Made by a program: the position numbers and the translations under genes | Notes under the pieces: model-generated | Told to the model about the DNA's origin: nothing | The model's database searches: none | The model's input: only the letters and a program-made list of their open reading frames with translations | Shown here: positions 1 through 52,553 of the stretch, piece after piece | How positions within the stretch are numbered: the stretch's first letter is position 1 | How the letters are laid out: each line of letters starts with the position of its first letter | Assembly: GCA_018816345.1 (NCBI GenBank) | Contig: JAHIWG010000089.1 | Coordinates: forward strand, 1 to 52,553 | Origin: Spirochaetota bacterium | Lineage (GTDB): Bacteria; Spirochaetota; Spirochaetia; Treponematales; UBA12059 | Reading direction: 5' to 3' | Length of the DNA: 52,553 nucleotides

Positions 1-623
1 GATACCTCCTCAACGAGGACGTGTCGCGCGCCAGGATAGTGCGCCACTTCGGCGCCGAGGGCAAATTCAGGACCATGAAGGGCACCTACCTGGACATGCC
101 CCGCTGGATAACGGACCAGGTCGCCTCGTTCTACGCCCTCCCGCTCGCCGACATCGCGGCCACCAGGAAGACGGTCAAGGAACTGGTCTACGACGCGAGG
201 CCGGCCGATAAGCCGAAGCTCCGCGGGCTCATCGACTTCCTCGACCGGAACCAGACCTTCCACCTCTTCGACGCGATAGACTCCGCGAAGATACGCCTCT
301 CCGACGGCCCCCAGGCGGAGATAGCCTACGACCTCCCGCCCCACGTATCGATCAGGGAGAGCCTTTCCAGGAAGGAGCTCGAGAGCATCATCGCGCCGAG
401 GGTCGACCAGGCCCGCGCATTGGTCGAGGAGGCCGTCGCGAAGGCGGGCGTCGCCCCGGGAGACGTAGCGACGGTGATCCGAGTCGGGGGCTCGTCTCGG
501 ACGCCGGCCTTCGCGGCTATGCTGGAGGAGCTCTTCCCGGGCAGGGTCAAGGAAGGCGCCGTCTTCACCAGCATAGCCACGGGCCTCATCGCGGCTCACG
601 ACGCCGGCTTGTCGATACGCTAG
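1..623 (+). CDS. Hsp70-family protein, C-terminal part (5' truncated)
   Basis: The reading frame is open from base 3, so the gene starts before the window and only about 207 C-terminal residues are seen. Near the end, a stretch reading VIRVGGSSRTP matches the second phosphate/adenosine motif of the actin/Hsp70 ATPase fold, followed by ELFPG and an alanine-rich helix as in Hsp70 and YegD-like proteins. The protein stops right after the ATPase domain, with no substrate-binding beta-sandwich, which fits the short YegD-type Hsp70 homologues and not DnaK. It would be a cytosolic ATPase with a presumed chaperone role; its clients cannot be inferred. Its TAG stop lies in a CTAG palindrome shared with the stop of the convergent radical SAM gene. 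Family assignment is good; subfamily is uncertain because the N-terminus is missing. Confidence 0.8.
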   Translation, partial: YLLNEDVSRARIVRHFGAEGKFRTMKGTYLDMPRWITDQVASFYALPLADIAATRKTVKELVYDARPADKPKLRGLIDFLDRNQTFHLFDAIDSAKIRLSDGPQAEIAYDLPPHVSIRESLSRKELESIIAPRVDQARALVEEAVAKAGVAPGDVATVIRVGGSSRTPAFAAMLEELFPGRVKEGAVFTSIATGLIAAHDAGLSIR

Positions 624-3142
624 GAAGGCCGGCCCGAGGCTCCGGAGCCCTCCAGCGATACGCCTATGTCGAGGCTCAGGCCACGCTTCCGCGCTAGCGC
701 CGCCAAGGCGCCCAGGTCGCGCTTCCGTCCGCAGACGAAGGAGACGAGGGCGCGCCCGGCATCGGGCCCCGAGGCGGGGACGGCCACCGACGCCTCCAGG
801 ACGTTCCGCTTCTTTCGGCCTTTGTCGGATACGGCGTAGCGCGCCTCGCCCTCGGCCTTCCGGAGCGTGAACGGCATGGCCGCCCCGGCCAGGAAATCCG
901 ATACCAGCCTCGCGGCCTCGGGAAGGCCCGGGCCCTCCGCGAGGCCCGGGCCCTCGACGCGTATATCGACGTAGAGGCGCTCCGGATCCGGCGGGCCCGC
1001 CAGGACCTCGTATCCCGCGGCCTCGAGCTCATGCGGGCCCAAGGGCCGAGACGAGAGTATCCTATAGCAGGTATCGCCCCAGGCGCCGGGCAGGCGGGCG
1101 AGCCCCTCCTTCGAGCCGAGGAAGGCGTCCTCGGCCGTCCAGACGACCCCGGCCAGGGCGGGCGCCGCGGCGAACAAGGCGCGACGGAACGAGGCCGCGG
1201 CGTAGGCCGGATGGGCCCGGGCCGCCTCCGGCGACAGGCGGGCGCGGACGAAGGCCTCGTACGGCTTCCGCTTGGCGGAGACTATGGCCTCTATTGCGCG
1301 CTGGTCGCCCTCGGATACCGTAGCGAGCTCGTGGCCGGCCAGGAACGAGCGCTCGGATTCGTCGTTGCAGGCCCCGCAGGCAGCGCACGCAGCGCCTAGG
1401 CAGGAAGGGTTCTCCCGCCTCTCCTTGGCGTCGACGAAACGCCCGTAGACGCGCTCGCGGGACGCTATCGGGACGACGAAGCCGTAGGCGAACGGATAAT
1501 CGGCGGGCTTCTCGCCCGTGAACGACTCGCCGAGGGCGCCTCGGCTCCCGAGGTAGTCGCGGGCGTACTCCCAGGCCCCGCGAGACAGGCCGCGATCGTA
1601 GACGAAGCCGCGCCCGGCCAAGGCCAGGAGGAGGCCGTAGGAGCCCTTTGGGGCGAGGGCCAATACCTGGGACAGGCAGTACTCGTCGAAGCGCTCAGGA
1701 GAGCGGGACTCGAATCCCGCGGCCGCGACGGCGGATTCGAAACGGGCGCGTATAGCCGCGAACGCGCCTTCGTCCAGCATGAGCCTCTCGTAGGCCAAGG
1801 GGGTGAACGGCATGCGCACGAGCTCCCCCGCGGAGAACATCACGCGCGGCGGGGACGGCCTCGAGGAGACGACGCCGCCGAGCCAGGAGGCGAAGGAAGC
1901 GAACTCCGCCAGGTCGGTGGCGTCCTCGAAGCCTGATAGTATATAGAATAGCTTTATCTCCCGGGCGCCCTCGCGGACGAGGCGCTCGAGCACGGCGCGC
2001 AGGTCGGGCTCGGATAGTTCCTTGCTGTAATACGCCCTGGCCCGAGCGGATATCCCCTCGACGCCCACCGTGAACGAGCGCTTGCCCGCCGCCGACTCGA
2101 AGCGGACGAGGCCGGGGGATCGGGCCAGGATATCGACGCGCTGGCTCTGGAAGCTCACGGACCAGAAGCGGGCGCCGAGCTCCCGGATAATATCGACGAT
2201 GCGCGAATGGGCGTTGAAGTTATAGCTCGCCAGCTCGATGGAATCGGCCCCGCCTCCAGCCTTGAGGCGCTCGGCCTCCGCGATGACGGACTCTATCGGC
2301 CGCTCGCGGAACGGCTTCCGTTCCCAGCCCTCGAAGCAGAAGGAGCAGAAGCTCGGGCAGCCCCGCGTTATCTCGAGCCTCGCGGTGCCCGATTCCTCCC
2401 CGGCGATGAGGGGCGGCGGGCCGACGGGATACGCGTCAGGGGGCGCCTTGGCCTGAGCGACGGGCAGGCGGCTCGCCGTAGGCCAGAATCCGGCTATCTC
2501 GCGAGCCAGGGCCTCGAGGGCCTCGAGGCGTCGGCCGGCCGGGAGCCCGGCCGCTCTCGCGAGCCCCGGGGCCAGCCGCCCCGCCGAGCCCTCGCCCTCG
2601 CCGAAGAAGACGGCGTCGACGAGCGAGTCGCCGGTATCGGGGTCGTACGCCGCGGCGCTCGCCATGGCGTTAGAGCCGCCGAGGACGACGAGGGGGAAGC
2701 GCTCCGGCGCCAGCTCGCGCGCCCTCCTCGTCGGGGGGACGCCCGACCCGGAGAGATAGGGAGCCAGGTTGACGAGCTCCAGGGTATAGGCGTTCGAGAC
2801 CATGACGACGTCGAAGTCAGCCGCTCCCCTCGCCGACGCGACGCCGTGCATCAGGGGAACCCCTCCCCCCTCGAGGACGCGCCTGTCTAGCTCGGAGGGG
2901 AAGAACGCGAAGTCTATATAGGCGTCCGGCCAAGCCGCCCGCAGCTCCCTATAGAGGAACTCGTGAGGCGTCGAGCGCTCGACGTCGCGGAACGGCGAGA
3001 GCCGCGCCACGAGGAACCTGGCGGGAGCGTCGCGCCAGGCAGGGTTGCCGAAGTCGCGCTCGCCGTGAACCCCGTACAGCGAGTCCGGGTGAGGGTATCG
3101 GCGCGCGAAGGCGCGCTTGAGGAAATCCGAGTGATCGGGCAT
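620..3142 (-). CDS. B12-binding radical SAM protein
   Basis: An 840-residue cytosolic protein. Residues about 1-230 resemble a cobalamin-binding Rossmann domain, including DVVMVSNAY and a VLGGSNAMA loop. The radical SAM core begins at 254 with C262-x3-C266-x2-C269 (GCPSFCSFC), the ligands of the [4Fe-4S] cluster that cleaves S-adenosylmethionine. A second cysteine group, C581, C586, C589 and C592, could hold another Fe-S cluster or zinc. The C-terminal 200 residues resemble the extra domain of the TIGR03960-like family but are not assigned here. Substrate and reaction are unknown; B12-dependent members of this superfamily often methylate or rearrange unactivated carbons. It lies 11 bp downstream of the CNBD gene on the same strand and may be co-transcribed. 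Its stop overlaps the Hsp70-family stop by 4 bp. Confidence 0.9.
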   Translation of the reverse strand: MPDHSDFLKRAFARRYPHPDSLYGVHGERDFGNPAWRDAPARFLVARLSPFRDVERSTPHEFLYRELRAAWPDAYIDFAFFPSELDRRVLEGGGVPLMHGVASARGAADFDVVMVSNAYTLELVNLAPYLSGSGVPPTRRARELAPERFPLVVLGGSNAMASAAAYDPDTGDSLVDAVFFGEGEGSAGRLAPGLARAAGLPAGRRLEALEALAREIAGFWPTASRLPVAQAKAPPDAYPVGPPPLIAGEESGTARLEITRGCPSFCSFCFEGWERKPFRERPIESVIAEAERLKAGGGADSIELASYNFNAHSRIVDIIRELGARFWSVSFQSQRVDILARSPGLVRFESAAGKRSFTVGVEGISARARAYYSKELSEPDLRAVLERLVREGAREIKLFYILSGFEDATDLAEFASFASWLGGVVSSRPSPPRVMFSAGELVRMPFTPLAYERLMLDEGAFAAIRARFESAVAAAGFESRSPERFDEYCLSQVLALAPKGSYGLLLALAGRGFVYDRGLSRGAWEYARDYLGSRGALGESFTGEKPADYPFAYGFVVPIASRERVYGRFVDAKERRENPSCLGAACAACGACNDESERSFLAGHELATVSEGDQRAIEAIVSAKRKPYEAFVRARLSPEAARAHPAYAAASFRRALFAAAPALAGVVWTAEDAFLGSKEGLARLPGAWGDTCYRILSSRPLGPHELEAAGYEVLAGPPDPERLYVDIRVEGPGLAEGPGLPEAARLVSDFLAGAAMPFTLRKAEGEARYAVSDKGRKKRNVLEASVAVPASGPDAGRALVSFVCGRKRDLGALAALARKRGLSLDIGVSLEGSGASGRPS

Positions 3143-3153
3143 GAGCCGACGGC

Positions 3154-3645
3154 TCAGTCGAGCGACGGCGAGGGCCGTCTATCACGAGCGCCGCGCAGGA
3201 ACCCGGCCGGCTTCTCGTCGGCGTCGCAGGCCATCTCGTCCATGCGCCGCAGGCGCCTGGACAGGTCCCTCGCGAGGTTCATCATGACGATGCCGAAGAC
3301 CTTAGGATCGCGCTGGTATACGGTCCGTATGCACCTGTTGGATATGGTGACGACCCGTACCGGGCCTACGGCCGTTATAGTGGCCACCGAAGGCATTACG
3401 TCGAGCAGTTCCATCTCGCCGAAGGTCTGGCCCTCGGGCAGCGTAATAATGACGACGCCGCACCTCGATACGTCGACCCGGCCCTCGAGGATGAAGTATA
3501 TAGAATCGTTAGGCTGGCCTTCGCGTATTATCTGGGCTCCGGATTCGAAGCACGCGGTCCCCATGAGGGGGCGAATGAGGCCGATCTGCTCGACGGTCAA
3601 GCCGCCGAACAATGAATAGGCCTGTAGTTCCGCCGTATCTACCAT
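3154..3645 (-). CDS. cyclic-nucleotide-binding-fold protein (stand-alone, degenerate)
   Basis: A 163-residue protein made almost only of one CNBD/cupin-like effector domain: FGGLTVEQIGLIRPL, an IREGQPNDSIYFILEG strand pair, and FGEMELLD, the start of the phosphate-binding cassette. There is no HTH domain, so it is not a complete Crp/Fnr regulator. The arginine that normally binds the cyclic phosphate (as in PRNAT of the channel protein encoded at 17554) is replaced: the motif reads MPSVAT. It may therefore bind another ligand, or act through protein contacts. The ATG at 3645 is chosen because a TGG-TATACT extended -10 box ends nine bases upstream and the longer frame to 3732 would cross the divergent promoter. 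No clear ribosome binding site is seen, which suggests a leaderless mRNA. It is divergent from a diguanylate cyclase. Confidence 0.83.
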   Translation of the reverse strand: MVDTAELQAYSLFGGLTVEQIGLIRPLMGTACFESGAQIIREGQPNDSIYFILEGRVDVSRCGVVIITLPEGQTFGEMELLDVMPSVATITAVGPVRVVTISNRCIRTVYQRDPKVFGIVMMNLARDLSRRLRRMDEMACDADEKPAGFLRGARDRRPSPSLD

Positions 3646-3649
3646 AGGT

Positions 3650-3705
3650 AGTATAGTATACCACGATAGCGGAAGCGTGACAATGTATTCGCTATAGCAT
3701 ATAGT
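3650..3705. promoter_or_regulatory. overlapping divergent promoters for the CNBD and GGDEF genes
   Basis: Plus strand: GTGACA at 3677-3682, 17-bp spacer, TATAGT at 3700-3705, then seven bases to the ATG at 3713. Minus strand: TTGTCA read from 3683 to 3678, 17-bp spacer, TATACT from 3660 to 3655, then nine bases to the ATG at 3645. A second overlapping TATACT runs from 3655 to 3650. The two -35 boxes cover almost the same bases, so RNA polymerase could serve only one direction at a time. Read directly from the sequence; activity is inferred. Confidence 0.6.
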
Positions 3706-3712
3706 TGATACG

Positions 3713-5107
3713 ATGCGTCGTAAACTAGTCATGCACGCGGAGGCGGCGCGAATACGCCGCGGGTACTACATAGTCACCCTCGTCCTCGTGGTCGGCCTGG
3801 CCCTTGCCTTCACCGTCTCCCATTACTCGGTCCTAAAGCGCGCCGATTCAGAAGGCGTGGCCCGCCTCAGGGAGACGATTACCGAGATGACGAAAGGCTT
3901 CCTAGAGGCTTCGATACAGAGGACGATCGCCGATATCGACCTGGAACGCGTTCTGGCGAGGAAGGAGCTCCGCGTAGCCCCGGGGGACGCCGTGGCGGAG
4001 GCCCGCGCCGACGCCGTCGCGAAGGAGCGCGTCAAGACCCGCATAAGGGAGACGCGACTAGGGGCCGACGGGTATATATGGGTGCACGAGATCCTCGATT
4101 TCGACGGCGGGCCGAATTACGCGAGGCGCCTCGTTCACCGATTCCTCCTGGAAACGGAAGGAGACCTGCTCTCGACCGAACCCCGCGATGGGGATTTCCC
4201 TTACCTAGCCGAGCTCGAGAGCATCAAGCGCGACGGAGAGGCCTTCAACACGTACTATTTCCCTAGGCCGGGCGAGCAATTACCCGCCCTCAAGCTTTCG
4301 TTCTCGCGACTCTACCCGGATTTCTCCTGGGTCATCGGCACCGGGATATTCCTCGACGACGTCGAGAGGATCGTATCGTACGAGACGGAGCTCGCCGAGG
4401 CGAACATAAGGAGCGAGGCGGCCTCGAGCGTTACGGCCTTCCTATTCGCCATTGGCGGCGTGCTCGCGATAGTGTTCGCGGTTGACAGGGTCACGGGGAG
4501 GGCCATACGCGAGAGCTACGAACGTATCCAGACGACGGAGCAGGCCCTCAGGGACGAGAAGCGCAAGGTCGAGGAAGCCTACGCGCTGATGAAGAACCTC
4601 GCCGAGAGGGACGAGCTGACCGGACTCAGGAACCGGCGGAGCGGCATGAACCGCTTGACGATAGAGGCCGCGCGGGCCAAGCGCTCGGGCGCGCCGTTCT
4701 GCGTCGCCATCGGCGATATAGACCACTTCAAGGCCTTCAACGACAAGTATGGCCACGAGACGGGCGACCTGGTGCTCAAGAACGTCGCCGCCGCCATAGA
4801 GAGCGGGGTCAGGCTCGAGGATATGGCCGCCCGCTGGGGCGGCGAGGAATTCCTCATACTGTTCTCGGAGGACGACTTGGCCGGCGCCATCGAGGCGGCC
4901 GAGAGGATCAGGGTCGCGGTCTCGTCGTGCGAGGCCCAGGCGGAGGGAACGGAGCTATGCGTCACTATAACGCTGGGCTTGGCCCAGTTCGACCCGGACG
5001 AATCCGTCGAGGACCTGATAGCGAGGGCGGACGAGGCGATGTATAAAGGAAAAGCGGCGGGACGCGACACCGTGGTCGCCTCCCCGCCGCCCTTATCCCG
5101 GCTATGA
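3713..5107 (+). CDS. membrane diguanylate cyclase with periplasmic Cache sensor (GGDEF)
   Basis: A 464-residue sensor enzyme predicted to make cyclic di-GMP from two GTP. A transmembrane helix lies at about 18-36. An extracytoplasmic domain follows at 40-235 and ends in YPDFSWVIGTGIFLDDVE, the typical close of a single Cache (sCache_2) domain. A second helix is at about 238-257, then a linker helix, then the GGDEF domain from about 295. The active site is intact: DIDHFKAFND for metal and substrate, and GGEEF at 376-380. The RxxD inhibitory site (R367-D370) sits five residues before GGEEF, so product inhibition is expected. No EAL domain is present. The ATG at 3713 is preferred because a good promoter ends seven bases before it; ATG 3731 is an alternative. 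The end overlaps the convergent HTH gene by 6 bp. Confidence 0.92.
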   Translation: MRRKLVMHAEAARIRRGYYIVTLVLVVGLALAFTVSHYSVLKRADSEGVARLRETITEMTKGFLEASIQRTIADIDLERVLARKELRVAPGDAVAEARADAVAKERVKTRIRETRLGADGYIWVHEILDFDGGPNYARRLVHRFLLETEGDLLSTEPRDGDFPYLAELESIKRDGEAFNTYYFPRPGEQLPALKLSFSRLYPDFSWVIGTGIFLDDVERIVSYETELAEANIRSEAASSVTAFLFAIGGVLAIVFAVDRVTGRAIRESYERIQTTEQALRDEKRKVEEAYALMKNLAERDELTGLRNRRSGMNRLTIEAARAKRSGAPFCVAIGDIDHFKAFNDKYGHETGDLVLKNVAAAIESGVRLEDMAARWGGEEFLILFSEDDLAGAIEAAERIRVAVSSCEAQAEGTELCVTITLGLAQFDPDESVEDLIARADEAMYKGKAAGRDTVVASPPPLSRL

Positions 5108-5377
5108 AGCGCGCCGGCCGCAATAGAGTATCTTCCTGATGCCGTCGGAGGACAGGCAATACTCGTCCGCCAATTCATCGATAGTACGCCCGCAGGCCTT
5201 CGCCTCGCGGATGGCGGCGTTACGCCGATCCAGCTCGGCCCTGGTTCCGTTCTTACGTCCCCAGCCCAAGCGCTCGGACCCCTGCCTCGGCACGTAGACC
5301 AAGGCTCCCTGCACGTACTTCTGAATCTCGCTAAGCAACTCGGGAGGCAATACGCCGTCCGCATTTAAATAAGACAT
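5102..5377 (-). CDS. CD3324-family small HTH protein
   Basis: A 91-residue protein. The N-terminal half (NADGVLPPELLSEIQKYVQG, then ALVYVPRQ) and a central GWGRKNGTRAEL region match the pattern of CD3324-family proteins from Firmicutes and spirochaetes. The C-terminal part, DELADEYCLSSDGIRKILY, reads as a helix-turn-helix. It is probably a DNA-binding regulator; no target is known. The ATG at 5377 is chosen because GAGGA lies seven bases before it and homologues start near here; an in-frame ATG at 5407 would add ten unlike residues. It is convergent with, and overlaps by 6 bp, the diguanylate cyclase gene. The family is recognised from memory of its pattern; function is inferred. Confidence 0.78.
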   Translation of the reverse strand: MSYLNADGVLPPELLSEIQKYVQGALVYVPRQGSERLGWGRKNGTRAELDRRNAAIREAKACGRTIDELADEYCLSSDGIRKILYCGRRAS

Positions 5378-5589
5378 TATCGTTCCTCGATGGGATGTGG
5401 GCCACATCCGCCATTGACCGCGAGGAGGAACGAGCTCTGATAGGCTTGTTCTCTTCGCTACGCCGTGGCGGCGCCGAGGGTCCGGAGACTAGCGGGATCG
5501 CTGTAAAACATCATTATGCACCTCCAGGTACTACGAAGATGGGCGTGATTATGCCACAGGCACCTTTCTTTGTAAACAGCGCGAATCGA

Positions 5590-5595
5590 TATAAT
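5590..5595 (+). promoter_or_regulatory. consensus -10 box in the 5408-5891 gap
   Basis: The 484-bp gap between the HTH gene and the metallophosphoesterase contains a perfect TATAAT at 5590-5595, but no convincing -35 box at 16-18 bp. If active, it would give a long leader that includes the mini-ORF at 5745 and hairpins at 5762-5777 and 5789-5814. Apart from these, no gene was recognised in the gap; it looks less GC-rich than its surroundings between about 5490 and 5690. Confidence 0.4.
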
Positions 5596-5744
5596 CGTTC
5601 TGTACACGATCGGTCCTCCCGAGCCCCTGGAAAGAACCCGTAGACTGATACTGTCGCTTTAACAAGCCCCGAAAACGGCGCATAGTATCCCCGCCGGCGT
5701 TAACCCACACCGAGCGCGAGAGCGCGAGGGAAAGGAGGTGATCG

Positions 5745-5780
5745 ATGATTGACTTTGCGCGGAGGGCCACGGCCCTCTAA
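5745..5780 (+). CDS. possible 11-codon leader peptide behind a perfect Shine-Dalgarno
   Basis: AAGGAGGTGATC at 5732-5743 is fully complementary to the 3' end of 16S rRNA and is followed at once by ATG and ten more codons (MIDFARRATAL, then TAA). It is the strongest ribosome binding site in the window, on an ORF far too short to be an ordinary gene. The last codons form a 7-bp hairpin (5762-5777), and a larger GC-rich hairpin follows at 5789-5814. This arrangement fits a translated leader or standby site that controls the metallophosphoesterase 111 bp downstream, but it could be chance or the remnant of a lost gene. No family is recognised. Confidence 0.3.
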   Translation: MIDFARRATAL

Positions 5781-5788
5781 ACGAGTCG

Positions 5789-5814
5789 GCGGCCGTCCCG
5801 CCCGGGGCGGCCGC
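5789..5814 (+). other. GC-rich hairpin between the mini-ORF and the metallophosphoesterase
   Basis: Bases 5789-5800 pair with 5803-5814 over 12 positions, including one G-T wobble; in RNA the innermost pair must open to leave a four-base loop. No T-run follows, so it is not a classical terminator. It could act as an attenuator or an mRNA-protecting structure for the downstream gene. Confidence 0.4.
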
Positions 5815-5891
5815 TTCAGCTTCCCGGCACGCTATCCTGACCGCCTTGACCGTTCGCCCCCTCCGTCGTACCCTGTCCCGGGGGAAAAACT

Positions 5892-7112
5892 ATGCCATCG
5901 ACTACCCGTAGATTCACGATACTCGTAGCGGCCGCGGCCTTCGCCGCGATGTCCGCCTTCCTAGTATGGGCCTTCTTACAGGCCGGTACGCTCGGCATGT
6001 ACCGCTGGGGATACCGCACGCCGGTACTCGCGCTCTGCGCGGCCGGGATAGCGCCCCTCGTCGTCGCGCTCGCCTCCATTGCCCTTATGCGAGGCAAGGC
6101 CTACACTATTGTCAGCATGATGAGCATAGCCGTATCGATCCTCTCCCTGCTCGTCGCGATCGGGGTATCGGCATACGTTTTCTCCAACGCCTACGGCCCC
6201 GTCGCCTCCCCGGCGAGGCCGACCCTCGTCGATCCGGCCCGGGGCTTTCCGCTTCGACGCGCAGGCGACGGCTCCCCGACCCTAAGGGTCGCCCTATCCT
6301 CGGACCCCCACTACGGCCGAGAGGCGTCGAACGCCGAGGCCAGGAGCGCCATCCTCAGGCTCTCCCAGGCCGAGCACGAGGCGGGACGGCTAGACGCCTT
6401 CTTCGACCTGGGGGACACGACGGAGATGGGCATGGAGGCCGAGGATTGGAAGGACGCGATCGAGGGTATAACCCGCGACGCGCCTACCCTCCCCTTCGTC
6501 GCCCTGCTCGGCAACCACGACGCCCTCATAGGCGGGCGCGCCCGCTGGCGAGCCGCCTTCGCGGCCGGTTCCGGCCCCGGCGGCGCGCCGGCGGGAGGGC
6601 TTTCCGCCTCGTCGTGGCGCATGGACAGCGGCCCCGTCCACTTCATAGCCCTCGACCTCCTCTGGGGCCCCGAGGGCTTCGGGAAACGGGAGCGGGCCTG
6701 GCTGGCCCGCCAGCTCGAAGAGATCCCCGCGGAGGACTTCATAGTCGTCATGTCCCACTGCTTCTTCTACTCGTCGGGGTATATCGACGAAGGCACGGGC
6801 AAGGCCTGGTACGACCACGAGGAGATGCTTCGGGAGGTCGCGCCCCTCATCGCCGGGAAGGCCGACCTCGTCGTTTCCGGCCACAACCACTACATGGAGT
6901 GGCTCGAGGCCGACGGCACCGCCTGGGCCGTGGCGGGCGCCTTCGGCGGCAAGCCCGACCCCGTGCCGAGCTACCGCTCGCCCCGCTCCGTCTGGTTCAG
7001 CCAGGGAGTCTTCGGCCGCCTCGTCCTCGAGTTGCGCCCCGAAGGCCTCTCCTGCGAGTTCCAGGACCAGGCGGGCAAGCCCCTGTTCCAGAAGACCCTT
7101 CCGAGGCGCTAG
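5892..7112 (+). CDS. membrane-anchored metallophosphoesterase
   Basis: A 406-residue protein with about four hydrophobic segments in the first 105 residues, then a calcineurin-like phosphoesterase domain. The metal-binding motifs occur in order: SSDPHYG (D-x-H), FDLGDTTEMG (GD), ALLGNHDALIGG (GNHD), VMSHCFF (H) and VSGHNHYMEW (GHNH). The first motif sits in SSDPH and not the usual SDLH, a small variation. The enzyme probably hydrolyses a phosphomonoester or diester at the membrane; its substrate cannot be told. GGGGG is placed about six bases before the ATG. The gene may be controlled by the leader at 5590-5814. A strong bidirectional terminator follows at 7128-7163. Confidence 0.88.
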   Translation: MPSTTRRFTILVAAAAFAAMSAFLVWAFLQAGTLGMYRWGYRTPVLALCAAGIAPLVVALASIALMRGKAYTIVSMMSIAVSILSLLVAIGVSAYVFSNAYGPVASPARPTLVDPARGFPLRRAGDGSPTLRVALSSDPHYGREASNAEARSAILRLSQAEHEAGRLDAFFDLGDTTEMGMEAEDWKDAIEGITRDAPTLPFVALLGNHDALIGGRARWRAAFAAGSGPGGAPAGGLSASSWRMDSGPVHFIALDLLWGPEGFGKRERAWLARQLEEIPAEDFIVVMSHCFFYSSGYIDEGTGKAWYDHEEMLREVAPLIAGKADLVVSGHNHYMEWLEADGTAWAVAGAFGGKPDPVPSYRSPRSVWFSQGVFGRLVLELRPEGLSCEFQDQAGKPLFQKTLPRR

Positions 7113-7127
7113 GCGGCCAGCGCAAAG

Positions 7128-7163
7128 AAAAGGCTGAAGGATCCACGATCCCTCAGCCTTTTT
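7128..7163. terminator. bidirectional rho-independent terminator
   Basis: AAAAGGCTGA (7128-7137) pairs with TCAGCCTTTT (7153-7162), and an inner GGATC/GATCC extension strengthens the stem. A-rich and T-rich tracts on the two sides let it end transcription from both the metallophosphoesterase and the convergent ABC permease operon. Confidence 0.85.
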
Positions 7164-7167
7164 AAAC

Positions 7168-7264
7168 ACCGGCGAGCGAAGCGAGCTCGGTCGCCGACTC
7201 CCCGCGACGGCTGCCTGAAACGCGGCGGCCCGGAGTTGACCGGCGAGCGCGGCGAGCCCGGTCG
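7168..7264. repeat. two copies of a 26-bp REP-like element
   Basis: 7168-7193 and 7239-7264 are near-identical 26-mers that begin ACCGGCGAGCG, differ in a three-base centre (AAG or CGG), and end CGAGCTCGGTCG or CGAGCCCGGTCG. They lie in the non-coding gap between convergent genes, where repeated extragenic elements usually sit. The GCGAAGCG/CGCTTCGC core also recurs in the hairpin-rich stretch near 25500-25710. Confidence 0.45.
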
Positions 7265-7275
7265 AACCCGGGCCT

Positions 7276-7305
7276 GCGATCGCCGCGCGCAGCGTCGGCG
7301 ATCGC
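7276..7305 (-). terminator. hairpin directly after the ABC permease stop
   Basis: GCGATCGCC (7276-7284) pairs with GGCGATCGC (7297-7305), directly adjoining the minus-strand stop codon at 7306-7308. No T-run follows on the minus strand, so it may protect mRNA or pause polymerase before the main terminator at 7128. Confidence 0.35.
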
Positions 7306-8259
7306 CTAGCGCTTTCCCTGGTCGTATATCTCGCCGGCCGCCTTGGGACCGACGGTCTTGCCGGCGAACACGACGAGCGCGACTATGGTCAGGACGTACG
7401 GCAGCATGTAGAACATCTCCTGCGGCAGGGCCGCTAGGAAGGTGATGTCCTTGGCGTAGTACGAGAGGATCTGGGCGAAGCCGAAGAACAGCCCGGCGCC
7501 GAGCACGCCCCATGGATTCCATTTTCCGAATACGAGCGACGCGAGCGCTATGAACCCGGCGCCGTGGATAGAGGTGACCGTATACTGGATATCCTGGGTA
7601 AGCACCATCGTCGCGCCGGCTAATCCGGCCAGGGCTCCCGATATGATCACTCCCGCGTAGCGCATGGCGTAGACGTTTATGCCCATGGAGGCGGACGCCT
7701 GCGGATGCTCGCCGCACGAGCGGAGGCGCAACCCGAAGGGCGTCTTCCAGACCACGAACCAGGTAAGCACGACGAGGGCCATGGCCACGTAGAAGGTGGG
7801 ATAAATTTCCCTGAAGAGGATGGGCCCTATGACCGGTATCTTCTCGAGGAGGGGCACCGTCATCTTCCTGATACCGGAACTGAAGGCCCGGGTACGCTGC
7901 TGGTTGAAGAGGATCTGGCAGAGGTACACCGTCAGGCCGCCGGCTAGGATGTTGAGGGCGGTACCGGAAATGACCTGGTCGGCCTTCAGGTTGATGCTCG
8001 CGAAGGCGTGCAGGAGCGAGAAGAGCATACCCGCGGCGACGCCCGAGAGGAGGCCGAGCCACGGCGCCAGCGGCGTCACAGGCTCGAGCACGACGGTAAC
8101 CGAGGCTCCGGCGAAGGCCCCGACCATCATGATGCCCTCGAGCGCGATATTTGTTACGCCGGAGCGTTCGGTAAAGAGACCGCCGAGCGCCGCCATGATG
8201 AGGGGCGCGGCGAACATCAGCGCTATCGGGAACATCTCTAGGATCAAGCCGATGCTCAT
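7306..8259 (-). CDS. BMP-type ABC transporter permease 2 (nucleoside-like)
   Basis: A 317-residue polytopic inner-membrane permease of the branched family used by BMP nucleoside importers and ribose-type systems. Typical motifs are seen: ALGGLFTERSGVTNIALEGIMMVGAFAG near the N-terminus, GEHPQASASMGINVYAMRYAGVIISGALAGLAGA in the middle and GAGFIALASLVFGKWNPWGVLGAGLFFG. It pairs with the permease encoded upstream (4-bp ATGA overlap) to form the channel. With the ATPase and the BMP lipoproteins it would import nucleosides, as in Treponema pnrABCDE and Bacillus nupNOPQ; riboflavin importers of the same family (RfuABCD) are the main alternative. It is the last gene of its operon. Confidence 0.9.
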   Translation of the reverse strand: MSIGLILEMFPIALMFAAPLIMAALGGLFTERSGVTNIALEGIMMVGAFAGASVTVVLEPVTPLAPWLGLLSGVAAGMLFSLLHAFASINLKADQVISGTALNILAGGLTVYLCQILFNQQRTRAFSSGIRKMTVPLLEKIPVIGPILFREIYPTFYVAMALVVLTWFVVWKTPFGLRLRSCGEHPQASASMGINVYAMRYAGVIISGALAGLAGATMVLTQDIQYTVTSIHGAGFIALASLVFGKWNPWGVLGAGLFFGFAQILSYYAKDITFLAALPQEMFYMLPYVLTIVALVVFAGKTVGPKAAGEIYDQGKR

Positions 8260-9392
8260 ACGCCGGCCTCCGCGCCGTCTTCCGCGGCCGCCAGGGCCGC
8301 CTTGCCAGCCCTCTTGCCCTTGACGAGGTCGAGGATGCGCTCGATTCCTAGCTTCATCGCTACGAACATGACTATCGAGGCCTGGATTATGCCGCCTATC
8401 TCGCGCGGGATGCCCGCGGATTGCATCAGCGGCCCGGCCGACTTGAGCACCCCGAAGAGGAGTCCCGCTAGCAGTATGCCGGGGGCGTGGTTCATGCCTA
8501 CGAGCGCGACCGCTATGCCGTCGAAGCCGTAGCCCTCCGCCGCGGGTAGCGCACGGCCGAAGCTGAAGGTGCCCGTCGTGATTATGGCGCCTGCGAGGCC
8601 CGCGAAGGCCCCGGCGATGACCATGGACAGGACGATATTGCGGTTGACCTTCATGCCCGCGTACTTGGCGGCGTCCTTGTTGAAGCCGACCGCCCTCAGG
8701 CTGAAGCCGAAGGGCGTCTTCTCCAGTATGAACCAGAAGGCCAGGACGGCGAGTATGACCGGCACGAAGCCCCAGTTGAGGCGGGAGCCGTTGGTGAAGC
8801 TAGCCAGCCAAGGATCCTTGAGCAGGGCGGAGGCCGGGAACTCGGCGGTCTTTACCCTATCGACCGAGCCGAACACGTTGAGGATGGTCCAGTTATTGAG
8901 GTGGAGCGCCGTATAGTTGAGCATGATCGTGACGACCACCTCGTGGACGTTGAAGCGGGCCTTGAGGTAGCCGGGTATGGCGCCCCACGCGGCGCCCGCG
9001 CCCATGCCCGAAAGGAGGATCAGCGGCACGTGCACGAAGCCGGGGGCCTTGACGGTCAGCGCCACGGCGGTCGCCGCGAGGGAACCCATCATCAGCTGGC
9101 CCTCGGCCCCGATGTTGAACAGCCCCGTGCGGAAGGCGAAGCCGACGCATAATCCGGTCAGGATGATGGGCATGGCCTGGATCACGAGCTCGCCAATATG
9201 CCGCGGGTTGAAGCCGCCGCGGCCGATATTGATGCCGGTGATCCCCTGGATGATCGCGTTGAACATCAGGAGCGGGTTCTTGCCCGTGATGGCGACGACT
9301 ATCGAGCCGAGGACGAAGCCCAGGGCTACCGCGACGAGCGGGATAAGCACCTTGCGTCCCTTGCCGTCCTTGTCTTTCTTAGCCATGGTCAT
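8256..9392 (-). CDS. BMP-type ABC transporter permease 1 (nucleoside-like)
   Basis: A 378-residue polytopic permease. The sequence GELVIQAMPIILTGLCVGFAFRTGLFNIGAEGQLMMGSLAA is characteristic of the first permease in NupP/YufP-type importers. It continues with FNVHEVVVTIMLNYTALHLNNW, a substrate-channel signature, and GFNKDAAKYAGMKVNRNIVLSMVIAGAFAGLAGA, the likely ATPase contact. The start ATG overlaps the ATPase stop as ATGA, showing translational coupling, and its own stop overlaps the next permease in the same way. A second ATG lies six bases downstream. The C-terminal tail is alanine-rich and poorly conserved. Confidence 0.9.
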   Translation of the reverse strand: MTMAKKDKDGKGRKVLIPLVAVALGFVLGSIVVAITGKNPLLMFNAIIQGITGINIGRGGFNPRHIGELVIQAMPIILTGLCVGFAFRTGLFNIGAEGQLMMGSLAATAVALTVKAPGFVHVPLILLSGMGAGAAWGAIPGYLKARFNVHEVVVTIMLNYTALHLNNWTILNVFGSVDRVKTAEFPASALLKDPWLASFTNGSRLNWGFVPVILAVLAFWFILEKTPFGFSLRAVGFNKDAAKYAGMKVNRNIVLSMVIAGAFAGLAGAIITTGTFSFGRALPAAEGYGFDGIAVALVGMNHAPGILLAGLLFGVLKSAGPLMQSAGIPREIGGIIQASIVMFVAMKLGIERILDLVKGKRAGKAALAAAEDGAEAGV

Positions 9393-10909
9393 ACGGCCTT
9401 CCTGATCGAGCCCGACATCATGAGCCCGAGCTCGTTCTCGTCGGTCTCCTTGGAGTCGACGATGCCTACGATCTCGCCGCCGTAGATGACGGCGATGCGG
9501 TCGGAGACGTCCATGATCTCGTCGAGCTCGAGCGAGACGAGCAGGATGGCCTTGCCCTTGTCGCGCTCCGCGACGAGACGCTTGTGGATATACTCGATGG
9601 CCCCGACGTCGAGGCCCCGGGTCGGCTGCGCTACGATGAAGGCTTCGGGGGAGCGGTCTATCTCGCGCGCGAGGATGGCCTTCTGCTGGTTGCCGCCCGA
9701 CATCGAGCGGGCTAGCGTCGCGGGCCCCTTGCCCGCCCTCACGTCGAATTCCTTGATCAGGCGCTCGGAGTTCTTGCGGATGGCAGCGAAGTCGAGGACT
9801 CCGTATTGCGCGAACGGCGGCCTGCCGTAGCTATGGATAACCATGTTCTCGTCGAGCCTGAAATCCAGCACGAGCCCGTGGCGATGCCTATCCTCGGGGA
9901 TGTGGCCGAGGCCCTTGTCGAGGCGCTGGCGCACCGGCAGGTGGGTGACGTCGCTACCGTTTATGAGCACCGAGCCGGATTCTATCTTCGAGAGGCCGGT
10001 AAGGGCGTGGATGAGCTCCGCCTGGCCGTTTCCGTCGATGCCGCAAAGCCCGAGTATCTCGCCGCGCTTGACCTGTAGGGAGAGGTTCTTAACCGCCATC
10101 AGGTTCTTGCTATTCCTGACGCAGAGGTCGCTTATCTCGAGCACGACGTCGCCCGGCGAGCACGGCCCCTTGTCGACCGTAAAGTTGACCTCCCGGCCGA
10201 CCATCATCTCCGCCATCCGGGCCTCGCTCGCGTCCTTGACCGGCACGGTGCCGATGAGCTTGCCGCGGCGCAAGACGGTGCAGGTATCCGCGACTTCCTT
10301 TATCTCCTTGAGCTTGTGCGTGATGAGGACGATAGTCTTGCCCTCCTCGACGAGGCGCCTCATGATGCCCATCAGCTCGTGGATCTCCTGGGGCGTCAGC
10401 ACGGCCGTCGGCTCGTCGAAGATGAGAATCTCCGCGTCGCGGTAGAGCATCTTGAGTATCTCCACGCGCTGCTGCATGCCGACGGAGATCTCCTCGATCC
10501 TGGCGTTAGGGTCGACGTCGAGCCCGTAGAGCTTCGAAAGCTCGGCGACCTTGGCCGCCGCGCGCTTGACGTCGATCATGAGCCCCGCTCGGGGCTCGAG
10601 CCCGAGTATTATGTTCTCGGTCACCGTGAAGTTGTGCACGAGCTTGAAATGCTGGTGCACCATGCCTATGCCCAGCTCGTTGGCTACGTTAGGATCGTTG
10701 ATGCGGACGCTCTCGCCCCTGATCCTGATGCTACCGCCGTCGGGCGAATACAGCCCGAAGAGAATGCTCATAAGCGTCGACTTGCCGGCGCCGTTCTCGC
10801 CGAGGAGGGCGTGAATGGAGCCCTTTTCGACCTGGAGCGTCACGTCGTCGTTTGCGCGGATGCCCGGGAAGTCCTTGACGATATTGAGCATCTCGATGAT
10901 GTACGCCAT
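9389..10909 (-). CDS. double-cassette ABC transporter ATPase (nucleoside-like)
   Basis: A 506-residue cytosolic ATPase with two fused nucleotide-binding domains. The first has Walker A GENGAGKS, signature ISVGMQQRVE and Walker B LIFDEPTAVL. The second has a degenerate Walker A (CGIDGNGQAE), signature MSGGNQQKA and AQPTRGLD in place of Walker B. This pattern of one full and one weak site is normal for sugar and nucleoside importers of the RbsA/NupO type. It powers the two permeases encoded directly downstream, with which it overlaps by 4 bp. A terminator at 11041-11080 separates it from the BMP lipoprotein gene, so the ATPase and permeases are probably expressed by read-through or from a weak promoter near 10990-11005. 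Confidence 0.92.
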   Translation of the reverse strand: MAYIIEMLNIVKDFPGIRANDDVTLQVEKGSIHALLGENGAGKSTLMSILFGLYSPDGGSIRIRGESVRINDPNVANELGIGMVHQHFKLVHNFTVTENIILGLEPRAGLMIDVKRAAAKVAELSKLYGLDVDPNARIEEISVGMQQRVEILKMLYRDAEILIFDEPTAVLTPQEIHELMGIMRRLVEEGKTIVLITHKLKEIKEVADTCTVLRRGKLIGTVPVKDASEARMAEMMVGREVNFTVDKGPCSPGDVVLEISDLCVRNSKNLMAVKNLSLQVKRGEILGLCGIDGNGQAELIHALTGLSKIESGSVLINGSDVTHLPVRQRLDKGLGHIPEDRHRHGLVLDFRLDENMVIHSYGRPPFAQYGVLDFAAIRKNSERLIKEFDVRAGKGPATLARSMSGGNQQKAILAREIDRSPEAFIVAQPTRGLDVGAIEYIHKRLVAERDKGKAILLVSLELDEIMDVSDRIAVIYGGEIVGIVDSKETDENELGLMMSGSIRKAV

Positions 10910-11036
10910 CGCGTGCCCCCATGCGTTTGGGAAGGGATTCGACCGTATCGGACGGAACCGCCGTACGGAAGCCGTTAAGGATACAATATAAACGCCGTTT
11001 CTGGAAGCGGAAAAGCGCTCCCGCCGGCGGGGATCA

Positions 11037-11080
11037 CGGAAAAAAGGGGCCGCCCAGGTTTTATCCTGGGCGGCCCCTTA
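11037..11080 (-). terminator. rho-independent terminator after the BMP lipoprotein gene
   Basis: A 15-bp perfect stem (11044-11058 with 11065-11079) has a six-base loop and, on the minus strand, a six-base T-run. It lies between the binding-protein gene and the ATPase gene, an arrangement that commonly makes binding protein in excess of the membrane complex. Confidence 0.9.
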
Positions 11081-11099
11081 GGGTACGGAGGGAGGCGAA

Positions 11100-12146
11100 T
11101 TACTTCGCGGGAACCTCGGAGACGGTCAGGGCGCCGGAGGAGATCTTGTCGGCGTATTCCTTGACCTTGGCGACGATGTCGGCCGAGAGGTTGGGGTTGT
11201 TGGCGGGGATGCCGACGCCGGCGTTCTTCAGGGAGAACACGAGCACCTGGCCGCCGGGGAACTGGCCGGCCTTGGCGAGCTTGGCTACCTCGTAGGCGGC
11301 CACGTCGACGCGCTTCATCATGGAGGTGAGCACGGCGGACTTGTCGCCGTACAGGCCGTCGGTGTACTGGTCCTTATCGACGCCTATGCCCCAGCGTACG
11401 TCGCCCTTCTCGGAGCGCTCCTTGGCTTCCTTGATCATGCCGTTGCCGGTGCCGCCGGCCGCGTGGAAGATGATGTAGGCGCCGGCGTTGAACTGCTTCT
11501 GCGCGATGGCCTGTCCCTTGTCCGGGGCGCCGAAGTCTCCGGCGTAGTCTACGAGGATCTTGGCCTCGGGGTAGACGGCCTTGACGCCCTGCTCGAAACC
11601 GGCCTGGAAGCGCTCGATGAGCGGGAACTGCATGCCGCCGATGAATCCGACGACCTTCTTGCCGTCGGCCTTGGCCTTGAGGCCGGCCGCGACGCCGACG
11701 AGGTACGAACCCTCGTGCTCGGAGAAGACGGCGCTGACCACGTTGGGCTTCTGGACCACGGTGTCTATCACGAGGAGCTTCTGGGTCGGGTACTTGTCGG
11801 CGACCTCGCCCATGGCCTTCTCGAAGAGGAAGCCGGGCGCGACGATCAGGTCGAGCTTCTCGTCGGCGAAGGTGCTGAGGTTCGGCACGTAGTCGGCCTC
11901 GGCGGCGGACTGGAGGTACTTGTAGTCGGTGCCCTTGGCGAGCTTGTTCTCATCGCCGAAGCGGACGATGCCTTCCCAGGTCCCCTGGTTGAAGGACTTA
12001 TCGTCAATACCGCCGAGGTCGGTCACGAGGCCTACCTTGAAGGCGGGAGCGGCAGGGGTCGCGGGGGCGGCGGCTTCCTTCTTTGCGCAGCTGGTGAAAG
12101 CGAGCGCGACGACGAGAAGCGTTGCGAAGAATGTTCGATACTTCAT
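11100..12146 (-). CDS. BMP-family substrate-binding lipoprotein (TmpC/PnrA-like)
   Basis: A 348-residue lipoprotein. Residues 1-20 form a signal peptide with lipobox FTSC and lipid-modified C20. The mature domain has the BMP pattern: VGLVTDLGGIDDKSFNQGTWEGI, LIVAPGFLFEKAMGEVADKYP, EHEGSYLVGVAAGLKA and VVGFIGGMQFPLIERFQAGFEQG. The aspartate in GGIDDKSFN and the aromatic FNQ region usually hold the nucleoside. In Treponema pallidum the homologue PnrA binds purine nucleosides; here that substrate is inferred. The ATG at 12146 is chosen because AAAGGAGA lies just upstream and a signal peptide begins there. A small hairpin lies just before the ribosome binding site. Confidence 0.92.
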   Translation of the reverse strand: MKYRTFFATLLVVALAFTSCAKKEAAAPATPAAPAFKVGLVTDLGGIDDKSFNQGTWEGIVRFGDENKLAKGTDYKYLQSAAEADYVPNLSTFADEKLDLIVAPGFLFEKAMGEVADKYPTQKLLVIDTVVQKPNVVSAVFSEHEGSYLVGVAAGLKAKADGKKVVGFIGGMQFPLIERFQAGFEQGVKAVYPEAKILVDYAGDFGAPDKGQAIAQKQFNAGAYIIFHAAGGTGNGMIKEAKERSEKGDVRWGIGVDKDQYTDGLYGDKSAVLTSMMKRVDVAAYEVAKLAKAGQFPGGQVLVFSLKNAGVGIPANNPNLSADIVAKVKEYADKISSGALTVSEVPAK

Positions 12147-12192
12147 ACATCTCTCCTTTACTTTTCCGCTCGTTGCGGAAATGCGGAATTCG

Positions 12193-12221
12193 ATAGTACC
12201 CCTATACTGCGTTCGATGCAA
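12193..12221 (-). promoter_or_regulatory. putative promoter of the TmpC-like gene
   Basis: On the minus strand TTGCAT (12221-12216), a 17-bp spacer and TACTAT (12198-12193) lie between the two BMP genes, about 47 bp before the downstream start codon. Each box matches four of six consensus bases, so the call is moderate. Confidence 0.42.
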
Positions 12222-12229
12222 CTAGAGAT

Positions 12230-13396
12230 TTAGCGAAGGCCCGCTATGAAATCGGCGAGGGCCTGCTCGTCCGCGGGAACGGCTATCTCCCCGGCGACGA
12301 TCCGGCGCGACAGGTCGGCCAGGACCGTCACGGCCTCGGGGGGCAGCCCAGGGGCGACGTATCCGACGCCACCGTCCGACAGCCCGAAATTCCTATAGCC
12401 GCCGGCTATAGGCGCTCCTGACAGGAGCTCCCTGCCGAGCGAGTATACGGCCCGGTCCACGCGCTTCACCATCGAGGCGACGATCACCTTGGACAGCAGG
12501 GCGTCGGACTGCTGCCCCGAGGATGCCAGGATCGCCGCCTGGTCGGAATCCGAGCCTATGGCCTTGGTCCCGAGGCGGGTCGCCGCCTCGAACACGCCGC
12601 GGCCGGACGCGCCGGCGGCCTGGAATATGACGGCCGACTTGGCCTGGTAGAGGACCGAGGCTAGTTCCCCGGCCCGCTTCGGGTCGGCGTAGCCGCTCGC
12701 GTCGCGGGACACGAAGGCGAACACGACGCGGCCGGTCGCGCGCAGCGTCGGGTTCACGTAGGCGGCTCCGGCGATGTAGCCGGAGAGGTAACGCCTCGAC
12801 AGGGGCGCGTCCATGCCGCCGACGAAGCCTATCCTGGCGTCCGGCCCCACCGCCCGCGCTATCATGCCCGCGTAGGCCCCGACGAGGAACGATCCTTCCT
12901 GCTCGGCGAATTCGACGCAGGTTATGGACGAGCTGGAATCCAGGTCCGGGACCGCCCCGTCTATCAGCACGAAATGCGTAGAGGGGAAATCCCTGGAGAC
13001 AGAGCCTATGGAATCGGCGAAGAGGAAGCCTACGGCGATGACGAGGTCCCGGCCTTCCTCGGCGAGGCTCCGGAGCAGCTGCTCCCTGTCGGCCCCGCCC
13101 AGCTTAGACTCGAGGACCCGTATATCGAGCATGTAGCCGTAATCGGCGTCGGGGTCGTCGCGGATGAAGCCGCCGACGTCGCGGGCGAGCAGCGATAGCC
13201 CGTCGTAGGCGGAGCGGTTGAACGACGAGTCGTACCTATCCCCGACGTTGAAGACGAGCCCGATGGACGGGATCCTCACCGGGCCCGCCCGGCGCTCCTC
13301 GGGCTCCTTAGGAGCCCCGGCGCCGCACGACGAGAGCGAGGCTAGGCATAGGGCCGCGCAGGCGAGCGCGGCGGCCATCGGACGGATATGCATCAT
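12230..13396 (-). CDS. second BMP-family lipoprotein
   Basis: A 388-residue lipoprotein with a signal peptide and lipobox SSC at C24. It carries the same domain as its downstream neighbour (IGLVFNVGDRYDSSFNRSAYDGL, LVIAVGFLFADSIGSVSRDFP, EQEGSFLVGAYAGMIA, IGFVGGMDAPLSRRYLSGYIAG), but the sequences have diverged strongly. The ligand motif GGIDDKSFN of the neighbour is changed to VGDRYDSSFN, so the two may bind different nucleosides or related ligands. Both probably feed the same ATPase and permeases. GGAGG lies five bases before the first of two adjacent ATG codons, and a TATACT -10 box is at 13413-13418. It follows deoC in the same direction. Confidence 0.88.
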   Translation of the reverse strand: MMHIRPMAAALACAALCLASLSSCGAGAPKEPEERRAGPVRIPSIGLVFNVGDRYDSSFNRSAYDGLSLLARDVGGFIRDDPDADYGYMLDIRVLESKLGGADREQLLRSLAEEGRDLVIAVGFLFADSIGSVSRDFPSTHFVLIDGAVPDLDSSSSITCVEFAEQEGSFLVGAYAGMIARAVGPDARIGFVGGMDAPLSRRYLSGYIAGAAYVNPTLRATGRVVFAFVSRDASGYADPKRAGELASVLYQAKSAVIFQAAGASGRGVFEAATRLGTKAIGSDSDQAAILASSGQQSDALLSKVIVASMVKRVDRAVYSLGRELLSGAPIAGGYRNFGLSDGGVGYVAPGLPPEAVTVLADLSRRIVAGEIAVPADEQALADFIAGLR

Positions 13397-13412
13397 TAGG
13401 CCCTCCGGCCGT

Positions 13413-13418
13413 AGTATA
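13413..13418 (-). promoter_or_regulatory. TATACT -10 box before the second BMP gene
   Basis: TATACT on the minus strand lies 16 bases upstream of the GTP-independent start region, i.e. just before the GGAGG ribosome binding site of the 13396 ATG. It suggests that the BMP genes have a promoter of their own and do not rely only on read-through from deoC. No convincing -35 box was seen. Confidence 0.4.
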
Positions 13419-13457
13419 CCCCAGGATAGCCGGCGCCGCGCAAGGAAAAACCGCCGC

Positions 13458-14129
13458 CTACTCGGGAAGCTCGCTGACTATCGAGACGCCCGAGGAGGCC
13501 CCGAGCCGGTCCGCGCCCGCCTCGAGCATCTGGATGGCGTCGTGGTAGCTCCGTATCCCTCCCGAGGCCTTGACCTTGAGGGCGTCGCCCACGGTCTTCT
13601 TCATCAGGCGGACGTCGTCGGCGGTGGCGCCGCCGGTACCGAAGCCGGTGCTCGTCTTTACGAAATGGGCGCCCGCCTTGGCCGCCGCCTCGCAGGCCCT
13701 CGCCTTCTCGGCGTCGGTCAGGTAGCAGGTCTCGATGATTACCTTAACGGTCGCCTTGCCCGAGGCCTTGACCACCTGCCGGATGTCCTCTTCCACTATC
13801 TTCCAGTCGCCGGCCTTGGCGGCGCCGAGGTTGATGACCATGTCCACCTCGTCCGCGCCGTGCTTGACGGCGAGCGCGGCCTCCGCCGCCTTCGTCTCGG
13901 TGGCGTTGGCGCCGAGCGGGAAGCCGATGACCGTGCAGACGAGCACCTTGGAGCTCTGGAGCTCCTTGGCGCAGAGCGGGACCCAGTACGGGTTGACGCA
14001 GACGCTGGCGAACCCGTTGGCCTTGGCCTCGACGCATAGCTCGCGGACCTGCTGTTCCGTGGCGATGGCCTTGAGTATGGTGTGGTCGATCGTCTTGGCG
14101 ATGCTCGCCTTGGTCCATTCCTTGGGCAT
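13458..14129 (-). CDS. deoC: deoxyribose-phosphate aldolase
   Basis: A 223-residue cytosolic class I aldolase that splits 2-deoxyribose 5-phosphate into glyceraldehyde 3-phosphate and acetaldehyde, the last step of deoxynucleoside breakdown. The family motifs are present: IDHTILKA near the N-terminus, [34 protein letters not shown] with the catalytic aspartate, [14 protein letters not shown] with the Schiff-base lysine, and KVKASGGIR with the second catalytic lysine. Length is normal. AAGGAGG is six bases before the ATG. It sits immediately upstream of the BMP-type importer genes, which supports a role for that importer in nucleoside uptake. Confidence 0.96.
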
Positions 14130-14144
14130 GGTAGCCTCCTTATG

Positions 14145-14756
14145 TCATATCTCGAATCGGCGCGCGAGGAATTCCCGCCGTGTCGCCACGAGCTCTACGA
14201 GCTCTGTTAGCATATCCTTATTGGCCTTGGCCGCTATCGGGTAGACGTAGCGCTCGGTCTCGTCCGCGTACCTGCGTATGAACGCGGCGTCGGTCGTGTA
14301 CCCGAGGGATATCATGTTGCTGATCCTGTCGGCGCTCTTGAGCACCAGGGCCCTCGGGCTGCCGTACTCGAGGATGCGCGACAGGAAGACGTCCTTGGTC
14401 TCCACGGGCCGCCTCGTCACCTCGAGCACCAGCTGATACACCTGCTGGCTCTCCTCGTCGATCTCGAGGATGCGGTCCCTGTCGATATCGGGCACGTCCT
14501 CCACGAGGTCGTGGATGACCGCGGCCTTGAGCAGGACGGAATCTATGTAGCCGTAGTCCATCAGTATGCCGAAGGTGTCGATCTGGTGGCGGAACATATT
14601 GCCGCCCGACCGGCGCCGCTTGCCGATCAAGGCCGTGGCCAGCTGGATATAGGGGGCCAGGTGCATGCTCTTGAGGCGTATCATCTCCTCCTCGGCCATG
14701 GTCTCGGGCCTCGGAGGCTCCGCGTCGGGGCGAAGCGGCCGCCCCTTCCTGTCCAT
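14145..14756 (-). CDS. HD-domain phosphohydrolase, small alarmone hydrolase-like
   Basis: A 203-residue protein with an HD domain like the (p)ppGpp hydrolase domain of SpoT and Mesh1. The metal ligands can be placed: H57 in MFRHQ, H82-D83 and E86-D87 in IHDLVEDVP, and D143 in LKSADRISNM, which corresponds to KLADRLHN in SpoT. There is no synthetase, TGS or ACT domain, so it would be a stand-alone hydrolase of the small alarmone type. Substrate is inferred; other nucleotides are possible. It lies between valS and deoC (8-bp and 15-bp gaps), so the three are probably one transcript. An in-frame ATG at 14699 is a possible later start, because the first 20 residues are proline-rich and unlike the domain. 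Confidence 0.82.
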   Translation of the reverse strand: MDRKGRPLRPDAEPPRPETMAEEEMIRLKSMHLAPYIQLATALIGKRRRSGGNMFRHQIDTFGILMDYGYIDSVLLKAAVIHDLVEDVPDIDRDRILEIDEESQQVYQLVLEVTRRPVETKDVFLSRILEYGSPRALVLKSADRISNMISLGYTTDAAFIRRYADETERYVYPIAAKANKDMLTELVELVATRREFLARRFEI

Positions 14757-14764
14757 GCCGCCCC

Positions 14765-17410
14765 CTACGCCAAGTCCGCCAGGTACCGTTCGAGCTTGGC
14801 TGCCCGGATTTCCGCGTCCTTGAGCTTCTGCCGCTCCTTCTCCACGACGTCCGCGGGCGCGCTGGCCACGAAGGCCTCGTTGCCCAGCTTGGCCTTGGTG
14901 CGCTCGACGTAGGAACGCTCCTTCTCGGCTTCCTTGGCGAAGCGGGCCGCGAGCTGGGCGAAGTCCACGGCCTCCCGGGCGTAGACGTAGGCCTCGAAGC
15001 CCCTGCCCGCGAGCGCGAGCGCCCCGGCGGGCTTGGACTCGACGAACTCCACGCCCGAGGCCCCCGCCAGGAGCGCGACTAGCTCGGCGTTGCGGCGGAA
15101 GAAATCCCCTCCGTCGAAGCCCTCGTCGAAGCGCGCCGCGACGCGCAGCCGCTTCTCGGGCGCTATGCCGAACTCGCTACGGAGGCTGCGCACTATGGTG
15201 ACCAGCTCCTTCAGGGCGGAGAAGCGGGCGTCCAGGGCCGGATCGCGGCGGGCCGCCTCGTCGGCCGGATAGGGGCGGACGATCAGGCGCCCGACGGCGC
15301 CCGGCAGCTTGCCGTATATCTCCTCGGTGACGAAGGGCAGGAAGGGATGAAGGAGGGCCAGGGACTCCTCCAGCACCGACAGGAGCACGGTGACGGCCCT
15401 GTCCTTCTCTCCATCGTCCTCGGAGCGGGTCGAGAGCTTCGTCGCCTCGAGGTACCAGTCGCAGAAGTCGTTCCAGAAGAACTCGTAGGCCGCGCCTGCC
15501 GCGTCGTTGAAGCGGTAGGAGGCCAGAGCCTCGCGGATCTGGGCGGCGGCGCCGCTCAAGCGCAGGTAGATCCAGCGGTCGACGTCGTTCAGGGCCGGCG
15601 ACGCGACGAGCTCGCGGCCCTCGAGGTTCATGAGTATGTAGCGGCTGGCGTTCCACACCTTATTGGCGAACTTGGAGCCCAGCTTGAAGTCGTCCTTGTT
15701 TATGAGTATGTCCTGCGTCGACGTGTACAGGAAGGCGAGCGTGAACTTGAGCGCGTCGGCGCCGTACTCGTCCACGATCTCGAGGGGATCGATGCCGTTC
15801 CCGAGGGACTTGGACATCTTGCGGCCCTGCTTGTCGCGCACGAGCGTCGTCATGCAGACGTCCCGGAACGGGACCTTGCCCGTGAACTCGAGCCCGGCCA
15901 TGATCATCCTGGCCACCCAGAAGAAGATGATGTCGAAGCCGGTCAGGAGGGTCGTCGTCGGGTAGAACTTGCGGAAGTCGGCGGTCTCCTCCGGCCACCC
16001 GAGGGTGCTGAACGGCCATAGCCAGCTCGAGAACCAGGTATCGAGCACGTCCTCGTCCTGGGTCAGCTCGGTCGACTTGCAGAAGGGGCACTCGAGGGGC
16101 TCCTCGCGGGCGACGACGGTCTTGCCGCAATGGGCGCAGTGCCAGGCCGGGATACGGTGGCCCCACCATAGCTGGCGGCTGATGCACCAGTCGCGTATGT
16201 TCGTGAGCCAGTTCTCGTAGGTGTTCTCCCAGCGCTGGGGATAGAAGCGGACCTCGCCGTTCCGCCACGCCGCGAGGGCCTTGTCGGCGAGGGGGCGCAT
16301 CTTGACGAACCACTGCTTGGACAGGAAGGGCTCGACGACGGTGCGGCAGCGGTAGCAGTGGCCCACCGAGTGCGTGACGGGCTCCTTCTTCACGAACAGG
16401 CCGAGCGCCTCGAGGTCCTCGACGACCAGGGCGCGGGCGTCCTTGGCCTTGAGGCCCCGGTACTTGGCCGGGCATTGGTCGTTAAGCGTGCCGTCGGGGT
16501 TGAGTATGTTGACGCGGGGCAGGTCGTGGCGGCGGCCCACCTCGAAGTCGTTGGGGTCGTGGGCGGGCGTAATCTTGACCAGCCCCGTGCCGAAAGCCCG
16601 GTCGACGTAGGCGTCGGCCACCATCGGGATGGTCCTATCGGCCAAAGGCAGGCGGAGCATGGCTCCGGCCAGAGCCGCGTAGCGCTCGTCGTCGGGATGG
16701 TAGGCGACCGCGGTATCCCCGAGGAGGGTCTCGGGCCTGGTCGTGGCTATCTCTATATAGGCGGGGCCGCCGGCGGGCGGGTCCACGAGCTCGTAGCGGA
16801 TATGGTACATAGCGCCGGCCTCGTCTGCGTGCTCGACCTCGTCGTCCGATAGGGCCGTGCCGCACGAGGGGCACCAGTTGACCAGGTACTCGCCCTTGTA
16901 GACGAGGCCGCGCTCGTAGAGGGTCACGAAGACGTCGCGAACGGCCTTGGACAGGCCTTCGTCGAGGGTAAAGCGCTCGCGGCCCCAGTCGCACGAGGAA
17001 CCTATCTTCTCCAGCTGCTTCTTTATGACGTCGTGGTGCTCGTTCGCGACCTTCCAGGTCTCCTCCACGAACTTCTCGCGTCCCAGCTCGCGCCTCTCGA
17101 CGCCCTTGGCGCGGAGCTTCTTCTCGACGACGTGCTGGGTGGCGATGCCCGCGTGGTCGGTGCCCGGCAGCCATAGCGTCGGCTCGCCGCACATGCGGTG
17201 GAAGCGCGCGAGTATGTCGGGCATCGAGTTATTGAGGCCGTGGCCCATGTGGAGGACGCCGGTGACGTTCGGCGGCGGCATTACCATGACGAAGGGCTTC
17301 TTCCCGTTGGGGGCGACGGGGGCGAAGTAGCCCTCCGCCTGCCAAGCCGCGTAGATGCGGTCCTCGAATTCCTTGGGGTCGTAGGCCTTGGCCAGTTCGA
17401 CGGCTTTCAT
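14765..17410 (-). CDS. valS: valyl-tRNA synthetase
   Basis: An 881-residue class I synthetase that charges tRNA-Val. The HIGH motif appears in PPPNVTGVLHMGHG and the KMSKS motif in RKMSKSLGNG. Cysteine pairs in NWCPSCGTALSDDEVEH and in HCAHCGKTVV with CPFCKS may bind zinc. The editing (CP1) domain contains TTRPETLLGDTAVAYHP, the site that clears threonine mischarging. The C-terminal coiled coil that contacts the tRNA elbow is complete, so the length is normal for bacteria. GGAGG lies nine bases before the ATG. It is the first gene of a valS-HD-deoC group and is divergent from the K+ channel gene. Confidence 0.98.
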   Translation of the reverse strand: MKAVELAKAYDPKEFEDRIYAAWQAEGYFAPVAPNGKKPFVMVMPPPNVTGVLHMGHGLNNSMPDILARFHRMCGEPTLWLPGTDHAGIATQHVVEKKLRAKGVERRELGREKFVEETWKVANEHHDVIKKQLEKIGSSCDWGRERFTLDEGLSKAVRDVFVTLYERGLVYKGEYLVNWCPSCGTALSDDEVEHADEAGAMYHIRYELVDPPAGGPAYIEIATTRPETLLGDTAVAYHPDDERYAALAGAMLRLPLADRTIPMVADAYVDRAFGTGLVKITPAHDPNDFEVGRRHDLPRVNILNPDGTLNDQCPAKYRGLKAKDARALVVEDLEALGLFVKKEPVTHSVGHCYRCRTVVEPFLSKQWFVKMRPLADKALAAWRNGEVRFYPQRWENTYENWLTNIRDWCISRQLWWGHRIPAWHCAHCGKTVVAREEPLECPFCKSTELTQDEDVLDTWFSSWLWPFSTLGWPEETADFRKFYPTTTLLTGFDIIFFWVARMIMAGLEFTGKVPFRDVCMTTLVRDKQGRKMSKSLGNGIDPLEIVDEYGADALKFTLAFLYTSTQDILINKDDFKLGSKFANKVWNASRYILMNLEGRELVASPALNDVDRWIYLRLSGAAAQIREALASYRFNDAAGAAYEFFWNDFCDWYLEATKLSTRSEDDGEKDRAVTVLLSVLEESLALLHPFLPFVTEEIYGKLPGAVGRLIVRPYPADEAARRDPALDARFSALKELVTIVRSLRSEFGIAPEKRLRVAARFDEGFDGGDFFRRNAELVALLAGASGVEFVESKPAGALALAGRGFEAYVYAREAVDFAQLAARFAKEAEKERSYVERTKAKLGNEAFVASAPADVVEKERQKLKDAEIRAAKLERYLADLA

Positions 17411-17553
17411 GGGTAGTGTCCTCCGATGCTTCTCGTACCGTCCACCATACCAAAAAGGCCCCGTCTATGCAAAGGGCGCTCCAGAGCCCCGCGCCTTCGC
17501 GATTAGGCGGGAAGCCCTTATAAAACGGCGCCGTATCATCGATAGTATAGGTA

Positions 17554-18855
17554 ATGATACACTCCGACGATGCCGCCAAGCAGGTGTGGGACCTGCTCGT
17601 CGCGGCCCTCGCCGTGCTGAACGGCATACTGATCCCCCTCTACGTCGTCTACCCGGCGGCCACCGGCTTCTTGCCGGTATTCTCGCTCATAGCCGCGTGC
17701 TTCTTCGCGCTCGACATCGCCCTGGAATTCATTACCGCCTATCCGCTCGGCGGCGTCGTGGTCAGCGACAGGAAGGCGATAGCGAGGCGCTACCTGAGGG
17801 GCAATTTCGCCACCGACGCGGCGGCGGCCTTCCCCGGGCTCTTCCTCTACTCCGCCGGCGTCTTCTCCGGCGGCTACTTCGTCCCCCTATTGCTACTGCC
17901 CCTGCTCAAGCTATTCAAGCTCGGCACGACGCTCAGGCGAATAGGCGAAGCCAGGGTGAACCCCGCCATATTCAGGCTCGGCATGCTCGTGTTCTGGATC
18001 CTCATGGCCGCCCATATCATCGCGTGCGTTTGGATACTCGTATCAGGCAACCCGGAAGGCTTGGCGCCAATCGACCGGTACATCAAGTCGTTCTACTGGA
18101 CGATGACTACCCTGACGACCATAGGCTACGGCGACATCACCCCGAAGGGCAGCGGGCAGACGCTCTTCGTCATCGTGATAGAGATGTTCGGGGCCGCGAT
18201 GTACGGCCTCGTCATCGGAAATATAGCCGGCCTCATAGCCAACATAGACGTAGCCAAGAGCCAGTACCGCGAGAAGCTCGACCGCATCAACGCCTTCCTC
18301 AAGTACAGGAACATCCCCGACGCCCTCAGGCGTAAGATAAACGACTACTACAGCTACCTCTGGGCGACCAGGAAGGGCTATAACGAGATAGAGTTCCTCC
18401 ACGACCTGCCGGTGGCGCTCAAGGAGTCGGTGGCCCTGCACCTCAACAAGGAGATCATAGAGCGGGTCCCGCTGTTCGAGAAAGCCGAGCCGAGCCTCAT
18501 CAGGGACATCATCCTCCAGCTCGAGCCCGCCGTCTTCACGCCGGGCGACTACATCGTCCGCGCCGGGGAGCTCGGCCGCGACATGTTCTTCATCAGCAAG
18601 GGCTCGGTCGACGTCATATCGGCCGACGAGAAGGTAACCTACGCGACTCTCACCACCGGGCAGTTCTTCGGCGAGATATCGCTGCTCCTGAGCCTCCCCA
18701 GGAACGCAACCATCAAGGCCTCGAGCTTCTGCGACCTCTATCGCCTGGACAAGGAGCATTTCGACATCGTGATAGAGCGCTACCCCGACTTCAAGGAGTC
18801 GATAAGGGTGCTCGCCGCCAAGCGCCGCGAGGAGACTGAGTCGCGCCGGAAGTGA
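17554..18855 (+). CDS. cyclic-nucleotide-gated potassium channel-like protein
   Basis: A 433-residue inner-membrane protein. Hydrophobic segments run from about 12 to 232 in a voltage-gated-like six-helix plan, but the presumed S4 (FKLGTTLRRIGEAR) has few regular positive charges. The selectivity filter TIGYGD is at 189-194 and predicts K+ conduction. A C-linker follows, then a cyclic-nucleotide-binding domain at about 305-425 with FFGEISLLLSLPRNAT, in which R383 is the phosphate-binding arginine. This resembles CNG/MlotiK1/SthK-type channels; SthK comes from a spirochaete. The ATG is preceded by TAGTAT only five bases away and no clear ribosome binding site, so the message may be leaderless. 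It is divergent from valS. Confidence 0.9.
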   Translation: MIHSDDAAKQVWDLLVAALAVLNGILIPLYVVYPAATGFLPVFSLIAACFFALDIALEFITAYPLGGVVVSDRKAIARRYLRGNFATDAAAAFPGLFLYSAGVFSGGYFVPLLLLPLLKLFKLGTTLRRIGEARVNPAIFRLGMLVFWILMAAHIIACVWILVSGNPEGLAPIDRYIKSFYWTMTTLTTIGYGDITPKGSGQTLFVIVIEMFGAAMYGLVIGNIAGLIANIDVAKSQYREKLDRINAFLKYRNIPDALRRKINDYYSYLWATRKGYNEIEFLHDLPVALKESVALHLNKEIIERVPLFEKAEPSLIRDIILQLEPAVFTPGDYIVRAGELGRDMFFISKGSVDVISADEKVTYATLTTGQFFGEISLLLSLPRNATIKASSFCDLYRLDKEHFDIVIERYPDFKESIRVLAAKRREETESRRK

Positions 18856-18898
18856 CCCGCCATCTTGGCGGGCCATCCCGGCGGGCCATCCCGGCGGG
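18856..18898 (+). repeat. three 13-bp tandem repeats with a 7-bp hairpin
   Basis: CCATCTTGGCGGG (18860-18872) is followed by two copies of CCATCCCGGCGGG (18873-18885 and 18886-18898). CCCGCCA/TGGCGGG at 18856-18872 also forms a hairpin just after the channel gene stop. There is no T-run, so any terminator role is weak. Confidence 0.6.
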
Positions 18899-18911
18899 CC
18901 TGCCCCGCCCA

Positions 18912-18920
18912 TGCTATACT
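18912..18920 (+). promoter_or_regulatory. extended -10 promoter of the aminopeptidase gene
   Basis: TGC-TATACT at 18912-18920 is an extended -10 box, 53 bases before the GTG start. The leader in between can form a short GC hairpin (GCGCCG with CGGCGC) and then carries AAGGAG. Confidence 0.5.
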
Positions 18921-18973
18921 GCCAGGATATACAGGGCGCCGTGATCCTCGGCGCGCGTTATAAGGAGACTCCA

Positions 18974-20197
18974 GTGAACCCCATGGAACAATACGCCCGG
19001 CTCCTCGTCCGAGTCGGCGCCAACGTGCAGAAGGACCAGGTACTCGTCATAGACTCGCCCATCGACTGCGCGGAATTCGCGCGCCTAGCCCAGGTCGAGG
19101 CGTACCGCGCCGGCGCCGCCGAGGTGGTCTTCCGCTGGACGGACGAGAAGTCGGCCCGAGTCGGCTTCGATATGGCGGCCGACGCTAGCTTCGACCGCTA
19201 TCCCGAATGGGCGCGGGCCTTCTTCGACGGCTATTCCGACGCCGGGGCGGCGTTCCTCCATATCTTCGCCTCGGACCCCGAGATCATGAAGGGGGTAGAC
19301 CCCGAGCGCATGAGCCGAAAGAACAAGGCCCAGGCGAGGGCGCTCGAGCATTATCGCTCCCGACAGATGAGCGGCAAGCACGTATGGTGCGTGGCGTCGG
19401 TACCGACGGTAGCGTGGGCGAGGAAGGTCTTCCCGGGCAGGGGCGACGCAGAGGCGATAGAGGCCCTCTGGAAGGCCATCTACGAGACTGTCCGCATAGA
19501 CAGGGACGACCCGGTGGCCGCCTGGAAAGAGCACCTCGCGGCGCTCAGGGCCCGGATAGCGACGCTGCAGGGATACGCGTTCACGGCCTTGCGCTATAGG
19601 AACGGGCTAGGCACCAACCTGACCGTAGCCCTGCCGATCGGCCATCTCTGGTTCGGCGGCGGGGAGGATTCTCCCGGCGGCTACGAGATCGTGGCCAACA
19701 TGCCCACGGAGGAGGTCTTCACGATGCCGCATAAGGACGGCGCGAACGGCCGGGTCGTCGCCTCGATGCCGCTCAACCACAACGGCAACCTCGTCGAGGG
19801 ATTCTGGTTCGAGTTCAAGGACGGCCTCGTCGTCGACTACGGCGCAGACAAGGGCCTGGATACGCTCAAGTCGCTCCTGGACACCGACGAGGGCGCCCGC
19901 CGCCTCGGCGAGGTCGCGCTCGTACCCTACGGCTCGCCCATCTCGAGGCTCGGCATACTGTTCTACAATACGCTCTTCGACGAGAACGCGTCGTGCCACT
20001 TCGCCCTCGGCAAGGCCTATCCGACCTGCGTGTCGGGCGGCGCCGACATGGACGCGGCGGCGCTGGCCGCGGCAGGCGCCAACGACTCGCTCGTGCACGT
20101 CGACTTCATGATGGGTAGCGCCGACCTCTCCATAACCGGGATACGCCCCGACGGGAGCGAGGTCGCCGTGTTCGCCGACGGCGACTTCGCGTTCTAG
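18974..20197 (+). CDS. M29-family aminopeptidase
   Basis: A 407-residue metallo-aminopeptidase of the AmpS/PepS/T type, which removes N-terminal residues from peptides in the cytosol with two metal ions. Family signatures are present: EQYARLLVRVGANVQKDQVL at the start, NMPTEEVFTMPHKDGANG with the metal-binding glutamate, GFWFEFKDGLVVDYGADKG, LFYNTLFDENASCHFALGKAYP, and HVDFMMGS near the end with the H-x-D metal ligands. The GTG at 18974 is chosen because AAGGAG lies six bases before it; the ATG at 18983 is spaced too far. It is convergent with the MFS transporter gene, 17 bp apart, and may salvage peptides, but no oligopeptide importer is adjacent. Confidence 0.93.
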   Translation: MNPMEQYARLLVRVGANVQKDQVLVIDSPIDCAEFARLAQVEAYRAGAAEVVFRWTDEKSARVGFDMAADASFDRYPEWARAFFDGYSDAGAAFLHIFASDPEIMKGVDPERMSRKNKAQARALEHYRSRQMSGKHVWCVASVPTVAWARKVFPGRGDAEAIEALWKAIYETVRIDRDDPVAAWKEHLAALRARIATLQGYAFTALRYRNGLGTNLTVALPIGHLWFGGGEDSPGGYEIVANMPTEEVFTMPHKDGANGRVVASMPLNHNGNLVEGFWFEFKDGLVVDYGADKGLDTLKSLLDTDEGARRLGEVALVPYGSPISRLGILFYNTLFDENASCHFALGKAYPTCVSGGADMDAAALAAAGANDSLVHVDFMMGSADLSITGIRPDGSEVAVFADGDFAF

Positions 20198-20214
20198 CCC
20201 GCGCCGGCCCCGCG

Positions 20215-21507
20215 CTAGGCCTGGGACGCGCGCTCGCGCAGCGTGCGTTTCAGGTCCTCGATATCCTTGGGGATGTAGCGGCCGGCGAAGACGAAGAACA
20301 GGAAGCAGAGCCCCCACGCCCCTAGGCATATAGAGAGTATCGACCCCTCGAGGGAGAAGCGGTCCGCGAGGATGCCGGCCAGCAGCGGCGCGGCGGCCGA
20401 GCCGGCCGTCTCTATGAAGTTCTGGACCGCGTTGGTCGTCGCCCGTATCTCCGGCTCGGTGACGTCGTAGAACGAGGAGATGACGTTAGGCGACGCGAAG
20501 GGCATGAAGAAGGCGGCAACGCAGAGGAAGGCCCCGAAGAGGACCTGGTTCTCGACCGGCGACTCGATCGCCAGGAGGAGGAAGACGGCGCCGAGGGCGA
20601 CGCCGGCCGCGCCGACTATGACGCGCCCCTTGGGCGTCCTCTTGAAGAGCCTATCGCCTATCATGCCGCCTACGGGGTAGCCGACGGCCATGAGGAGGAC
20701 GGCCGGCACCATGGTCAGGAGCTGCGCCTCCCCAGAGAAGCCGCGCGATTTCTCAAGGTAGGCGAAGATATAGTACGTGATCACCTGCCACGGGAAGACG
20801 CCTATGAAGCCCTGTAGGAAGAGGATGATGAGGCTCTTCTTCCTGAACAGCCCGCCGACCGTCTTCCAGCTGAACTTGAACTTGGAGTCGAGGTCGGAAA
20901 CGCCGGCGAGCTCCGGCTCGGAGGCGCCCCTCGGCTGGTCCTTGACGCCGAAGAACAGCACGACGGCGACCGCTACGCCGAGGCCTCCCGTAAGGTAGAA
21001 TATCTTGCGCCAGCCCCACATCGAGCCGAGCACTATGGCGAGCACCATGCCGACGAGGTAGCCTATCGGCTGCGCGACCTGCAGGAAGCCGTAGACCTTG
21101 CCGCGCATCTTGGCGGGGAAGTAGTCGGATATGAGGCTATAGATGCCCGGGTAGCTGGAGTCGTCGATGCCGGTAGACGCCCGGGTTATGAGGAATATCG
21201 AGTACGTCGGGGCTACCGCGTTGAGCCAGGTCGTGCAGCCCCATATAAGCGACGCGAGGGCCAGGAGCTTAGGCCGGGCGTAGTGGTCGTACAGCCAGCC
21301 CCAGAGCGGATAGCTGAGGGCCCCGACGACCAGGGCCGAGGTGTTCAAGAGCCCCCACTGCGTGTAGTTGATCTTGAACGTATCCATGATCTGACTCTGG
21401 AGCGGGCCGATGAGGAGCTTATCGGTCTGGTGCAGGAGCATGAAGAAGAAGAAGGAGCCGAATGCGAAGCGCGCTCCCTTTTTGGCCATTCCATCGTTTT
21501 TACCCAT
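20215..21507 (-). CDS. MFS transporter, Spinster-like
   Basis: A 430-residue, 12-helix major facilitator permease. The loop after helix 2 reads GWLYDHYARPKLL, and helix 4 to 5 contains RASTGIDDSSYPGIYSLISDYFPAKMRGKVYG, resembling the G(I/V)(D/G)EASY pattern of the Spinster branch, which moves organic acids or lipids in other organisms. The cargo is unknown. The ATG at 21507 is chosen because the first helix follows closely and GGAAAGGA lies upstream; the longer frame to 21645 would cross the promoter area of the divergent Gre-like gene. No regulator is adjacent. Confidence 0.85.
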   Translation of the reverse strand: MGKNDGMAKKGARFAFGSFFFFMLLHQTDKLLIGPLQSQIMDTFKINYTQWGLLNTSALVVGALSYPLWGWLYDHYARPKLLALASLIWGCTTWLNAVAPTYSIFLITRASTGIDDSSYPGIYSLISDYFPAKMRGKVYGFLQVAQPIGYLVGMVLAIVLGSMWGWRKIFYLTGGLGVAVAVVLFFGVKDQPRGASEPELAGVSDLDSKFKFSWKTVGGLFRKKSLIILFLQGFIGVFPWQVITYYIFAYLEKSRGFSGEAQLLTMVPAVLLMAVGYPVGGMIGDRLFKRTPKGRVIVGAAGVALGAVFLLLAIESPVENQVLFGAFLCVAAFFMPFASPNVISSFYDVTEPEIRATTNAVQNFIETAGSAAAPLLAGILADRFSLEGSILSICLGAWGLCFLFFVFAGRYIPKDIEDLKRTLRERASQA

Positions 21508-21646
21508 CGTCGCGTATCGTCCTTTCCTACCCTCCCGCTCTGCGAGGGGGAGCCTCGAACAATCTAAGCCCGGCCGGGCGGTAACGCAAGCGAATAGTGG
21601 GAGCGGGGCTTGAGGCCGCGCGGATATGGCTATAGAATCGGTCATA

Positions 21647-21677
21647 GCATAGGCCGAAGCATCGGCCTATGCTTCGG
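21647..21677 (+). promoter_or_regulatory. mutually exclusive hairpins before the Gre-like gene
   Basis: GCATAGGCCGA (21647-21657) pairs with TCGGCCTATGC (21662-21672) in an 11-bp stem. Alternatively CCGAAGCA (21654-21661) pairs with TGCTTCGG (21670-21677), which reaches into the CGGGGG ribosome binding site eight bases before the ATG. Both cannot form together, so the leader could switch between an open and a closed ribosome site. Pairing is read directly; regulation is inferred. Confidence 0.45.
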
Positions 21678-21684
21678 GGGCGCC

Positions 21685-22230
21685 ATGTCCAGGGCATTCG
21701 TAGGAGACGACCAGTACGATTCCGCGGACGACGAGGCGCCCGAGCTCAAGGTGCCCATTCCGGCCGGCTCGCGCAACTACCTGACTCCGGAAGGCGCGGC
21801 GGCTCTCGCGGGCGAGCTAGGGCGGCTGGAGACAGAGGAGAGGCCGCGGCTAGCCTCCGAGATAGACAGGTTGGGAAAGGCCGCCGGCAAGGACGCCCCG
21901 GACGCGCTGTCCAACGCGCGGAGGGCCCTGAACAAGGTGGACCGACGCATAGAGTACCTTTCGCGGATGGCCTCGATAGCGGAGACGGTCGAGCCTCCCT
22001 CCGGCGGCTACGCCTCCGTGCGCTTCGGCGCGACCGCGACGGTCGGGGACGCGGACGGCGGGCTATCGGAGTATAGGATAGTAGGCGTCGACGAGGCGGA
22101 CCCGGAGCGCGGCCTCATCGGCTGGACGAGCCCGATAGCCAGGGCGCTCATAGGCAAGAAGCCCGGCGACGAGGCGGTAGCCGCCCTCCCCGACGGCGAG
22201 CGGCGGCTAGTGGTCGTCGCGGTTCGTTGA
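21685..22230 (+). CDS. GreA/GreB-family transcription factor with altered tip
   Basis: A 181-residue protein. After an acidic 35-residue extension, YLTPEGAAALAGELGRLETEERPRLASEIDRL matches the first coiled-coil helix of GreB, and ALNKVDRRIEYLSRM the second. The C-terminal FKBP-like domain has YRIVGVDEADPERGLIGWTSPIARALIGKKPGDE, very close to GreB. The coiled-coil tip, normally GDxSENAxY with the acidic residues that stimulate RNA cleavage in RNA polymerase, reads GKDAPDALS here and lacks the SEN core. It may still bind the secondary channel but be poor in cleavage, as known for Gfh1-like relatives. The ATG at 21685 follows CGGGGG; an upstream in-frame ATG lies in the hairpin leader. Confidence 0.85.
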   Translation: MSRAFVGDDQYDSADDEAPELKVPIPAGSRNYLTPEGAAALAGELGRLETEERPRLASEIDRLGKAAGKDAPDALSNARRALNKVDRRIEYLSRMASIAETVEPPSGGYASVRFGATATVGDADGGLSEYRIVGVDEADPERGLIGWTSPIARALIGKKPGDEAVAALPDGERRLVVVAVR

Positions 22231-22259
22231 GACGGACGGCCGAGAGGCGCCCGGGCGGC

Positions 22260-22580
22260 TCAGCGCCGCCTACTGGATAGGGTCTTGTCCATCAGACGTT
22301 GGAATTCGGCCGTAAGCCGCTCCCGCACCTCGTAGTCGTCCCGTATAGTCTCGTACGCGCTGGACTCCTCTACGAACAGCTCCGAAGGCGGGATCTCGAG
22401 AGCCTCCGCGATAAGGTTTATATTCCTAGGGGACGGGAATCGCTTGAGTATCTCTATGTTGCCTATCATCGTTGGCGAGCATCCCACGCGTTCCGCCAAC
22501 GCCATCTGAGACAGCTTATAGAGTTCCCGGTAACGCTTCATATTCCGCGCCAAGAGCACGCGAACGTCGGTATACGGCAT
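22260..22580 (-). CDS. XRE-family transcriptional regulator
   Basis: A 106-residue protein whose residues 6-70 form a Cro/CI-type helix-turn-helix: VRVLLARNMKRYRELYKLSQMALAERVGCSPTMIGNIE, followed by RFPSPRNINLIAEALEIPPSELF. The remaining 35 residues are charged and probably helical. It would bind DNA as a dimer and may repress its own gene through the imperfect palindrome 67 bp upstream. AAAGGA is seven bases before the ATG at 22580; an earlier ATG in the same frame has no such site. The stop lies 29 bp from the convergent Gre-like gene. Confidence 0.88.
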   Translation of the reverse strand: MPYTDVRVLLARNMKRYRELYKLSQMALAERVGCSPTMIGNIEILKRFPSPRNINLIAEALEIPPSELFVEESSAYETIRDDYEVRERLTAEFQRLMDKTLSSRRR

Positions 22581-22646
22581 GCGAGTCCTTTCCGCGGCGG
22601 TGATTGTCACCCCTGGCGGGAAAGGCCTCAATAATCCTTAAGACGA

Positions 22647-22677
22647 TATAGCTATCGCCTATTAGGCTATAGCGATA
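22647..22677 (-). promoter_or_regulatory. 31-bp imperfect palindrome upstream of the XRE gene
   Basis: TATAGCTATCGCC (22647-22659) and GGCTATAGCGATA (22665-22677) are inverted repeats with 11 of 13 matches around a five-base centre. Candidate operator for the XRE regulator. The rest of the gap 22581-22921 shows no supported gene. Confidence 0.4.
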
Positions 22678-22921
22678 ACGATTCTCCTCCGCCCGTCGCG
22701 GAAAAACAGGCTATAGGTTCCCCGAGCGACAGCTCCAGCCGGAACTCGCCTGGGCGTAGCCGCGTACCGCTCGCGCGCGTCCGGCCCGCGCGAGGCCGCG
22801 CCGAGCCTTCGCAACGCCGCGTCGAGGTATAGCGGCGTCTGGCGGAGCATCCGATCATAGAACCTTGCGAGGGGGCTCGACGCGACGATCGAAGGGAAGC
22901 TCGGGGAGACGTGACGCGCGC

Positions 22922-25156
22922 CTAACGGTAGAGGTCCCCGAGGGCCTCCCTAAGGACCTTCGCTGCCTCCTTGTGCCCCCCGAGCTCCGCCATCATGAGG
23001 GCGTCGTCGCCGTTCCAGTCCGTGAGGCGGGGATTCGCCCCGTACTCGAGGAGGAGGCGAAGCGCTTCGGCCTTGCCTGCGCGGGCGGCTCGCATCAGGG
23101 CCGTCTCTCCCCTTTTTTCCTGCGGGAAATTGCCCTTGCCGTTAGGGAATATGGTCATCCTGGCGTCCGGCTTGGCGCCTGCCTCGAGGAGGATCCGCAT
23201 GATGGCGGTATCCCCGCTCTCCGCCATGATGGCGAGCGCGGTGGTGCCGTAATAGGAGGTCAGCTCCAGATCCGCGCCCATCGAGACGAGATACTTCACC
23301 GCCGCCGCCTGCCCGTTCATGCAAGCCGCCGCGAGGGGGCTGTAATGCCCGAACCCCGTATTGATCCAGTCCCCCGGCTTCGGGTTGACCTTCGCGCCTT
23401 TCGATATGAGGTACTCCATCGACGAGACGTTGCCCGCGTTAGCCGCGAAGCCTAGAGGAGTGCTCTCGTAGTTCCAAATGAGAACATAGACGTCGCGGTC
23501 GAGCTTCGCCCCCGCCCCGAGTACGTAGTCGATGATCTTCCGGTTCCCGCCCACCGCCGCCGCGTTGATGGCTACCTCGAGCCCGTCGGCCTTCAGTGGC
23601 CCGTACACGCCGAGGCACGCGAAATAGCGCCTCTCGTCGCCCGACCGCGCGAAGGCGTCGGCGACCCTGAGCATGGTGCCGGCCTCGCCCCGAATTCCCG
23701 CGTCGTAGAGATCGGCCAGGATACCCCCGGGAGCCATTACGGCCATGCGGAGGGCCTCGTCCTGGTCGCGCGCGGGGATGAGGGCGACCTGCGCGGCGAG
23801 TCGCGCCATTACGCTCCTGGACTCGTTATACCGCATTATCGCCGCCGGGGTATGCTCTTTCTCCATCAGTTCGTATCGCCTGGCGGCGAGGAGCACGGAG
23901 AGGGCGAGCGGTCGGAAGGCCTCGTCTCCCTCGTACAGCGCCGCGAGCTCCGATAGATAGGACTCCAGGGTCGCCGGCATCGAGACGCGGACGGAGACGA
24001 GCAGGAGCTCCCGCTTCAGGTCGAGGAGGCCTCGGTCCGGCGCCTTGGCGCCCGCGTCCTTGAGCGCCGCGACGATTTCGTCTCGCTCGCCGTAGAACGC
24101 CATGGTCATCGCCGAGTTGCCTTTCTCGTTCCTCGTATCCGCGCGGGCGCCGGCGGACAGCAGGAATTTGACCATCTCGGTACGGCCGTGCTCGGCGGCG
24201 AGCATGAGGGCGGTACGCGAGCCGAAGGAGCCCGACGAATACCAGCTGTAGGCCCCTCCCGTCCGCGCGAAGCCTTCCTTCATGGGCATATAGATATAGT
24301 CGCCCGAGAGCTGCTCGAGCTTCGCGCCTGCGCCGACGAGGAGGCGGGCGGAGGCCACGTCGCCCGATATGGCCGCCGCCATGAGGGGGCTCAGCCTGCT
24401 GTCCTCGTCGACGAAATCCGCATCGGCCCCCGCGTCGAGCAGGGCCTTCACCATCGCCGACTGGCCGTAGGCCGCCGCGGCCCATAAGGCCGAGGTCGGC
24501 GTTCCGAAGCTTGCCCCTCCCGCGCCGTTCGGGTCCGCCTTGAGCCCTAGGAAAGAGCGGAGCAGGTCGGCGTCGCGCGCGGCGACGGCCCAGTGCAGGA
24601 TGTCGGCCGGAGGCTTCCAGCCTTTAACCGGGGCCTTCAGGTAGAGGCCGAGGCAGGAAGGATCGCCCGAAAGGGCGAGGAAAGGATAGCTCAGGGTCCC
24701 TACCCTGCAGCCCTGCCCGACTAGGAACGCCGCCATATCCGGCCTGCGCGCTATCGCCGCCCTGGCCAGGGCCATCTCCTTATCGGCGTCCGTATAGAAA
24801 CCCGTGCCTAGGAGGGCCGCGACGAGGGCCTCGCCGCCTCGTTCCGCGGCGAGGCTGAGCGGCGTCGGGCCCCAAAGCCTACGGGTCGCGGAGCTCGCCG
24901 GGTCCGCGTCGGGATCGAGCCTGATGTCCTCCGCCTCCCGCCTTTCCTCGAGCCCGGTCCCTGCCTCGACCAGGGCGAGGGCGGTCGGCCAATCCTCCAG
25001 CACGATCGCCCTGGTGAGGCGGGGCGCGGTCGAGACGCTCCCCGGCTCGAAATGGAGCGCCGGCGAGGAGGCGCACGAGGCGAGAAAGGCCTCTATGGCG
25101 AGGGCGCCCATGACGAGCGCGACGATGGCCCGGGATCCGCGAATCGGCTTGCTCAT
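22922..25156 (-). CDS. large ankyrin-repeat lipoprotein
   Basis: A 744-residue protein with a signal peptide and lipobox LASC (C28), so it is predicted to be anchored in a membrane and exposed outside the cytoplasm. Ankyrin repeats run along most of the length. Clear examples are TPLSLAAERGGEALVAALL near 110, SALWAAAAYGQSAMVKALLDAGADADFVD, TALMLAAEHGRTEMVKFLLSAGARADTRN, SPLAAACMNGQAAAVKYLVSMGADLE and TALMRAARAGKAEALRLLLEYGANPRLTD near the end. Between roughly residues 385 and 510 a helical, repeat-poor stretch interrupts them. The repeats bind other proteins; partners are unknown. AAAGGAGG precedes the ATG at 25156. It is followed on the same strand by the XRE gene, with a 340-bp gap. Confidence 0.88.
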   Translation of the reverse strand: MSKPIRGSRAIVALVMGALAIEAFLASCASSPALHFEPGSVSTAPRLTRAIVLEDWPTALALVEAGTGLEERREAEDIRLDPDADPASSATRRLWGPTPLSLAAERGGEALVAALLGTGFYTDADKEMALARAAIARRPDMAAFLVGQGCRVGTLSYPFLALSGDPSCLGLYLKAPVKGWKPPADILHWAVAARDADLLRSFLGLKADPNGAGGASFGTPTSALWAAAAYGQSAMVKALLDAGADADFVDEDSRLSPLMAAAISGDVASARLLVGAGAKLEQLSGDYIYMPMKEGFARTGGAYSWYSSGSFGSRTALMLAAEHGRTEMVKFLLSAGARADTRNEKGNSAMTMAFYGERDEIVAALKDAGAKAPDRGLLDLKRELLLVSVRVSMPATLESYLSELAALYEGDEAFRPLALSVLLAARRYELMEKEHTPAAIMRYNESRSVMARLAAQVALIPARDQDEALRMAVMAPGGILADLYDAGIRGEAGTMLRVADAFARSGDERRYFACLGVYGPLKADGLEVAINAAAVGGNRKIIDYVLGAGAKLDRDVYVLIWNYESTPLGFAANAGNVSSMEYLISKGAKVNPKPGDWINTGFGHYSPLAAACMNGQAAAVKYLVSMGADLELTSYYGTTALAIMAESGDTAIMRILLEAGAKPDARMTIFPNGKGNFPQEKRGETALMRAARAGKAEALRLLLEYGANPRLTDWNGDDALMMAELGGHKEAAKVLREALGDLYR

Positions 25157-25530
25157 GACTGCCTCCTTTACAAGATGGCAGGGACTACCGGCGGGAAGGG
25201 CGGGTAGGATATTCGCATCGGCAGGTAAACGGCAGGACGCCGGGAAACGCGGCCTCGCCCGCGATCCTAGGCCGCCGGCTACTCGAGCGACCGTTCCTAC
25301 TCGATCGCGACGATACGGTTATTCGAAAGCATTAATCTAGTTATGTTTTACTGTCAAGTTTTATACAACAAGCTGGGTTGAAGGAACATGACGGGGAGAA
25401 TGCGGAGCGGATTAAGGCTACCGGGCTGAGTCGCGATAGCTAACGTAAAATACTGGCGCGCTTCGATGGGCCTTCGGCTTACGCTCCTCGCGTTCGCGGC
25501 CCGCTTCTCCGGCCCGCCTCGCTCGCTTCC

Positions 25531-25667
25531 GGCGCCATCCCTGGCGCCTGCTCGCCGCTATCGCGGCGGGCTCGCTCGATACCGCGCTTCGCGCGGCGCC
25601 GCGAGGAAGTCCATCGGAAGGGTTCGCCTTCGGCGAACGGCGATACGAATCCGTCCCTGCGGGACGG
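25531..25667. repeat. cluster of five perfect short hairpins
   Basis: Five back-to-back inverted repeats with three- or four-base loops: 25531-25548 (7-bp stem), 25553-25568 (6 bp), 25582-25596 (6 bp), 25622-25638 (7 bp) and 25651-25667 (7 bp). They lie downstream of tRNA-Ala on its strand, in the 25157-25788 gap. The rest of that gap holds an AT-rich spot at 25318-25370 and no supported gene. The stems differ in sequence, so this is not a simple tandem repeat. Confidence 0.6.
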
Positions 25668-25724
25668 TTGCCGAGTTGAAACGATTGTAGTGCGCGCTTC
25701 GCTATGCGCTCGCGACGTCGCTCC

Positions 25725-25745
25725 GGTTCGTATCCCCTATTCTCC
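25725..25745 (+). repeat. inverted copy of the 3' end of tRNA-Ala
   Basis: These 21 bases match the T-arm and acceptor 3' strand of the neighbouring tRNA-Ala gene in 20 positions (GGTTCG, then T for A, then ATCCCCTATTCTCC), but on the opposite strand. With 25790-25810 they form an inverted pair around the tRNA terminator. Such tRNA 3' fragments are often left by site-specific integration. Confidence 0.6.
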
Positions 25746-25750
25746 TTATC

Positions 25751-25788
25751 GAAAAGAAAAGCCGTCCTGGCGGACGGCTTTTCTTTTC
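25751..25788 (-). terminator. terminator of tRNA-Ala
   Basis: A perfect 17-bp stem (25751-25767 with 25772-25788) with loop TGGC starts one base after the discriminator of the tRNA. The descending arm is T-rich on the minus strand. Confidence 0.88.
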
Positions 25789-25861
25789 TGGAGAATAGGG
25801 GATTCGAACCCCTGACCTATAGATTGCGAACCTATCGCTCTACCAACTGAGCTAATTCCCC
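25789..25861 (-). tRNA. tRNA-Ala (CGC)
   Basis: A 73-base cloverleaf on the minus strand. The acceptor stem GGGGAAT pairs with ATTCTCC and includes the G3-U70 wobble that identifies alanine tRNAs. The D-arm is GCTC-AGTTGGTA-GAGC. The anticodon loop TTCGCAA gives anticodon CGC, reading GCG. The T-arm is AGGGG-TTCGAAT-CCCCT and the discriminator is A. CCA is not encoded. A promoter lies just upstream and a 17-bp terminator just downstream, so it is a single-gene transcript. Confidence 0.95.
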
Positions 25862-25875
25862 TCTCGGACCTGCAG

Positions 25876-25904
25876 AATATATAGAATGAGCGTATTTAAA
25901 TCAA
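25876..25904 (-). promoter_or_regulatory. promoter of tRNA-Ala
   Basis: On the minus strand TTGATT (25904-25899), a 17-bp spacer and TATATT (25881-25876) end 14 bases before the first base of the mature tRNA. Confidence 0.65.
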
Positions 25905-25999
25905 GCGGTAGCGAACGCGCGTTAGCATGGGAGAACGGCCTGCGTAGCGCTATAGTTACTGGTGCGGGCGCGTCGCGAGCGCGCCCGCGAGGAGTCCAT

Positions 26000-26521
26000 A
26001 TGAGAAGAATAGGGCTACTGGCGCTTTTAACCTTCGCCGCGGCGAGCTTCGCGGCCGCCGACGGTCCGCGCTACGTGTTCGAGATACGGGAGCGGTCGGC
26101 CGCGACGAGCGATCCGTGGTCGATGAACATGGGCATCGCCGCCGAGGCCGCGAGGCTCTACGCTCCCGTCTCGTTCGCCAAGTCGGGAGGCAAGGTGTCC
26201 CTGACGCTCGAGGCGTCGATGTCGTTCTCCGTCGGCAAGAGCTCGGACCTGGAGCGCTCCGGCGAGCGGATCCTCGTGAGGCACGAGGTTACCGTCCAGG
26301 GGACGGCCCCGCTTCCCAAGGCCGATAGGCGATCCACCCTCAGGTTCAGCCTTTCCGACATAGTGAAGCGAGGCGGTTCGTACTCGGACTCTCCGCTGAT
26401 GTACGCGCTTAGGAAGGCCATAGACGGAGTCTCCTACAAGACGGGCCGGGCTTGGATAGAGTCGGCCGAGTACGACGGCAAGGGACGCTTCGTCATAGTC
26501 GTCGGGATATCCAGGCGCTAG
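26000..26521 (+). CDS. exported protein of unknown function
   Basis: A 173-residue protein with a cleavable signal peptide (MRRIGLLALLTFAAASFAAADG). The mature part has alternating beta-like segments: GPRYVFEIRERS, GGKVSLTLEASMSFSVGKSSD, RILVRHEVTVQGTAPLP and a C-terminal YDGKGRFVIVVGISRR. No family is recognised. It is probably periplasmic. The ATG at 26000 is chosen because a signal peptide begins there and GAGGAG is six bases upstream; a 9-bp GC hairpin (25964-25988) ends directly before that ribosome site and could limit translation. The upstream part of the open frame has no domain. Confidence 0.75.
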   Translation: MRRIGLLALLTFAAASFAAADGPRYVFEIRERSAATSDPWSMNMGIAAEAARLYAPVSFAKSGGKVSLTLEASMSFSVGKSSDLERSGERILVRHEVTVQGTAPLPKADRRSTLRFSLSDIVKRGGSYSDSPLMYALRKAIDGVSYKTGRAWIESAEYDGKGRFVIVVGISRR

Positions 26522-26597
26522 GGCGAGAGCCTCATAGGCGATAGGCTAGCTTTGTCTGAGGCGAGAAATCATGTATATTCGAACGCGGAGGTAGCCC

Positions 26598-27011
26598 ATG
26601 CATGAGATTTCTTGCGCCTGGAAGGGCGATATGGCGTTCGCGGCCGAGGTTAACGGTCATACTATCGTATTAGACGCCGACGAGGCGTTCGGCGGTAAGG
26701 ACGAGGGGCCGAGGCCCAAGCCGCTGATACTGGCCTCGCTGGCGGGATGCTCGGGCATGGACGTCGTCTCGATCCTCAAGAAGATGCGCGAGCCGGTCAG
26801 CTGGTTCAATATGAGGGTGCAAGGAGAGCTGTCGGAAGAGCATCCCAAGTCTTATACGAGCGTACGGATCATATACGAGTTCAAGGCTTCCGACGGGCTC
26901 AAGGACGAGAACGTCAGGAAGGCGGTAGAGCTGTCCCAGGAGCGATACTGCGGCGTCAACGCCCTTCTAAGGAAGGCGATCCCGGTGGAGTTCGAGATCG
27001 CCTACCTATAG
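26598..27011 (+). CDS. OsmC-family peroxiredoxin-like protein
   Basis: A 137-residue cytosolic protein of the OsmC/Ohr family, which reduces organic hydroperoxides with a cysteine pair. The two expected cysteines are present: C51 in ASLAGCSGMDVVSILKKMR and C118 in QERYCGVNALLRK. The N-terminal VNGHTIVLDADEAFGG and central beta segments fit the YhfA-like branch more than Ohr. The normal substrate is unknown. GGAGG lies seven bases before the first ATG; a second ATG four bases later is out of frame. It is convergent with the GPH transporter gene, 32 bp apart. Confidence 0.92.
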   Translation: MHEISCAWKGDMAFAAEVNGHTIVLDADEAFGGKDEGPRPKPLILASLAGCSGMDVVSILKKMREPVSWFNMRVQGELSEEHPKSYTSVRIIYEFKASDGLKDENVRKAVELSQERYCGVNALLRKAIPVEFEIAYL

Positions 27012-27043
27012 GCCGATACCGGCCGCTTAGGCCGCTTTAGCCG

Positions 27044-28738
27044 CTACCGGCCGGCCGGCCTCAGGCTGTCGTAGGGCATGCCGGCGAGCAGCTCGCATAC
27101 GCGCCTCGCTTCGGCGCTGGCGTCGGCCTTGAGGCCGCCCGCGTTCAGCCTGTCTATCTCGGCCTTCATCGTCCTGTGGTTCGCGGGTCCTAGCCGCATG
27201 CGCAGCGACGAGATTATGCCTAGAGCGAGCAGGGCGAGAGGCAGGAAGGCGAACAGCGCGCGGATCTTCCCCGCCGTGCCGTCGGGCTGGACAACGGAGA
27301 CGGTCGTCCTGGAAGCGCCCGAGCCCTTATAGCCCGCGGCGTCGAGGGCCCGACGGACGGCGCGCCTGTCGTCGTCGGTCAGGCGGGGGTCGAGGACCAG
27401 CTGGCCGCTGCCGTCGTCCGCGTAGGCCCGCGCTAGCGCGGAGGCGTCGGCGGGCGCCGCGGCCGCGACGCGCGGGACTATGACGCCGGACATGTCGTCG
27501 GCGCTCAGGCGAGCAGGCACGGGGCCGAGGTAGCCTATGGCGGCCAGTATGACGCCTAGCACGGGAAGCACCAGGGCGCCCTGGATAAGCTTGCGTATCA
27601 GGGTCATGGCCCCCGCGTAGGTGCCGGCTCGCTTCTTTCCCGTTATCAGCTCGTCGACGTCGACGACGAACGGCAGGAGCTGGAAGGGCACGAGCACCGC
27701 GGCGGACTGGCCGAGGCCCGCCAGGACGCAATTGAGGACCAAGAATACGACGGGCGTCTCGGGGGTATGCAGGTACATCGCGGCCATGGCGACCAGCATG
27801 ATCGACAGGCCTATGCGGTACGCGAAGGCGTGGCCCTTCCTGTTGGCGATCGCTATGTAGACGGGCAGGGCCGCGATCTGCGGCACGAGTATGGCGCCCA
27901 TGGCGACCATGAGGAAGCCTGGCCTCCCCAGGTAATCGGCCAGGTAGAACTTGAGCCAGCCCATGAGGACGTCCATGGTAGCGTAGGCGAAGATATACAT
28001 CGCTATATGCACGCGGAAGCTGCCGTTCCTGAAAATCGTGGCGAAGTTGGAGACGAAGCCCTCCGAACGGCCGGACGCGGCCTTCGGGGCTCGCTCGGGG
28101 ACGGGGCCTTCCCAGGTACCCAGGTACACGACTATCCAAGGGGCCGCGAACAGGGCGCCGAAGACGAGGCCCATCGCGAGGTGCCCCGCCCTGGGATCGG
28201 GGAAGGCGTTGATGAGGACCTGCGGCACGGTGCCCGAGATAAGGGCCGCGAGCATCGAGAAGAACATGCGGAAGCCGGTTAGCTTGTTTCGGTCCTTGAA
28301 TTCCGACGCCATCTCCGCGGATAGCGCCCCGTAGGGCACAAGGACCATGGTGCTGACCGTATAGAAGAACACGTACGCGAGGAAGTAGTACGCGAACAGG
28401 CCGAGGTCGGTAGAGGCGCGGACGGGCACCCATATGAGCGCCACCGAGGCGAAGATAGGCGCGATGCCGACTAGGAACCATACGCGACGGCGACCGAAGC
28501 GGCTCTTCGTACGATCGGAGATGAATCCCATCAGCGGGTCGGAGACAGCGTCCCAAATCTTGCCGAGCCCGGGGATGAGGCCCGCGAGTATTGGGCTCAT
28601 GCCGACGACGGCAACGAGGTAGTACATCGCGAAGGTACTTACGAGGAGGAAGGCTCCTCCGCCGTAGAGGTCGCCCAATCCGTAGGCGACGCAGTTGCGC
28701 GTCCTCAGGGCCCGTTCCCCTCTCGTTATTCCATCCAT
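27044..28738 (-). CDS. GPH-family sugar:cation symporter with an inserted loop
   Basis: A 564-residue, 12-helix transporter of the glycoside-pentoside-hexuronide family (MelB type). Signatures: YGLGDLYGGGAF in helix 1, AVSDPLMGFISDRTKSRFGRRR after helix 2 and VPYGALSAEMASEFKDRNKLTGFR between helices 4 and 5. It ends in the usual HRTMKAEIDRLN tail. Members are usually about 450-480 residues; here an extra segment of about 85 residues (405-490), rich in Asp and Ala, lies between the last two helices, predicted outside. YihO and YihP beside E. coli yihQ are GPH proteins too, so import of sulfoquinovose or its glyceryl glycoside is the best guess. It lies 31 bp after the sulfoquinovosidase gene. 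Confidence 0.9.
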   Translation of the reverse strand: MDGITRGERALRTRNCVAYGLGDLYGGGAFLLVSTFAMYYLVAVVGMSPILAGLIPGLGKIWDAVSDPLMGFISDRTKSRFGRRRVWFLVGIAPIFASVALIWVPVRASTDLGLFAYYFLAYVFFYTVSTMVLVPYGALSAEMASEFKDRNKLTGFRMFFSMLAALISGTVPQVLINAFPDPRAGHLAMGLVFGALFAAPWIVVYLGTWEGPVPERAPKAASGRSEGFVSNFATIFRNGSFRVHIAMYIFAYATMDVLMGWLKFYLADYLGRPGFLMVAMGAILVPQIAALPVYIAIANRKGHAFAYRIGLSIMLVAMAAMYLHTPETPVVFLVLNCVLAGLGQSAAVLVPFQLLPFVVDVDELITGKKRAGTYAGAMTLIRKLIQGALVLPVLGVILAAIGYLGPVPARLSADDMSGVIVPRVAAAAPADASALARAYADDGSGQLVLDPRLTDDDRRAVRRALDAAGYKGSGASRTTVSVVQPDGTAGKIRALFAFLPLALLALGIISSLRMRLGPANHRTMKAEIDRLNAGGLKADASAEARRVCELLAGMPYDSLRPAGR

Positions 28739-28769
28739 GCCGGGATTCCTTTCAGTATGTATGCTCGCG

Positions 28770-30809
28770 CTATAGATCGGCCGCTCGCGGGAGCCCCGAG
28801 AACAGCGTAGCCCAGTCCGAGCCTGAGCGCCAGAAAACCGGCGGCTCCCCCATCGGAGCGCTCAAGGCGTAGCGGCCTCCGCCGTATCGCGTCCCCGTCC
28901 ATAGGTGCACCCACTCCTCGCCTCCCGGGAGGTAGACGGGGCGCGTCACGGCCCCTTCCTCCATGACCGGGGCCACGAGCAGGTCGCGGCCGAGCAGGTA
29001 CTGGTCCTTGATGCGGAACGAGGCGGGGTCAGACTCGTAGTGGAAGAAGAGCGGCCGCATGGCGGCGACTCCCTCGCGGGCGTTCTGGGCCAGGACCGCC
29101 TTGCGGTACGGCTTCAGGGCGACGAAGAGCCGGCCCAGCCTGGCGAGGGCGTCCAGCGTCGCGTCGTCCGAGTCGAACTGCCAGTTATCGCCGGGCCTAT
29201 TGCCCTCGTGGCTGCGCATCATCGGCGTGAAGGCGGAGAACTCGGCCCAACGCAACAGCAATTCCTTCGTGCGCCGCATGCCGAAGAGCGTCGTGTAGCC
29301 GCCTATGTCGCTATGGTGCACGCCGTGGCCGCAGACCGCAAGGGACAAGGCCGCGGTGAGGGCCGACGGGAGCCCGTCGTCCTCGGACCAGTCGACGTTC
29401 TGGTCGCCGGCCCACATGTTGGGGCACCAGCGCTGGCTGCCCGCGGCTCCGGCGCGCATGAAGTAGACTATCTCGTCGGCCTCGCCCGCCTCGGCGACCG
29501 CCTCGTGGCAGAGCCGGGCCCAGGCCGCGGGCCACGGGTTGTGGGCCAGCATCGCGGGCGTCCCGTCGAAGAGGACCGCGTCGGTAGGCAGGTACTCGCC
29601 GAAGTCGGCCATCCACCCGGAGAGCCCGAAGTCGACGAGGTTCTTCCTTATTACCGACTTGTACCACTCGAAGGCCGCGGGGTTGGTAAGATCGACTATG
29701 CCCGCATCGAACTCGCCGAAATCGACGCGATAGTCGTCGCCTTTACGGTCCTTGGCCAGGAATCCGCGGGAGGCCGCTTCCTCGAAGAGCGGCTTCCCCG
29801 CCGCGACGTACGGGTTGGCGTAACCCAGGAACCGAACGCCCTCGTCGCGCCACCGGCGCATCGCCGCGGGGAGTCCCGGGTAGCGCTCCTCGTCCCATTC
29901 CCAGTTCCAGCGCAGCCTCTGGCCGAAGCCGGTCATATTGATGCCTTCCCAATCCTGGGCCCAGATGCCGGCGACGGGCACGCCCCGGGCCTTCGCCCGC
30001 CTGAGCCTACGCTCGCAGACGGCCGTGCCTCCCTGCATGCCCAGGACTATCCCGTCGTGGGTCCAGTCGGGGGGCTCGGGCTGACGGCCCAGCAAGGCGG
30101 AGACGCCCTTGGCCAGGTCGAGCATGGATCCCCCGACGCCGAAGAAGATACGCTTCGGCAGGGCCCAGAACTCCAGCTCGTGGAAGTCAGTATCGCGGAA
30201 GTCGAGGGCCGCGTACGCGGGGCAGTCGGCGTGCATCCAGTAACGCCGGCTCGAGGCGAAGGTGGCCTGGGGGAAGAAAGTCCACCAGTAGTCGCCCCCG
30301 GCCTTGTCGGCCACGTCGGCCTCCCAGGTGACGCGGGTGCGCTTATTGCGGCCGACGCCCTGCTCGCTCGTCCACAGCGGGAAGCGCCTGCCCCGGAGGT
30401 CCAGGTGGGAGAACTGCTCCCCTCCTCCGAAGACGGACTCGCCGGGCTCGGCCGGCAGGCGGAACCAAAACCGATTGGGCTCGGCCCCGCGGGGACCGTC
30501 GCCGGCGGCCGGGGAGAGCGTCGGCTCTACGGATAGCCGGCCGTCCTCCTCCCCGAGGGCGATATCGAGACGGTACCGGCCGCCGAAGAGGCTTATACGC
30601 TGGCGCGGGCCGGATTCGTCTATCTCGAACTCGGCGAGGCCGACGCGCTCCGAGAGCCTGTCCTGGATATCGAAGTTGCCGCGGTACATCTCGACGAGCT
30701 CCGAGCCGCGGCCGACGTAGGCCATGGGCGCGCCGGGCGCGTGCCCGAGGAGAGGCGTCCCGTTATACAGGACGGAGAACCCGTCGCTTCGCCGCTCTAT
30801 AGTGATCAT
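28770..30809 (-). CDS. yihQ: GH31 sulfoquinovosidase
   Basis: A 679-residue glycoside hydrolase with a GH31 barrel very like E. coli YihQ, including the stretches WMADFGEYLPTD, WAGDQNVDWS and HHSDIGGYTTLF. The catalytic nucleophile is D402 and the acid/base D469. The five residues that hold the sulfonate in YihQ (Q262, Q288, R301, W304, Y508) correspond to Q259, Q285, R298, W301 and Y505, so the full QQRWY motif is present. It should cleave alpha-sulfoquinovosides such as sulfoquinovosyl glycerol from plant and algal sulfolipid. No signal peptide is seen, so it acts in the cytosol after uptake. It sits between the ABC importer genes (7-bp gap) and a GPH symporter gene. Confidence 0.93.
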   Translation of the reverse strand: MITIERRSDGFSVLYNGTPLLGHAPGAPMAYVGRGSELVEMYRGNFDIQDRLSERVGLAEFEIDESGPRQRISLFGGRYRLDIALGEEDGRLSVEPTLSPAAGDGPRGAEPNRFWFRLPAEPGESVFGGGEQFSHLDLRGRRFPLWTSEQGVGRNKRTRVTWEADVADKAGGDYWWTFFPQATFASSRRYWMHADCPAYAALDFRDTDFHELEFWALPKRIFFGVGGSMLDLAKGVSALLGRQPEPPDWTHDGIVLGMQGGTAVCERRLRRAKARGVPVAGIWAQDWEGINMTGFGQRLRWNWEWDEERYPGLPAAMRRWRDEGVRFLGYANPYVAAGKPLFEEAASRGFLAKDRKGDDYRVDFGEFDAGIVDLTNPAAFEWYKSVIRKNLVDFGLSGWMADFGEYLPTDAVLFDGTPAMLAHNPWPAAWARLCHEAVAEAGEADEIVYFMRAGAAGSQRWCPNMWAGDQNVDWSEDDGLPSALTAALSLAVCGHGVHHSDIGGYTTLFGMRRTKELLLRWAEFSAFTPMMRSHEGNRPGDNWQFDSDDATLDALARLGRLFVALKPYRKAVLAQNAREGVAAMRPLFFHYESDPASFRIKDQYLLGRDLLVAPVMEEGAVTRPVYLPGGEEWVHLWTGTRYGGGRYALSAPMGEPPVFWRSGSDWATLFSGLPRAADL

Positions 30810-30816
30810 CGGGGAC

Positions 30817-31650
30817 CTATCCTTTTACGCCGCCGGCGGCCACGCCGCGGATGAGGAATTTCTGCATCGCCAGGGTGAAGACGAACACGGGCGTCAGCAT
30901 GACGGTGCTGGCGGCGCACATCTGGCCCCAGGTAAGGGTATCCCCGCCTATGAGGCTGGAGATGGCTACCGGCGCCGTCCTCGCCTTGACTCCGGTGAGT
31001 ATCAGGGCGTAGAGGAACTCGTTCCAGCTGTTGATGAAGGCGAACACGGCCGCGACCACGAGGCCCGGCGCCACGAGCGGCAGGAACACCAGGCGGAATA
31101 GCGCCCAGCGCGTGCATCCGTCCACCATGGCCGCCTCCTCGTAGCTCTTGTCGACGGCGGTGAAGAAGGGAATGAGCATCCAGATCACGTACGGCACGTT
31201 GAAGCTGGAATGGGCCAGCGTTATGCCGAAGACCGTATCGCGCAGCCCCACCTGCCTGAACATCATGTAGAGGGCGACGACGAGCGACATCTGGGGCAGC
31301 ATGCGGAACACGAGGAAGCTGTACGCGAGGGCGTTGCGCCCCCGGAACTTGAAGCGCGATATTCCGTAGGCCGCCATGGCCCCTACCCCGACGGAGAGGG
31401 CGGTGGAAAAGAGGCCCACGACTATGGAATTGCCCATCGCCCTCATCATCTGGCTATTCTTGAAGACGAGCGCGTAGCTGTCCAGGGTCAGCTGGCTGAG
31501 GGCGAATTTCTGCCCGGAGAGGATGACGATATCGCGGCGGAATCCGTTGAGCAGCGTTATGAAGATGGGGTACAGCTCTATGAGCAATAGGAGCGCGGCG
31601 AAGAGCATCACCGCCCCGGTGATGGTCTTGCGCCTATTCGCCATCGTCAT
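30817..31650 (-). CDS. CUT1 sugar ABC transporter permease (MalG-like)
   Basis: A 277-residue inner-membrane permease with six predicted helices. The EAA loop that touches the ATPase reads YEEAAMVDGCTRWALFRLVFLPL, followed by FINSWNEFLYALIL, both typical of MalG/UgpE-type proteins. The start at 31650 forms an ATGA overlap with the stop of the upstream permease, with AAGGGGG in front. No ATPase gene lies in this cluster; a shared MsmK/UgpC-type ATPase encoded elsewhere is likely. With its neighbours it would import a sugar, inferred to be a sulfoquinovoside. Confidence 0.92.
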   Translation of the reverse strand: MTMANRRKTITGAVMLFAALLLLIELYPIFITLLNGFRRDIVILSGQKFALSQLTLDSYALVFKNSQMMRAMGNSIVVGLFSTALSVGVGAMAAYGISRFKFRGRNALAYSFLVFRMLPQMSLVVALYMMFRQVGLRDTVFGITLAHSSFNVPYVIWMLIPFFTAVDKSYEEAAMVDGCTRWALFRLVFLPLVAPGLVVAAVFAFINSWNEFLYALILTGVKARTAPVAISSLIGGDTLTWGQMCAASTVMLTPVFVFTLAMQKFLIRGVAAGGVKG

Positions 31651-32594
31651 CGGCTGCCCCCTTGGTCCTCGAGCCTCTCGAGGCTCATGTTCTTGCGTAC
31701 GAGGGTCACGGCGAACGCGATGGATATGACCAGGAGGAATATGGCCATGGCGCTCGACATGCCGACCTTCATATACCCGAAGGCCTGCCTGTGGGTGTAG
31801 AGGCTGAATAGGGTCGTCGCCATGCCGGGGCCGCCCTCGGTCATCACGTAGACCTCGCTGAAGATGCGCAGGGCGTCGATGATGCGTAACAGGAGCGCGG
31901 TGAGGATGGTCGGGTACATCAGGGGCAGTATCACCCTCAAGAGCCGCTTCCAGAAGGTCGCGCCGTCGATCTCCGCCGCCTCGAGGACGTCGGTAGGGAT
32001 GCCCGCCAGGCCGGCGTACAGGAGCATGAACACGAAGGGCCACATGCGCCAGATATCCTGGACGATGACGGCCGCGTAGGCGAAGGTCGGGTGCCCGAGC
32101 CAGGTGATCTCGGGGGCGCCGAGGGCCAGCAGGAAGTTGTTGAGCGCCCCGTAGCGGGGCTGGAGCATGAAGCGCCAGGTCATGCCCGAGACGACCGGGA
32201 GGAAGAAAACCGGCAGCAGTATCAAGGCGCGGACCACCTTGCCTCCCTGGAACTCCCGGTTGAGGAGCAGGGCCGCCGCGAGGCCCAGGAGGATCTCCAG
32301 CGGGATAGCGATGAAGATGAAGCCGAGCTGCAGCTTGAGGCTGTTCCAGAACTCCAGGTCCCGTACCAGGGCCTTGTAGTTGTCGACACCGACGAATACC
32401 CGCGCGCCGCCTCCGGCCGACAGGGGCCAGTCGAACATCGACACCACGAACGAGAAGACGATCGGGAAGATGAGTACCGCGAATACGATGAGGAGCGCCG
32501 GCAGCAAGAAAGGCACGGGGGACCCGCGGCCCCCCGTACCTCTCGCGGCGACTCTCCCGGCCGGGCTAGTAGCCGGCCTTCTTGAGGATGTCAT
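31647..32594 (-). CDS. CUT1 sugar ABC transporter permease (MalF-like)
   Basis: A 315-residue permease. After a glycine- and arginine-rich cytosolic head, helix 1 reads FLLPALLIVFAVLIFPIVFSFVVSMFDW. The EAA loop is VLEAAEIDGATFWKRLLRVILPLMYP, standard for UgpA/MalF-type proteins. Its ATG at 32594 lies 29 bases inside the end of the binding-protein gene, with AAGGA seven bases upstream, so the two are tightly coupled. The pair of permeases needs an ATPase from outside the cluster. Confidence 0.92.
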   Translation of the reverse strand: MTSSRRPATSPAGRVAARGTGGRGSPVPFLLPALLIVFAVLIFPIVFSFVVSMFDWPLSAGGGARVFVGVDNYKALVRDLEFWNSLKLQLGFIFIAIPLEILLGLAAALLLNREFQGGKVVRALILLPVFFLPVVSGMTWRFMLQPRYGALNNFLLALGAPEITWLGHPTFAYAAVIVQDIWRMWPFVFMLLYAGLAGIPTDVLEAAEIDGATFWKRLLRVILPLMYPTILTALLLRIIDALRIFSEVYVMTEGGPGMATTLFSLYTHRQAFGYMKVGMSSAMAIFLLVISIAFAVTLVRKNMSLERLEDQGGSR

Positions 32595-33894
32595 TGGTTT
32601 CCTTGACTATCATCTGGATCGCGTCCTTGGCGGGCATGGCTCCGGTGATGCCCTGTACCCAGTATTTCTTCACGACGTCCTGGACCTGGCCTATCTCCTT
32701 GAAGCGCGGCCTGGAGGCGGCGACCTTCATGGACTCGGCGAGCGCGGCCAGCTGGGGCTTGCTGGAGGCGTAGGCCGGGTCGGTCAGGGACTCGGTGCGG
32801 GCGGGGATGGTGTTAGCCTGCACGAGCCTGTCGGCTATGGCCTTGCTGGACCACCAGTAGACGAACTCGGCGGCGGCTTCCTTGTTCTTGGAGGCCTTGG
32901 GGATCGCGATGGCCCAGGCGCCGGTGACGGCGGCCTGTCCGCGCGGGCCGGCGGGCGGGGCGGAATAGGCGATCTTGCCGGCTACCAGCGACTTCGCGGG
33001 ATCCTCGTAGGCGGCTATCTGGGCCGGCCAGATGAACATGGAGAAGACGCCCTTGGGGTCCGCGGCGAAGGCGGCCTGGCGCTCCACGTGGGCCATGGTC
33101 TCGGCGCCCTTGGGCGATATGGCCATCAGCTTCTTGTAGAATTCCATGCCCTCGACGGCTTTCCCCTCGTCCAGGACGACCTTGAAGGTGCCACCGGTAT
33201 AGTCGATGAACTTGGTGCCGAAGGACTCCCACATGAACACGGCCTCGGACAGGACGCCCGCGGGCCCGCCGTTGAAGGGGCCGAAGCCGGCGGCGATGTC
33301 GTTCTCGTAGAAGAACGTGCCCATCTCCAGGAGCTCCTTGAAGGTCTTGGGCACGCCGAGGTCGTAGCCGTGCTTGGCCTTGAATTGGGAGCGGTAGGTC
33401 GGGTTCTCGATGAGGTCCTTGCGGGTCATCCAGACGTAGAGGTTGCCGTTGATGGGCACGCCTAGCTGGACGCCGTTCCAGGTGCCGATGCTATACATCT
33501 TCGGCGTGATGGAGGCGGGATCGGTCTTGGGGTATACCGTCCCCTTGGCCCACTGGTCGAAGGGAAGGAGCAGCGACGCGAACACGGGGACGTTACCCTC
33601 GTCGATGCCGACGACGTCGTAATCGGTAGCGGTGTCGGTCACCGACACGGCCGTCTTCGTCAATACCTGCGGAGGCTGGAGCATCTCGATATTGACCGTG
33701 ATATTGGTGGCCTTGGTGAATTCGGGGAGCATCTCCGCGAGCGCCTTGGGATAGGGGTCGTCCCATAGAAGCACGTTGATCGACCGAGGCTCCATCGCCT
33801 TCGCGACTTCCTTCTTCGGTGCGCACGATAGGCCGACGACCGAGATAGCGATCGCCAAGGAGACGAGCGCGAATAGCCGGATCCTTGTTTTCAT
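32566..33894 (-). CDS. sugar ABC transporter substrate-binding lipoprotein
   Basis: A 442-residue lipoprotein of the UgpB/MalE-like group (bacterial solute-binding family 1). The signal peptide ends in lipobox GLSC, with C24 lipidated. The mature protein has INVLLWDDPYPKALAEMLPEFTKATNITVNIEM, YDVVGIDEGNVPVFASLLLPF, LQLGVPINGNLYVWMTRKDLI-like hinge segments, and a C-terminal AKDAIQMIVKETNDILKKAG tail. It delivers the sugar to the two permeases. The link to sulfoquinovosides comes only from the adjacent GH31 gene; SmoF of Agrobacterium is a comparable binding protein. It is the first gene of the operon. Confidence 0.92.
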   Translation of the reverse strand: MKTRIRLFALVSLAIAISVVGLSCAPKKEVAKAMEPRSINVLLWDDPYPKALAEMLPEFTKATNITVNIEMLQPPQVLTKTAVSVTDTATDYDVVGIDEGNVPVFASLLLPFDQWAKGTVYPKTDPASITPKMYSIGTWNGVQLGVPINGNLYVWMTRKDLIENPTYRSQFKAKHGYDLGVPKTFKELLEMGTFFYENDIAAGFGPFNGGPAGVLSEAVFMWESFGTKFIDYTGGTFKVVLDEGKAVEGMEFYKKLMAISPKGAETMAHVERQAAFAADPKGVFSMFIWPAQIAAYEDPAKSLVAGKIAYSAPPAGPRGQAAVTGAWAIAIPKASKNKEAAAEFVYWWSSKAIADRLVQANTIPARTESLTDPAYASSKPQLAALAESMKVAASRPRFKEIGQVQDVVKKYWVQGITGAMPAKDAIQMIVKETNDILKKAGY

Positions 33895-34015
33895 CCTAAT
33901 CTGTCCTTTCCGGGAAAAGGGGAATACGGAAGCCTAAGGCTGTCCGTTCTCGCGCGGCCCCCGATCAGTTTCACCGCCGATCTCCGATGGGCCTCTATTT
34001 AGTTAGTTAGTGAAA

Positions 34016-34043
34016 ATAATACACGAGATATAAAGCCTGTCAA
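34016..34043 (-). promoter_or_regulatory. strong promoter of the sulfoquinovoside operon
   Basis: On the minus strand a perfect TTGACA (34043-34038), a 16-bp spacer and TATTAT (34021-34016). Directly downstream lies a CTAA-CTAA-CTAA run (34000-34011 area), a possible operator. The leader to the ATG at 33894 is about 115 bases. The best sigma-70 promoter in the window. Confidence 0.8.
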
Positions 34044-34137
34044 TAAAAAGATGAGTATTTCATTAACCGTATTTCGACTAACGGCTTTATGCGTTGCGCG
34101 TTTGGCCGACTCGGGTCATAGTAGCGGAGAGGTCGCA

Positions 34138-35373
34138 ATGATAGATAAGGCACGATATAGGCCGCGCGCGCCGCGCTGGTTCAACATAGTCCTGCGCTAT
34201 ACCCTCGGCGGATACCTGAAGCGTCGCTATCGGATCCGGGCCGTCGGCGCCGACGTCTTCAAGACGCTCCGGCCGCCGTACGTGCTCATCCCGACGCACC
34301 ACGGCACCCTGGATCCTTTCATGATCAGCTACTTCGTGCCCGTGCCCGTATACTGGGTAACGAGCGACGGCAACATGCGGTCCTCGGTGATGAAATTCCT
34401 CCTAGGGCTGGTCGGTTCCATACCCAAGTCCAAGTCGATCCCCGACATGGAGACGATTGGCTGGATCGTGGACGTGATACGCAAGCGGGGCGGCGTCGTC
34501 GGCATATTCGCGGAGGGCCAGGCGAGCTGGGACGGCCATACCCAGGAAATCATCCCGTCCACGGGCAAGCTCGTGAAGCTCCTCAAGGTGCCCGTGGTGG
34601 TAGCGGTGCTCAAGGGAGCGTACTATAGCCAGCCGCGGTGGGCCTGGAACAAACGGCCAGGCGACATGGAGATAGAGTTCAAGCTCGTCATGGACGGCGC
34701 CGGGGCCAAGGCCCGCTCGGCCGAGGATATCACGGCGGCCCTCGAGGCCGCGATGGCCCACGACGAGGAGGAATGGCGGGAGAACCATCCCGTACGGTAC
34801 CGAGCCTCGGGCCGCGCCAAGCACCTGGAGCTGGCCCTGTTCATGTGCCCGCACTGCGGTCAGGTCGGCACGATGCGCAGCTATATAAACCGCCTGTACT
34901 GCAGGGCCTGCGGCAACGTGGCCAGGCTCTCGAGGAGCTACAAATTCACGGCGGTCGGCTCGAGCCGGCCCAAATTCGACTCGATACGGGAATGGGACCT
35001 GTGGCAACGCGAGGCCTTCTCCGCCCTGCTGGAGAATGCGGCCGCGAGCCCGGAGGCTCCGGTGTTCGCCGATACGGGCGTGCTCCTCCTCCGGGGACAC
35101 AGGACCAATCCGCTGCGGCCGCTCCGCACCGGCACGATGATACTCTACCCCGACAGGATAGAGCTCGCGACCCTGCTCGGGGAGAGGCTCTCCTTCCCGA
35201 TCCCGGAGATAGAGGGCGAGAGCGTGCTCAAGCAGCAGCTCTTCGAGTTCTACCAGGGGAAGACGCTCTTCCAGTTCCGCTTCCCCCGGAGGTTCCAGTC
35301 GGCCCGGAAGTGGCTATCCGCGATCGAGGCGCTCAAGGCGCTCCAGGCGGCGGCCGCGTCGGGGCCGCGGTAA
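34138..35373 (+). CDS. PlsC-like acyltransferase with a zinc ribbon
   Basis: A 411-residue protein. Residues 40-190 form a lysophosphatidate acyltransferase-like domain with the catalytic H54-x4-D59 box (THHGTLDP), SIPKSKS and the substrate-binding FAEGQASWDG box. A zinc ribbon follows, C237-x2-C240 and C255-x2-C258 (MCPHCG and YCRACG). The last 110 residues form a separate basic domain without a recognised family. It would move an acyl chain to a glycerolipid or other amphiphile at the inner membrane; the zinc ribbon is unusual for this family. The ATG at 34138 has GGAGAGG five bases upstream; the longer open frame to 34051 reads through promoter DNA of the divergent operon. Confidence 0.87.
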   Translation: MIDKARYRPRAPRWFNIVLRYTLGGYLKRRYRIRAVGADVFKTLRPPYVLIPTHHGTLDPFMISYFVPVPVYWVTSDGNMRSSVMKFLLGLVGSIPKSKSIPDMETIGWIVDVIRKRGGVVGIFAEGQASWDGHTQEIIPSTGKLVKLLKVPVVVAVLKGAYYSQPRWAWNKRPGDMEIEFKLVMDGAGAKARSAEDITAALEAAMAHDEEEWRENHPVRYRASGRAKHLELALFMCPHCGQVGTMRSYINRLYCRACGNVARLSRSYKFTAVGSSRPKFDSIREWDLWQREAFSALLENAAASPEAPVFADTGVLLLRGHRTNPLRPLRTGTMILYPDRIELATLLGERLSFPIPEIEGESVLKQQLFEFYQGKTLFQFRFPRRFQSARKWLSAIEALKALQAAAASGPR

Positions 35374-35408
35374 GCCGCGCCGCTATAGGCCGGACGCGGC
35401 CTACCCCG

Positions 35409-36125
35409 CTACTCCTTCAGCCACAGCGTGCCGGGGCGCTTGAACGAGCGCGCCTTGGCTACCAGGGCGAACGCGACGGCGCAGTACGCGAGGTACCCGA
35501 CCGACACGAGCACCATCGTCCAGAACGGCCCTAGCGTCCCCTGGGCGCCCGCCTGCGCCGGCAGGTTTATTGCCAGTATGAAAGGTATGGCCAGGCCGAA
35601 GGTCAAGCCCGCCGAGAGCATATAATCGCTCGAGACCTTCGTCTTGAATTCAGGGTCGACGATGCGCAGGAGCGCCAGGCCCGTTGACAGCGTACCGGTG
35701 GAGACGCCGAATAGCATGATCATCCGTTCGTAGCGATGGTCCTTGAATATCCTCGAGCACATCCACGGTACCGTGAGCGCCACCGCGATGCCGCCGACCG
35801 TGGAGATGGCGAGGAGCGGCACCCAGTACTTCCCCACGAAGACCAGGGAGATGGCCGCGAGGGCGCCCGTCACCATGAAGTCTATCGCCATGCCCGATAT
35901 GCGCGAAAGGCCGTCGTCGTCCATGATCCGGCCTATCTTGAGCTTGTCGATGACGGATCGCACCACCATCGCGGTCAGGGCCGAGAAAATGAAGTTCATG
36001 CCCCATAGGTTATAGGCGAGGTCGCGGCCTACCTTGCCGGCGAGTCCGAGGAGGGCGCCGATGCCGGTCAGCAGCAGGAAGGAGAGGATGTACGTGAACG
36101 CGACGACCGCGGCATGGAAGCTCAT
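35409..36125 (-). CDS. GltS-like sodium/glutamate symporter, C-terminal half (other frame)
   Basis: A 238-residue hydrophobic protein that matches the second half of the sodium/glutamate symporter (ESS) family, with segments FMVTGALAAISLVFVGKYWVPLL and MIMLFGVSTGTLSTGLALLRIVDP, the latter being the second conserved loop. It lies in another frame from the N-terminal half at 36164-36820. The frames would join if one more C were present in the C5 run on the minus strand (36183-36187), giving an unbroken PPDAERPVGLRNTTDLEAIDP linker. No good ribosome binding site precedes the ATG at 36125, so separate translation is doubtful. It could be a pseudogene, a sequencing error or a -1 frameshift product. 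Confidence 0.7.
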   Translation of the reverse strand: MSFHAAVVAFTYILSFLLLTGIGALLGLAGKVGRDLAYNLWGMNFIFSALTAMVVRSVIDKLKIGRIMDDDGLSRISGMAIDFMVTGALAAISLVFVGKYWVPLLAISTVGGIAVALTVPWMCSRIFKDHRYERMIMLFGVSTGTLSTGLALLRIVDPEFKTKVSSDYMLSAGLTFGLAIPFILAINLPAQAGAQGTLGPFWTMVLVSVGYLAYCAVAFALVAKARSFKRPGTLWLKE

Positions 36126-36163
36126 CGGATCGATGGCCTCGAGGTCGGTCGTATTCCTCAGGC

Positions 36164-36820
36164 CTACGGGGCGCTCCGCGTCGGGGGCAGGACCCCGGTC
36201 CGGAGGCCCTTGTCCATCGATACCTTGAGGGCCGGGAGGAAGCCCTTGCGGACGCCGTAGTTGACGAGGGCCACGCCGACGATACAGGCCCACAGGTAGC
36301 CGAGCGCGGCCATGGCCAAGCCTACGGACCCCGCGCCCTCGAAGCCCATGCCCTCCCAGCTCTTGCCTATCGCGTAAGCCTGGCCGGGCCCCATCGCGAA
36401 GCCTAGCGGTAGAGTCAGCCCGAAGGCGGGGCTGAGACCGGGCAGGACGGTACTGAAGAAGACCCATGTCAGAATCAGGCCGAGGAACGCCTGGATAGCG
36501 TACTGTGACATGATGACCGTCGACATCGCCCACACCGAGCCGTCCTTGCCGTGCTTGGCTCCCGCCGGCTTGGACCTGAGCGTCATGGCTATGAAGGAGA
36601 GGCTCAGGAGATGGTATACGAGGTCCCCGAGCCTGTTCTGCGTATAGCCCAGGGCGGGCATGAGATAGTTATATACCGGGAGCAGTATGAAACCGGCGGT
36701 CAGGGAGTTTGGGACCATGAAGCGTTGCAGGAACCGGAGCTTAGTCCGTAAGAACGTCGCCAACAGCAGGGCTGACGATATGACGCCCGCGTCTATCGCT
36801 ATCTTCCAAGAAAAATCCAT
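36164..36820 (-). CDS. GltS-like sodium/glutamate symporter, N-terminal half
   Basis: A 218-residue membrane protein with five or six helices. It resembles the first half of GltS: MDFSWKIAIDAGVISSALLLATFLRTKL, FLQRFMVPNSLTAGFILLP, and LTLPLGFAMGPGQAYAIGKSWEG, the first conserved substrate loop. The frame ends early with TGVLPPTRSAP, just after a C5 run, while the missing second half continues in another frame (35409-36125). GAAAGGT precedes the ATG at 36820, and an extended -10 box TGC-TAGACT is at 36892-36884. If intact, the full protein would import glutamate with Na+. Confidence 0.72.
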   Translation of the reverse strand: MDFSWKIAIDAGVISSALLLATFLRTKLRFLQRFMVPNSLTAGFILLPVYNYLMPALGYTQNRLGDLVYHLLSLSFIAMTLRSKPAGAKHGKDGSVWAMSTVIMSQYAIQAFLGLILTWVFFSTVLPGLSPAFGLTLPLGFAMGPGQAYAIGKSWEGMGFEGAGSVGLAMAALGYLWACIVGVALVNYGVRKGFLPALKVSMDKGLRTGVLPPTRSAP

Positions 36821-36883
36821 CCTCGTACCTTTCCCGCCCCGGGCTCAGCGATGAAGAGACAGGGCCCGCGGCGATCCCCGCGT

Positions 36884-36892
36884 AGTCTAGCA
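36884..36892 (-). promoter_or_regulatory. extended -10 promoter of the GltS-like gene
   Basis: TGC-TAGACT on the minus strand, 64 bases before the ATG at 36820. It is divergent from the TAGACT box at 36980. Confidence 0.42.
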
Positions 36893-36979
36893 TACGATGG
36901 CCTCCCCGCTAGCAAAATCGTCGCGCGGGGCCGTAGGCGCCGCCATCCGTATCCTCTTTTCATCTGCCTGCTTCCGTAG

Positions 36980-36985
36980 TAGACT
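36980..36985 (+). promoter_or_regulatory. -10 box close to the lipid kinase start
   Basis: TAGACT at 36980-36985 has TTTTCA (36957-36962) 17 bases upstream as a weak -35 box and ends eight bases before the ATG at 36994. No ribosome binding site fits in between, so a leaderless transcript is likely. Confidence 0.45.
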
Positions 36986-36993
36986 ACCGTACC

Positions 36994-38073
36994 ATGGATT
37001 TTAGCCGTTTCGCTGATGGTCTACGCGGGCTGGTCGAGAAGACCTCCCTGTTCGGTTCCGACGACCTCGAGGCCGTCCTGATAGCCAATCCCCGCGCAGG
37101 CGGCTTCTCGAGGCCCGCCAGGGCCGCCGCCGCCATGCGCGACCTCGCCTCCGCGACCCTGGAGGCCGAGGCCGCGGAGCCGCGGAAGGGGAAACTATCC
37201 TGGCGCGTCTCGCAGACGACCGGTTCCAGGCACGCGACGCGGATGGCCTCGGAGTATATTGAGGAGGCCGCCATGAAGCCTAAGAGCGCCTGGCTCGTGG
37301 TGCTCGCGTGCGGGGACGGCACGAGCCTCGAATTCCTCGACGAGCTATCCCGGGCCCCCGACGAGCTGCGTAACCGCTTCACCGTGCTGCGCCTGCCAAT
37401 GGGCACCGGCAACGACGGCTCGGACGGGCGGGAGCTCGCCGATTCGCTATCCAGGCTCGTCGGCCACGGCGCGATTGCTATCCAGCCAGTCCTCCGCGTC
37501 CTGCCCGCAGCTGGCGGCCCCGCGGCGGCGAGGGCCCCCGGCGGCGAATGGCGATCGTTCAACATAGCGAGCGTCGGGCTAGACGCCTTCGTCACCAATA
37601 TGACGAACAGGCTCAAGGCCTCGCTGCCGGGAGACTCGTATAAGCTGTGGGTCGACCTGGCCTCGGTATTCTACGACAGGATATATCCCCCCAAGCCCAT
37701 GTCGATCTCGGCCCTAGGCCCTACCGGGGCCGAGACGTCGGCGCGGACGGGGGAATTCCTACTCGTCGCCATGGGAGTCTCGGGGAACAGGACGTACGGA
37801 TCCAATAAGCCCATACTCCCCGACGGGGACAACGTATGCGCCGTCAGCCAGATGCCCCTGCTCCGCAAGCTCGCCCTCAAGGACCCTATCTCCTCCGGCC
37901 GTATCCGGGACTTCCCGGAAGCCAGCCTCTTTTCAGCCGAAACGCTTGAAATCGCGTATGGCGACCGTATATTAGTACAGATGGACGGAGAGGCAGAGCT
38001 CCTCGTCGCGGAGGACTTCCCCCTGCGCATCGAGAAGACTCCTCCGCTTATACGCCATATCGCGCGCGCCTAG
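36994..38073 (+). CDS. diacylglycerol kinase-like protein
   Basis: A 359-residue protein with a diacylglycerol/lipid kinase catalytic domain. LIANPRAGG near residue 30 matches the first motif, ACGDGTSLEFLDEL is the ATP-binding GDGT motif (normally GGDGT; Cys replaces the first Gly), and LRLPMGTGND is the third motif. The C-terminal domain begins near RSFNIASVGLDAFVT and ends with FSAETLEIAYGDRILVQMDGEAEL, as in bacterial DgkB/YegS-type enzymes. It would phosphorylate a membrane lipid such as diacylglycerol or a polyprenol; the true substrate is unknown. The exported repeat-protein gene follows 36 bp downstream in the same direction. Confidence 0.87.
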   Translation: MDFSRFADGLRGLVEKTSLFGSDDLEAVLIANPRAGGFSRPARAAAAMRDLASATLEAEAAEPRKGKLSWRVSQTTGSRHATRMASEYIEEAAMKPKSAWLVVLACGDGTSLEFLDELSRAPDELRNRFTVLRLPMGTGNDGSDGRELADSLSRLVGHGAIAIQPVLRVLPAAGGPAAARAPGGEWRSFNIASVGLDAFVTNMTNRLKASLPGDSYKLWVDLASVFYDRIYPPKPMSISALGPTGAETSARTGEFLLVAMGVSGNRTYGSNKPILPDGDNVCAVSQMPLLRKLALKDPISSGRIRDFPEASLFSAETLEIAYGDRILVQMDGEAELLVAEDFPLRIEKTPPLIRHIARA

Positions 38074-38109
38074 GACAGAAGGCCGGTCGCGCGCCTCGAA
38101 AGGATCGGT

Positions 38110-39387
38110 ATGCGGAAAATTCGATTTACGGCCATAGCGATGGCGCTCCTGGCGGGAGCCGCCGGAGCCTGGGCTCAGGCCAAGCCGACGGTAGCGGTCC
38201 TATCCATGGATAGCCCCCTATATACCTCGGCCGTCATAAGCGAGTCTAAGACGGGCGGCCAGCTCGTCGCCGGGGACGCGGTCCTCGTAGTCGGTTCGCA
38301 GGACAGGAAGATAGTCTTGGACGGCGTACCGACCCTATGGTACCAGGTCAAGACGAGCGAAGGCATCACCGGTTGGCTCCCGGGCTCGCGGATGGCCTTC
38401 AGCCCCTCCGCGTTCAAGCGCTCCGCGTTCCCAACACAGTATCAGTACGCGGCGTACTTCCTCTTGGCCGCTAGGCCGGGCGACAAGGTCGTCGCGGCTC
38501 GAAGCTACGAGAAGATAGCGAAGGGCGACGTCGGCTACTACGTGTCGTACCACGACGGCGGGCTTCCCGTCGCCGTCGTCTGGGAGCGCAACCTGGCCGC
38601 GACGCCGAGCGAAGAATTCCTGCCAGCCGATTTCCCGCCCGCGCTCAAGCCGTTCGTCTATTACGTCGAGTGGCCGATCGTGGAGCTGGCCGGGGAGAAG
38701 GACCCGGCCTCGCTCGCCGCGCTCGCCAAGACGCTGCCCGCGGCCTTCCCTAGCGAGGACGGCTTCTACGCGGGCGCCATCGACGAGGATTTCCCCTGGT
38801 ACACGCCTCCCGAGGTCTCGTACTCGTACGCCGATTCGGGCGAGGGCTACGGCGACGACTACGACGACTACGAGGGCGACTATTCCGGGGAGGACGGCTA
38901 CGAGGGCGGGATCGACGAGGACTACGTCGAAGGCGTCGAGTCGTACGGCTTCGTCAAGGTCGGCAGCACGGTCATCCTGGGCAAGCACGACGACGTCAAC
39001 GGAGGCGCGAATTGGGCCGACGAGATGGATTCGTACGTGGGCAAGGAAGCCGTCGTCACGTCGCTTCCCGGAGCCGACGCCCAGGGCTTCCTCATGGTCC
39101 GCGTCAAGGGGAACGGCTACGCGTGGCGCGTCCGCAACCTCGCGCTCAAGGGCAGGGGCGAGGCCGGCAGTTACGGCTTCGAGGTCGGCGACAGGGTGAT
39201 CATCGGAGCGCATCGTTACATCGACCAGGACAATAACTGGGCCGATACGATGCGCGAGTACGTCGGCCAGGCCGCCACCATAACCTCGCTGGAGGGCACG
39301 GACGGCTCGAACTGCTACCTGGTCCACGTCGACATAGACGACGGCGACTGGTACTGGCGCGTCGAGACCCTGAGCCCCGCGGAGTAG
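38110..39387 (+). CDS. exported protein with SH3-like N-terminus and two C-terminal repeats
   Basis: A 425-residue protein with a signal peptide (cleavage near AWAQA, residue 24). Residues 25-100 resemble a bacterial SH3 domain (VLVVGSQDRKIVLDGVPTLWYQVKTSEGITGWLPGSRM). A region rich in Asp, Tyr and Gly (238-278) is probably disordered. Two repeats of about 61 residues follow, at 284-344 and 358-421, with the shared pattern VGxxVIxGxH, NWADxMxxYVG, TSL and WRVxxL. The repeat is not assigned to a named domain; the tryptophan and WAD positions suggest a small beta fold. It probably acts in the periplasm, on or near the cell wall. AAAGGA lies five bases before the ATG. Confidence 0.82.
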   Translation: MRKIRFTAIAMALLAGAAGAWAQAKPTVAVLSMDSPLYTSAVISESKTGGQLVAGDAVLVVGSQDRKIVLDGVPTLWYQVKTSEGITGWLPGSRMAFSPSAFKRSAFPTQYQYAAYFLLAARPGDKVVAARSYEKIAKGDVGYYVSYHDGGLPVAVVWERNLAATPSEEFLPADFPPALKPFVYYVEWPIVELAGEKDPASLAALAKTLPAAFPSEDGFYAGAIDEDFPWYTPPEVSYSYADSGEGYGDDYDDYEGDYSGEDGYEGGIDEDYVEGVESYGFVKVGSTVILGKHDDVNGGANWADEMDSYVGKEAVVTSLPGADAQGFLMVRVKGNGYAWRVRNLALKGRGEAGSYGFEVGDRVIIGAHRYIDQDNNWADTMREYVGQAATITSLEGTDGSNCYLVHVDIDDGDWYWRVETLSPAE

Positions 39388-39402
39388 CCCGCGAAGTAGC
39401 CC

Positions 39403-39465
39403 GGGAGGGGCCCGCCCGGAGAGGGGCCCGCCCGGAGAGGGGCCCGCCCGGAGAGGGGCCCGCCC
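39403..39465 (+). repeat. 16-bp tandem repeat, about four copies
   Basis: GAGAGGGGCCCGCCCG repeats at 39419-39434 and 39435-39450, with an imperfect first copy (39403-39418) and a last copy short of one base (39451-39465). It lies between the gene stop and its terminator. Confidence 0.85.
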
Positions 39466-39472
39466 AGAAGCG

Positions 39473-39498
39473 AACCCGCCTGACGGCGGGTTTTCTTC
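39473..39498 (+). terminator. rho-independent terminator
   Basis: AACCCGCC (39473-39480) pairs with GGCGGGTT (39485-39492) around TGAC, followed by a T-rich run. It ends transcription of the exported repeat-protein gene. Confidence 0.87.
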
Positions 39499-39527
39499 TT
39501 GCTTTTAGTTTTATATAAAACTATACT
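39499..39527 (+). promoter_or_regulatory. promoter and likely MarR operator
   Basis: TATACT at 39522-39527 is the -10 box, with TTGCTT 17 bases upstream (39499-39504). The perfect 16-bp palindrome AGTTTTATATAAAACT (39507-39522) fills the spacer and touches the -10 box. A dimeric regulator bound there would block polymerase. The MarR-family gene of this operon is the natural candidate. Confidence 0.62.
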
Positions 39528-39556
39528 GCCATAATCACGAACCAAGGAGGCAGCCC

Positions 39557-40018
39557 GTGGATACGGCTATATCGGCAGCCCTGGCGCTATCTACCAAGGC
39601 GAAATTCGTAGACCTCTGCACCGTCGGGAGCGACGGCGCGCCTGACGCGCGCGCCGTTTTCAACCTGAAGCGCCGGACGCGCGCCGGCTCCCTGCCCAAG
39701 GCGTTCGCCGCTATGGGCGACGGATTCTCCACCTACATCGGCACGAACGCGTCCTCGCGCAAGACGGCGCAGGCCCTCGCCGATCCTCGATGCGCGCTAT
39801 ACTACGCGGATACGCGCTCGTTCGAGGGACTTACGCTCTACGGCCGCCTCGAGCCGGTAACGGACGGGGAGACCAAGGCCGCGATCTGGAAGCCCGGTTG
39901 GGAGACGTACTACCCCGGAGGGATAGACGGCGGCGATTTCCAAGTCTTCCGCTTCGTCCCGGAGCGCGGGAGGTATTACAAGGGGCTCGCGGTCGCCGAA
40001 TTCGAGGCGCGCGCGTGA
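39557..40018 (+). CDS. FMN-binding protein of the pyridoxamine-phosphate oxidase-like family
   Basis: A 153-residue split-barrel flavoprotein. LCTVGSDGAPDARAVFNLKRR, FSTYIGTNASSRKTAQALADPRCALYYAD and FEGLTLYGRLEPVTD follow the usual pattern of the PNPOx-related general stress protein 26 group, and the protein ends with FVPERGRYYKG. True pyridoxine synthesis is unlikely because the PdxH C-terminal motif is missing; it may bind FMN, F420 or haem. The GTG start is preceded by AAGGAGG. Its stop overlaps the MarR gene start by 4 bp (GTGA), so the two genes are co-translated. Confidence 0.88.
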   Translation: MDTAISAALALSTKAKFVDLCTVGSDGAPDARAVFNLKRRTRAGSLPKAFAAMGDGFSTYIGTNASSRKTAQALADPRCALYYADTRSFEGLTLYGRLEPVTDGETKAAIWKPGWETYYPGGIDGGDFQVFRFVPERGRYYKGLAVAEFEARA

Positions 40019-40518
40019 CGCCCCCCGGCCGTCCGGCCCCCGATCCTGATAACGTCCCCGAGCCGAGCGCCGGGCCGCGCCAGGCGAGGGGAAGGACAGG
40101 GGGAAAGGGCGGCTACCTCCTCGGCCGTGTCGCAAAGGCCATGGGCCAGAGGTTCAAGGCGCTCATGAGGGAGGCGGGCCTCGGGGACATAGGGCCGGGG
40201 GAGGGGCGCGTCGTCTACCTCCTGTGGCGGGGAGGGTCGATTAGGCAGGGCGAGCTGGCCGCCGAGGCGGGCATAGATAAATCGACCCTAGCGCTGACGC
40301 TCGCCCGCATGGAACGCAAGGGCTTCGTCGAGAGGCGCGCGGCCGGCGACGACGCGAGGGGCGTCGTAGTCTCCCTGGGCCCGGCCATGGCCGCCAGGGC
40401 CCCCGCCTTCGGATCGGTATCGGAGGCGATGAACCGGATCTTCTACCGCGGCCTCTCAGACCCCGAGATAGAAGACTTAGAGAGCACTCTCGAGCGGATA
40501 CTCGACAACCTCGAATAG
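40015..40518 (+). CDS. MarR-family transcriptional regulator
   Basis: A 167-residue regulator. A 30-residue flexible head is followed by a winged helix: GYLLGRVAKAMGQRFKALMREAGL, then IRQGELAAEAGIDKSTLALTLARMERKGFVERRAAGDDARGVVVSL with recognition helix and wing. Helices at the end form the dimer interface. MarR proteins usually repress their own operon until a small phenolic or oxidant ligand binds, and the palindrome in the promoter at 39507-39522 fits this. The GTG at 40015 overlaps the upstream stop as GTGA; ATG 40141 is too late to include the first dimer helix. Confidence 0.88.
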   Translation: MTPPGRPAPDPDNVPEPSAGPRQARGRTGGKGGYLLGRVAKAMGQRFKALMREAGLGDIGPGEGRVVYLLWRGGSIRQGELAAEAGIDKSTLALTLARMERKGFVERRAAGDDARGVVVSLGPAMAARAPAFGSVSEAMNRIFYRGLSDPEIEDLESTLERILDNLE

Positions 40519-40536
40519 GCCGTACGACGGGCATCC

Positions 40537-40688
40537 ACTGGACGCCTTGGGCTCGAGCGAGCTATAGTCGCGTTACTATGGATGCGATCCGAGCGGCGCG
40601 CGGGATCGCAAGGGAGTCCGGGGGATCTGCCCCCGGGCCTCTACTGGACGCCTTGGGCTCGAGCGAGCTATAGTCGCGTTACTATGGA
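40537..40688 (+). repeat. 46-bp direct repeat that duplicates the aspS promoter and start codon
   Basis: 40537-40582 and 40643-40688 are identical over 46 bases, 106 bp apart. Each copy contains TGGACG, an 18-bp spacer, TATAGT and, nine bases further, an ATG. The 60 bases between them form two hairpins (40583-40610 region with TGCGATCC/GGATCGCA, and a CCGGGGG/CCCCCGG hairpin near 40619-40637). Confidence 0.85.
40578..40673 (+). CDS. possible 31-codon upstream ORF created by the duplication
   Basis: The ATG in the first promoter copy opens a 31-codon frame (starts MDAIRAARG) that ends with TAG inside the -10 box of the second copy. It has no ribosome binding site and no recognised family. If transcribed from the first promoter it could be translated leaderless, but it may have no function. 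Confidence 0.2.
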   Translation: MDAIRAARGIARESGGSAPGPLLDALGSSEL

Positions 40689-42531
40689 ACATATGAAGCG
40701 CACCGTTACCTGCGGAGCCCTGACGAAGTCGGACGCGGGAAAGACGGTAACACTGAACGGGTGGGTCAATCGCAAGCGGGATCACGGCGGAATTTCCTTC
40801 GTGAACCTCCGCGACCGCTACGGCACCACCCAGGTGGTAGTGGACGCCGACGCGCCCGATTCCCTTAAGGCCATCGCGAACGAGCTCAAGAGCGAGTTCT
40901 GCGTGGCCATCGAGGGCACGGTGCGCGCCAGGCCCGACAGCATGGTCAACCCCGACATGGCCACCGGCCAGATCGAGGTGGTCGCGTCGAACATAGCCGT
41001 GCTCACGAAGTGCGAGGTCCTCCCCTTCCAGATCGACGAGGAATCGGACGCCAAGGAGGAGCTGCGCCTCAAGTACCGCTACCTCGACCTCCGGTCCGGC
41101 GGCATGCAGAAGCGCATCAAGCTACGCAACGACGTGGCCTTCGCCGTCCGCGAGCACATGATAGGTCAGGGCTTCTACGAGATAGAGACCCCGACCTTCA
41201 TAAAGAGCACCCCCGAGGGCGCCCGCGACTACCTCGTCCCGAGCCGCCTCTACCCGGGCAAATTCTACGCCCTGCCCCAGAGCCCCCAGCTGTACAAGCA
41301 GATCCTGATGGTATCGGGCTTCGACAAGTACTTCCAGATAGCCCGCTGCTACCGGGACGAGGACGCCCGAGGCGACCGCCAACCGGAATTCACCCAGATA
41401 GACATAGAGATGTCGTTCGTCTCGCGCGAGGACGTCCTGTCGATGATCGAGGGCCTCATGGGCCACGTGTTCCGCAAGACCCTCGGCGTCGAGCTGCCCC
41501 CGACCTTCCGCCGCCTCTCCTACGACGAGGCCCTGGAGCTCTACGGCTCCGACAAGCCCGACCTCCGCTTCGGCATGGAGATGCGGGACTTCGGCCCCTA
41601 CGTGGAGAGATCGACCTTCCAGGCCTTCAAGGACGCCCTCGCCACCGGCGCAGCGGAGCAGGCCGCGAGCGCGGCCAAGGGCGTTACCGTCCAGGGCGGC
41701 GGCGTCAAGGCGCTCGTAGTGCCCGGCAAGGCCGACTACTCGCGCAAGCAGATCGAGGAGCTCGAGGCCGCGGCCAGGATCTACCGCGCGAAGGGCATGG
41801 CCTGGATGAAGGTCGCCCAGGGCGCCGACGGCAAGCCGGCCCTCGAAGGCGGCGCCTCGAAGTTCTTCGCCGATAACGCCGCCGAGGTCATATCCGGACT
41901 CGGCGCCAAGGTAGGCGACCTCATACTGCTCGTAGCCGACGCCAAGCGCAGGACGGCCAACATCGCCCTCGGCGCCGTCCGCTCCAAGCTCGGGCGCGAC
42001 CTCGGGTTCTGCGACCCCAAGCGCTTCGAATTCGCGTGGATAATCGACTTCCCGATGTTCGAGTACAACGAGGACGAGGCCAAGTGGGACACCGCGCACC
42101 ATATGTTCACCTGGCCGCAGGAGCAGTACCACGCCACGCTCGAGAGCGATCCCGGCTCGGTCAAGGGCGACCTGTACGACCTCGTGCTCAACGGCTTCGA
42201 GCTGGCCTCCGGCTCCATCCGCATCCACGACCCCGCCCTCCAGAAGCGCATCTTCAAGATCGTGGGCTTCGACGAGGCCGAGGGCGAGAAGAAGTTCGGG
42301 TTCCTCACCGAGGCGTTCAAGTACGGCGCCCCGCCCCACGGCGGCATCGCGCCAGGCCTCGATCGCCTCGTGATGCTGATGGCCGGCGAGACGAGCATCA
42401 AGGAAGTAATAGCCTTCCCGAAGAACTCCTTCGCCGTCAGTCCGATGGACGATTGCCCGAACGAGGTGGATCAGAAGCAGCTCGACGAGCTGCATCTCTC
42501 GATCCGATATCCTGAAAAAAAACAGGACTGA
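40684..42531 (+). CDS. aspS: aspartyl-tRNA synthetase
   Basis: A 615-residue class II synthetase that charges tRNA-Asp, and possibly tRNA-Asn if it is non-discriminating. The N-terminal OB domain has GWVNRKRDHGGISFVNLRDRYG. Motif 2 is FQIARCYRDEDARGDRQPEFTQIDIE, and motif 3 is GGIAPGLDRLVMLMAG. The bacterial GAD insertion domain (about 280-420) is present. The ATG at 40684 is used because homologues start with the MKRTVTCGAL-like segment; a second ATG lies nine bases later. The -10 box ends nine bases before it with no ribosome site, so translation may be leaderless. The earlier open frame to 40582 comes from the 46-bp duplication. Confidence 0.97.
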   Translation: MEHMKRTVTCGALTKSDAGKTVTLNGWVNRKRDHGGISFVNLRDRYGTTQVVVDADAPDSLKAIANELKSEFCVAIEGTVRARPDSMVNPDMATGQIEVVASNIAVLTKCEVLPFQIDEESDAKEELRLKYRYLDLRSGGMQKRIKLRNDVAFAVREHMIGQGFYEIETPTFIKSTPEGARDYLVPSRLYPGKFYALPQSPQLYKQILMVSGFDKYFQIARCYRDEDARGDRQPEFTQIDIEMSFVSREDVLSMIEGLMGHVFRKTLGVELPPTFRRLSYDEALELYGSDKPDLRFGMEMRDFGPYVERSTFQAFKDALATGAAEQAASAAKGVTVQGGGVKALVVPGKADYSRKQIEELEAAARIYRAKGMAWMKVAQGADGKPALEGGASKFFADNAAEVISGLGAKVGDLILLVADAKRRTANIALGAVRSKLGRDLGFCDPKRFEFAWIIDFPMFEYNEDEAKWDTAHHMFTWPQEQYHATLESDPGSVKGDLYDLVLNGFELASGSIRIHDPALQKRIFKIVGFDEAEGEKKFGFLTEAFKYGAPPHGGIAPGLDRLVMLMAGETSIKEVIAFPKNSFAVSPMDDCPNEVDQKQLDELHLSIRYPEKKQD

Positions 42532-42533
42532 CC

Positions 42534-42557
42534 GAGAGAGGGCAATCAACCTCTCTC
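42534..42557 (+). other. 8-bp hairpin after aspS
   Basis: GAGAGAGG (42534-42541) pairs with CCTCTCTC (42550-42557) just after the aspS stop. A second small hairpin, CGCGAG/CTCGCG, follows near 42569. No T-run is attached; these lie ahead of the true terminator. Confidence 0.5.
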
Positions 42558-42607
42558 CGATGGTTCATCGCGAGAGTACTCGCGGCGCCGCGTAGCTAGG
42601 CGCAAGG

Positions 42608-42636
42608 CCGGATCCCTCGCGGGGTCCGGTTTTTTT
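42608..42636 (+). terminator. rho-independent terminator after aspS
   Basis: CCGGATCCC pairs with GGGGTCCGG (nine pairs, one wobble) around TCGC, followed by seven T residues. Confidence 0.88.
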
Positions 42637-42646
42637 CGCCTTGGCG

Positions 42647-42686
42647 TTTCGGCGTCCCGGCGTCCCGGCGTCTCGGCGTCCCGGCG
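42647..42686 (+). repeat. 8-bp tandem repeat, five copies
   Basis: TCCCGGCG repeats with small changes (TTTCGGCG, TCCCGGCG twice, TCTCGGCG, TCCCGGCG) directly after the aspS terminator. Confidence 0.75.
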
Positions 42687-42757
42687 CTTCCACCCTTGCC
42701 GGCGCCCTGGCGCCACGGCCTCCGAGGCGTTACGCTTGAACCCTGAAGGGGGTACGC

Positions 42758-43207
42758 ATGGCGACCGAGCGGACGTTCACGATGCTCAAGCCCGGAGTCC
42801 TCTCCAGGCGGATATCGGGCGAGATAATATCGCGGCTAGAGCGCAAGGGATTCGACATCGTGGCCGCCAAGCTGATGCGCGCGCCGCGGGTCCTCGCGGA
42901 GGCCCATTACGCCGAGCACCGGGGAAAGCCGTTCTACGAGGGCCTCGTCGACTACATAACGAGCGGCCCTATCGTCGCCATGGTCCTGGAGGGCGACGCG
43001 GCCATATCGATGCTCAGGAGGCTATGCGGATCGACCAAGGCGGAGGAAGCGGCGCCCGGCACTATTCGCGGCGATTACGCCATGCACACCGGGCTCAACA
43101 TCATCCACGCGTCGGACTCCGCGGAGAGCGCGGAGCGCGAGATAGGGCTGTTCTTCAGTCCCGAGGAGATTGTCGATTGGCGCGACGGCAACGACAGCTG
43201 GATATGA
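42758..43207 (+). CDS. ndk: nucleoside diphosphate kinase
   Basis: A 149-residue cytosolic kinase that moves the terminal phosphate between nucleoside triphosphates and diphosphates. ERTFTMLKPGVLSR at the start, GPIVAMVLEGDAAI in the middle and the active-site motif NIIHASDSAESAEREI with catalytic H117 are all present. The length is normal. GAAGGGGG lies seven bases before the ATG. It stands alone between aspS and the convergent DUF4139 gene. Confidence 0.97.
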   Translation: MATERTFTMLKPGVLSRRISGEIISRLERKGFDIVAAKLMRAPRVLAEAHYAEHRGKPFYEGLVDYITSGPIVAMVLEGDAAISMLRRLCGSTKAEEAAPGTIRGDYAMHTGLNIIHASDSAESAEREIGLFFSPEEIVDWRDGNDSWI

Positions 43208-43268
43208 CGCCGCCGCGACCGCGCCGCGACCGCGCCGCGACAGCCGATATGGCGCCGCCCCCGAGGCG

Positions 43269-44933
43269 TCACTCCAGGCCGATTATAGGCGTCCCCTTTG
43301 GGTATTCCACGCTGAACGACAGGGGCAGGACCTTCGAATCGCCGGGCGCCAGGGAGAGGCTCCAGACGAAGGTCTCGTAATCGCCCTTGCGCAGCGCCTC
43401 GGTATCCTTGGAATAGGCGGGCTCAATAGGCCTCACCGCGATCAGCTCGTTCGACGATATTGGCAGCTGGTCGTAGACCGTGACGGCTACGGCGCGGCGC
43501 TTGCCGTTCTTCACCGTAATGAGGTACTCCCAGGTCGTCTTGGATTTCTTCGCCACGAGGCCGGTCGTCTCGTCGAACTTGCGCTTAAGCGCCCGCCCGA
43601 CAGACACCGACTCGTCGATGCCCAGGTCGGCGCTGAACGAGCCCCCGGGGGCGACCTGCCCCATCGCGGAATCGGCGACGTAGGCGCCGTCGACGTAGAC
43701 GTGGGTAGCGCCTGCGATGAAGGGGAAATCGGAGTCGTTCACCGCCTCGGCCCTGAAATAGGCGTAGGGAGACAGCTTGGGCACGGCCGCGTACGAGTAG
43801 GCGACAGGCAGCTCCAGGACCGCGACGGTGACGGTCCGTTCGCGGTTATCCGACTCGACGGTCGTCGCGCCGGGGATGGAGAACAGCACGGCCGTGGCCC
43901 CGGCCTGGGCGCTCGACTCGGCGTACTCCATCTCGGGCGCCGGCTCGGACGCCTCGGATAGGTAATCGGCGGCTCCGGCCGCGGAGGGCGCGGGAGCGGG
44001 GGCCATGGCGCGCGACGACTTCGCGGATTCCTTATAAGCGGGCGCGGGCCTATAGACGTCTATCCGCCACGGCGCGAGGCTCGGCATAGAGCCGCCTACC
44101 TGGGGACGCGCCGTCGATAGGCTGAGCGCCGCGTCCTTCCAGCTCTCGCCGGTATTCTGCCGTACCGTCGCCCTGTAATGCACCGACAGCCTCGAGCCGT
44201 CCGAGGCCGCCCTGATCACGTAATCCGGGCGCCACGTCGGCCCGGGCACTATATAGGACACGTCGATCCTCGCGTCTGTCGCCGCCTTGGCCTCGATCAC
44301 GACCTCGGCCTCTACGACGGACAGCCGGGAACCCGGCCCGAGCGCCCTGATCTCGCGGTTAACCCTGTCTATCTCGGCCTGGGCCGCCTGGGCCGCCTTC
44401 CGCGCGCCGCGCAAGGCGGCGTTGACCGCCTCGTTGCGGCCCCTATGGAAATCCAGCATCTTCGCCCACGCCGCGGGGTCGAGCGGTAGCGTCTCGGAAG
44501 AGCCGGCGCTTGACGTAAGCCTCTTGGCCATCTCGGAGAGGAATAGCCGCTCCGCCTCGGCCTCGCGCGCGCGGTCGTTCTGCAGCGCGAGGGCCTCCTC
44601 GAAGCCGCGCCGCTCGTCCTCGAGCGCCTTCAGCTCGGAGGAAACGTCGCGCGCGAGCTGCCTCGTCACTATCCTGACGTCGCGGAGCGTGAACGCGCCC
44701 TCGCCGCTCACCTGTAGGCTAGCGGCGTCCGTCGAGGCGGGCAGGTCGGCGAATACCAGGGTCGTCTCGCCGGCCGCCACGCGAGGCCGGGCCCTCCGCG
44801 TAACCAGGGCGCGATCGGAGAACACGGTCACCTTAACGACGCTAGAAGCGACGGGAGCCGCGGACTGGGCGACCGCCCCGGACAGGGCTAGGGTTAGCGG
44901 CACGAGCGCCGTGAAAAATCTCATATCGCGCAT
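43269..44933 (-). CDS. DUF4139-domain exported protein (MuiA-like)
   Basis: An exported protein of about 554 residues with a signal peptide (FFTALVPLTLALSGAVAQSA). The N-terminal domain (VVKVTVFSDRALVTRRARP, then LVFADLPASTDAASLQVSG) matches DUF4140. A long coiled-coil region (about 100-215) follows, then DUF4139 with DARIDVSYIVPGPTWRPDYVIRA and the C-terminal KKSKTTWEYLITVKNGKRRAVAVTVYDQLPISSNE, ending in a strand-rich LSFSVEYPKG. The family is sometimes called mucoidy inhibitor A, but its function is not known. The ATG at 44933 is preferred because GGAGG lies six bases before it; adjacent ATG codons at 44951, 44936 and 44924 are possible. Confidence 0.87.
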   Translation of the reverse strand: MRDMRFFTALVPLTLALSGAVAQSAAPVASSVVKVTVFSDRALVTRRARPRVAAGETTLVFADLPASTDAASLQVSGEGAFTLRDVRIVTRQLARDVSSELKALEDERRGFEEALALQNDRAREAEAERLFLSEMAKRLTSSAGSSETLPLDPAAWAKMLDFHRGRNEAVNAALRGARKAAQAAQAEIDRVNREIRALGPGSRLSVVEAEVVIEAKAATDARIDVSYIVPGPTWRPDYVIRAASDGSRLSVHYRATVRQNTGESWKDAALSLSTARPQVGGSMPSLAPWRIDVYRPAPAYKESAKSSRAMAPAPAPSAAGAADYLSEASEPAPEMEYAESSAQAGATAVLFSIPGATTVESDNRERTVTVAVLELPVAYSYAAVPKLSPYAYFRAEAVNDSDFPFIAGATHVYVDGAYVADSAMGQVAPGGSFSADLGIDESVSVGRALKRKFDETTGLVAKKSKTTWEYLITVKNGKRRAVAVTVYDQLPISSNELIAVRPIEPAYSKDTEALRKGDYETFVWSLSLAPGDSKVLPLSFSVEYPKGTPIIGLE

Positions 44934-45028
44934 CATCGTCCTCCGTTTCATTATTTCATTCTACTCTACGGCGCGGAAAATCGCTAACAGGGGCCTGATA
45001 ATATACGGGCCTGAAATCCGAGCCGCAT

Positions 45029-45063
45029 AAAAAAGCGCGACCCGGAAGACTTCCGAGTCGCGC
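45029..45063 (-). terminator. terminator after the lower-GC exported-protein gene
   Basis: GCGCGAC (45035-45041) pairs with GTCGCGC (45057-45063), extended inward by CGGAA/TTCCG past one mismatch. On the minus strand it is followed by six T residues. Confidence 0.85.
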
Positions 45064-45107
45064 CGCGATGCAAGGGAGCGGGATCTTGCCATCCCGTCGA
45101 TCATGGA

Positions 45108-45743
45108 TTATTGCTGGGTCAGCTTTATCCTCGCCCCAATACCGGGCAGGAAGGCGAGAACGCTGCCGGCGTCAGAAGTGTCGCTCTTGAGGAAGGCATA
45201 TACAGCCTTACAGGTACCGTAGAGGCTCAGCGAATCGCTCAGAGCGTACGATATCGATGGCCCGACGAGCAGCCCATAATTCATCCAGGTCAGAGAAGGA
45301 CCATAGGATGAATACCCGCTGGCGTTTACAATAGCCTCGCTAGGCAGGAGCAGGGCCACCATACCTCCCGCGAGCGCCACTGAAAGGGTGATCTTATCCA
45401 TGTTCATCGCATACGAGGCGCCTACGAATACAACGGCGCTTCCGCCATTCCCATAATCATCGATGCTCGTAGTCTGAGCCGTTCCGTTTAGCGTCGAAGA
45501 CAACGCGAGGGGGAATCCATACCCGAAGCAAAAATACGGAGATATTGAGGACCCTGGGAATCGGGCGTCTATCTCCATCATGGCGCCTGCGCTCGTCGCA
45601 GTCGCCGTCGACACCGTCGACGAAACCTCGGTCCTTCCGATTAATACCGGGAGGCTGCCAGTGATGTTCATGTAAGCAACCTGAGCAGAAGCGCTAGCGA
45701 TGATCATTGAAAAAAACAGGAAGGGCAGAACGACTCTTTTCAT
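45108..45743 (-). CDS. exported beta-strand-rich protein, lower GC
   Basis: A 211-residue protein with a signal peptide (VVLPFLFFSMIIASASAQ). The mature part is rich in Ser, Thr, Tyr and Gly with alternating hydrophobic strands, such as YFCFGYGFPLALSSTL, AVVFVGASYAMNMDKITLSVALAGG and MNYGLLVGPSISYALSDSLSLYGTC, which fits a small outer-membrane beta-barrel of the OmpA/Lom-like size. The last residue is Gln, not the Phe typical of barrels. It uses more AT-rich codons than its neighbours. AAGGAG lies six bases before the ATG. A perfect palindrome ATTAAAGCTTTAAT sits at 45767-45780 in its promoter area. No family is recognised. Confidence 0.72.
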   Translation of the reverse strand: MKRVVLPFLFFSMIIASASAQVAYMNITGSLPVLIGRTEVSSTVSTATATSAGAMMEIDARFPGSSISPYFCFGYGFPLALSSTLNGTAQTTSIDDYGNGGSAVVFVGASYAMNMDKITLSVALAGGMVALLLPSEAIVNASGYSSYGPSLTWMNYGLLVGPSISYALSDSLSLYGTCKAVYAFLKSDTSDAGSVLAFLPGIGARIKLTQQ

Positions 45744-45823
45744 TTTCGACTCCTTAGTACTACATTATTAAAGCTTTAATTATTTTTATCACGAACCATT
45801 CGCGTAGTGCAAGCGCCAAGAAT

Positions 45824-45857
45824 AAAAAGGCGGCGTACCCATCAGGTATACGCCGCC
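45824..45857 (-). terminator. terminator of the activase gene
   Basis: GGCGGCGTA (45829-45837) pairs with TACGCCGCC (45849-45857), with a T-run on the minus strand side at 45824-45828. Confidence 0.87.
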
Positions 45858-45902
45858 AAAAATCATTCGCGCTGTTATCTTGCTCGAACGCTATGTAAGA
45901 GT

Positions 45903-48900
45903 CTACTTCCCGCAGCGCCCGGCGCATTCGCCGCACGCGTCGTCGCCGCACGAGGAACTTGACGGCGAGTCGCCGCACGAGGAGCAACCGGAGGCTACGA
46001 CGCCGCGCTCGAGGCTCAGCTGGGAGGCCATGGTGCCGCCCACGGGCTCGATGAGGCTGGACAGCTCGCGGTCGCCCTTGAAGCGCAGCACGTTGACCAT
46101 GAAGATGTTGAGCTTGTTGACGATGTTCGGGGGCAGCTGGTTGCCGTCCACTTCCACGGATATCGTCGGGTAGTTCCGGTCGCGGGCCCAGGGAGCGAAC
46201 AGGCCCTCGATGACGCGGCCGATGAGGCACGCGAACGGCGAGATGTTGACGATGCCCGAATAGCCGTTCTGCATCGCGGTAGCCGCGACTCCGGTGGACA
46301 CGGCTATCTCCGAGTTGAGCTCGAGGTTAACGAAGTGCTCCTGGGTATTCTTCATTATCTCGCGCATGTCGTGGGGCGTCTTGGGTATGAGGCCGGTGGG
46401 CTCGAGTATTGAGAGGACCTTCTTCTCGATCGAGTGCTTCCACCACTCCTCTACCCTCAGCTTGAGGAGGTCGCGGGCGGGCTTGGAGGCCCAGCGGGTC
46501 CCGGCGGGCTGCAACCTGATGAGCTTCTTGAGCGCGTACTCGCGCACGAAGTCCAGGTAGTGTATCCACTCGCCTATGCCCGAGACCTTGACCGCGATGC
46601 CGCGCTCGCTCATCAGGTCGGTCAGCTCGCCCACCGCGAAATCGTCGCGGCGCACGTATATCTCCCCGACCACGAGGACCTTGGGGCAATCATCGAGCTT
46701 CCGCTTGAGCGGTATCTTCTTGACGTCCTCGGCTACCCTCTTGAGCTCGTCCCATAGCTTGCCCGGCTGCTTCTCCACGGTCCCCATCATGACCTTCCAG
46801 GACCGCTCGAACTCGGCGACGGCCCAGGCGGGATCCGCCGCGGTCGCCTTGAGGGCGGTCTGGATGTCCTTCATGTAGTCCGTGACGACGAGGCCCTTCC
46901 ACATCTCCTTGGCGAAGTTGGGTCCGAGCTCGGTGTAGGAGTTGTCCGCGGAGAGCGTGAAGACGACGACGTTCTCTAATCGCATGTCGCGGAAGAGGTT
47001 CTGGTAGAAGACGAAGTACTGGCCGGTCCGGCAGGGCCCCGTCGTGATGGGCACGAAGAGGAGGTACAGCTCGTCCTTGCGGTACTTCTCGGAGGCTATG
47101 AACTGGAGGACGCTGCCGAGGAGGAGGTGGCTCGGCACGCACTCCTTGCCGGAGGCGTGGGCGCGGGCCAGCTGGATTGTCTTATTGGTGGCTACCGGCA
47201 TCGCCTCGGCGTTGAGGCCTATGCTCCGCAGGGTCGTGGCCATGAACTCGGTCGAGACGTTGCCCATGTTCGAGAGGAGTATCTTCGCGCGCTTGTTGTC
47301 GCGCACCATGACCTTCTCGCCGGTCCTGGAATTGACGACCCGGAGGTCCTCGCCGCCGCCGTACTGGAATTTCCAGCCGTTGTCGTAGCGCTCGGCCTCG
47401 ATCTCGGCCTTCTTGGCGCGGTAGCCGTCCAGGATGTCCAGGAAGGCCTCGACGCGGGTATCGATGCCGGCGTCCGCGGAGTGGGAATCCAGCTCCAGGA
47501 CGAGGAACGGCTTCTGGCCCATGATCCACTTGAGGTAGTGGAGCATGAACGAGTCGGGGGCGCAGGAGAAGTTGGTTATCCAGGTGACGTAGACGTTGGG
47601 GTTGTCCTTGAGGAGCTGGGCGGCGCGCATGTCCTGCTGGCCGTAGTACCAGTACATGTTGGGGAAGTTGTTCTTCTCGTCGTCGATGGGCAGGATATCG
47701 AAGGGTATGACCGAGTAGCCGCGCGTGGTGAACTTCCTCGGGATGCCCATGTTGGCCTCGGGCGTGAAGGCGTTATAGGGCCTTCCGAGCACGGCTATCA
47801 CCGGGCGCTCGGCCTTCTTGGCCTCCTCGAGGGCCTCGCGGCCGAGGGCCATGGCGGCGGCGAAGTACTCGCGCTGCTTGGCTACGGCCTTCTCGAAGGC
47901 GGCCCGCGTCTCGGCCTCGCCGATGCCGAGGAGCTCGGTCATCGTGCAGAACAGCTCGAGGGCCTTCTTGTCGCCGAACTTGAAACTTACCACGAGCGGC
48001 AGGAAGCGCTTCTCCTCTATCTCGGGGAAGGCCTTGACGATGTAGTACGGGAGGCCCTGGGTGATGGGGCAGGTGTTGGCGTGCACGTCCTCCTCGTAGG
48101 AGGCCATGTCGCGGAAGTGCGGCAGGAGCACGTAGTCCACGCCCTTGTCCAGGCAGTCCTGCACCGCGCCGTGGGCTATCTCGGCGGGGAAGCAGTACGC
48201 GCTCTCCACGCGCACTACTCCTTCCTGGGCCACCTCGGTGGACAGGACGGTCTTGATGCCGAGCTCGTGGAAGAACCACGAGTACAGCGGGTAGAGGCTA
48301 TGCGTGGAGAACGCGCGCGGTATGCCGACCGTGTAGCCGCGCTTGGCGGCGAAGGCCTCGGCCGGCGCGGCGAAGTCCTCGAAGAGAAGCTTCTGCCGGC
48401 GCTCTACGTAGTCGAATACCGGCACGTCCTTGAGGGTCTTGCGGGTATTGGTGTACTTGTTGCAGCGGCCGCCGAACATGTACGGGTGGCCGTTGACCTT
48501 GAGGACCTGTATCGGGCAGTTGTTCTCGCAGGCCTTGCAGGTGAACACGCGCTCGTAGACTATCTCGCGGCCGATGGCGGATTCCAGGTCGACGACGGCG
48601 CCGTCCAGGAGCCCCTCGGCCCGCTTGCGCTTGGCCAGGAGGGCCACGCCGAAGCAGCCCATCAGCTCGGGCGACGGCGGGACGAGTATCTCCTTATCGA
48701 GCATCATCGCGAAGGCCAGGGGCACGGCCTCGTTCTTGGCGACGCCTCCCTGTAGGAAGACCTTGCCGCCTATGGTGCGGTTGCCCACGACGCGGTTGAG
48801 GTAGTTGGCGACGATCGACACGACTATGCCGGCGGTGATGTTCTCGCGGGTCGCGCCCTGCTGGACGGCCTTGCGGATGTCGGAGTTGATGAAGGCGGAG

Positions 48901-50306
48901 CAATGCTCGCCGAATTTCAGGGGCGCGTCGCCGGCCAGCGCTATAGGGGCTATGTCCTTGGCGCTATGGATGGACAGGTCGCCGGAGGACGATTCCTCCA
49001 GGAAGCTCCCGGTACCCGCGGAGCAGGCCTCGTTCATCGCGTAGTCTATGGGCACGCCGTTCTTCAGGAGGACGTACTTGGCGTCCTGGCCGCCTATCTC
49101 GAAGATAGTCTCGACGCCGGGGTCGAAATAGGCCGTGCCGACGGCGTGGGCTATGATCTCGTTGTAGACGCCGGGCGTCTCGAGGAATACGCCCAGGATC
49201 TCGCGGGAGCTGCCCGTCGTCGCGGCGAGCTCTATCTCCACGGCCCCGCCGCCGGTGTCGGCGGCTATCTTGCCCTGGAGCACGGCGAGGCACTCCTTGA
49301 GCGCCTTGACCGGGTCGCCGTGGGTGCGGCCGTAGTGGCTCGCGACGACCTCGTCGGTCTCGGAGTCTACGAGGCAGGCCTTGGTGGTCGTGGATCCGCC
49401 GTCGACGCCCAGGATGTACTTCCTGCCCGCGACGACCTTGCCCTCGCCCTTCTCGAAGAACCGCACCTTGTCGCGCCATTTCTTGAGGTCGGGGAGCGTA
49501 TCGAAGCGTACTACGTTAGGCTTGAGGAGGGTCGCGGGCGGAGGCAGGGGCGAGCCCGCGCCGCTAGCGAGGACGGCGGCGCCGTAGGCCTCGAAGACGG
49601 AGGCGGTCTCGGGCACCACGAACTCGATCTCCGGCGCGCGCTCGCGGATGAAGCGGACGATGTGCCTGTTGAGCGTCACGCCGCCCGTGAGCACCACGCG
49701 GCCGCTGGTCACCTTGGCGCGCTTCAGGAAGTCGACCACCTTGCCCGCCATCACGTTGGACAGCGACAGGACGATGTCGTCCTTGGTAGCCTCGCGCTTG
49801 TTGAGCCGATGGGTGCAGTCGCTCTTCATGAATACGGAGCACCTAGTCGACAGCGCCAGCACCTTTGCCGAATCGGGCACGGCCGTGATGTCGGCGAGCG
49901 TCATGTCCATGCGCGCCAGCTGCTGCTTGAGGAATTCGCCGGTGCCGGAGGCGCACTTATTGCCGGAGAAGTTATTGACTATCTTGCCGTTCTCGTCCAG
50001 CGAGTAGACGACGAGATCCTCCCCGCCCATGCTCGCGACCGCGTCGGCCTTGATGCCGGACGCCTTGAGCGCCGCCTCTACGCACAGGGGCTCCAGGGTC
50101 CCGGCGGCGTTGAAGAGGTACCGGCCCTCGTTGCCGGTGACCAGCACCTTGGTGCCGACGGGTATGTCGCGTTCCGACATGAGCTTTCGGACGGCCGCGT
50201 GGAAATCGCCCTCGTGGGGCGTCAGGGCTGACCAGACGACCTTGTCGCCGTCCGTCAGAACGAGCTTGAGGCTCGAAGAGCCGATATTGATGCCTAGGGA
50301 TATCAT
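45903..50306 (-). CDS. giant acyl-CoA dehydratase activase / HgdB-like fusion protein
   Basis: A 1467-residue cytosolic protein. Two BadF/HgdC-type ATPase modules come first: residues 1-250 (GINIGSSSLKLVL; C118 in NKCASGTG and C164 in KSDCTH) and 295-560 (GVDGGSTTTKACLV; C428 in ACSAGTGSF and C469 in GEHCS). These cysteines normally hold a [4Fe-4S] cluster. A third Cys group (C590, C593, C597, C615) follows, then DUF2229 and HgdB-like dehydratase domains to about 1430. The last 30 residues carry six cysteines (CSSC, CGDDACGEC, CGK). Activases give single electrons to 2-hydroxyacyl-CoA dehydratases or benzoyl-CoA reductases; the substrate of this fused form is unknown. It has a 150-base leader. 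Confidence 0.9.
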   Translation of the reverse strand: MISLGINIGSSSLKLVLTDGDKVVWSALTPHEGDFHAAVRKLMSERDIPVGTKVLVTGNEGRYLFNAAGTLEPLCVEAALKASGIKADAVASMGGEDLVVYSLDENGKIVNNFSGNKCASGTGEFLKQQLARMDMTLADITAVPDSAKVLALSTRCSVFMKSDCTHRLNKREATKDDIVLSLSNVMAGKVVDFLKRAKVTSGRVVLTGGVTLNRHIVRFIRERAPEIEFVVPETASVFEAYGAAVLASGAGSPLPPPATLLKPNVVRFDTLPDLKKWRDKVRFFEKGEGKVVAGRKYILGVDGGSTTTKACLVDSETDEVVASHYGRTHGDPVKALKECLAVLQGKIAADTGGGAVEIELAATTGSSREILGVFLETPGVYNEIIAHAVGTAYFDPGVETIFEIGGQDAKYVLLKNGVPIDYAMNEACSAGTGSFLEESSSGDLSIHSAKDIAPIALAGDAPLKFGEHCSAFINSDIRKAVQQGATRENITAGIVVSIVANYLNRVVGNRTIGGKVFLQGGVAKNEAVPLAFAMMLDKEILVPPSPELMGCFGVALLAKRKRAEGLLDGAVVDLESAIGREIVYERVFTCKACENNCPIQVLKVNGHPYMFGGRCNKYTNTRKTLKDVPVFDYVERRQKLLFEDFAAPAEAFAAKRGYTVGIPRAFSTHSLYPLYSWFFHELGIKTVLSTEVAQEGVVRVESAYCFPAEIAHGAVQDCLDKGVDYVLLPHFRDMASYEEDVHANTCPITQGLPYYIVKAFPEIEEKRFLPLVVSFKFGDKKALELFCTMTELLGIGEAETRAAFEKAVAKQREYFAAAMALGREALEEAKKAERPVIAVLGRPYNAFTPEANMGIPRKFTTRGYSVIPFDILPIDDEKNNFPNMYWYYGQQDMRAAQLLKDNPNVYVTWITNFSCAPDSFMLHYLKWIMGQKPFLVLELDSHSADAGIDTRVEAFLDILDGYRAKKAEIEAERYDNGWKFQYGGGEDLRVVNSRTGEKVMVRDNKRAKILLSNMGNVSTEFMATTLRSIGLNAEAMPVATNKTIQLARAHASGKECVPSHLLLGSVLQFIASEKYRKDELYLLFVPITTGPCRTGQYFVFYQNLFRDMRLENVVVFTLSADNSYTELGPNFAKEMWKGLVVTDYMKDIQTALKATAADPAWAVAEFERSWKVMMGTVEKQPGKLWDELKRVAEDVKKIPLKRKLDDCPKVLVVGEIYVRRDDFAVGELTDLMSERGIAVKVSGIGEWIHYLDFVREYALKKLIRLQPAGTRWASKPARDLLKLRVEEWWKHSIEKKVLSILEPTGLIPKTPHDMREIMKNTQEHFVNLELNSEIAVSTGVAATAMQNGYSGIVNISPFACLIGRVIEGLFAPWARDRNYPTISVEVDGNQLPPNIVNKLNIFMVNVLRFKGDRELSSLIEPVGGTMASQLSLERGVVASGCSSCGDSPSSSSCGDDACGECAGRCGK

Positions 50307-50369
50307 AAGATAGGAACCTCACCGGAGACCGATGGTCTTAAGATTTCCGGGAATATCGACGCTCGGCCG

Positions 50370-50403
50370 CCCCCCGGAGTTAAGGTATCATATACCCGGG
50401 GGG
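50370..50403 (-). other. nested hairpin in the activase leader
   Basis: CCCCCCGG (50370-50377) pairs with CCGGGGGG (50396-50403), and GGTAT/ATACC (50384-50388 with 50392-50396) forms a smaller alternative hairpin within the loop. It lies about 65 bases before the ATG at 50306 and lacks a T-run. Confidence 0.5.
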
Positions 50404-50462
50404 ACGAGCGTTTCAATAGCTCCGATGCATACGGAGCGCAACGTAGAGTAAGTAATGCGAAA

Positions 50463-50493
50463 AGTATACAATACTGACGCCGTTTTCATGCAA
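50463..50493 (-). promoter_or_regulatory. putative promoter of the activase gene
   Basis: On the minus strand TTGCAT (50493-50488), a 19-bp spacer and TATACT (50468-50463). The spacer is longer than ideal. It would give a leader of about 150 bases that contains the nested hairpin. Confidence 0.45.
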
Positions 50494-50536
50494 CCATTAG
50501 ACGCTTCGCGGGTCGCTCGGCGTCCATGGCCCATCG

Positions 50537-51160
50537 CTAGATCCAGCCGAGGATTCCCGCGAAAACGACGAGCGCCGCGGCGTCCAGCGCGAATAGCCCT
50601 CCGACGAAGAGGCGCTGCGTCCTCGGCTTCCAATCGTACGCGAGGTTGGCCGCGAGGAAGAACGGAACGTAGACCGTGACGAACACGGGGATGGCGCCCC
50701 ACCACGAGTAGACCCAATGGAAGGCCGGGGTCGTGGCGAGGAATATCTCGAACACGGAGAAGAAGGCGGCGTTCATGACGGCGAAGAAAACGCGATTGTT
50801 GACGCCGAGTATCTTAGCCTTGGGGTCTTCCGGCAGGATCTTCGAGAATATGAGGCCCGCGACCGCGAACATCATAGACAGCTCCCAACCCACGCCGACG
50901 AGCAGGAGGTACGAGGTTCCCGTCGGTACCGCCCACAGCGCGTGCCCGGAGAAATGCTGCACGAGGGCGTTGAGAATCTCGTAGAACCAATGCACGGCGT
51001 ACAGGGAGAGGCCCGCCGCCACGCCCTTCCAGTTCTTCTTCTGGATCTCGTTAAAATAGATATAGATGACGAAGGCCAGCAGGGGAATGAAGTACCACTG
51101 GAACGTCGACGGGTTACGCAGTATCGAGAGCGCCTGGGCGGTCAATTCTGGCTGGTTCAC
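50537..51160 (-). CDS. polytopic membrane protein of unknown function
   Basis: A 207-residue protein with about six or seven hydrophobic helices: WYFIPLLAFVIYIYFNEI, GVAAGLSLYAVHWFYEILNALV, YLLLVGVGWELSMMFAVAGLIF, VFFAVMNAAFFSVFEIFLA, VYSWWGAIPVFVTVYVPFFLAANLAYDW and LFVGGLFALDAAALVVFAGILGWI. It is rich in aromatic residues and has no charged pore motif. No family is recognised. The GTG start at 51160 is used because AGGAGG is six bases upstream. It lies alone, upstream of the activase gene on the same strand, with a 230-bp gap. Confidence 0.78.
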   Translation of the reverse strand: MNQPELTAQALSILRNPSTFQWYFIPLLAFVIYIYFNEIQKKNWKGVAAGLSLYAVHWFYEILNALVQHFSGHALWAVPTGTSYLLLVGVGWELSMMFAVAGLIFSKILPEDPKAKILGVNNRVFFAVMNAAFFSVFEIFLATTPAFHWVYSWWGAIPVFVTVYVPFFLAANLAYDWKPRTQRLFVGGLFALDAAALVVFAGILGWI

Positions 51161-51294
51161 GGAGAGCCTCCTATTCTGGTCGCCTATGCTAGCATGCGAA
51201 ATGAAAAAACGCCATAAATATTCATTCTCCGACTTCGCCTCCGCGGCCGTTAGCCCGCCGCTCGCGGGCCGGGGGCGCGACGGCCGAAGAGCCG

Positions 51295-51303
51295 TGGTAT
51301 ACT
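51295..51303 (+). promoter_or_regulatory. extended -10 promoter at the start of the GH43-like gene
   Basis: TGG-TATACT ends seven bases before the ATG at 51311. Transcription would begin at or next to the A of the start codon, leaving no leader. No -35 box is seen, as often with extended -10 promoters. Confidence 0.5.
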
Positions 51304-51310
51304 GCGGGCC

Positions 51311-52318
51311 ATGAAAGCCACCGATTTCCTCGCGGTCTCATGGTCCGCGCCGGGAGCTCCGCTCATCGAGCCGCCGCGATTCTCGCCCGTCATCGCCGAC
51401 CCTAGCTTCCTCTTCCCCGAGGAGACGCCAACGGAGAATTGGGAGCTGTTCGCGCACTCCGCCTGGGGGGTGCACCGCTACTCGTCGCCGGACGGCCTGT
51501 CTTGGCGGGACCGCGGGCTCGTAGCCAGGGACGCGATGCGGCCGTTCGCGAGGCGCGTAGGCGACGAGTACCTGCTCTACTACGAGAAGTACGCGCCGCT
51601 CGCGCTCCCCATGACGGCGCTCCCGCTGAGGCGGCGTTGGGAATCGACTATAGCCGTGTCGTCGAGCGCCGACCTGGAACGATGGTCGGCGCCAAGGACG
51701 CTCATCCGGCCGACCCTGGACTGGATGCGGGACCCGTCGCTCGGGAATTCGGTCTCCAACCCCTGCCTGGTACGCGAGAGCGGGCCGGACGCCGCGGGAG
51801 AGCCGGACGCAGCGGGAGGGCCGGCGGCGAGGGACGGAGCCTGGAGGCTATACTTCTCCGCGTCGCTGTCGTGGATAGCCGACTGCGGCTTCTGCGAGCC
51901 GCGATCCATAGCGCTCGCCCGCGGCTCGTCGCCCTACGGGCCGTTCGAGCCGGAAGCCCGGCCCGTCATCGAGCCGGACGGGGCCGGAGACCTCGGGGCC
52001 GGCTCGATGAAGGTCCTGGCCATGGACGACGGCTGGATAGGGCTCCAGAACAGGATATACGGCGACGCCGAGGGGCGCTCCCGCTCGGCCATCTTCGCGC
52101 TGCGCTCCGAGGACGGCCTGTCGTGGCGCCAGGCCCGGCCCGAGCCCCTCGTCGAGCCCGAGCCCGGCTGGACGGGCTCGCACGTCTACGCCTGCGATTG
52201 CCGCTTCCGCGAGGCCGACGGGCTCTGGTACCTCTACTTCAACGCGCGGGACGGCTGGAAAATCGCGTCCGGCAAGGAACGCGTCGGGAGGATCGTAGGC
52301 GCGCCGGGCCGAGCATAA
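51311..52318 (+). CDS. GH43/GH32-like beta-propeller glycosidase-fold protein
   Basis: A 335-residue protein with the repeated strand pattern of five-bladed propeller glycosidases: DPSFLFPEETPTENWELFAHS, GVHRYSSPDGLSWRDRG, DEYLLYYEKYA, AVSSSADLERWSAPRTLI, DGAWRLYFSASL, LARGSSPYGPFE and a last blade with YLYFNARDGWKIA. Catalytic residues cannot be placed with confidence, so it may not be an active hydrolase; GH43, GH32 and GH130 relatives are all possible. It lacks a signal peptide. An 18-bp imperfect duplication (51785-51825 area) codes for a PDAAGE-PDAAGG insert. A -10 box abuts the start, so the transcript is probably leaderless. Confidence 0.72.
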   Translation: MKATDFLAVSWSAPGAPLIEPPRFSPVIADPSFLFPEETPTENWELFAHSAWGVHRYSSPDGLSWRDRGLVARDAMRPFARRVGDEYLLYYEKYAPLALPMTALPLRRRWESTIAVSSSADLERWSAPRTLIRPTLDWMRDPSLGNSVSNPCLVRESGPDAAGEPDAAGGPAARDGAWRLYFSASLSWIADCGFCEPRSIALARGSSPYGPFEPEARPVIEPDGAGDLGAGSMKVLAMDDGWIGLQNRIYGDAEGRSRSAIFALRSEDGLSWRQARPEPLVEPEPGWTGSHVYACDCRFREADGLWYLYFNARDGWKIASGKERVGRIVGAPGRA

Positions 52319-52333
52319 GCGCGGTTCTTCGTG

Positions 52334-52339
52334 TATACT
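52334..52339 (+). promoter_or_regulatory. -10 box next to the last gene's start
   Basis: TATACT at 52334-52339 ends six bases before the ATG at 52346. GGAG lies in between and could serve as a ribosome site only if transcription began earlier. Confidence 0.42.
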
Positions 52340-52345
52340 GGAGCC

Positions 52346-52553
52346 ATGAACCTCTACCGCGTCCAGAATATAAACTGCCCGCTCGACCACGACGAGCATT
52401 ACCTCAGGGGGCGCGTCGCCCGCGAGATAGGGGTCAAGCCCCCGACCATGGCTGAATTCCGCGTCGAGCGCAGGTCTATCGACGCCCGCGACAAGCGCGA
52501 CATCAGGATAGTGTATACCGTCCTGGCCGGGCTCGAGACCACCTCGAGGAGCC
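52346..52553 (+). CDS. FAD-dependent dehydrogenase, N-terminal part (3' truncated)
   Basis: The first 69 residues of a gene that runs out of the window. The start MNLYRVQNINCPLDHDEHYL, the following REIGVKPPTMAEFRVERRSIDARDK and IRIVYTV fit the N-terminal domain of the uncharacterised FAD-dependent dehydrogenases (COG2509), in which a small alpha/beta domain precedes the FAD-binding fold. The FAD domain itself is beyond the window. It follows the GH43-like gene by 27 bp but has its own -10 box. Confidence 0.75.
   Translation, partial: MNLYRVQNINCPLDHDEHYLRGRVAREIGVKPPTMAEFRVERRSIDARDKRDIRIVYTVLAGLETTSRS

Follow-up and report, generated by a model that had tools for sequence, protein, structure and literature searches.

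Few organosulfur compounds are as abundant as sulfoquinovose (SQ), a plant sulfosugar. The window analysed here, a stretch of 52,553 nucleotides that forms contig C74 of a Spirochaetota MAG (3.80 Mb, 175 contigs, 96% complete, 2.9% contamination), raises the question of why a predicted sulfoquinovosidase (SQase) should be encoded together with two unrelated transporters, and of where the released sugar would go. The system is mainly a known one; what is new is the pairing of importers, the presence in SQ operons of a GPH clade other than that of YihO, and a common operator.

The operon and its predicted sulfoquinovosidase

The ORF check and the Pfam/NCBIfam matches place five genes with the expected domains where the earlier note had located the operon (Table 1), and gene order and domain matches agree that the GH31 gene lies between a CUT1 ABC importer without its ATPase and a GPH transporter. 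Neighbouring genes overlap at two junctions and leave 7 and 31 bp between them at the others, and thus likely form one transcription unit, as far as spacing tells. A promoter-like site matching at 11 of 12 positions lies directly upstream of the solute-binding protein (SBP) gene.

Table 1. Coordinates of the operon's genes and transcription signals in the window
Feature	Position	Strand	Evidence
CUT1 solute-binding protein (SBP), 442 aa	32566..33894	-	SBP_bac_1 6e-22; orthologues adjoin SQases and sulfo-TK genes
CUT1 permease A, 315 aa	31647..32594	-	BPD_transp_1
CUT1 permease B, 277 aa	30817..31650	-	BPD_transp_1
GH31 sulfoquinovosidase (predicted), 679 aa	28770..30809	-	Glyco_hydro_31; QQRWY set with D402/D469
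GPH-family (MFS_2) transporter, 564 aa	27044..28738	-	MFS_2 1.6e-63; mainly spirochaetal clade, distinct from YihO/YihP
Sigma-70-like promoter TTGACA-16-TATTAT	34016..34043	-	similar sites upstream of relatives' orthologous genes
Putative operator ATTATTTTC-ACTAA-CTAACTAAA	33998..34020	-	overlaps -10; same motif upstream of sqwG and sqvD

The GH31 protein is predicted to be a sulfoquinovosidase by every sequence test at hand, in agreement with the earlier note. It matches the YihQ equivalog model NF007746 over its full length (912.4 bits, cut-off 553) and YihQ itself (PDB 5aed) with E=3e-248 over residues 6-674, and its closest solved structures are YihQ and kin, which are named sulfoquinovosidase. 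This prediction is further strengthened by the alignment to YihQ (offset 3), in which Q259, Q285, R298, W301 and Y505, which we take to be the sulfonate-binding set, are all in place together with D402 and D469, presumably the catalytic aspartate pair, as had been claimed from the sequence. The QQRWY-DD pattern is common to 96 of the 99 sequences in the first GH31 alignment and is thus a character of the clade rather than a chance occurrence. A literature search on these residues gave nothing usable, so the roles given to them follow general background on YihQ. No signal peptide was seen by eye in the GH31 protein, and the glycosides would therefore have to enter the cell before hydrolysis.

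A second GH31, in which Gln stands in place of the sulfonate-binding Arg, is encoded on contig C170, after SqvD. Our survey suggests that GH31 paralogues whose sulfonate site is changed form a clade.

Pathway genes elsewhere in the genome and a putative common operator

No sulfoglycolysis gene was found among the window's ORFs and family matches, as the earlier note had reported. According to passages in PMC12890257 and PMC11659671, the oxidative sulfo-transketolase (sulfo-TK) pathway was described from Acholeplasma and has been noted in Spirochaetes, and both cite Chu et al. 2023 for SqvD-SqwGH-SqwI-SqwD-SqwKL clusters. The analysis of the remaining contigs reveals this whole set. Contig C167 encodes, in a row, SqwG, SqwH, SqwI (RpiB/LacAB-like), SqwD, SqwK and SqwL (matching succinate-CoA ligase subunits) and a DASS anion transporter; the best match of SqwD is NF047625 (acylating sulfoacetaldehyde dehydrogenase), whose cut-off of 600 it misses at 533 bits. 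SqvD, on C170, has NF048012 (sulfoquinovose isomerase SftI/SqvD) as its sole NCBIfam match, at 185 bits, below the cut-off of 700. A search of the same genome for the putative mutarotase SqvB (DUF4867), run without a positive control, gave no match. In G007, a genome of the same genus, the genes stand in one run, ROK-SqvD-SqwGHIDKL-DASS-SqvB-SBP-permA-permB-SQase, and the ABC genes are 86-93% identical to those of the window.

A genome search for downstream SQ genes, which the earlier note had proposed, thus bore out its suggestion that the released sugar is handled by genes elsewhere. Its other suggestion, cross-feeding, was set aside as unnecessary, since a complete oxidative sulfo-TK pathway lies in the same genome. 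We consider it very probable, from gene content and kinship, that the operon takes up and hydrolyses the substrate for this pathway; because the genome is a MAG and the loci stand on separate contigs, what joins C74, C167 and C170 is limited to binning, kinship and the operator. A transketolase pair on C159 (69% identical to a sulfo-TK SqwG), which has LacI, Gfo/Idh oxidoreductase and ribose-type ABC neighbours and no operator, was set aside. An open frame of 24,496 aa in G007 (contig C17) is an artefact of a run of N.

The putative operator is a palindrome that lies over or just after the -10 element upstream of the SBP gene and of its orthologues in relatives, and that occurs again upstream of sqwG and sqvD. 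The pattern WTTAYTTWCNNNNNSWAASTAAW, which was written with the genome's own three sites in view and so derives in part from sites later found, matches with at most one mismatch at exactly three places in the 3.8-Mb genome (this operon, sqwG and sqvD), and a reversed-pattern control matches at none. Most of the evidence for the pattern comes from relatives: the SBP promoters of five of them, taken alone, yield ATTAYTTWC-N5-GWAASTAAT, from which the sqwG and sqvD sites each differ by at most two mismatches, and the operator also accompanies SQ genes in Sphaerochaeta, Treponema and further Spirochaetota relatives. The restriction of the palindrome to these three genomic sites suggests that the operon and the sqwG and sqvD loci form one regulon. 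ROK-family regulators (PF00480) are encoded in several operator-bearing SQ clusters of relatives; the best ROK match in the genome itself, on C13, is 35% identical, and its helix-turn-helix stretch, SQSEVV..SSLKAPTVFRIF, nearly matches that of the cluster ROKs. The regulon is probably under a ROK repressor, for which the C13 protein is a candidate. No ROK operator linked to SQ catabolism came up in a literature search.

The ABC importer and the GPH transporter

The CUT1 importer consists of one SBP_bac_1 binding protein and two BPD_transp_1 permeases, with no ATPase gene in the operon. An orphan UgpC/MsmK-type ATPase on C82 (499.6 bits, above its cut-off), beside which no sugar-transport genes were recognised, may be the shared MsmK/UgpC-type driver of the CUT1 permeases. 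The SBP orthologues of relatives are 56-88% identical, and an SQase adjoins the ABC-importer orthologues at 15 of the 16 evaluable loci (the exception being G013), which, with the G007 cluster, amounts to synteny evidence from many genomes that links the importer to SQ. Neither sequence profile nor fold places the SBP nearer to SmoF than to binders of maltose or trehalose: SmoF ranks 8th in the profile search (E=3.3e-16), and in the comparison with the SBP's AlphaFold model its Z of 36.4 falls short of the best, 38.0. Assignment to the SmoF type by these comparisons was dropped as uninformative, all CUT1 binders being tied. The description of the SBP as a lipoprotein in the earlier note is weak, because the cysteine is absent from the orthologues.

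The GPH protein scores 215 bits against MFS_2 (gathering score 27) and 162.7 against the narrower TIGR00792, below its cut-off of 231. It had been ascribed to the YihO/YihP family; the label proved wrong, since the protein is 24% identical to YihO and to YihP and the starred branch of the tree (100/99) separates the two sides, so that membership of the YihO/YihP clade was discarded. The MelB Asp55/Asp59 pair is present, without Asp19, Asp124 and Arg149. Members of the clade adjoin SQases in G001, G010 (on a fragmentary contig), G025, Treponema G031/M74 and Caloramator. In the window and in G001 the GPH gene lies between the SQase and an OsmC gene; at the syntenic site of G002 the OsmC gene directly follows the SQase, and no GPH gene follows the SQase of G007, which argues that the transporter is accessory rather than essential.

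The role of the GPH protein in SQ metabolism, as far as it can be read from these genomes, rests on adjacency to SQases and on a solitary orthologue in G013 (64% identical), which carries the SQ operator with one mismatch about 90 bp upstream, in a genome that has about three unrelated one-mismatch sites. This orthologue is the best independent clue to the role. On these grounds we regard it as reasonably likely that the GPH protein imports SQ or sulfoquinovosyl glycerol (SQGro).

Our survey of the 80 nearest SQase loci, with flanks of up to 7 kb, found 23 with an ABC importer only, 32 with GPH only, 24 with neither and 1 with both (the G001 operon); these are minimum counts, since some loci end at contig ends. 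A Treponema cluster (L168) also has both types, with an ABC importer of a different subfamily. The earlier statement that SQ clusters generally use one importer type is thus upheld, and the double arrangement is rare but recurring.

Four known systems come closest to the operon. The oxidative sulfo-TK clusters have the same enzyme set, and the single cluster of relatives has this ABC importer and SQase, whereas here the genes occupy at least three loci, a GPH gene is added and SqvB was not found. The yih cluster of E. coli likewise joins a YihQ-type SQase to GPH transporters, but it uses sulfo-EMP rather than sulfo-TK, lacks an ABC importer and has GPH proteins of another clade (24% identity). 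The Agrobacterium smo cluster, with the SQGro-binding ABC importer SmoEFGH, resembles the operon in combining CUT1-type ABC import of SQ glycosides with a GH31 SQase; it differs in that the SBP here shows no particular closeness to SmoF and the operon here has no ATPase, and we know of no GPH transporter in smo. The reductive sulfo-TK clusters of Sphaerochaeta and Treponema (L063 and L168) share the SQase, an ABC importer, SqvD and the same operator, L063 having a ROK regulator and L168 a GPH of the same broad clade; they differ in the ABC subfamily (permeases about 30% identical) and, in L063, in an isethionate branch (SqwF/TauE).

Alternative readings and proposed mechanism

It is highly improbable that the operon serves a neutral, maltose-like alpha-glucoside and that the GH31 protein is an ordinary alpha-glucosidase. 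NCBIfam does name the GH31 model "alpha-glucosidase", and maltose and trehalose binders are the best matches of the SBP in both sequence and fold; against this stand YihQ and its kin as the closest solved structures, the full sulfonate-binding set, and the conserved linkage to, and operator in common with, sulfo-TK genes.

The GPH protein leaves more room for other readings. It might carry some other co-occurring sugar or glycoside, having come to lie after the SQase by chance or for the same induction conditions, a proposal that accommodates its variable presence between species at the syntenic site and the clade members, about 50% identical, in genomes without an SQase; the recurrence of the GPH clade beside SQases in separate lineages and the SQ operator before the solitary G013 orthologue make it unlikely. 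It might instead export sulfoacetate or excess SQ, leaving import to the ABC system. The yih cluster of E. coli K-12 offers a precedent, with two GPH proteins of which YihO is annotated as an importer and YihP as a sulfonate exporter, and the GPH gene is an addition to an already complete ABC-SQase operon; yet the sqw operon already closes with a DASS anion transporter gene, and in G013 the GPH gene is alone with the operator, whereas the pathway genes are of the isethionate type with their own TauE-type exporter, so that a dedicated exporter of sulfoacetate is improbable in that genome. Export by the GPH protein therefore seems improbable to us.

Under the preferred reading, import by both systems, the mechanism proposed from gene content, active-site residues, conserved synteny and the common operator would run as follows, the substrates and the direction of GPH transport being those that we infer. 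The SBP would bind SQGro and/or SQ for import through the two permeases, driven by the C82 ATPase, and a cation-coupled GPH protein would provide a second route that bypasses the SBP. In the cytoplasm, the GH31 enzyme would cleave the alpha-glycoside to SQ, SqvD would isomerise SQ to sulfofructose, and SqwGH with SqwI would remove two C2 units and transfer them to glyceraldehyde-3-phosphate; SqwD and SqwKL would then convert sulfoacetaldehyde to sulfoacetate with a gain of ATP, and the DASS transporter would export the product. A ROK-family repressor, perhaps that of C13, would bind the one palindromic operator at the promoters of all three loci.

A wider reading that joins three parts is tentative and less likely than not. 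The mainly spirochaetal GPH clade may contain a new, YihO-independent family of SQ/SQGro symporters, so that a high-affinity ABC route and a cation-coupled GPH route would meet in one operon; the operon, the sulfo-TK genes and SqvD may form a ROK-controlled regulon marked by the palindrome WTTAYTTWC-N5-SWAASTAAW across Spirochaetota; and a sister GH31 clade, in which the sulfonate-binding Arg is replaced by Gln and which is conserved inside or beside SQ clusters, may act on a second sulfosugar glycoside.

These findings fill in SQ uptake by oxidative sulfo-TK spirochaetes and provide an example, open to experiment, in which one sulfosugar would have two unrelated importers. A pathway split over several loci is still recognisable through one operator, which makes SQ regulons searchable in MAGs whose genes are scattered.

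Putative operator, candidate regulator and sqvD start

The sulfoquinovose (SQ)-regulon palindrome is found at three sites across the genome of the window (G000), and a ROK protein encoded on another contig is a candidate regulator for this regulon. The annotated start of sqvD overlaps the operator, and the true start is likely the ATG downstream of AGGAGG, giving a protein that begins MKYTVRLG.

Features of the proposed SQ regulon and related loci
Feature	Location	Remark
SQ-regulon palindrome	window 33998-34020	
SQ-regulon palindrome	G000:C167:2051-2073	
SQ-regulon palindrome	G000:C170:61443-61465	
ROK regulator	G000:C13:667-1863	candidate for SQ regulon
sqvD	L083:16439-17797	annotated start
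Second GH31, SQase-like	L083:17779-19800 (G000:C170)	Arg to Gln clade member
Split transketolase pair	L139:9358-11203 (G000:C159)	second in G000; ~69% to a sulfo-TK SqwG
GPH protein	window 27044-28738	564 aa
SQase frame, G001	L143:6248-8329	one in-frame stop
SBP frame, G002	L157:10063-11372	stops

Transporter forms and interrupted frames

The GPH protein carries an insertion of ~80 residues around residues 410-490 together with a C-terminal extension, and long forms are present among other members of its clade. In two relatives, the interrupted frames of the sulfoquinovosidase (SQase; G001) and the solute-binding protein (SBP; G002) represent either pseudogenes or MAG errors.

Elsewhere in the window, a sodium/glutamate-symporter-like gene (35409-36820) apparently occupies two frames, with 36164-36820 matching the first half only of the Pfam model, and reflects either a frameshift or a two-part gene. 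At 7306-13396, two tandem PnrA/BMP-type lipoprotein genes are followed by those for an ABC ATPase and a pair of BPD_transp_2 permeases, which together make up a nucleoside-type importer.

Second transketolase pair and second GH31 clade

The second transketolase pair adjoins a LacI regulator, Gfo/Idh oxidoreductases and a ribose-type ABC transporter, and perhaps serves another sugar acid or sulfosugar. The second SQase-like GH31 clade (members at L083, L008, L173, L175, L176 and L165; identity 41-46%) has Gln in place of the sulfonate-binding Arg, reading QQQWY or QQQWF, and is kept within or next to spirochaetal sulfo-transketolase (sulfo-TK) clusters. Its substrate may be another sulfosugar glycoside.
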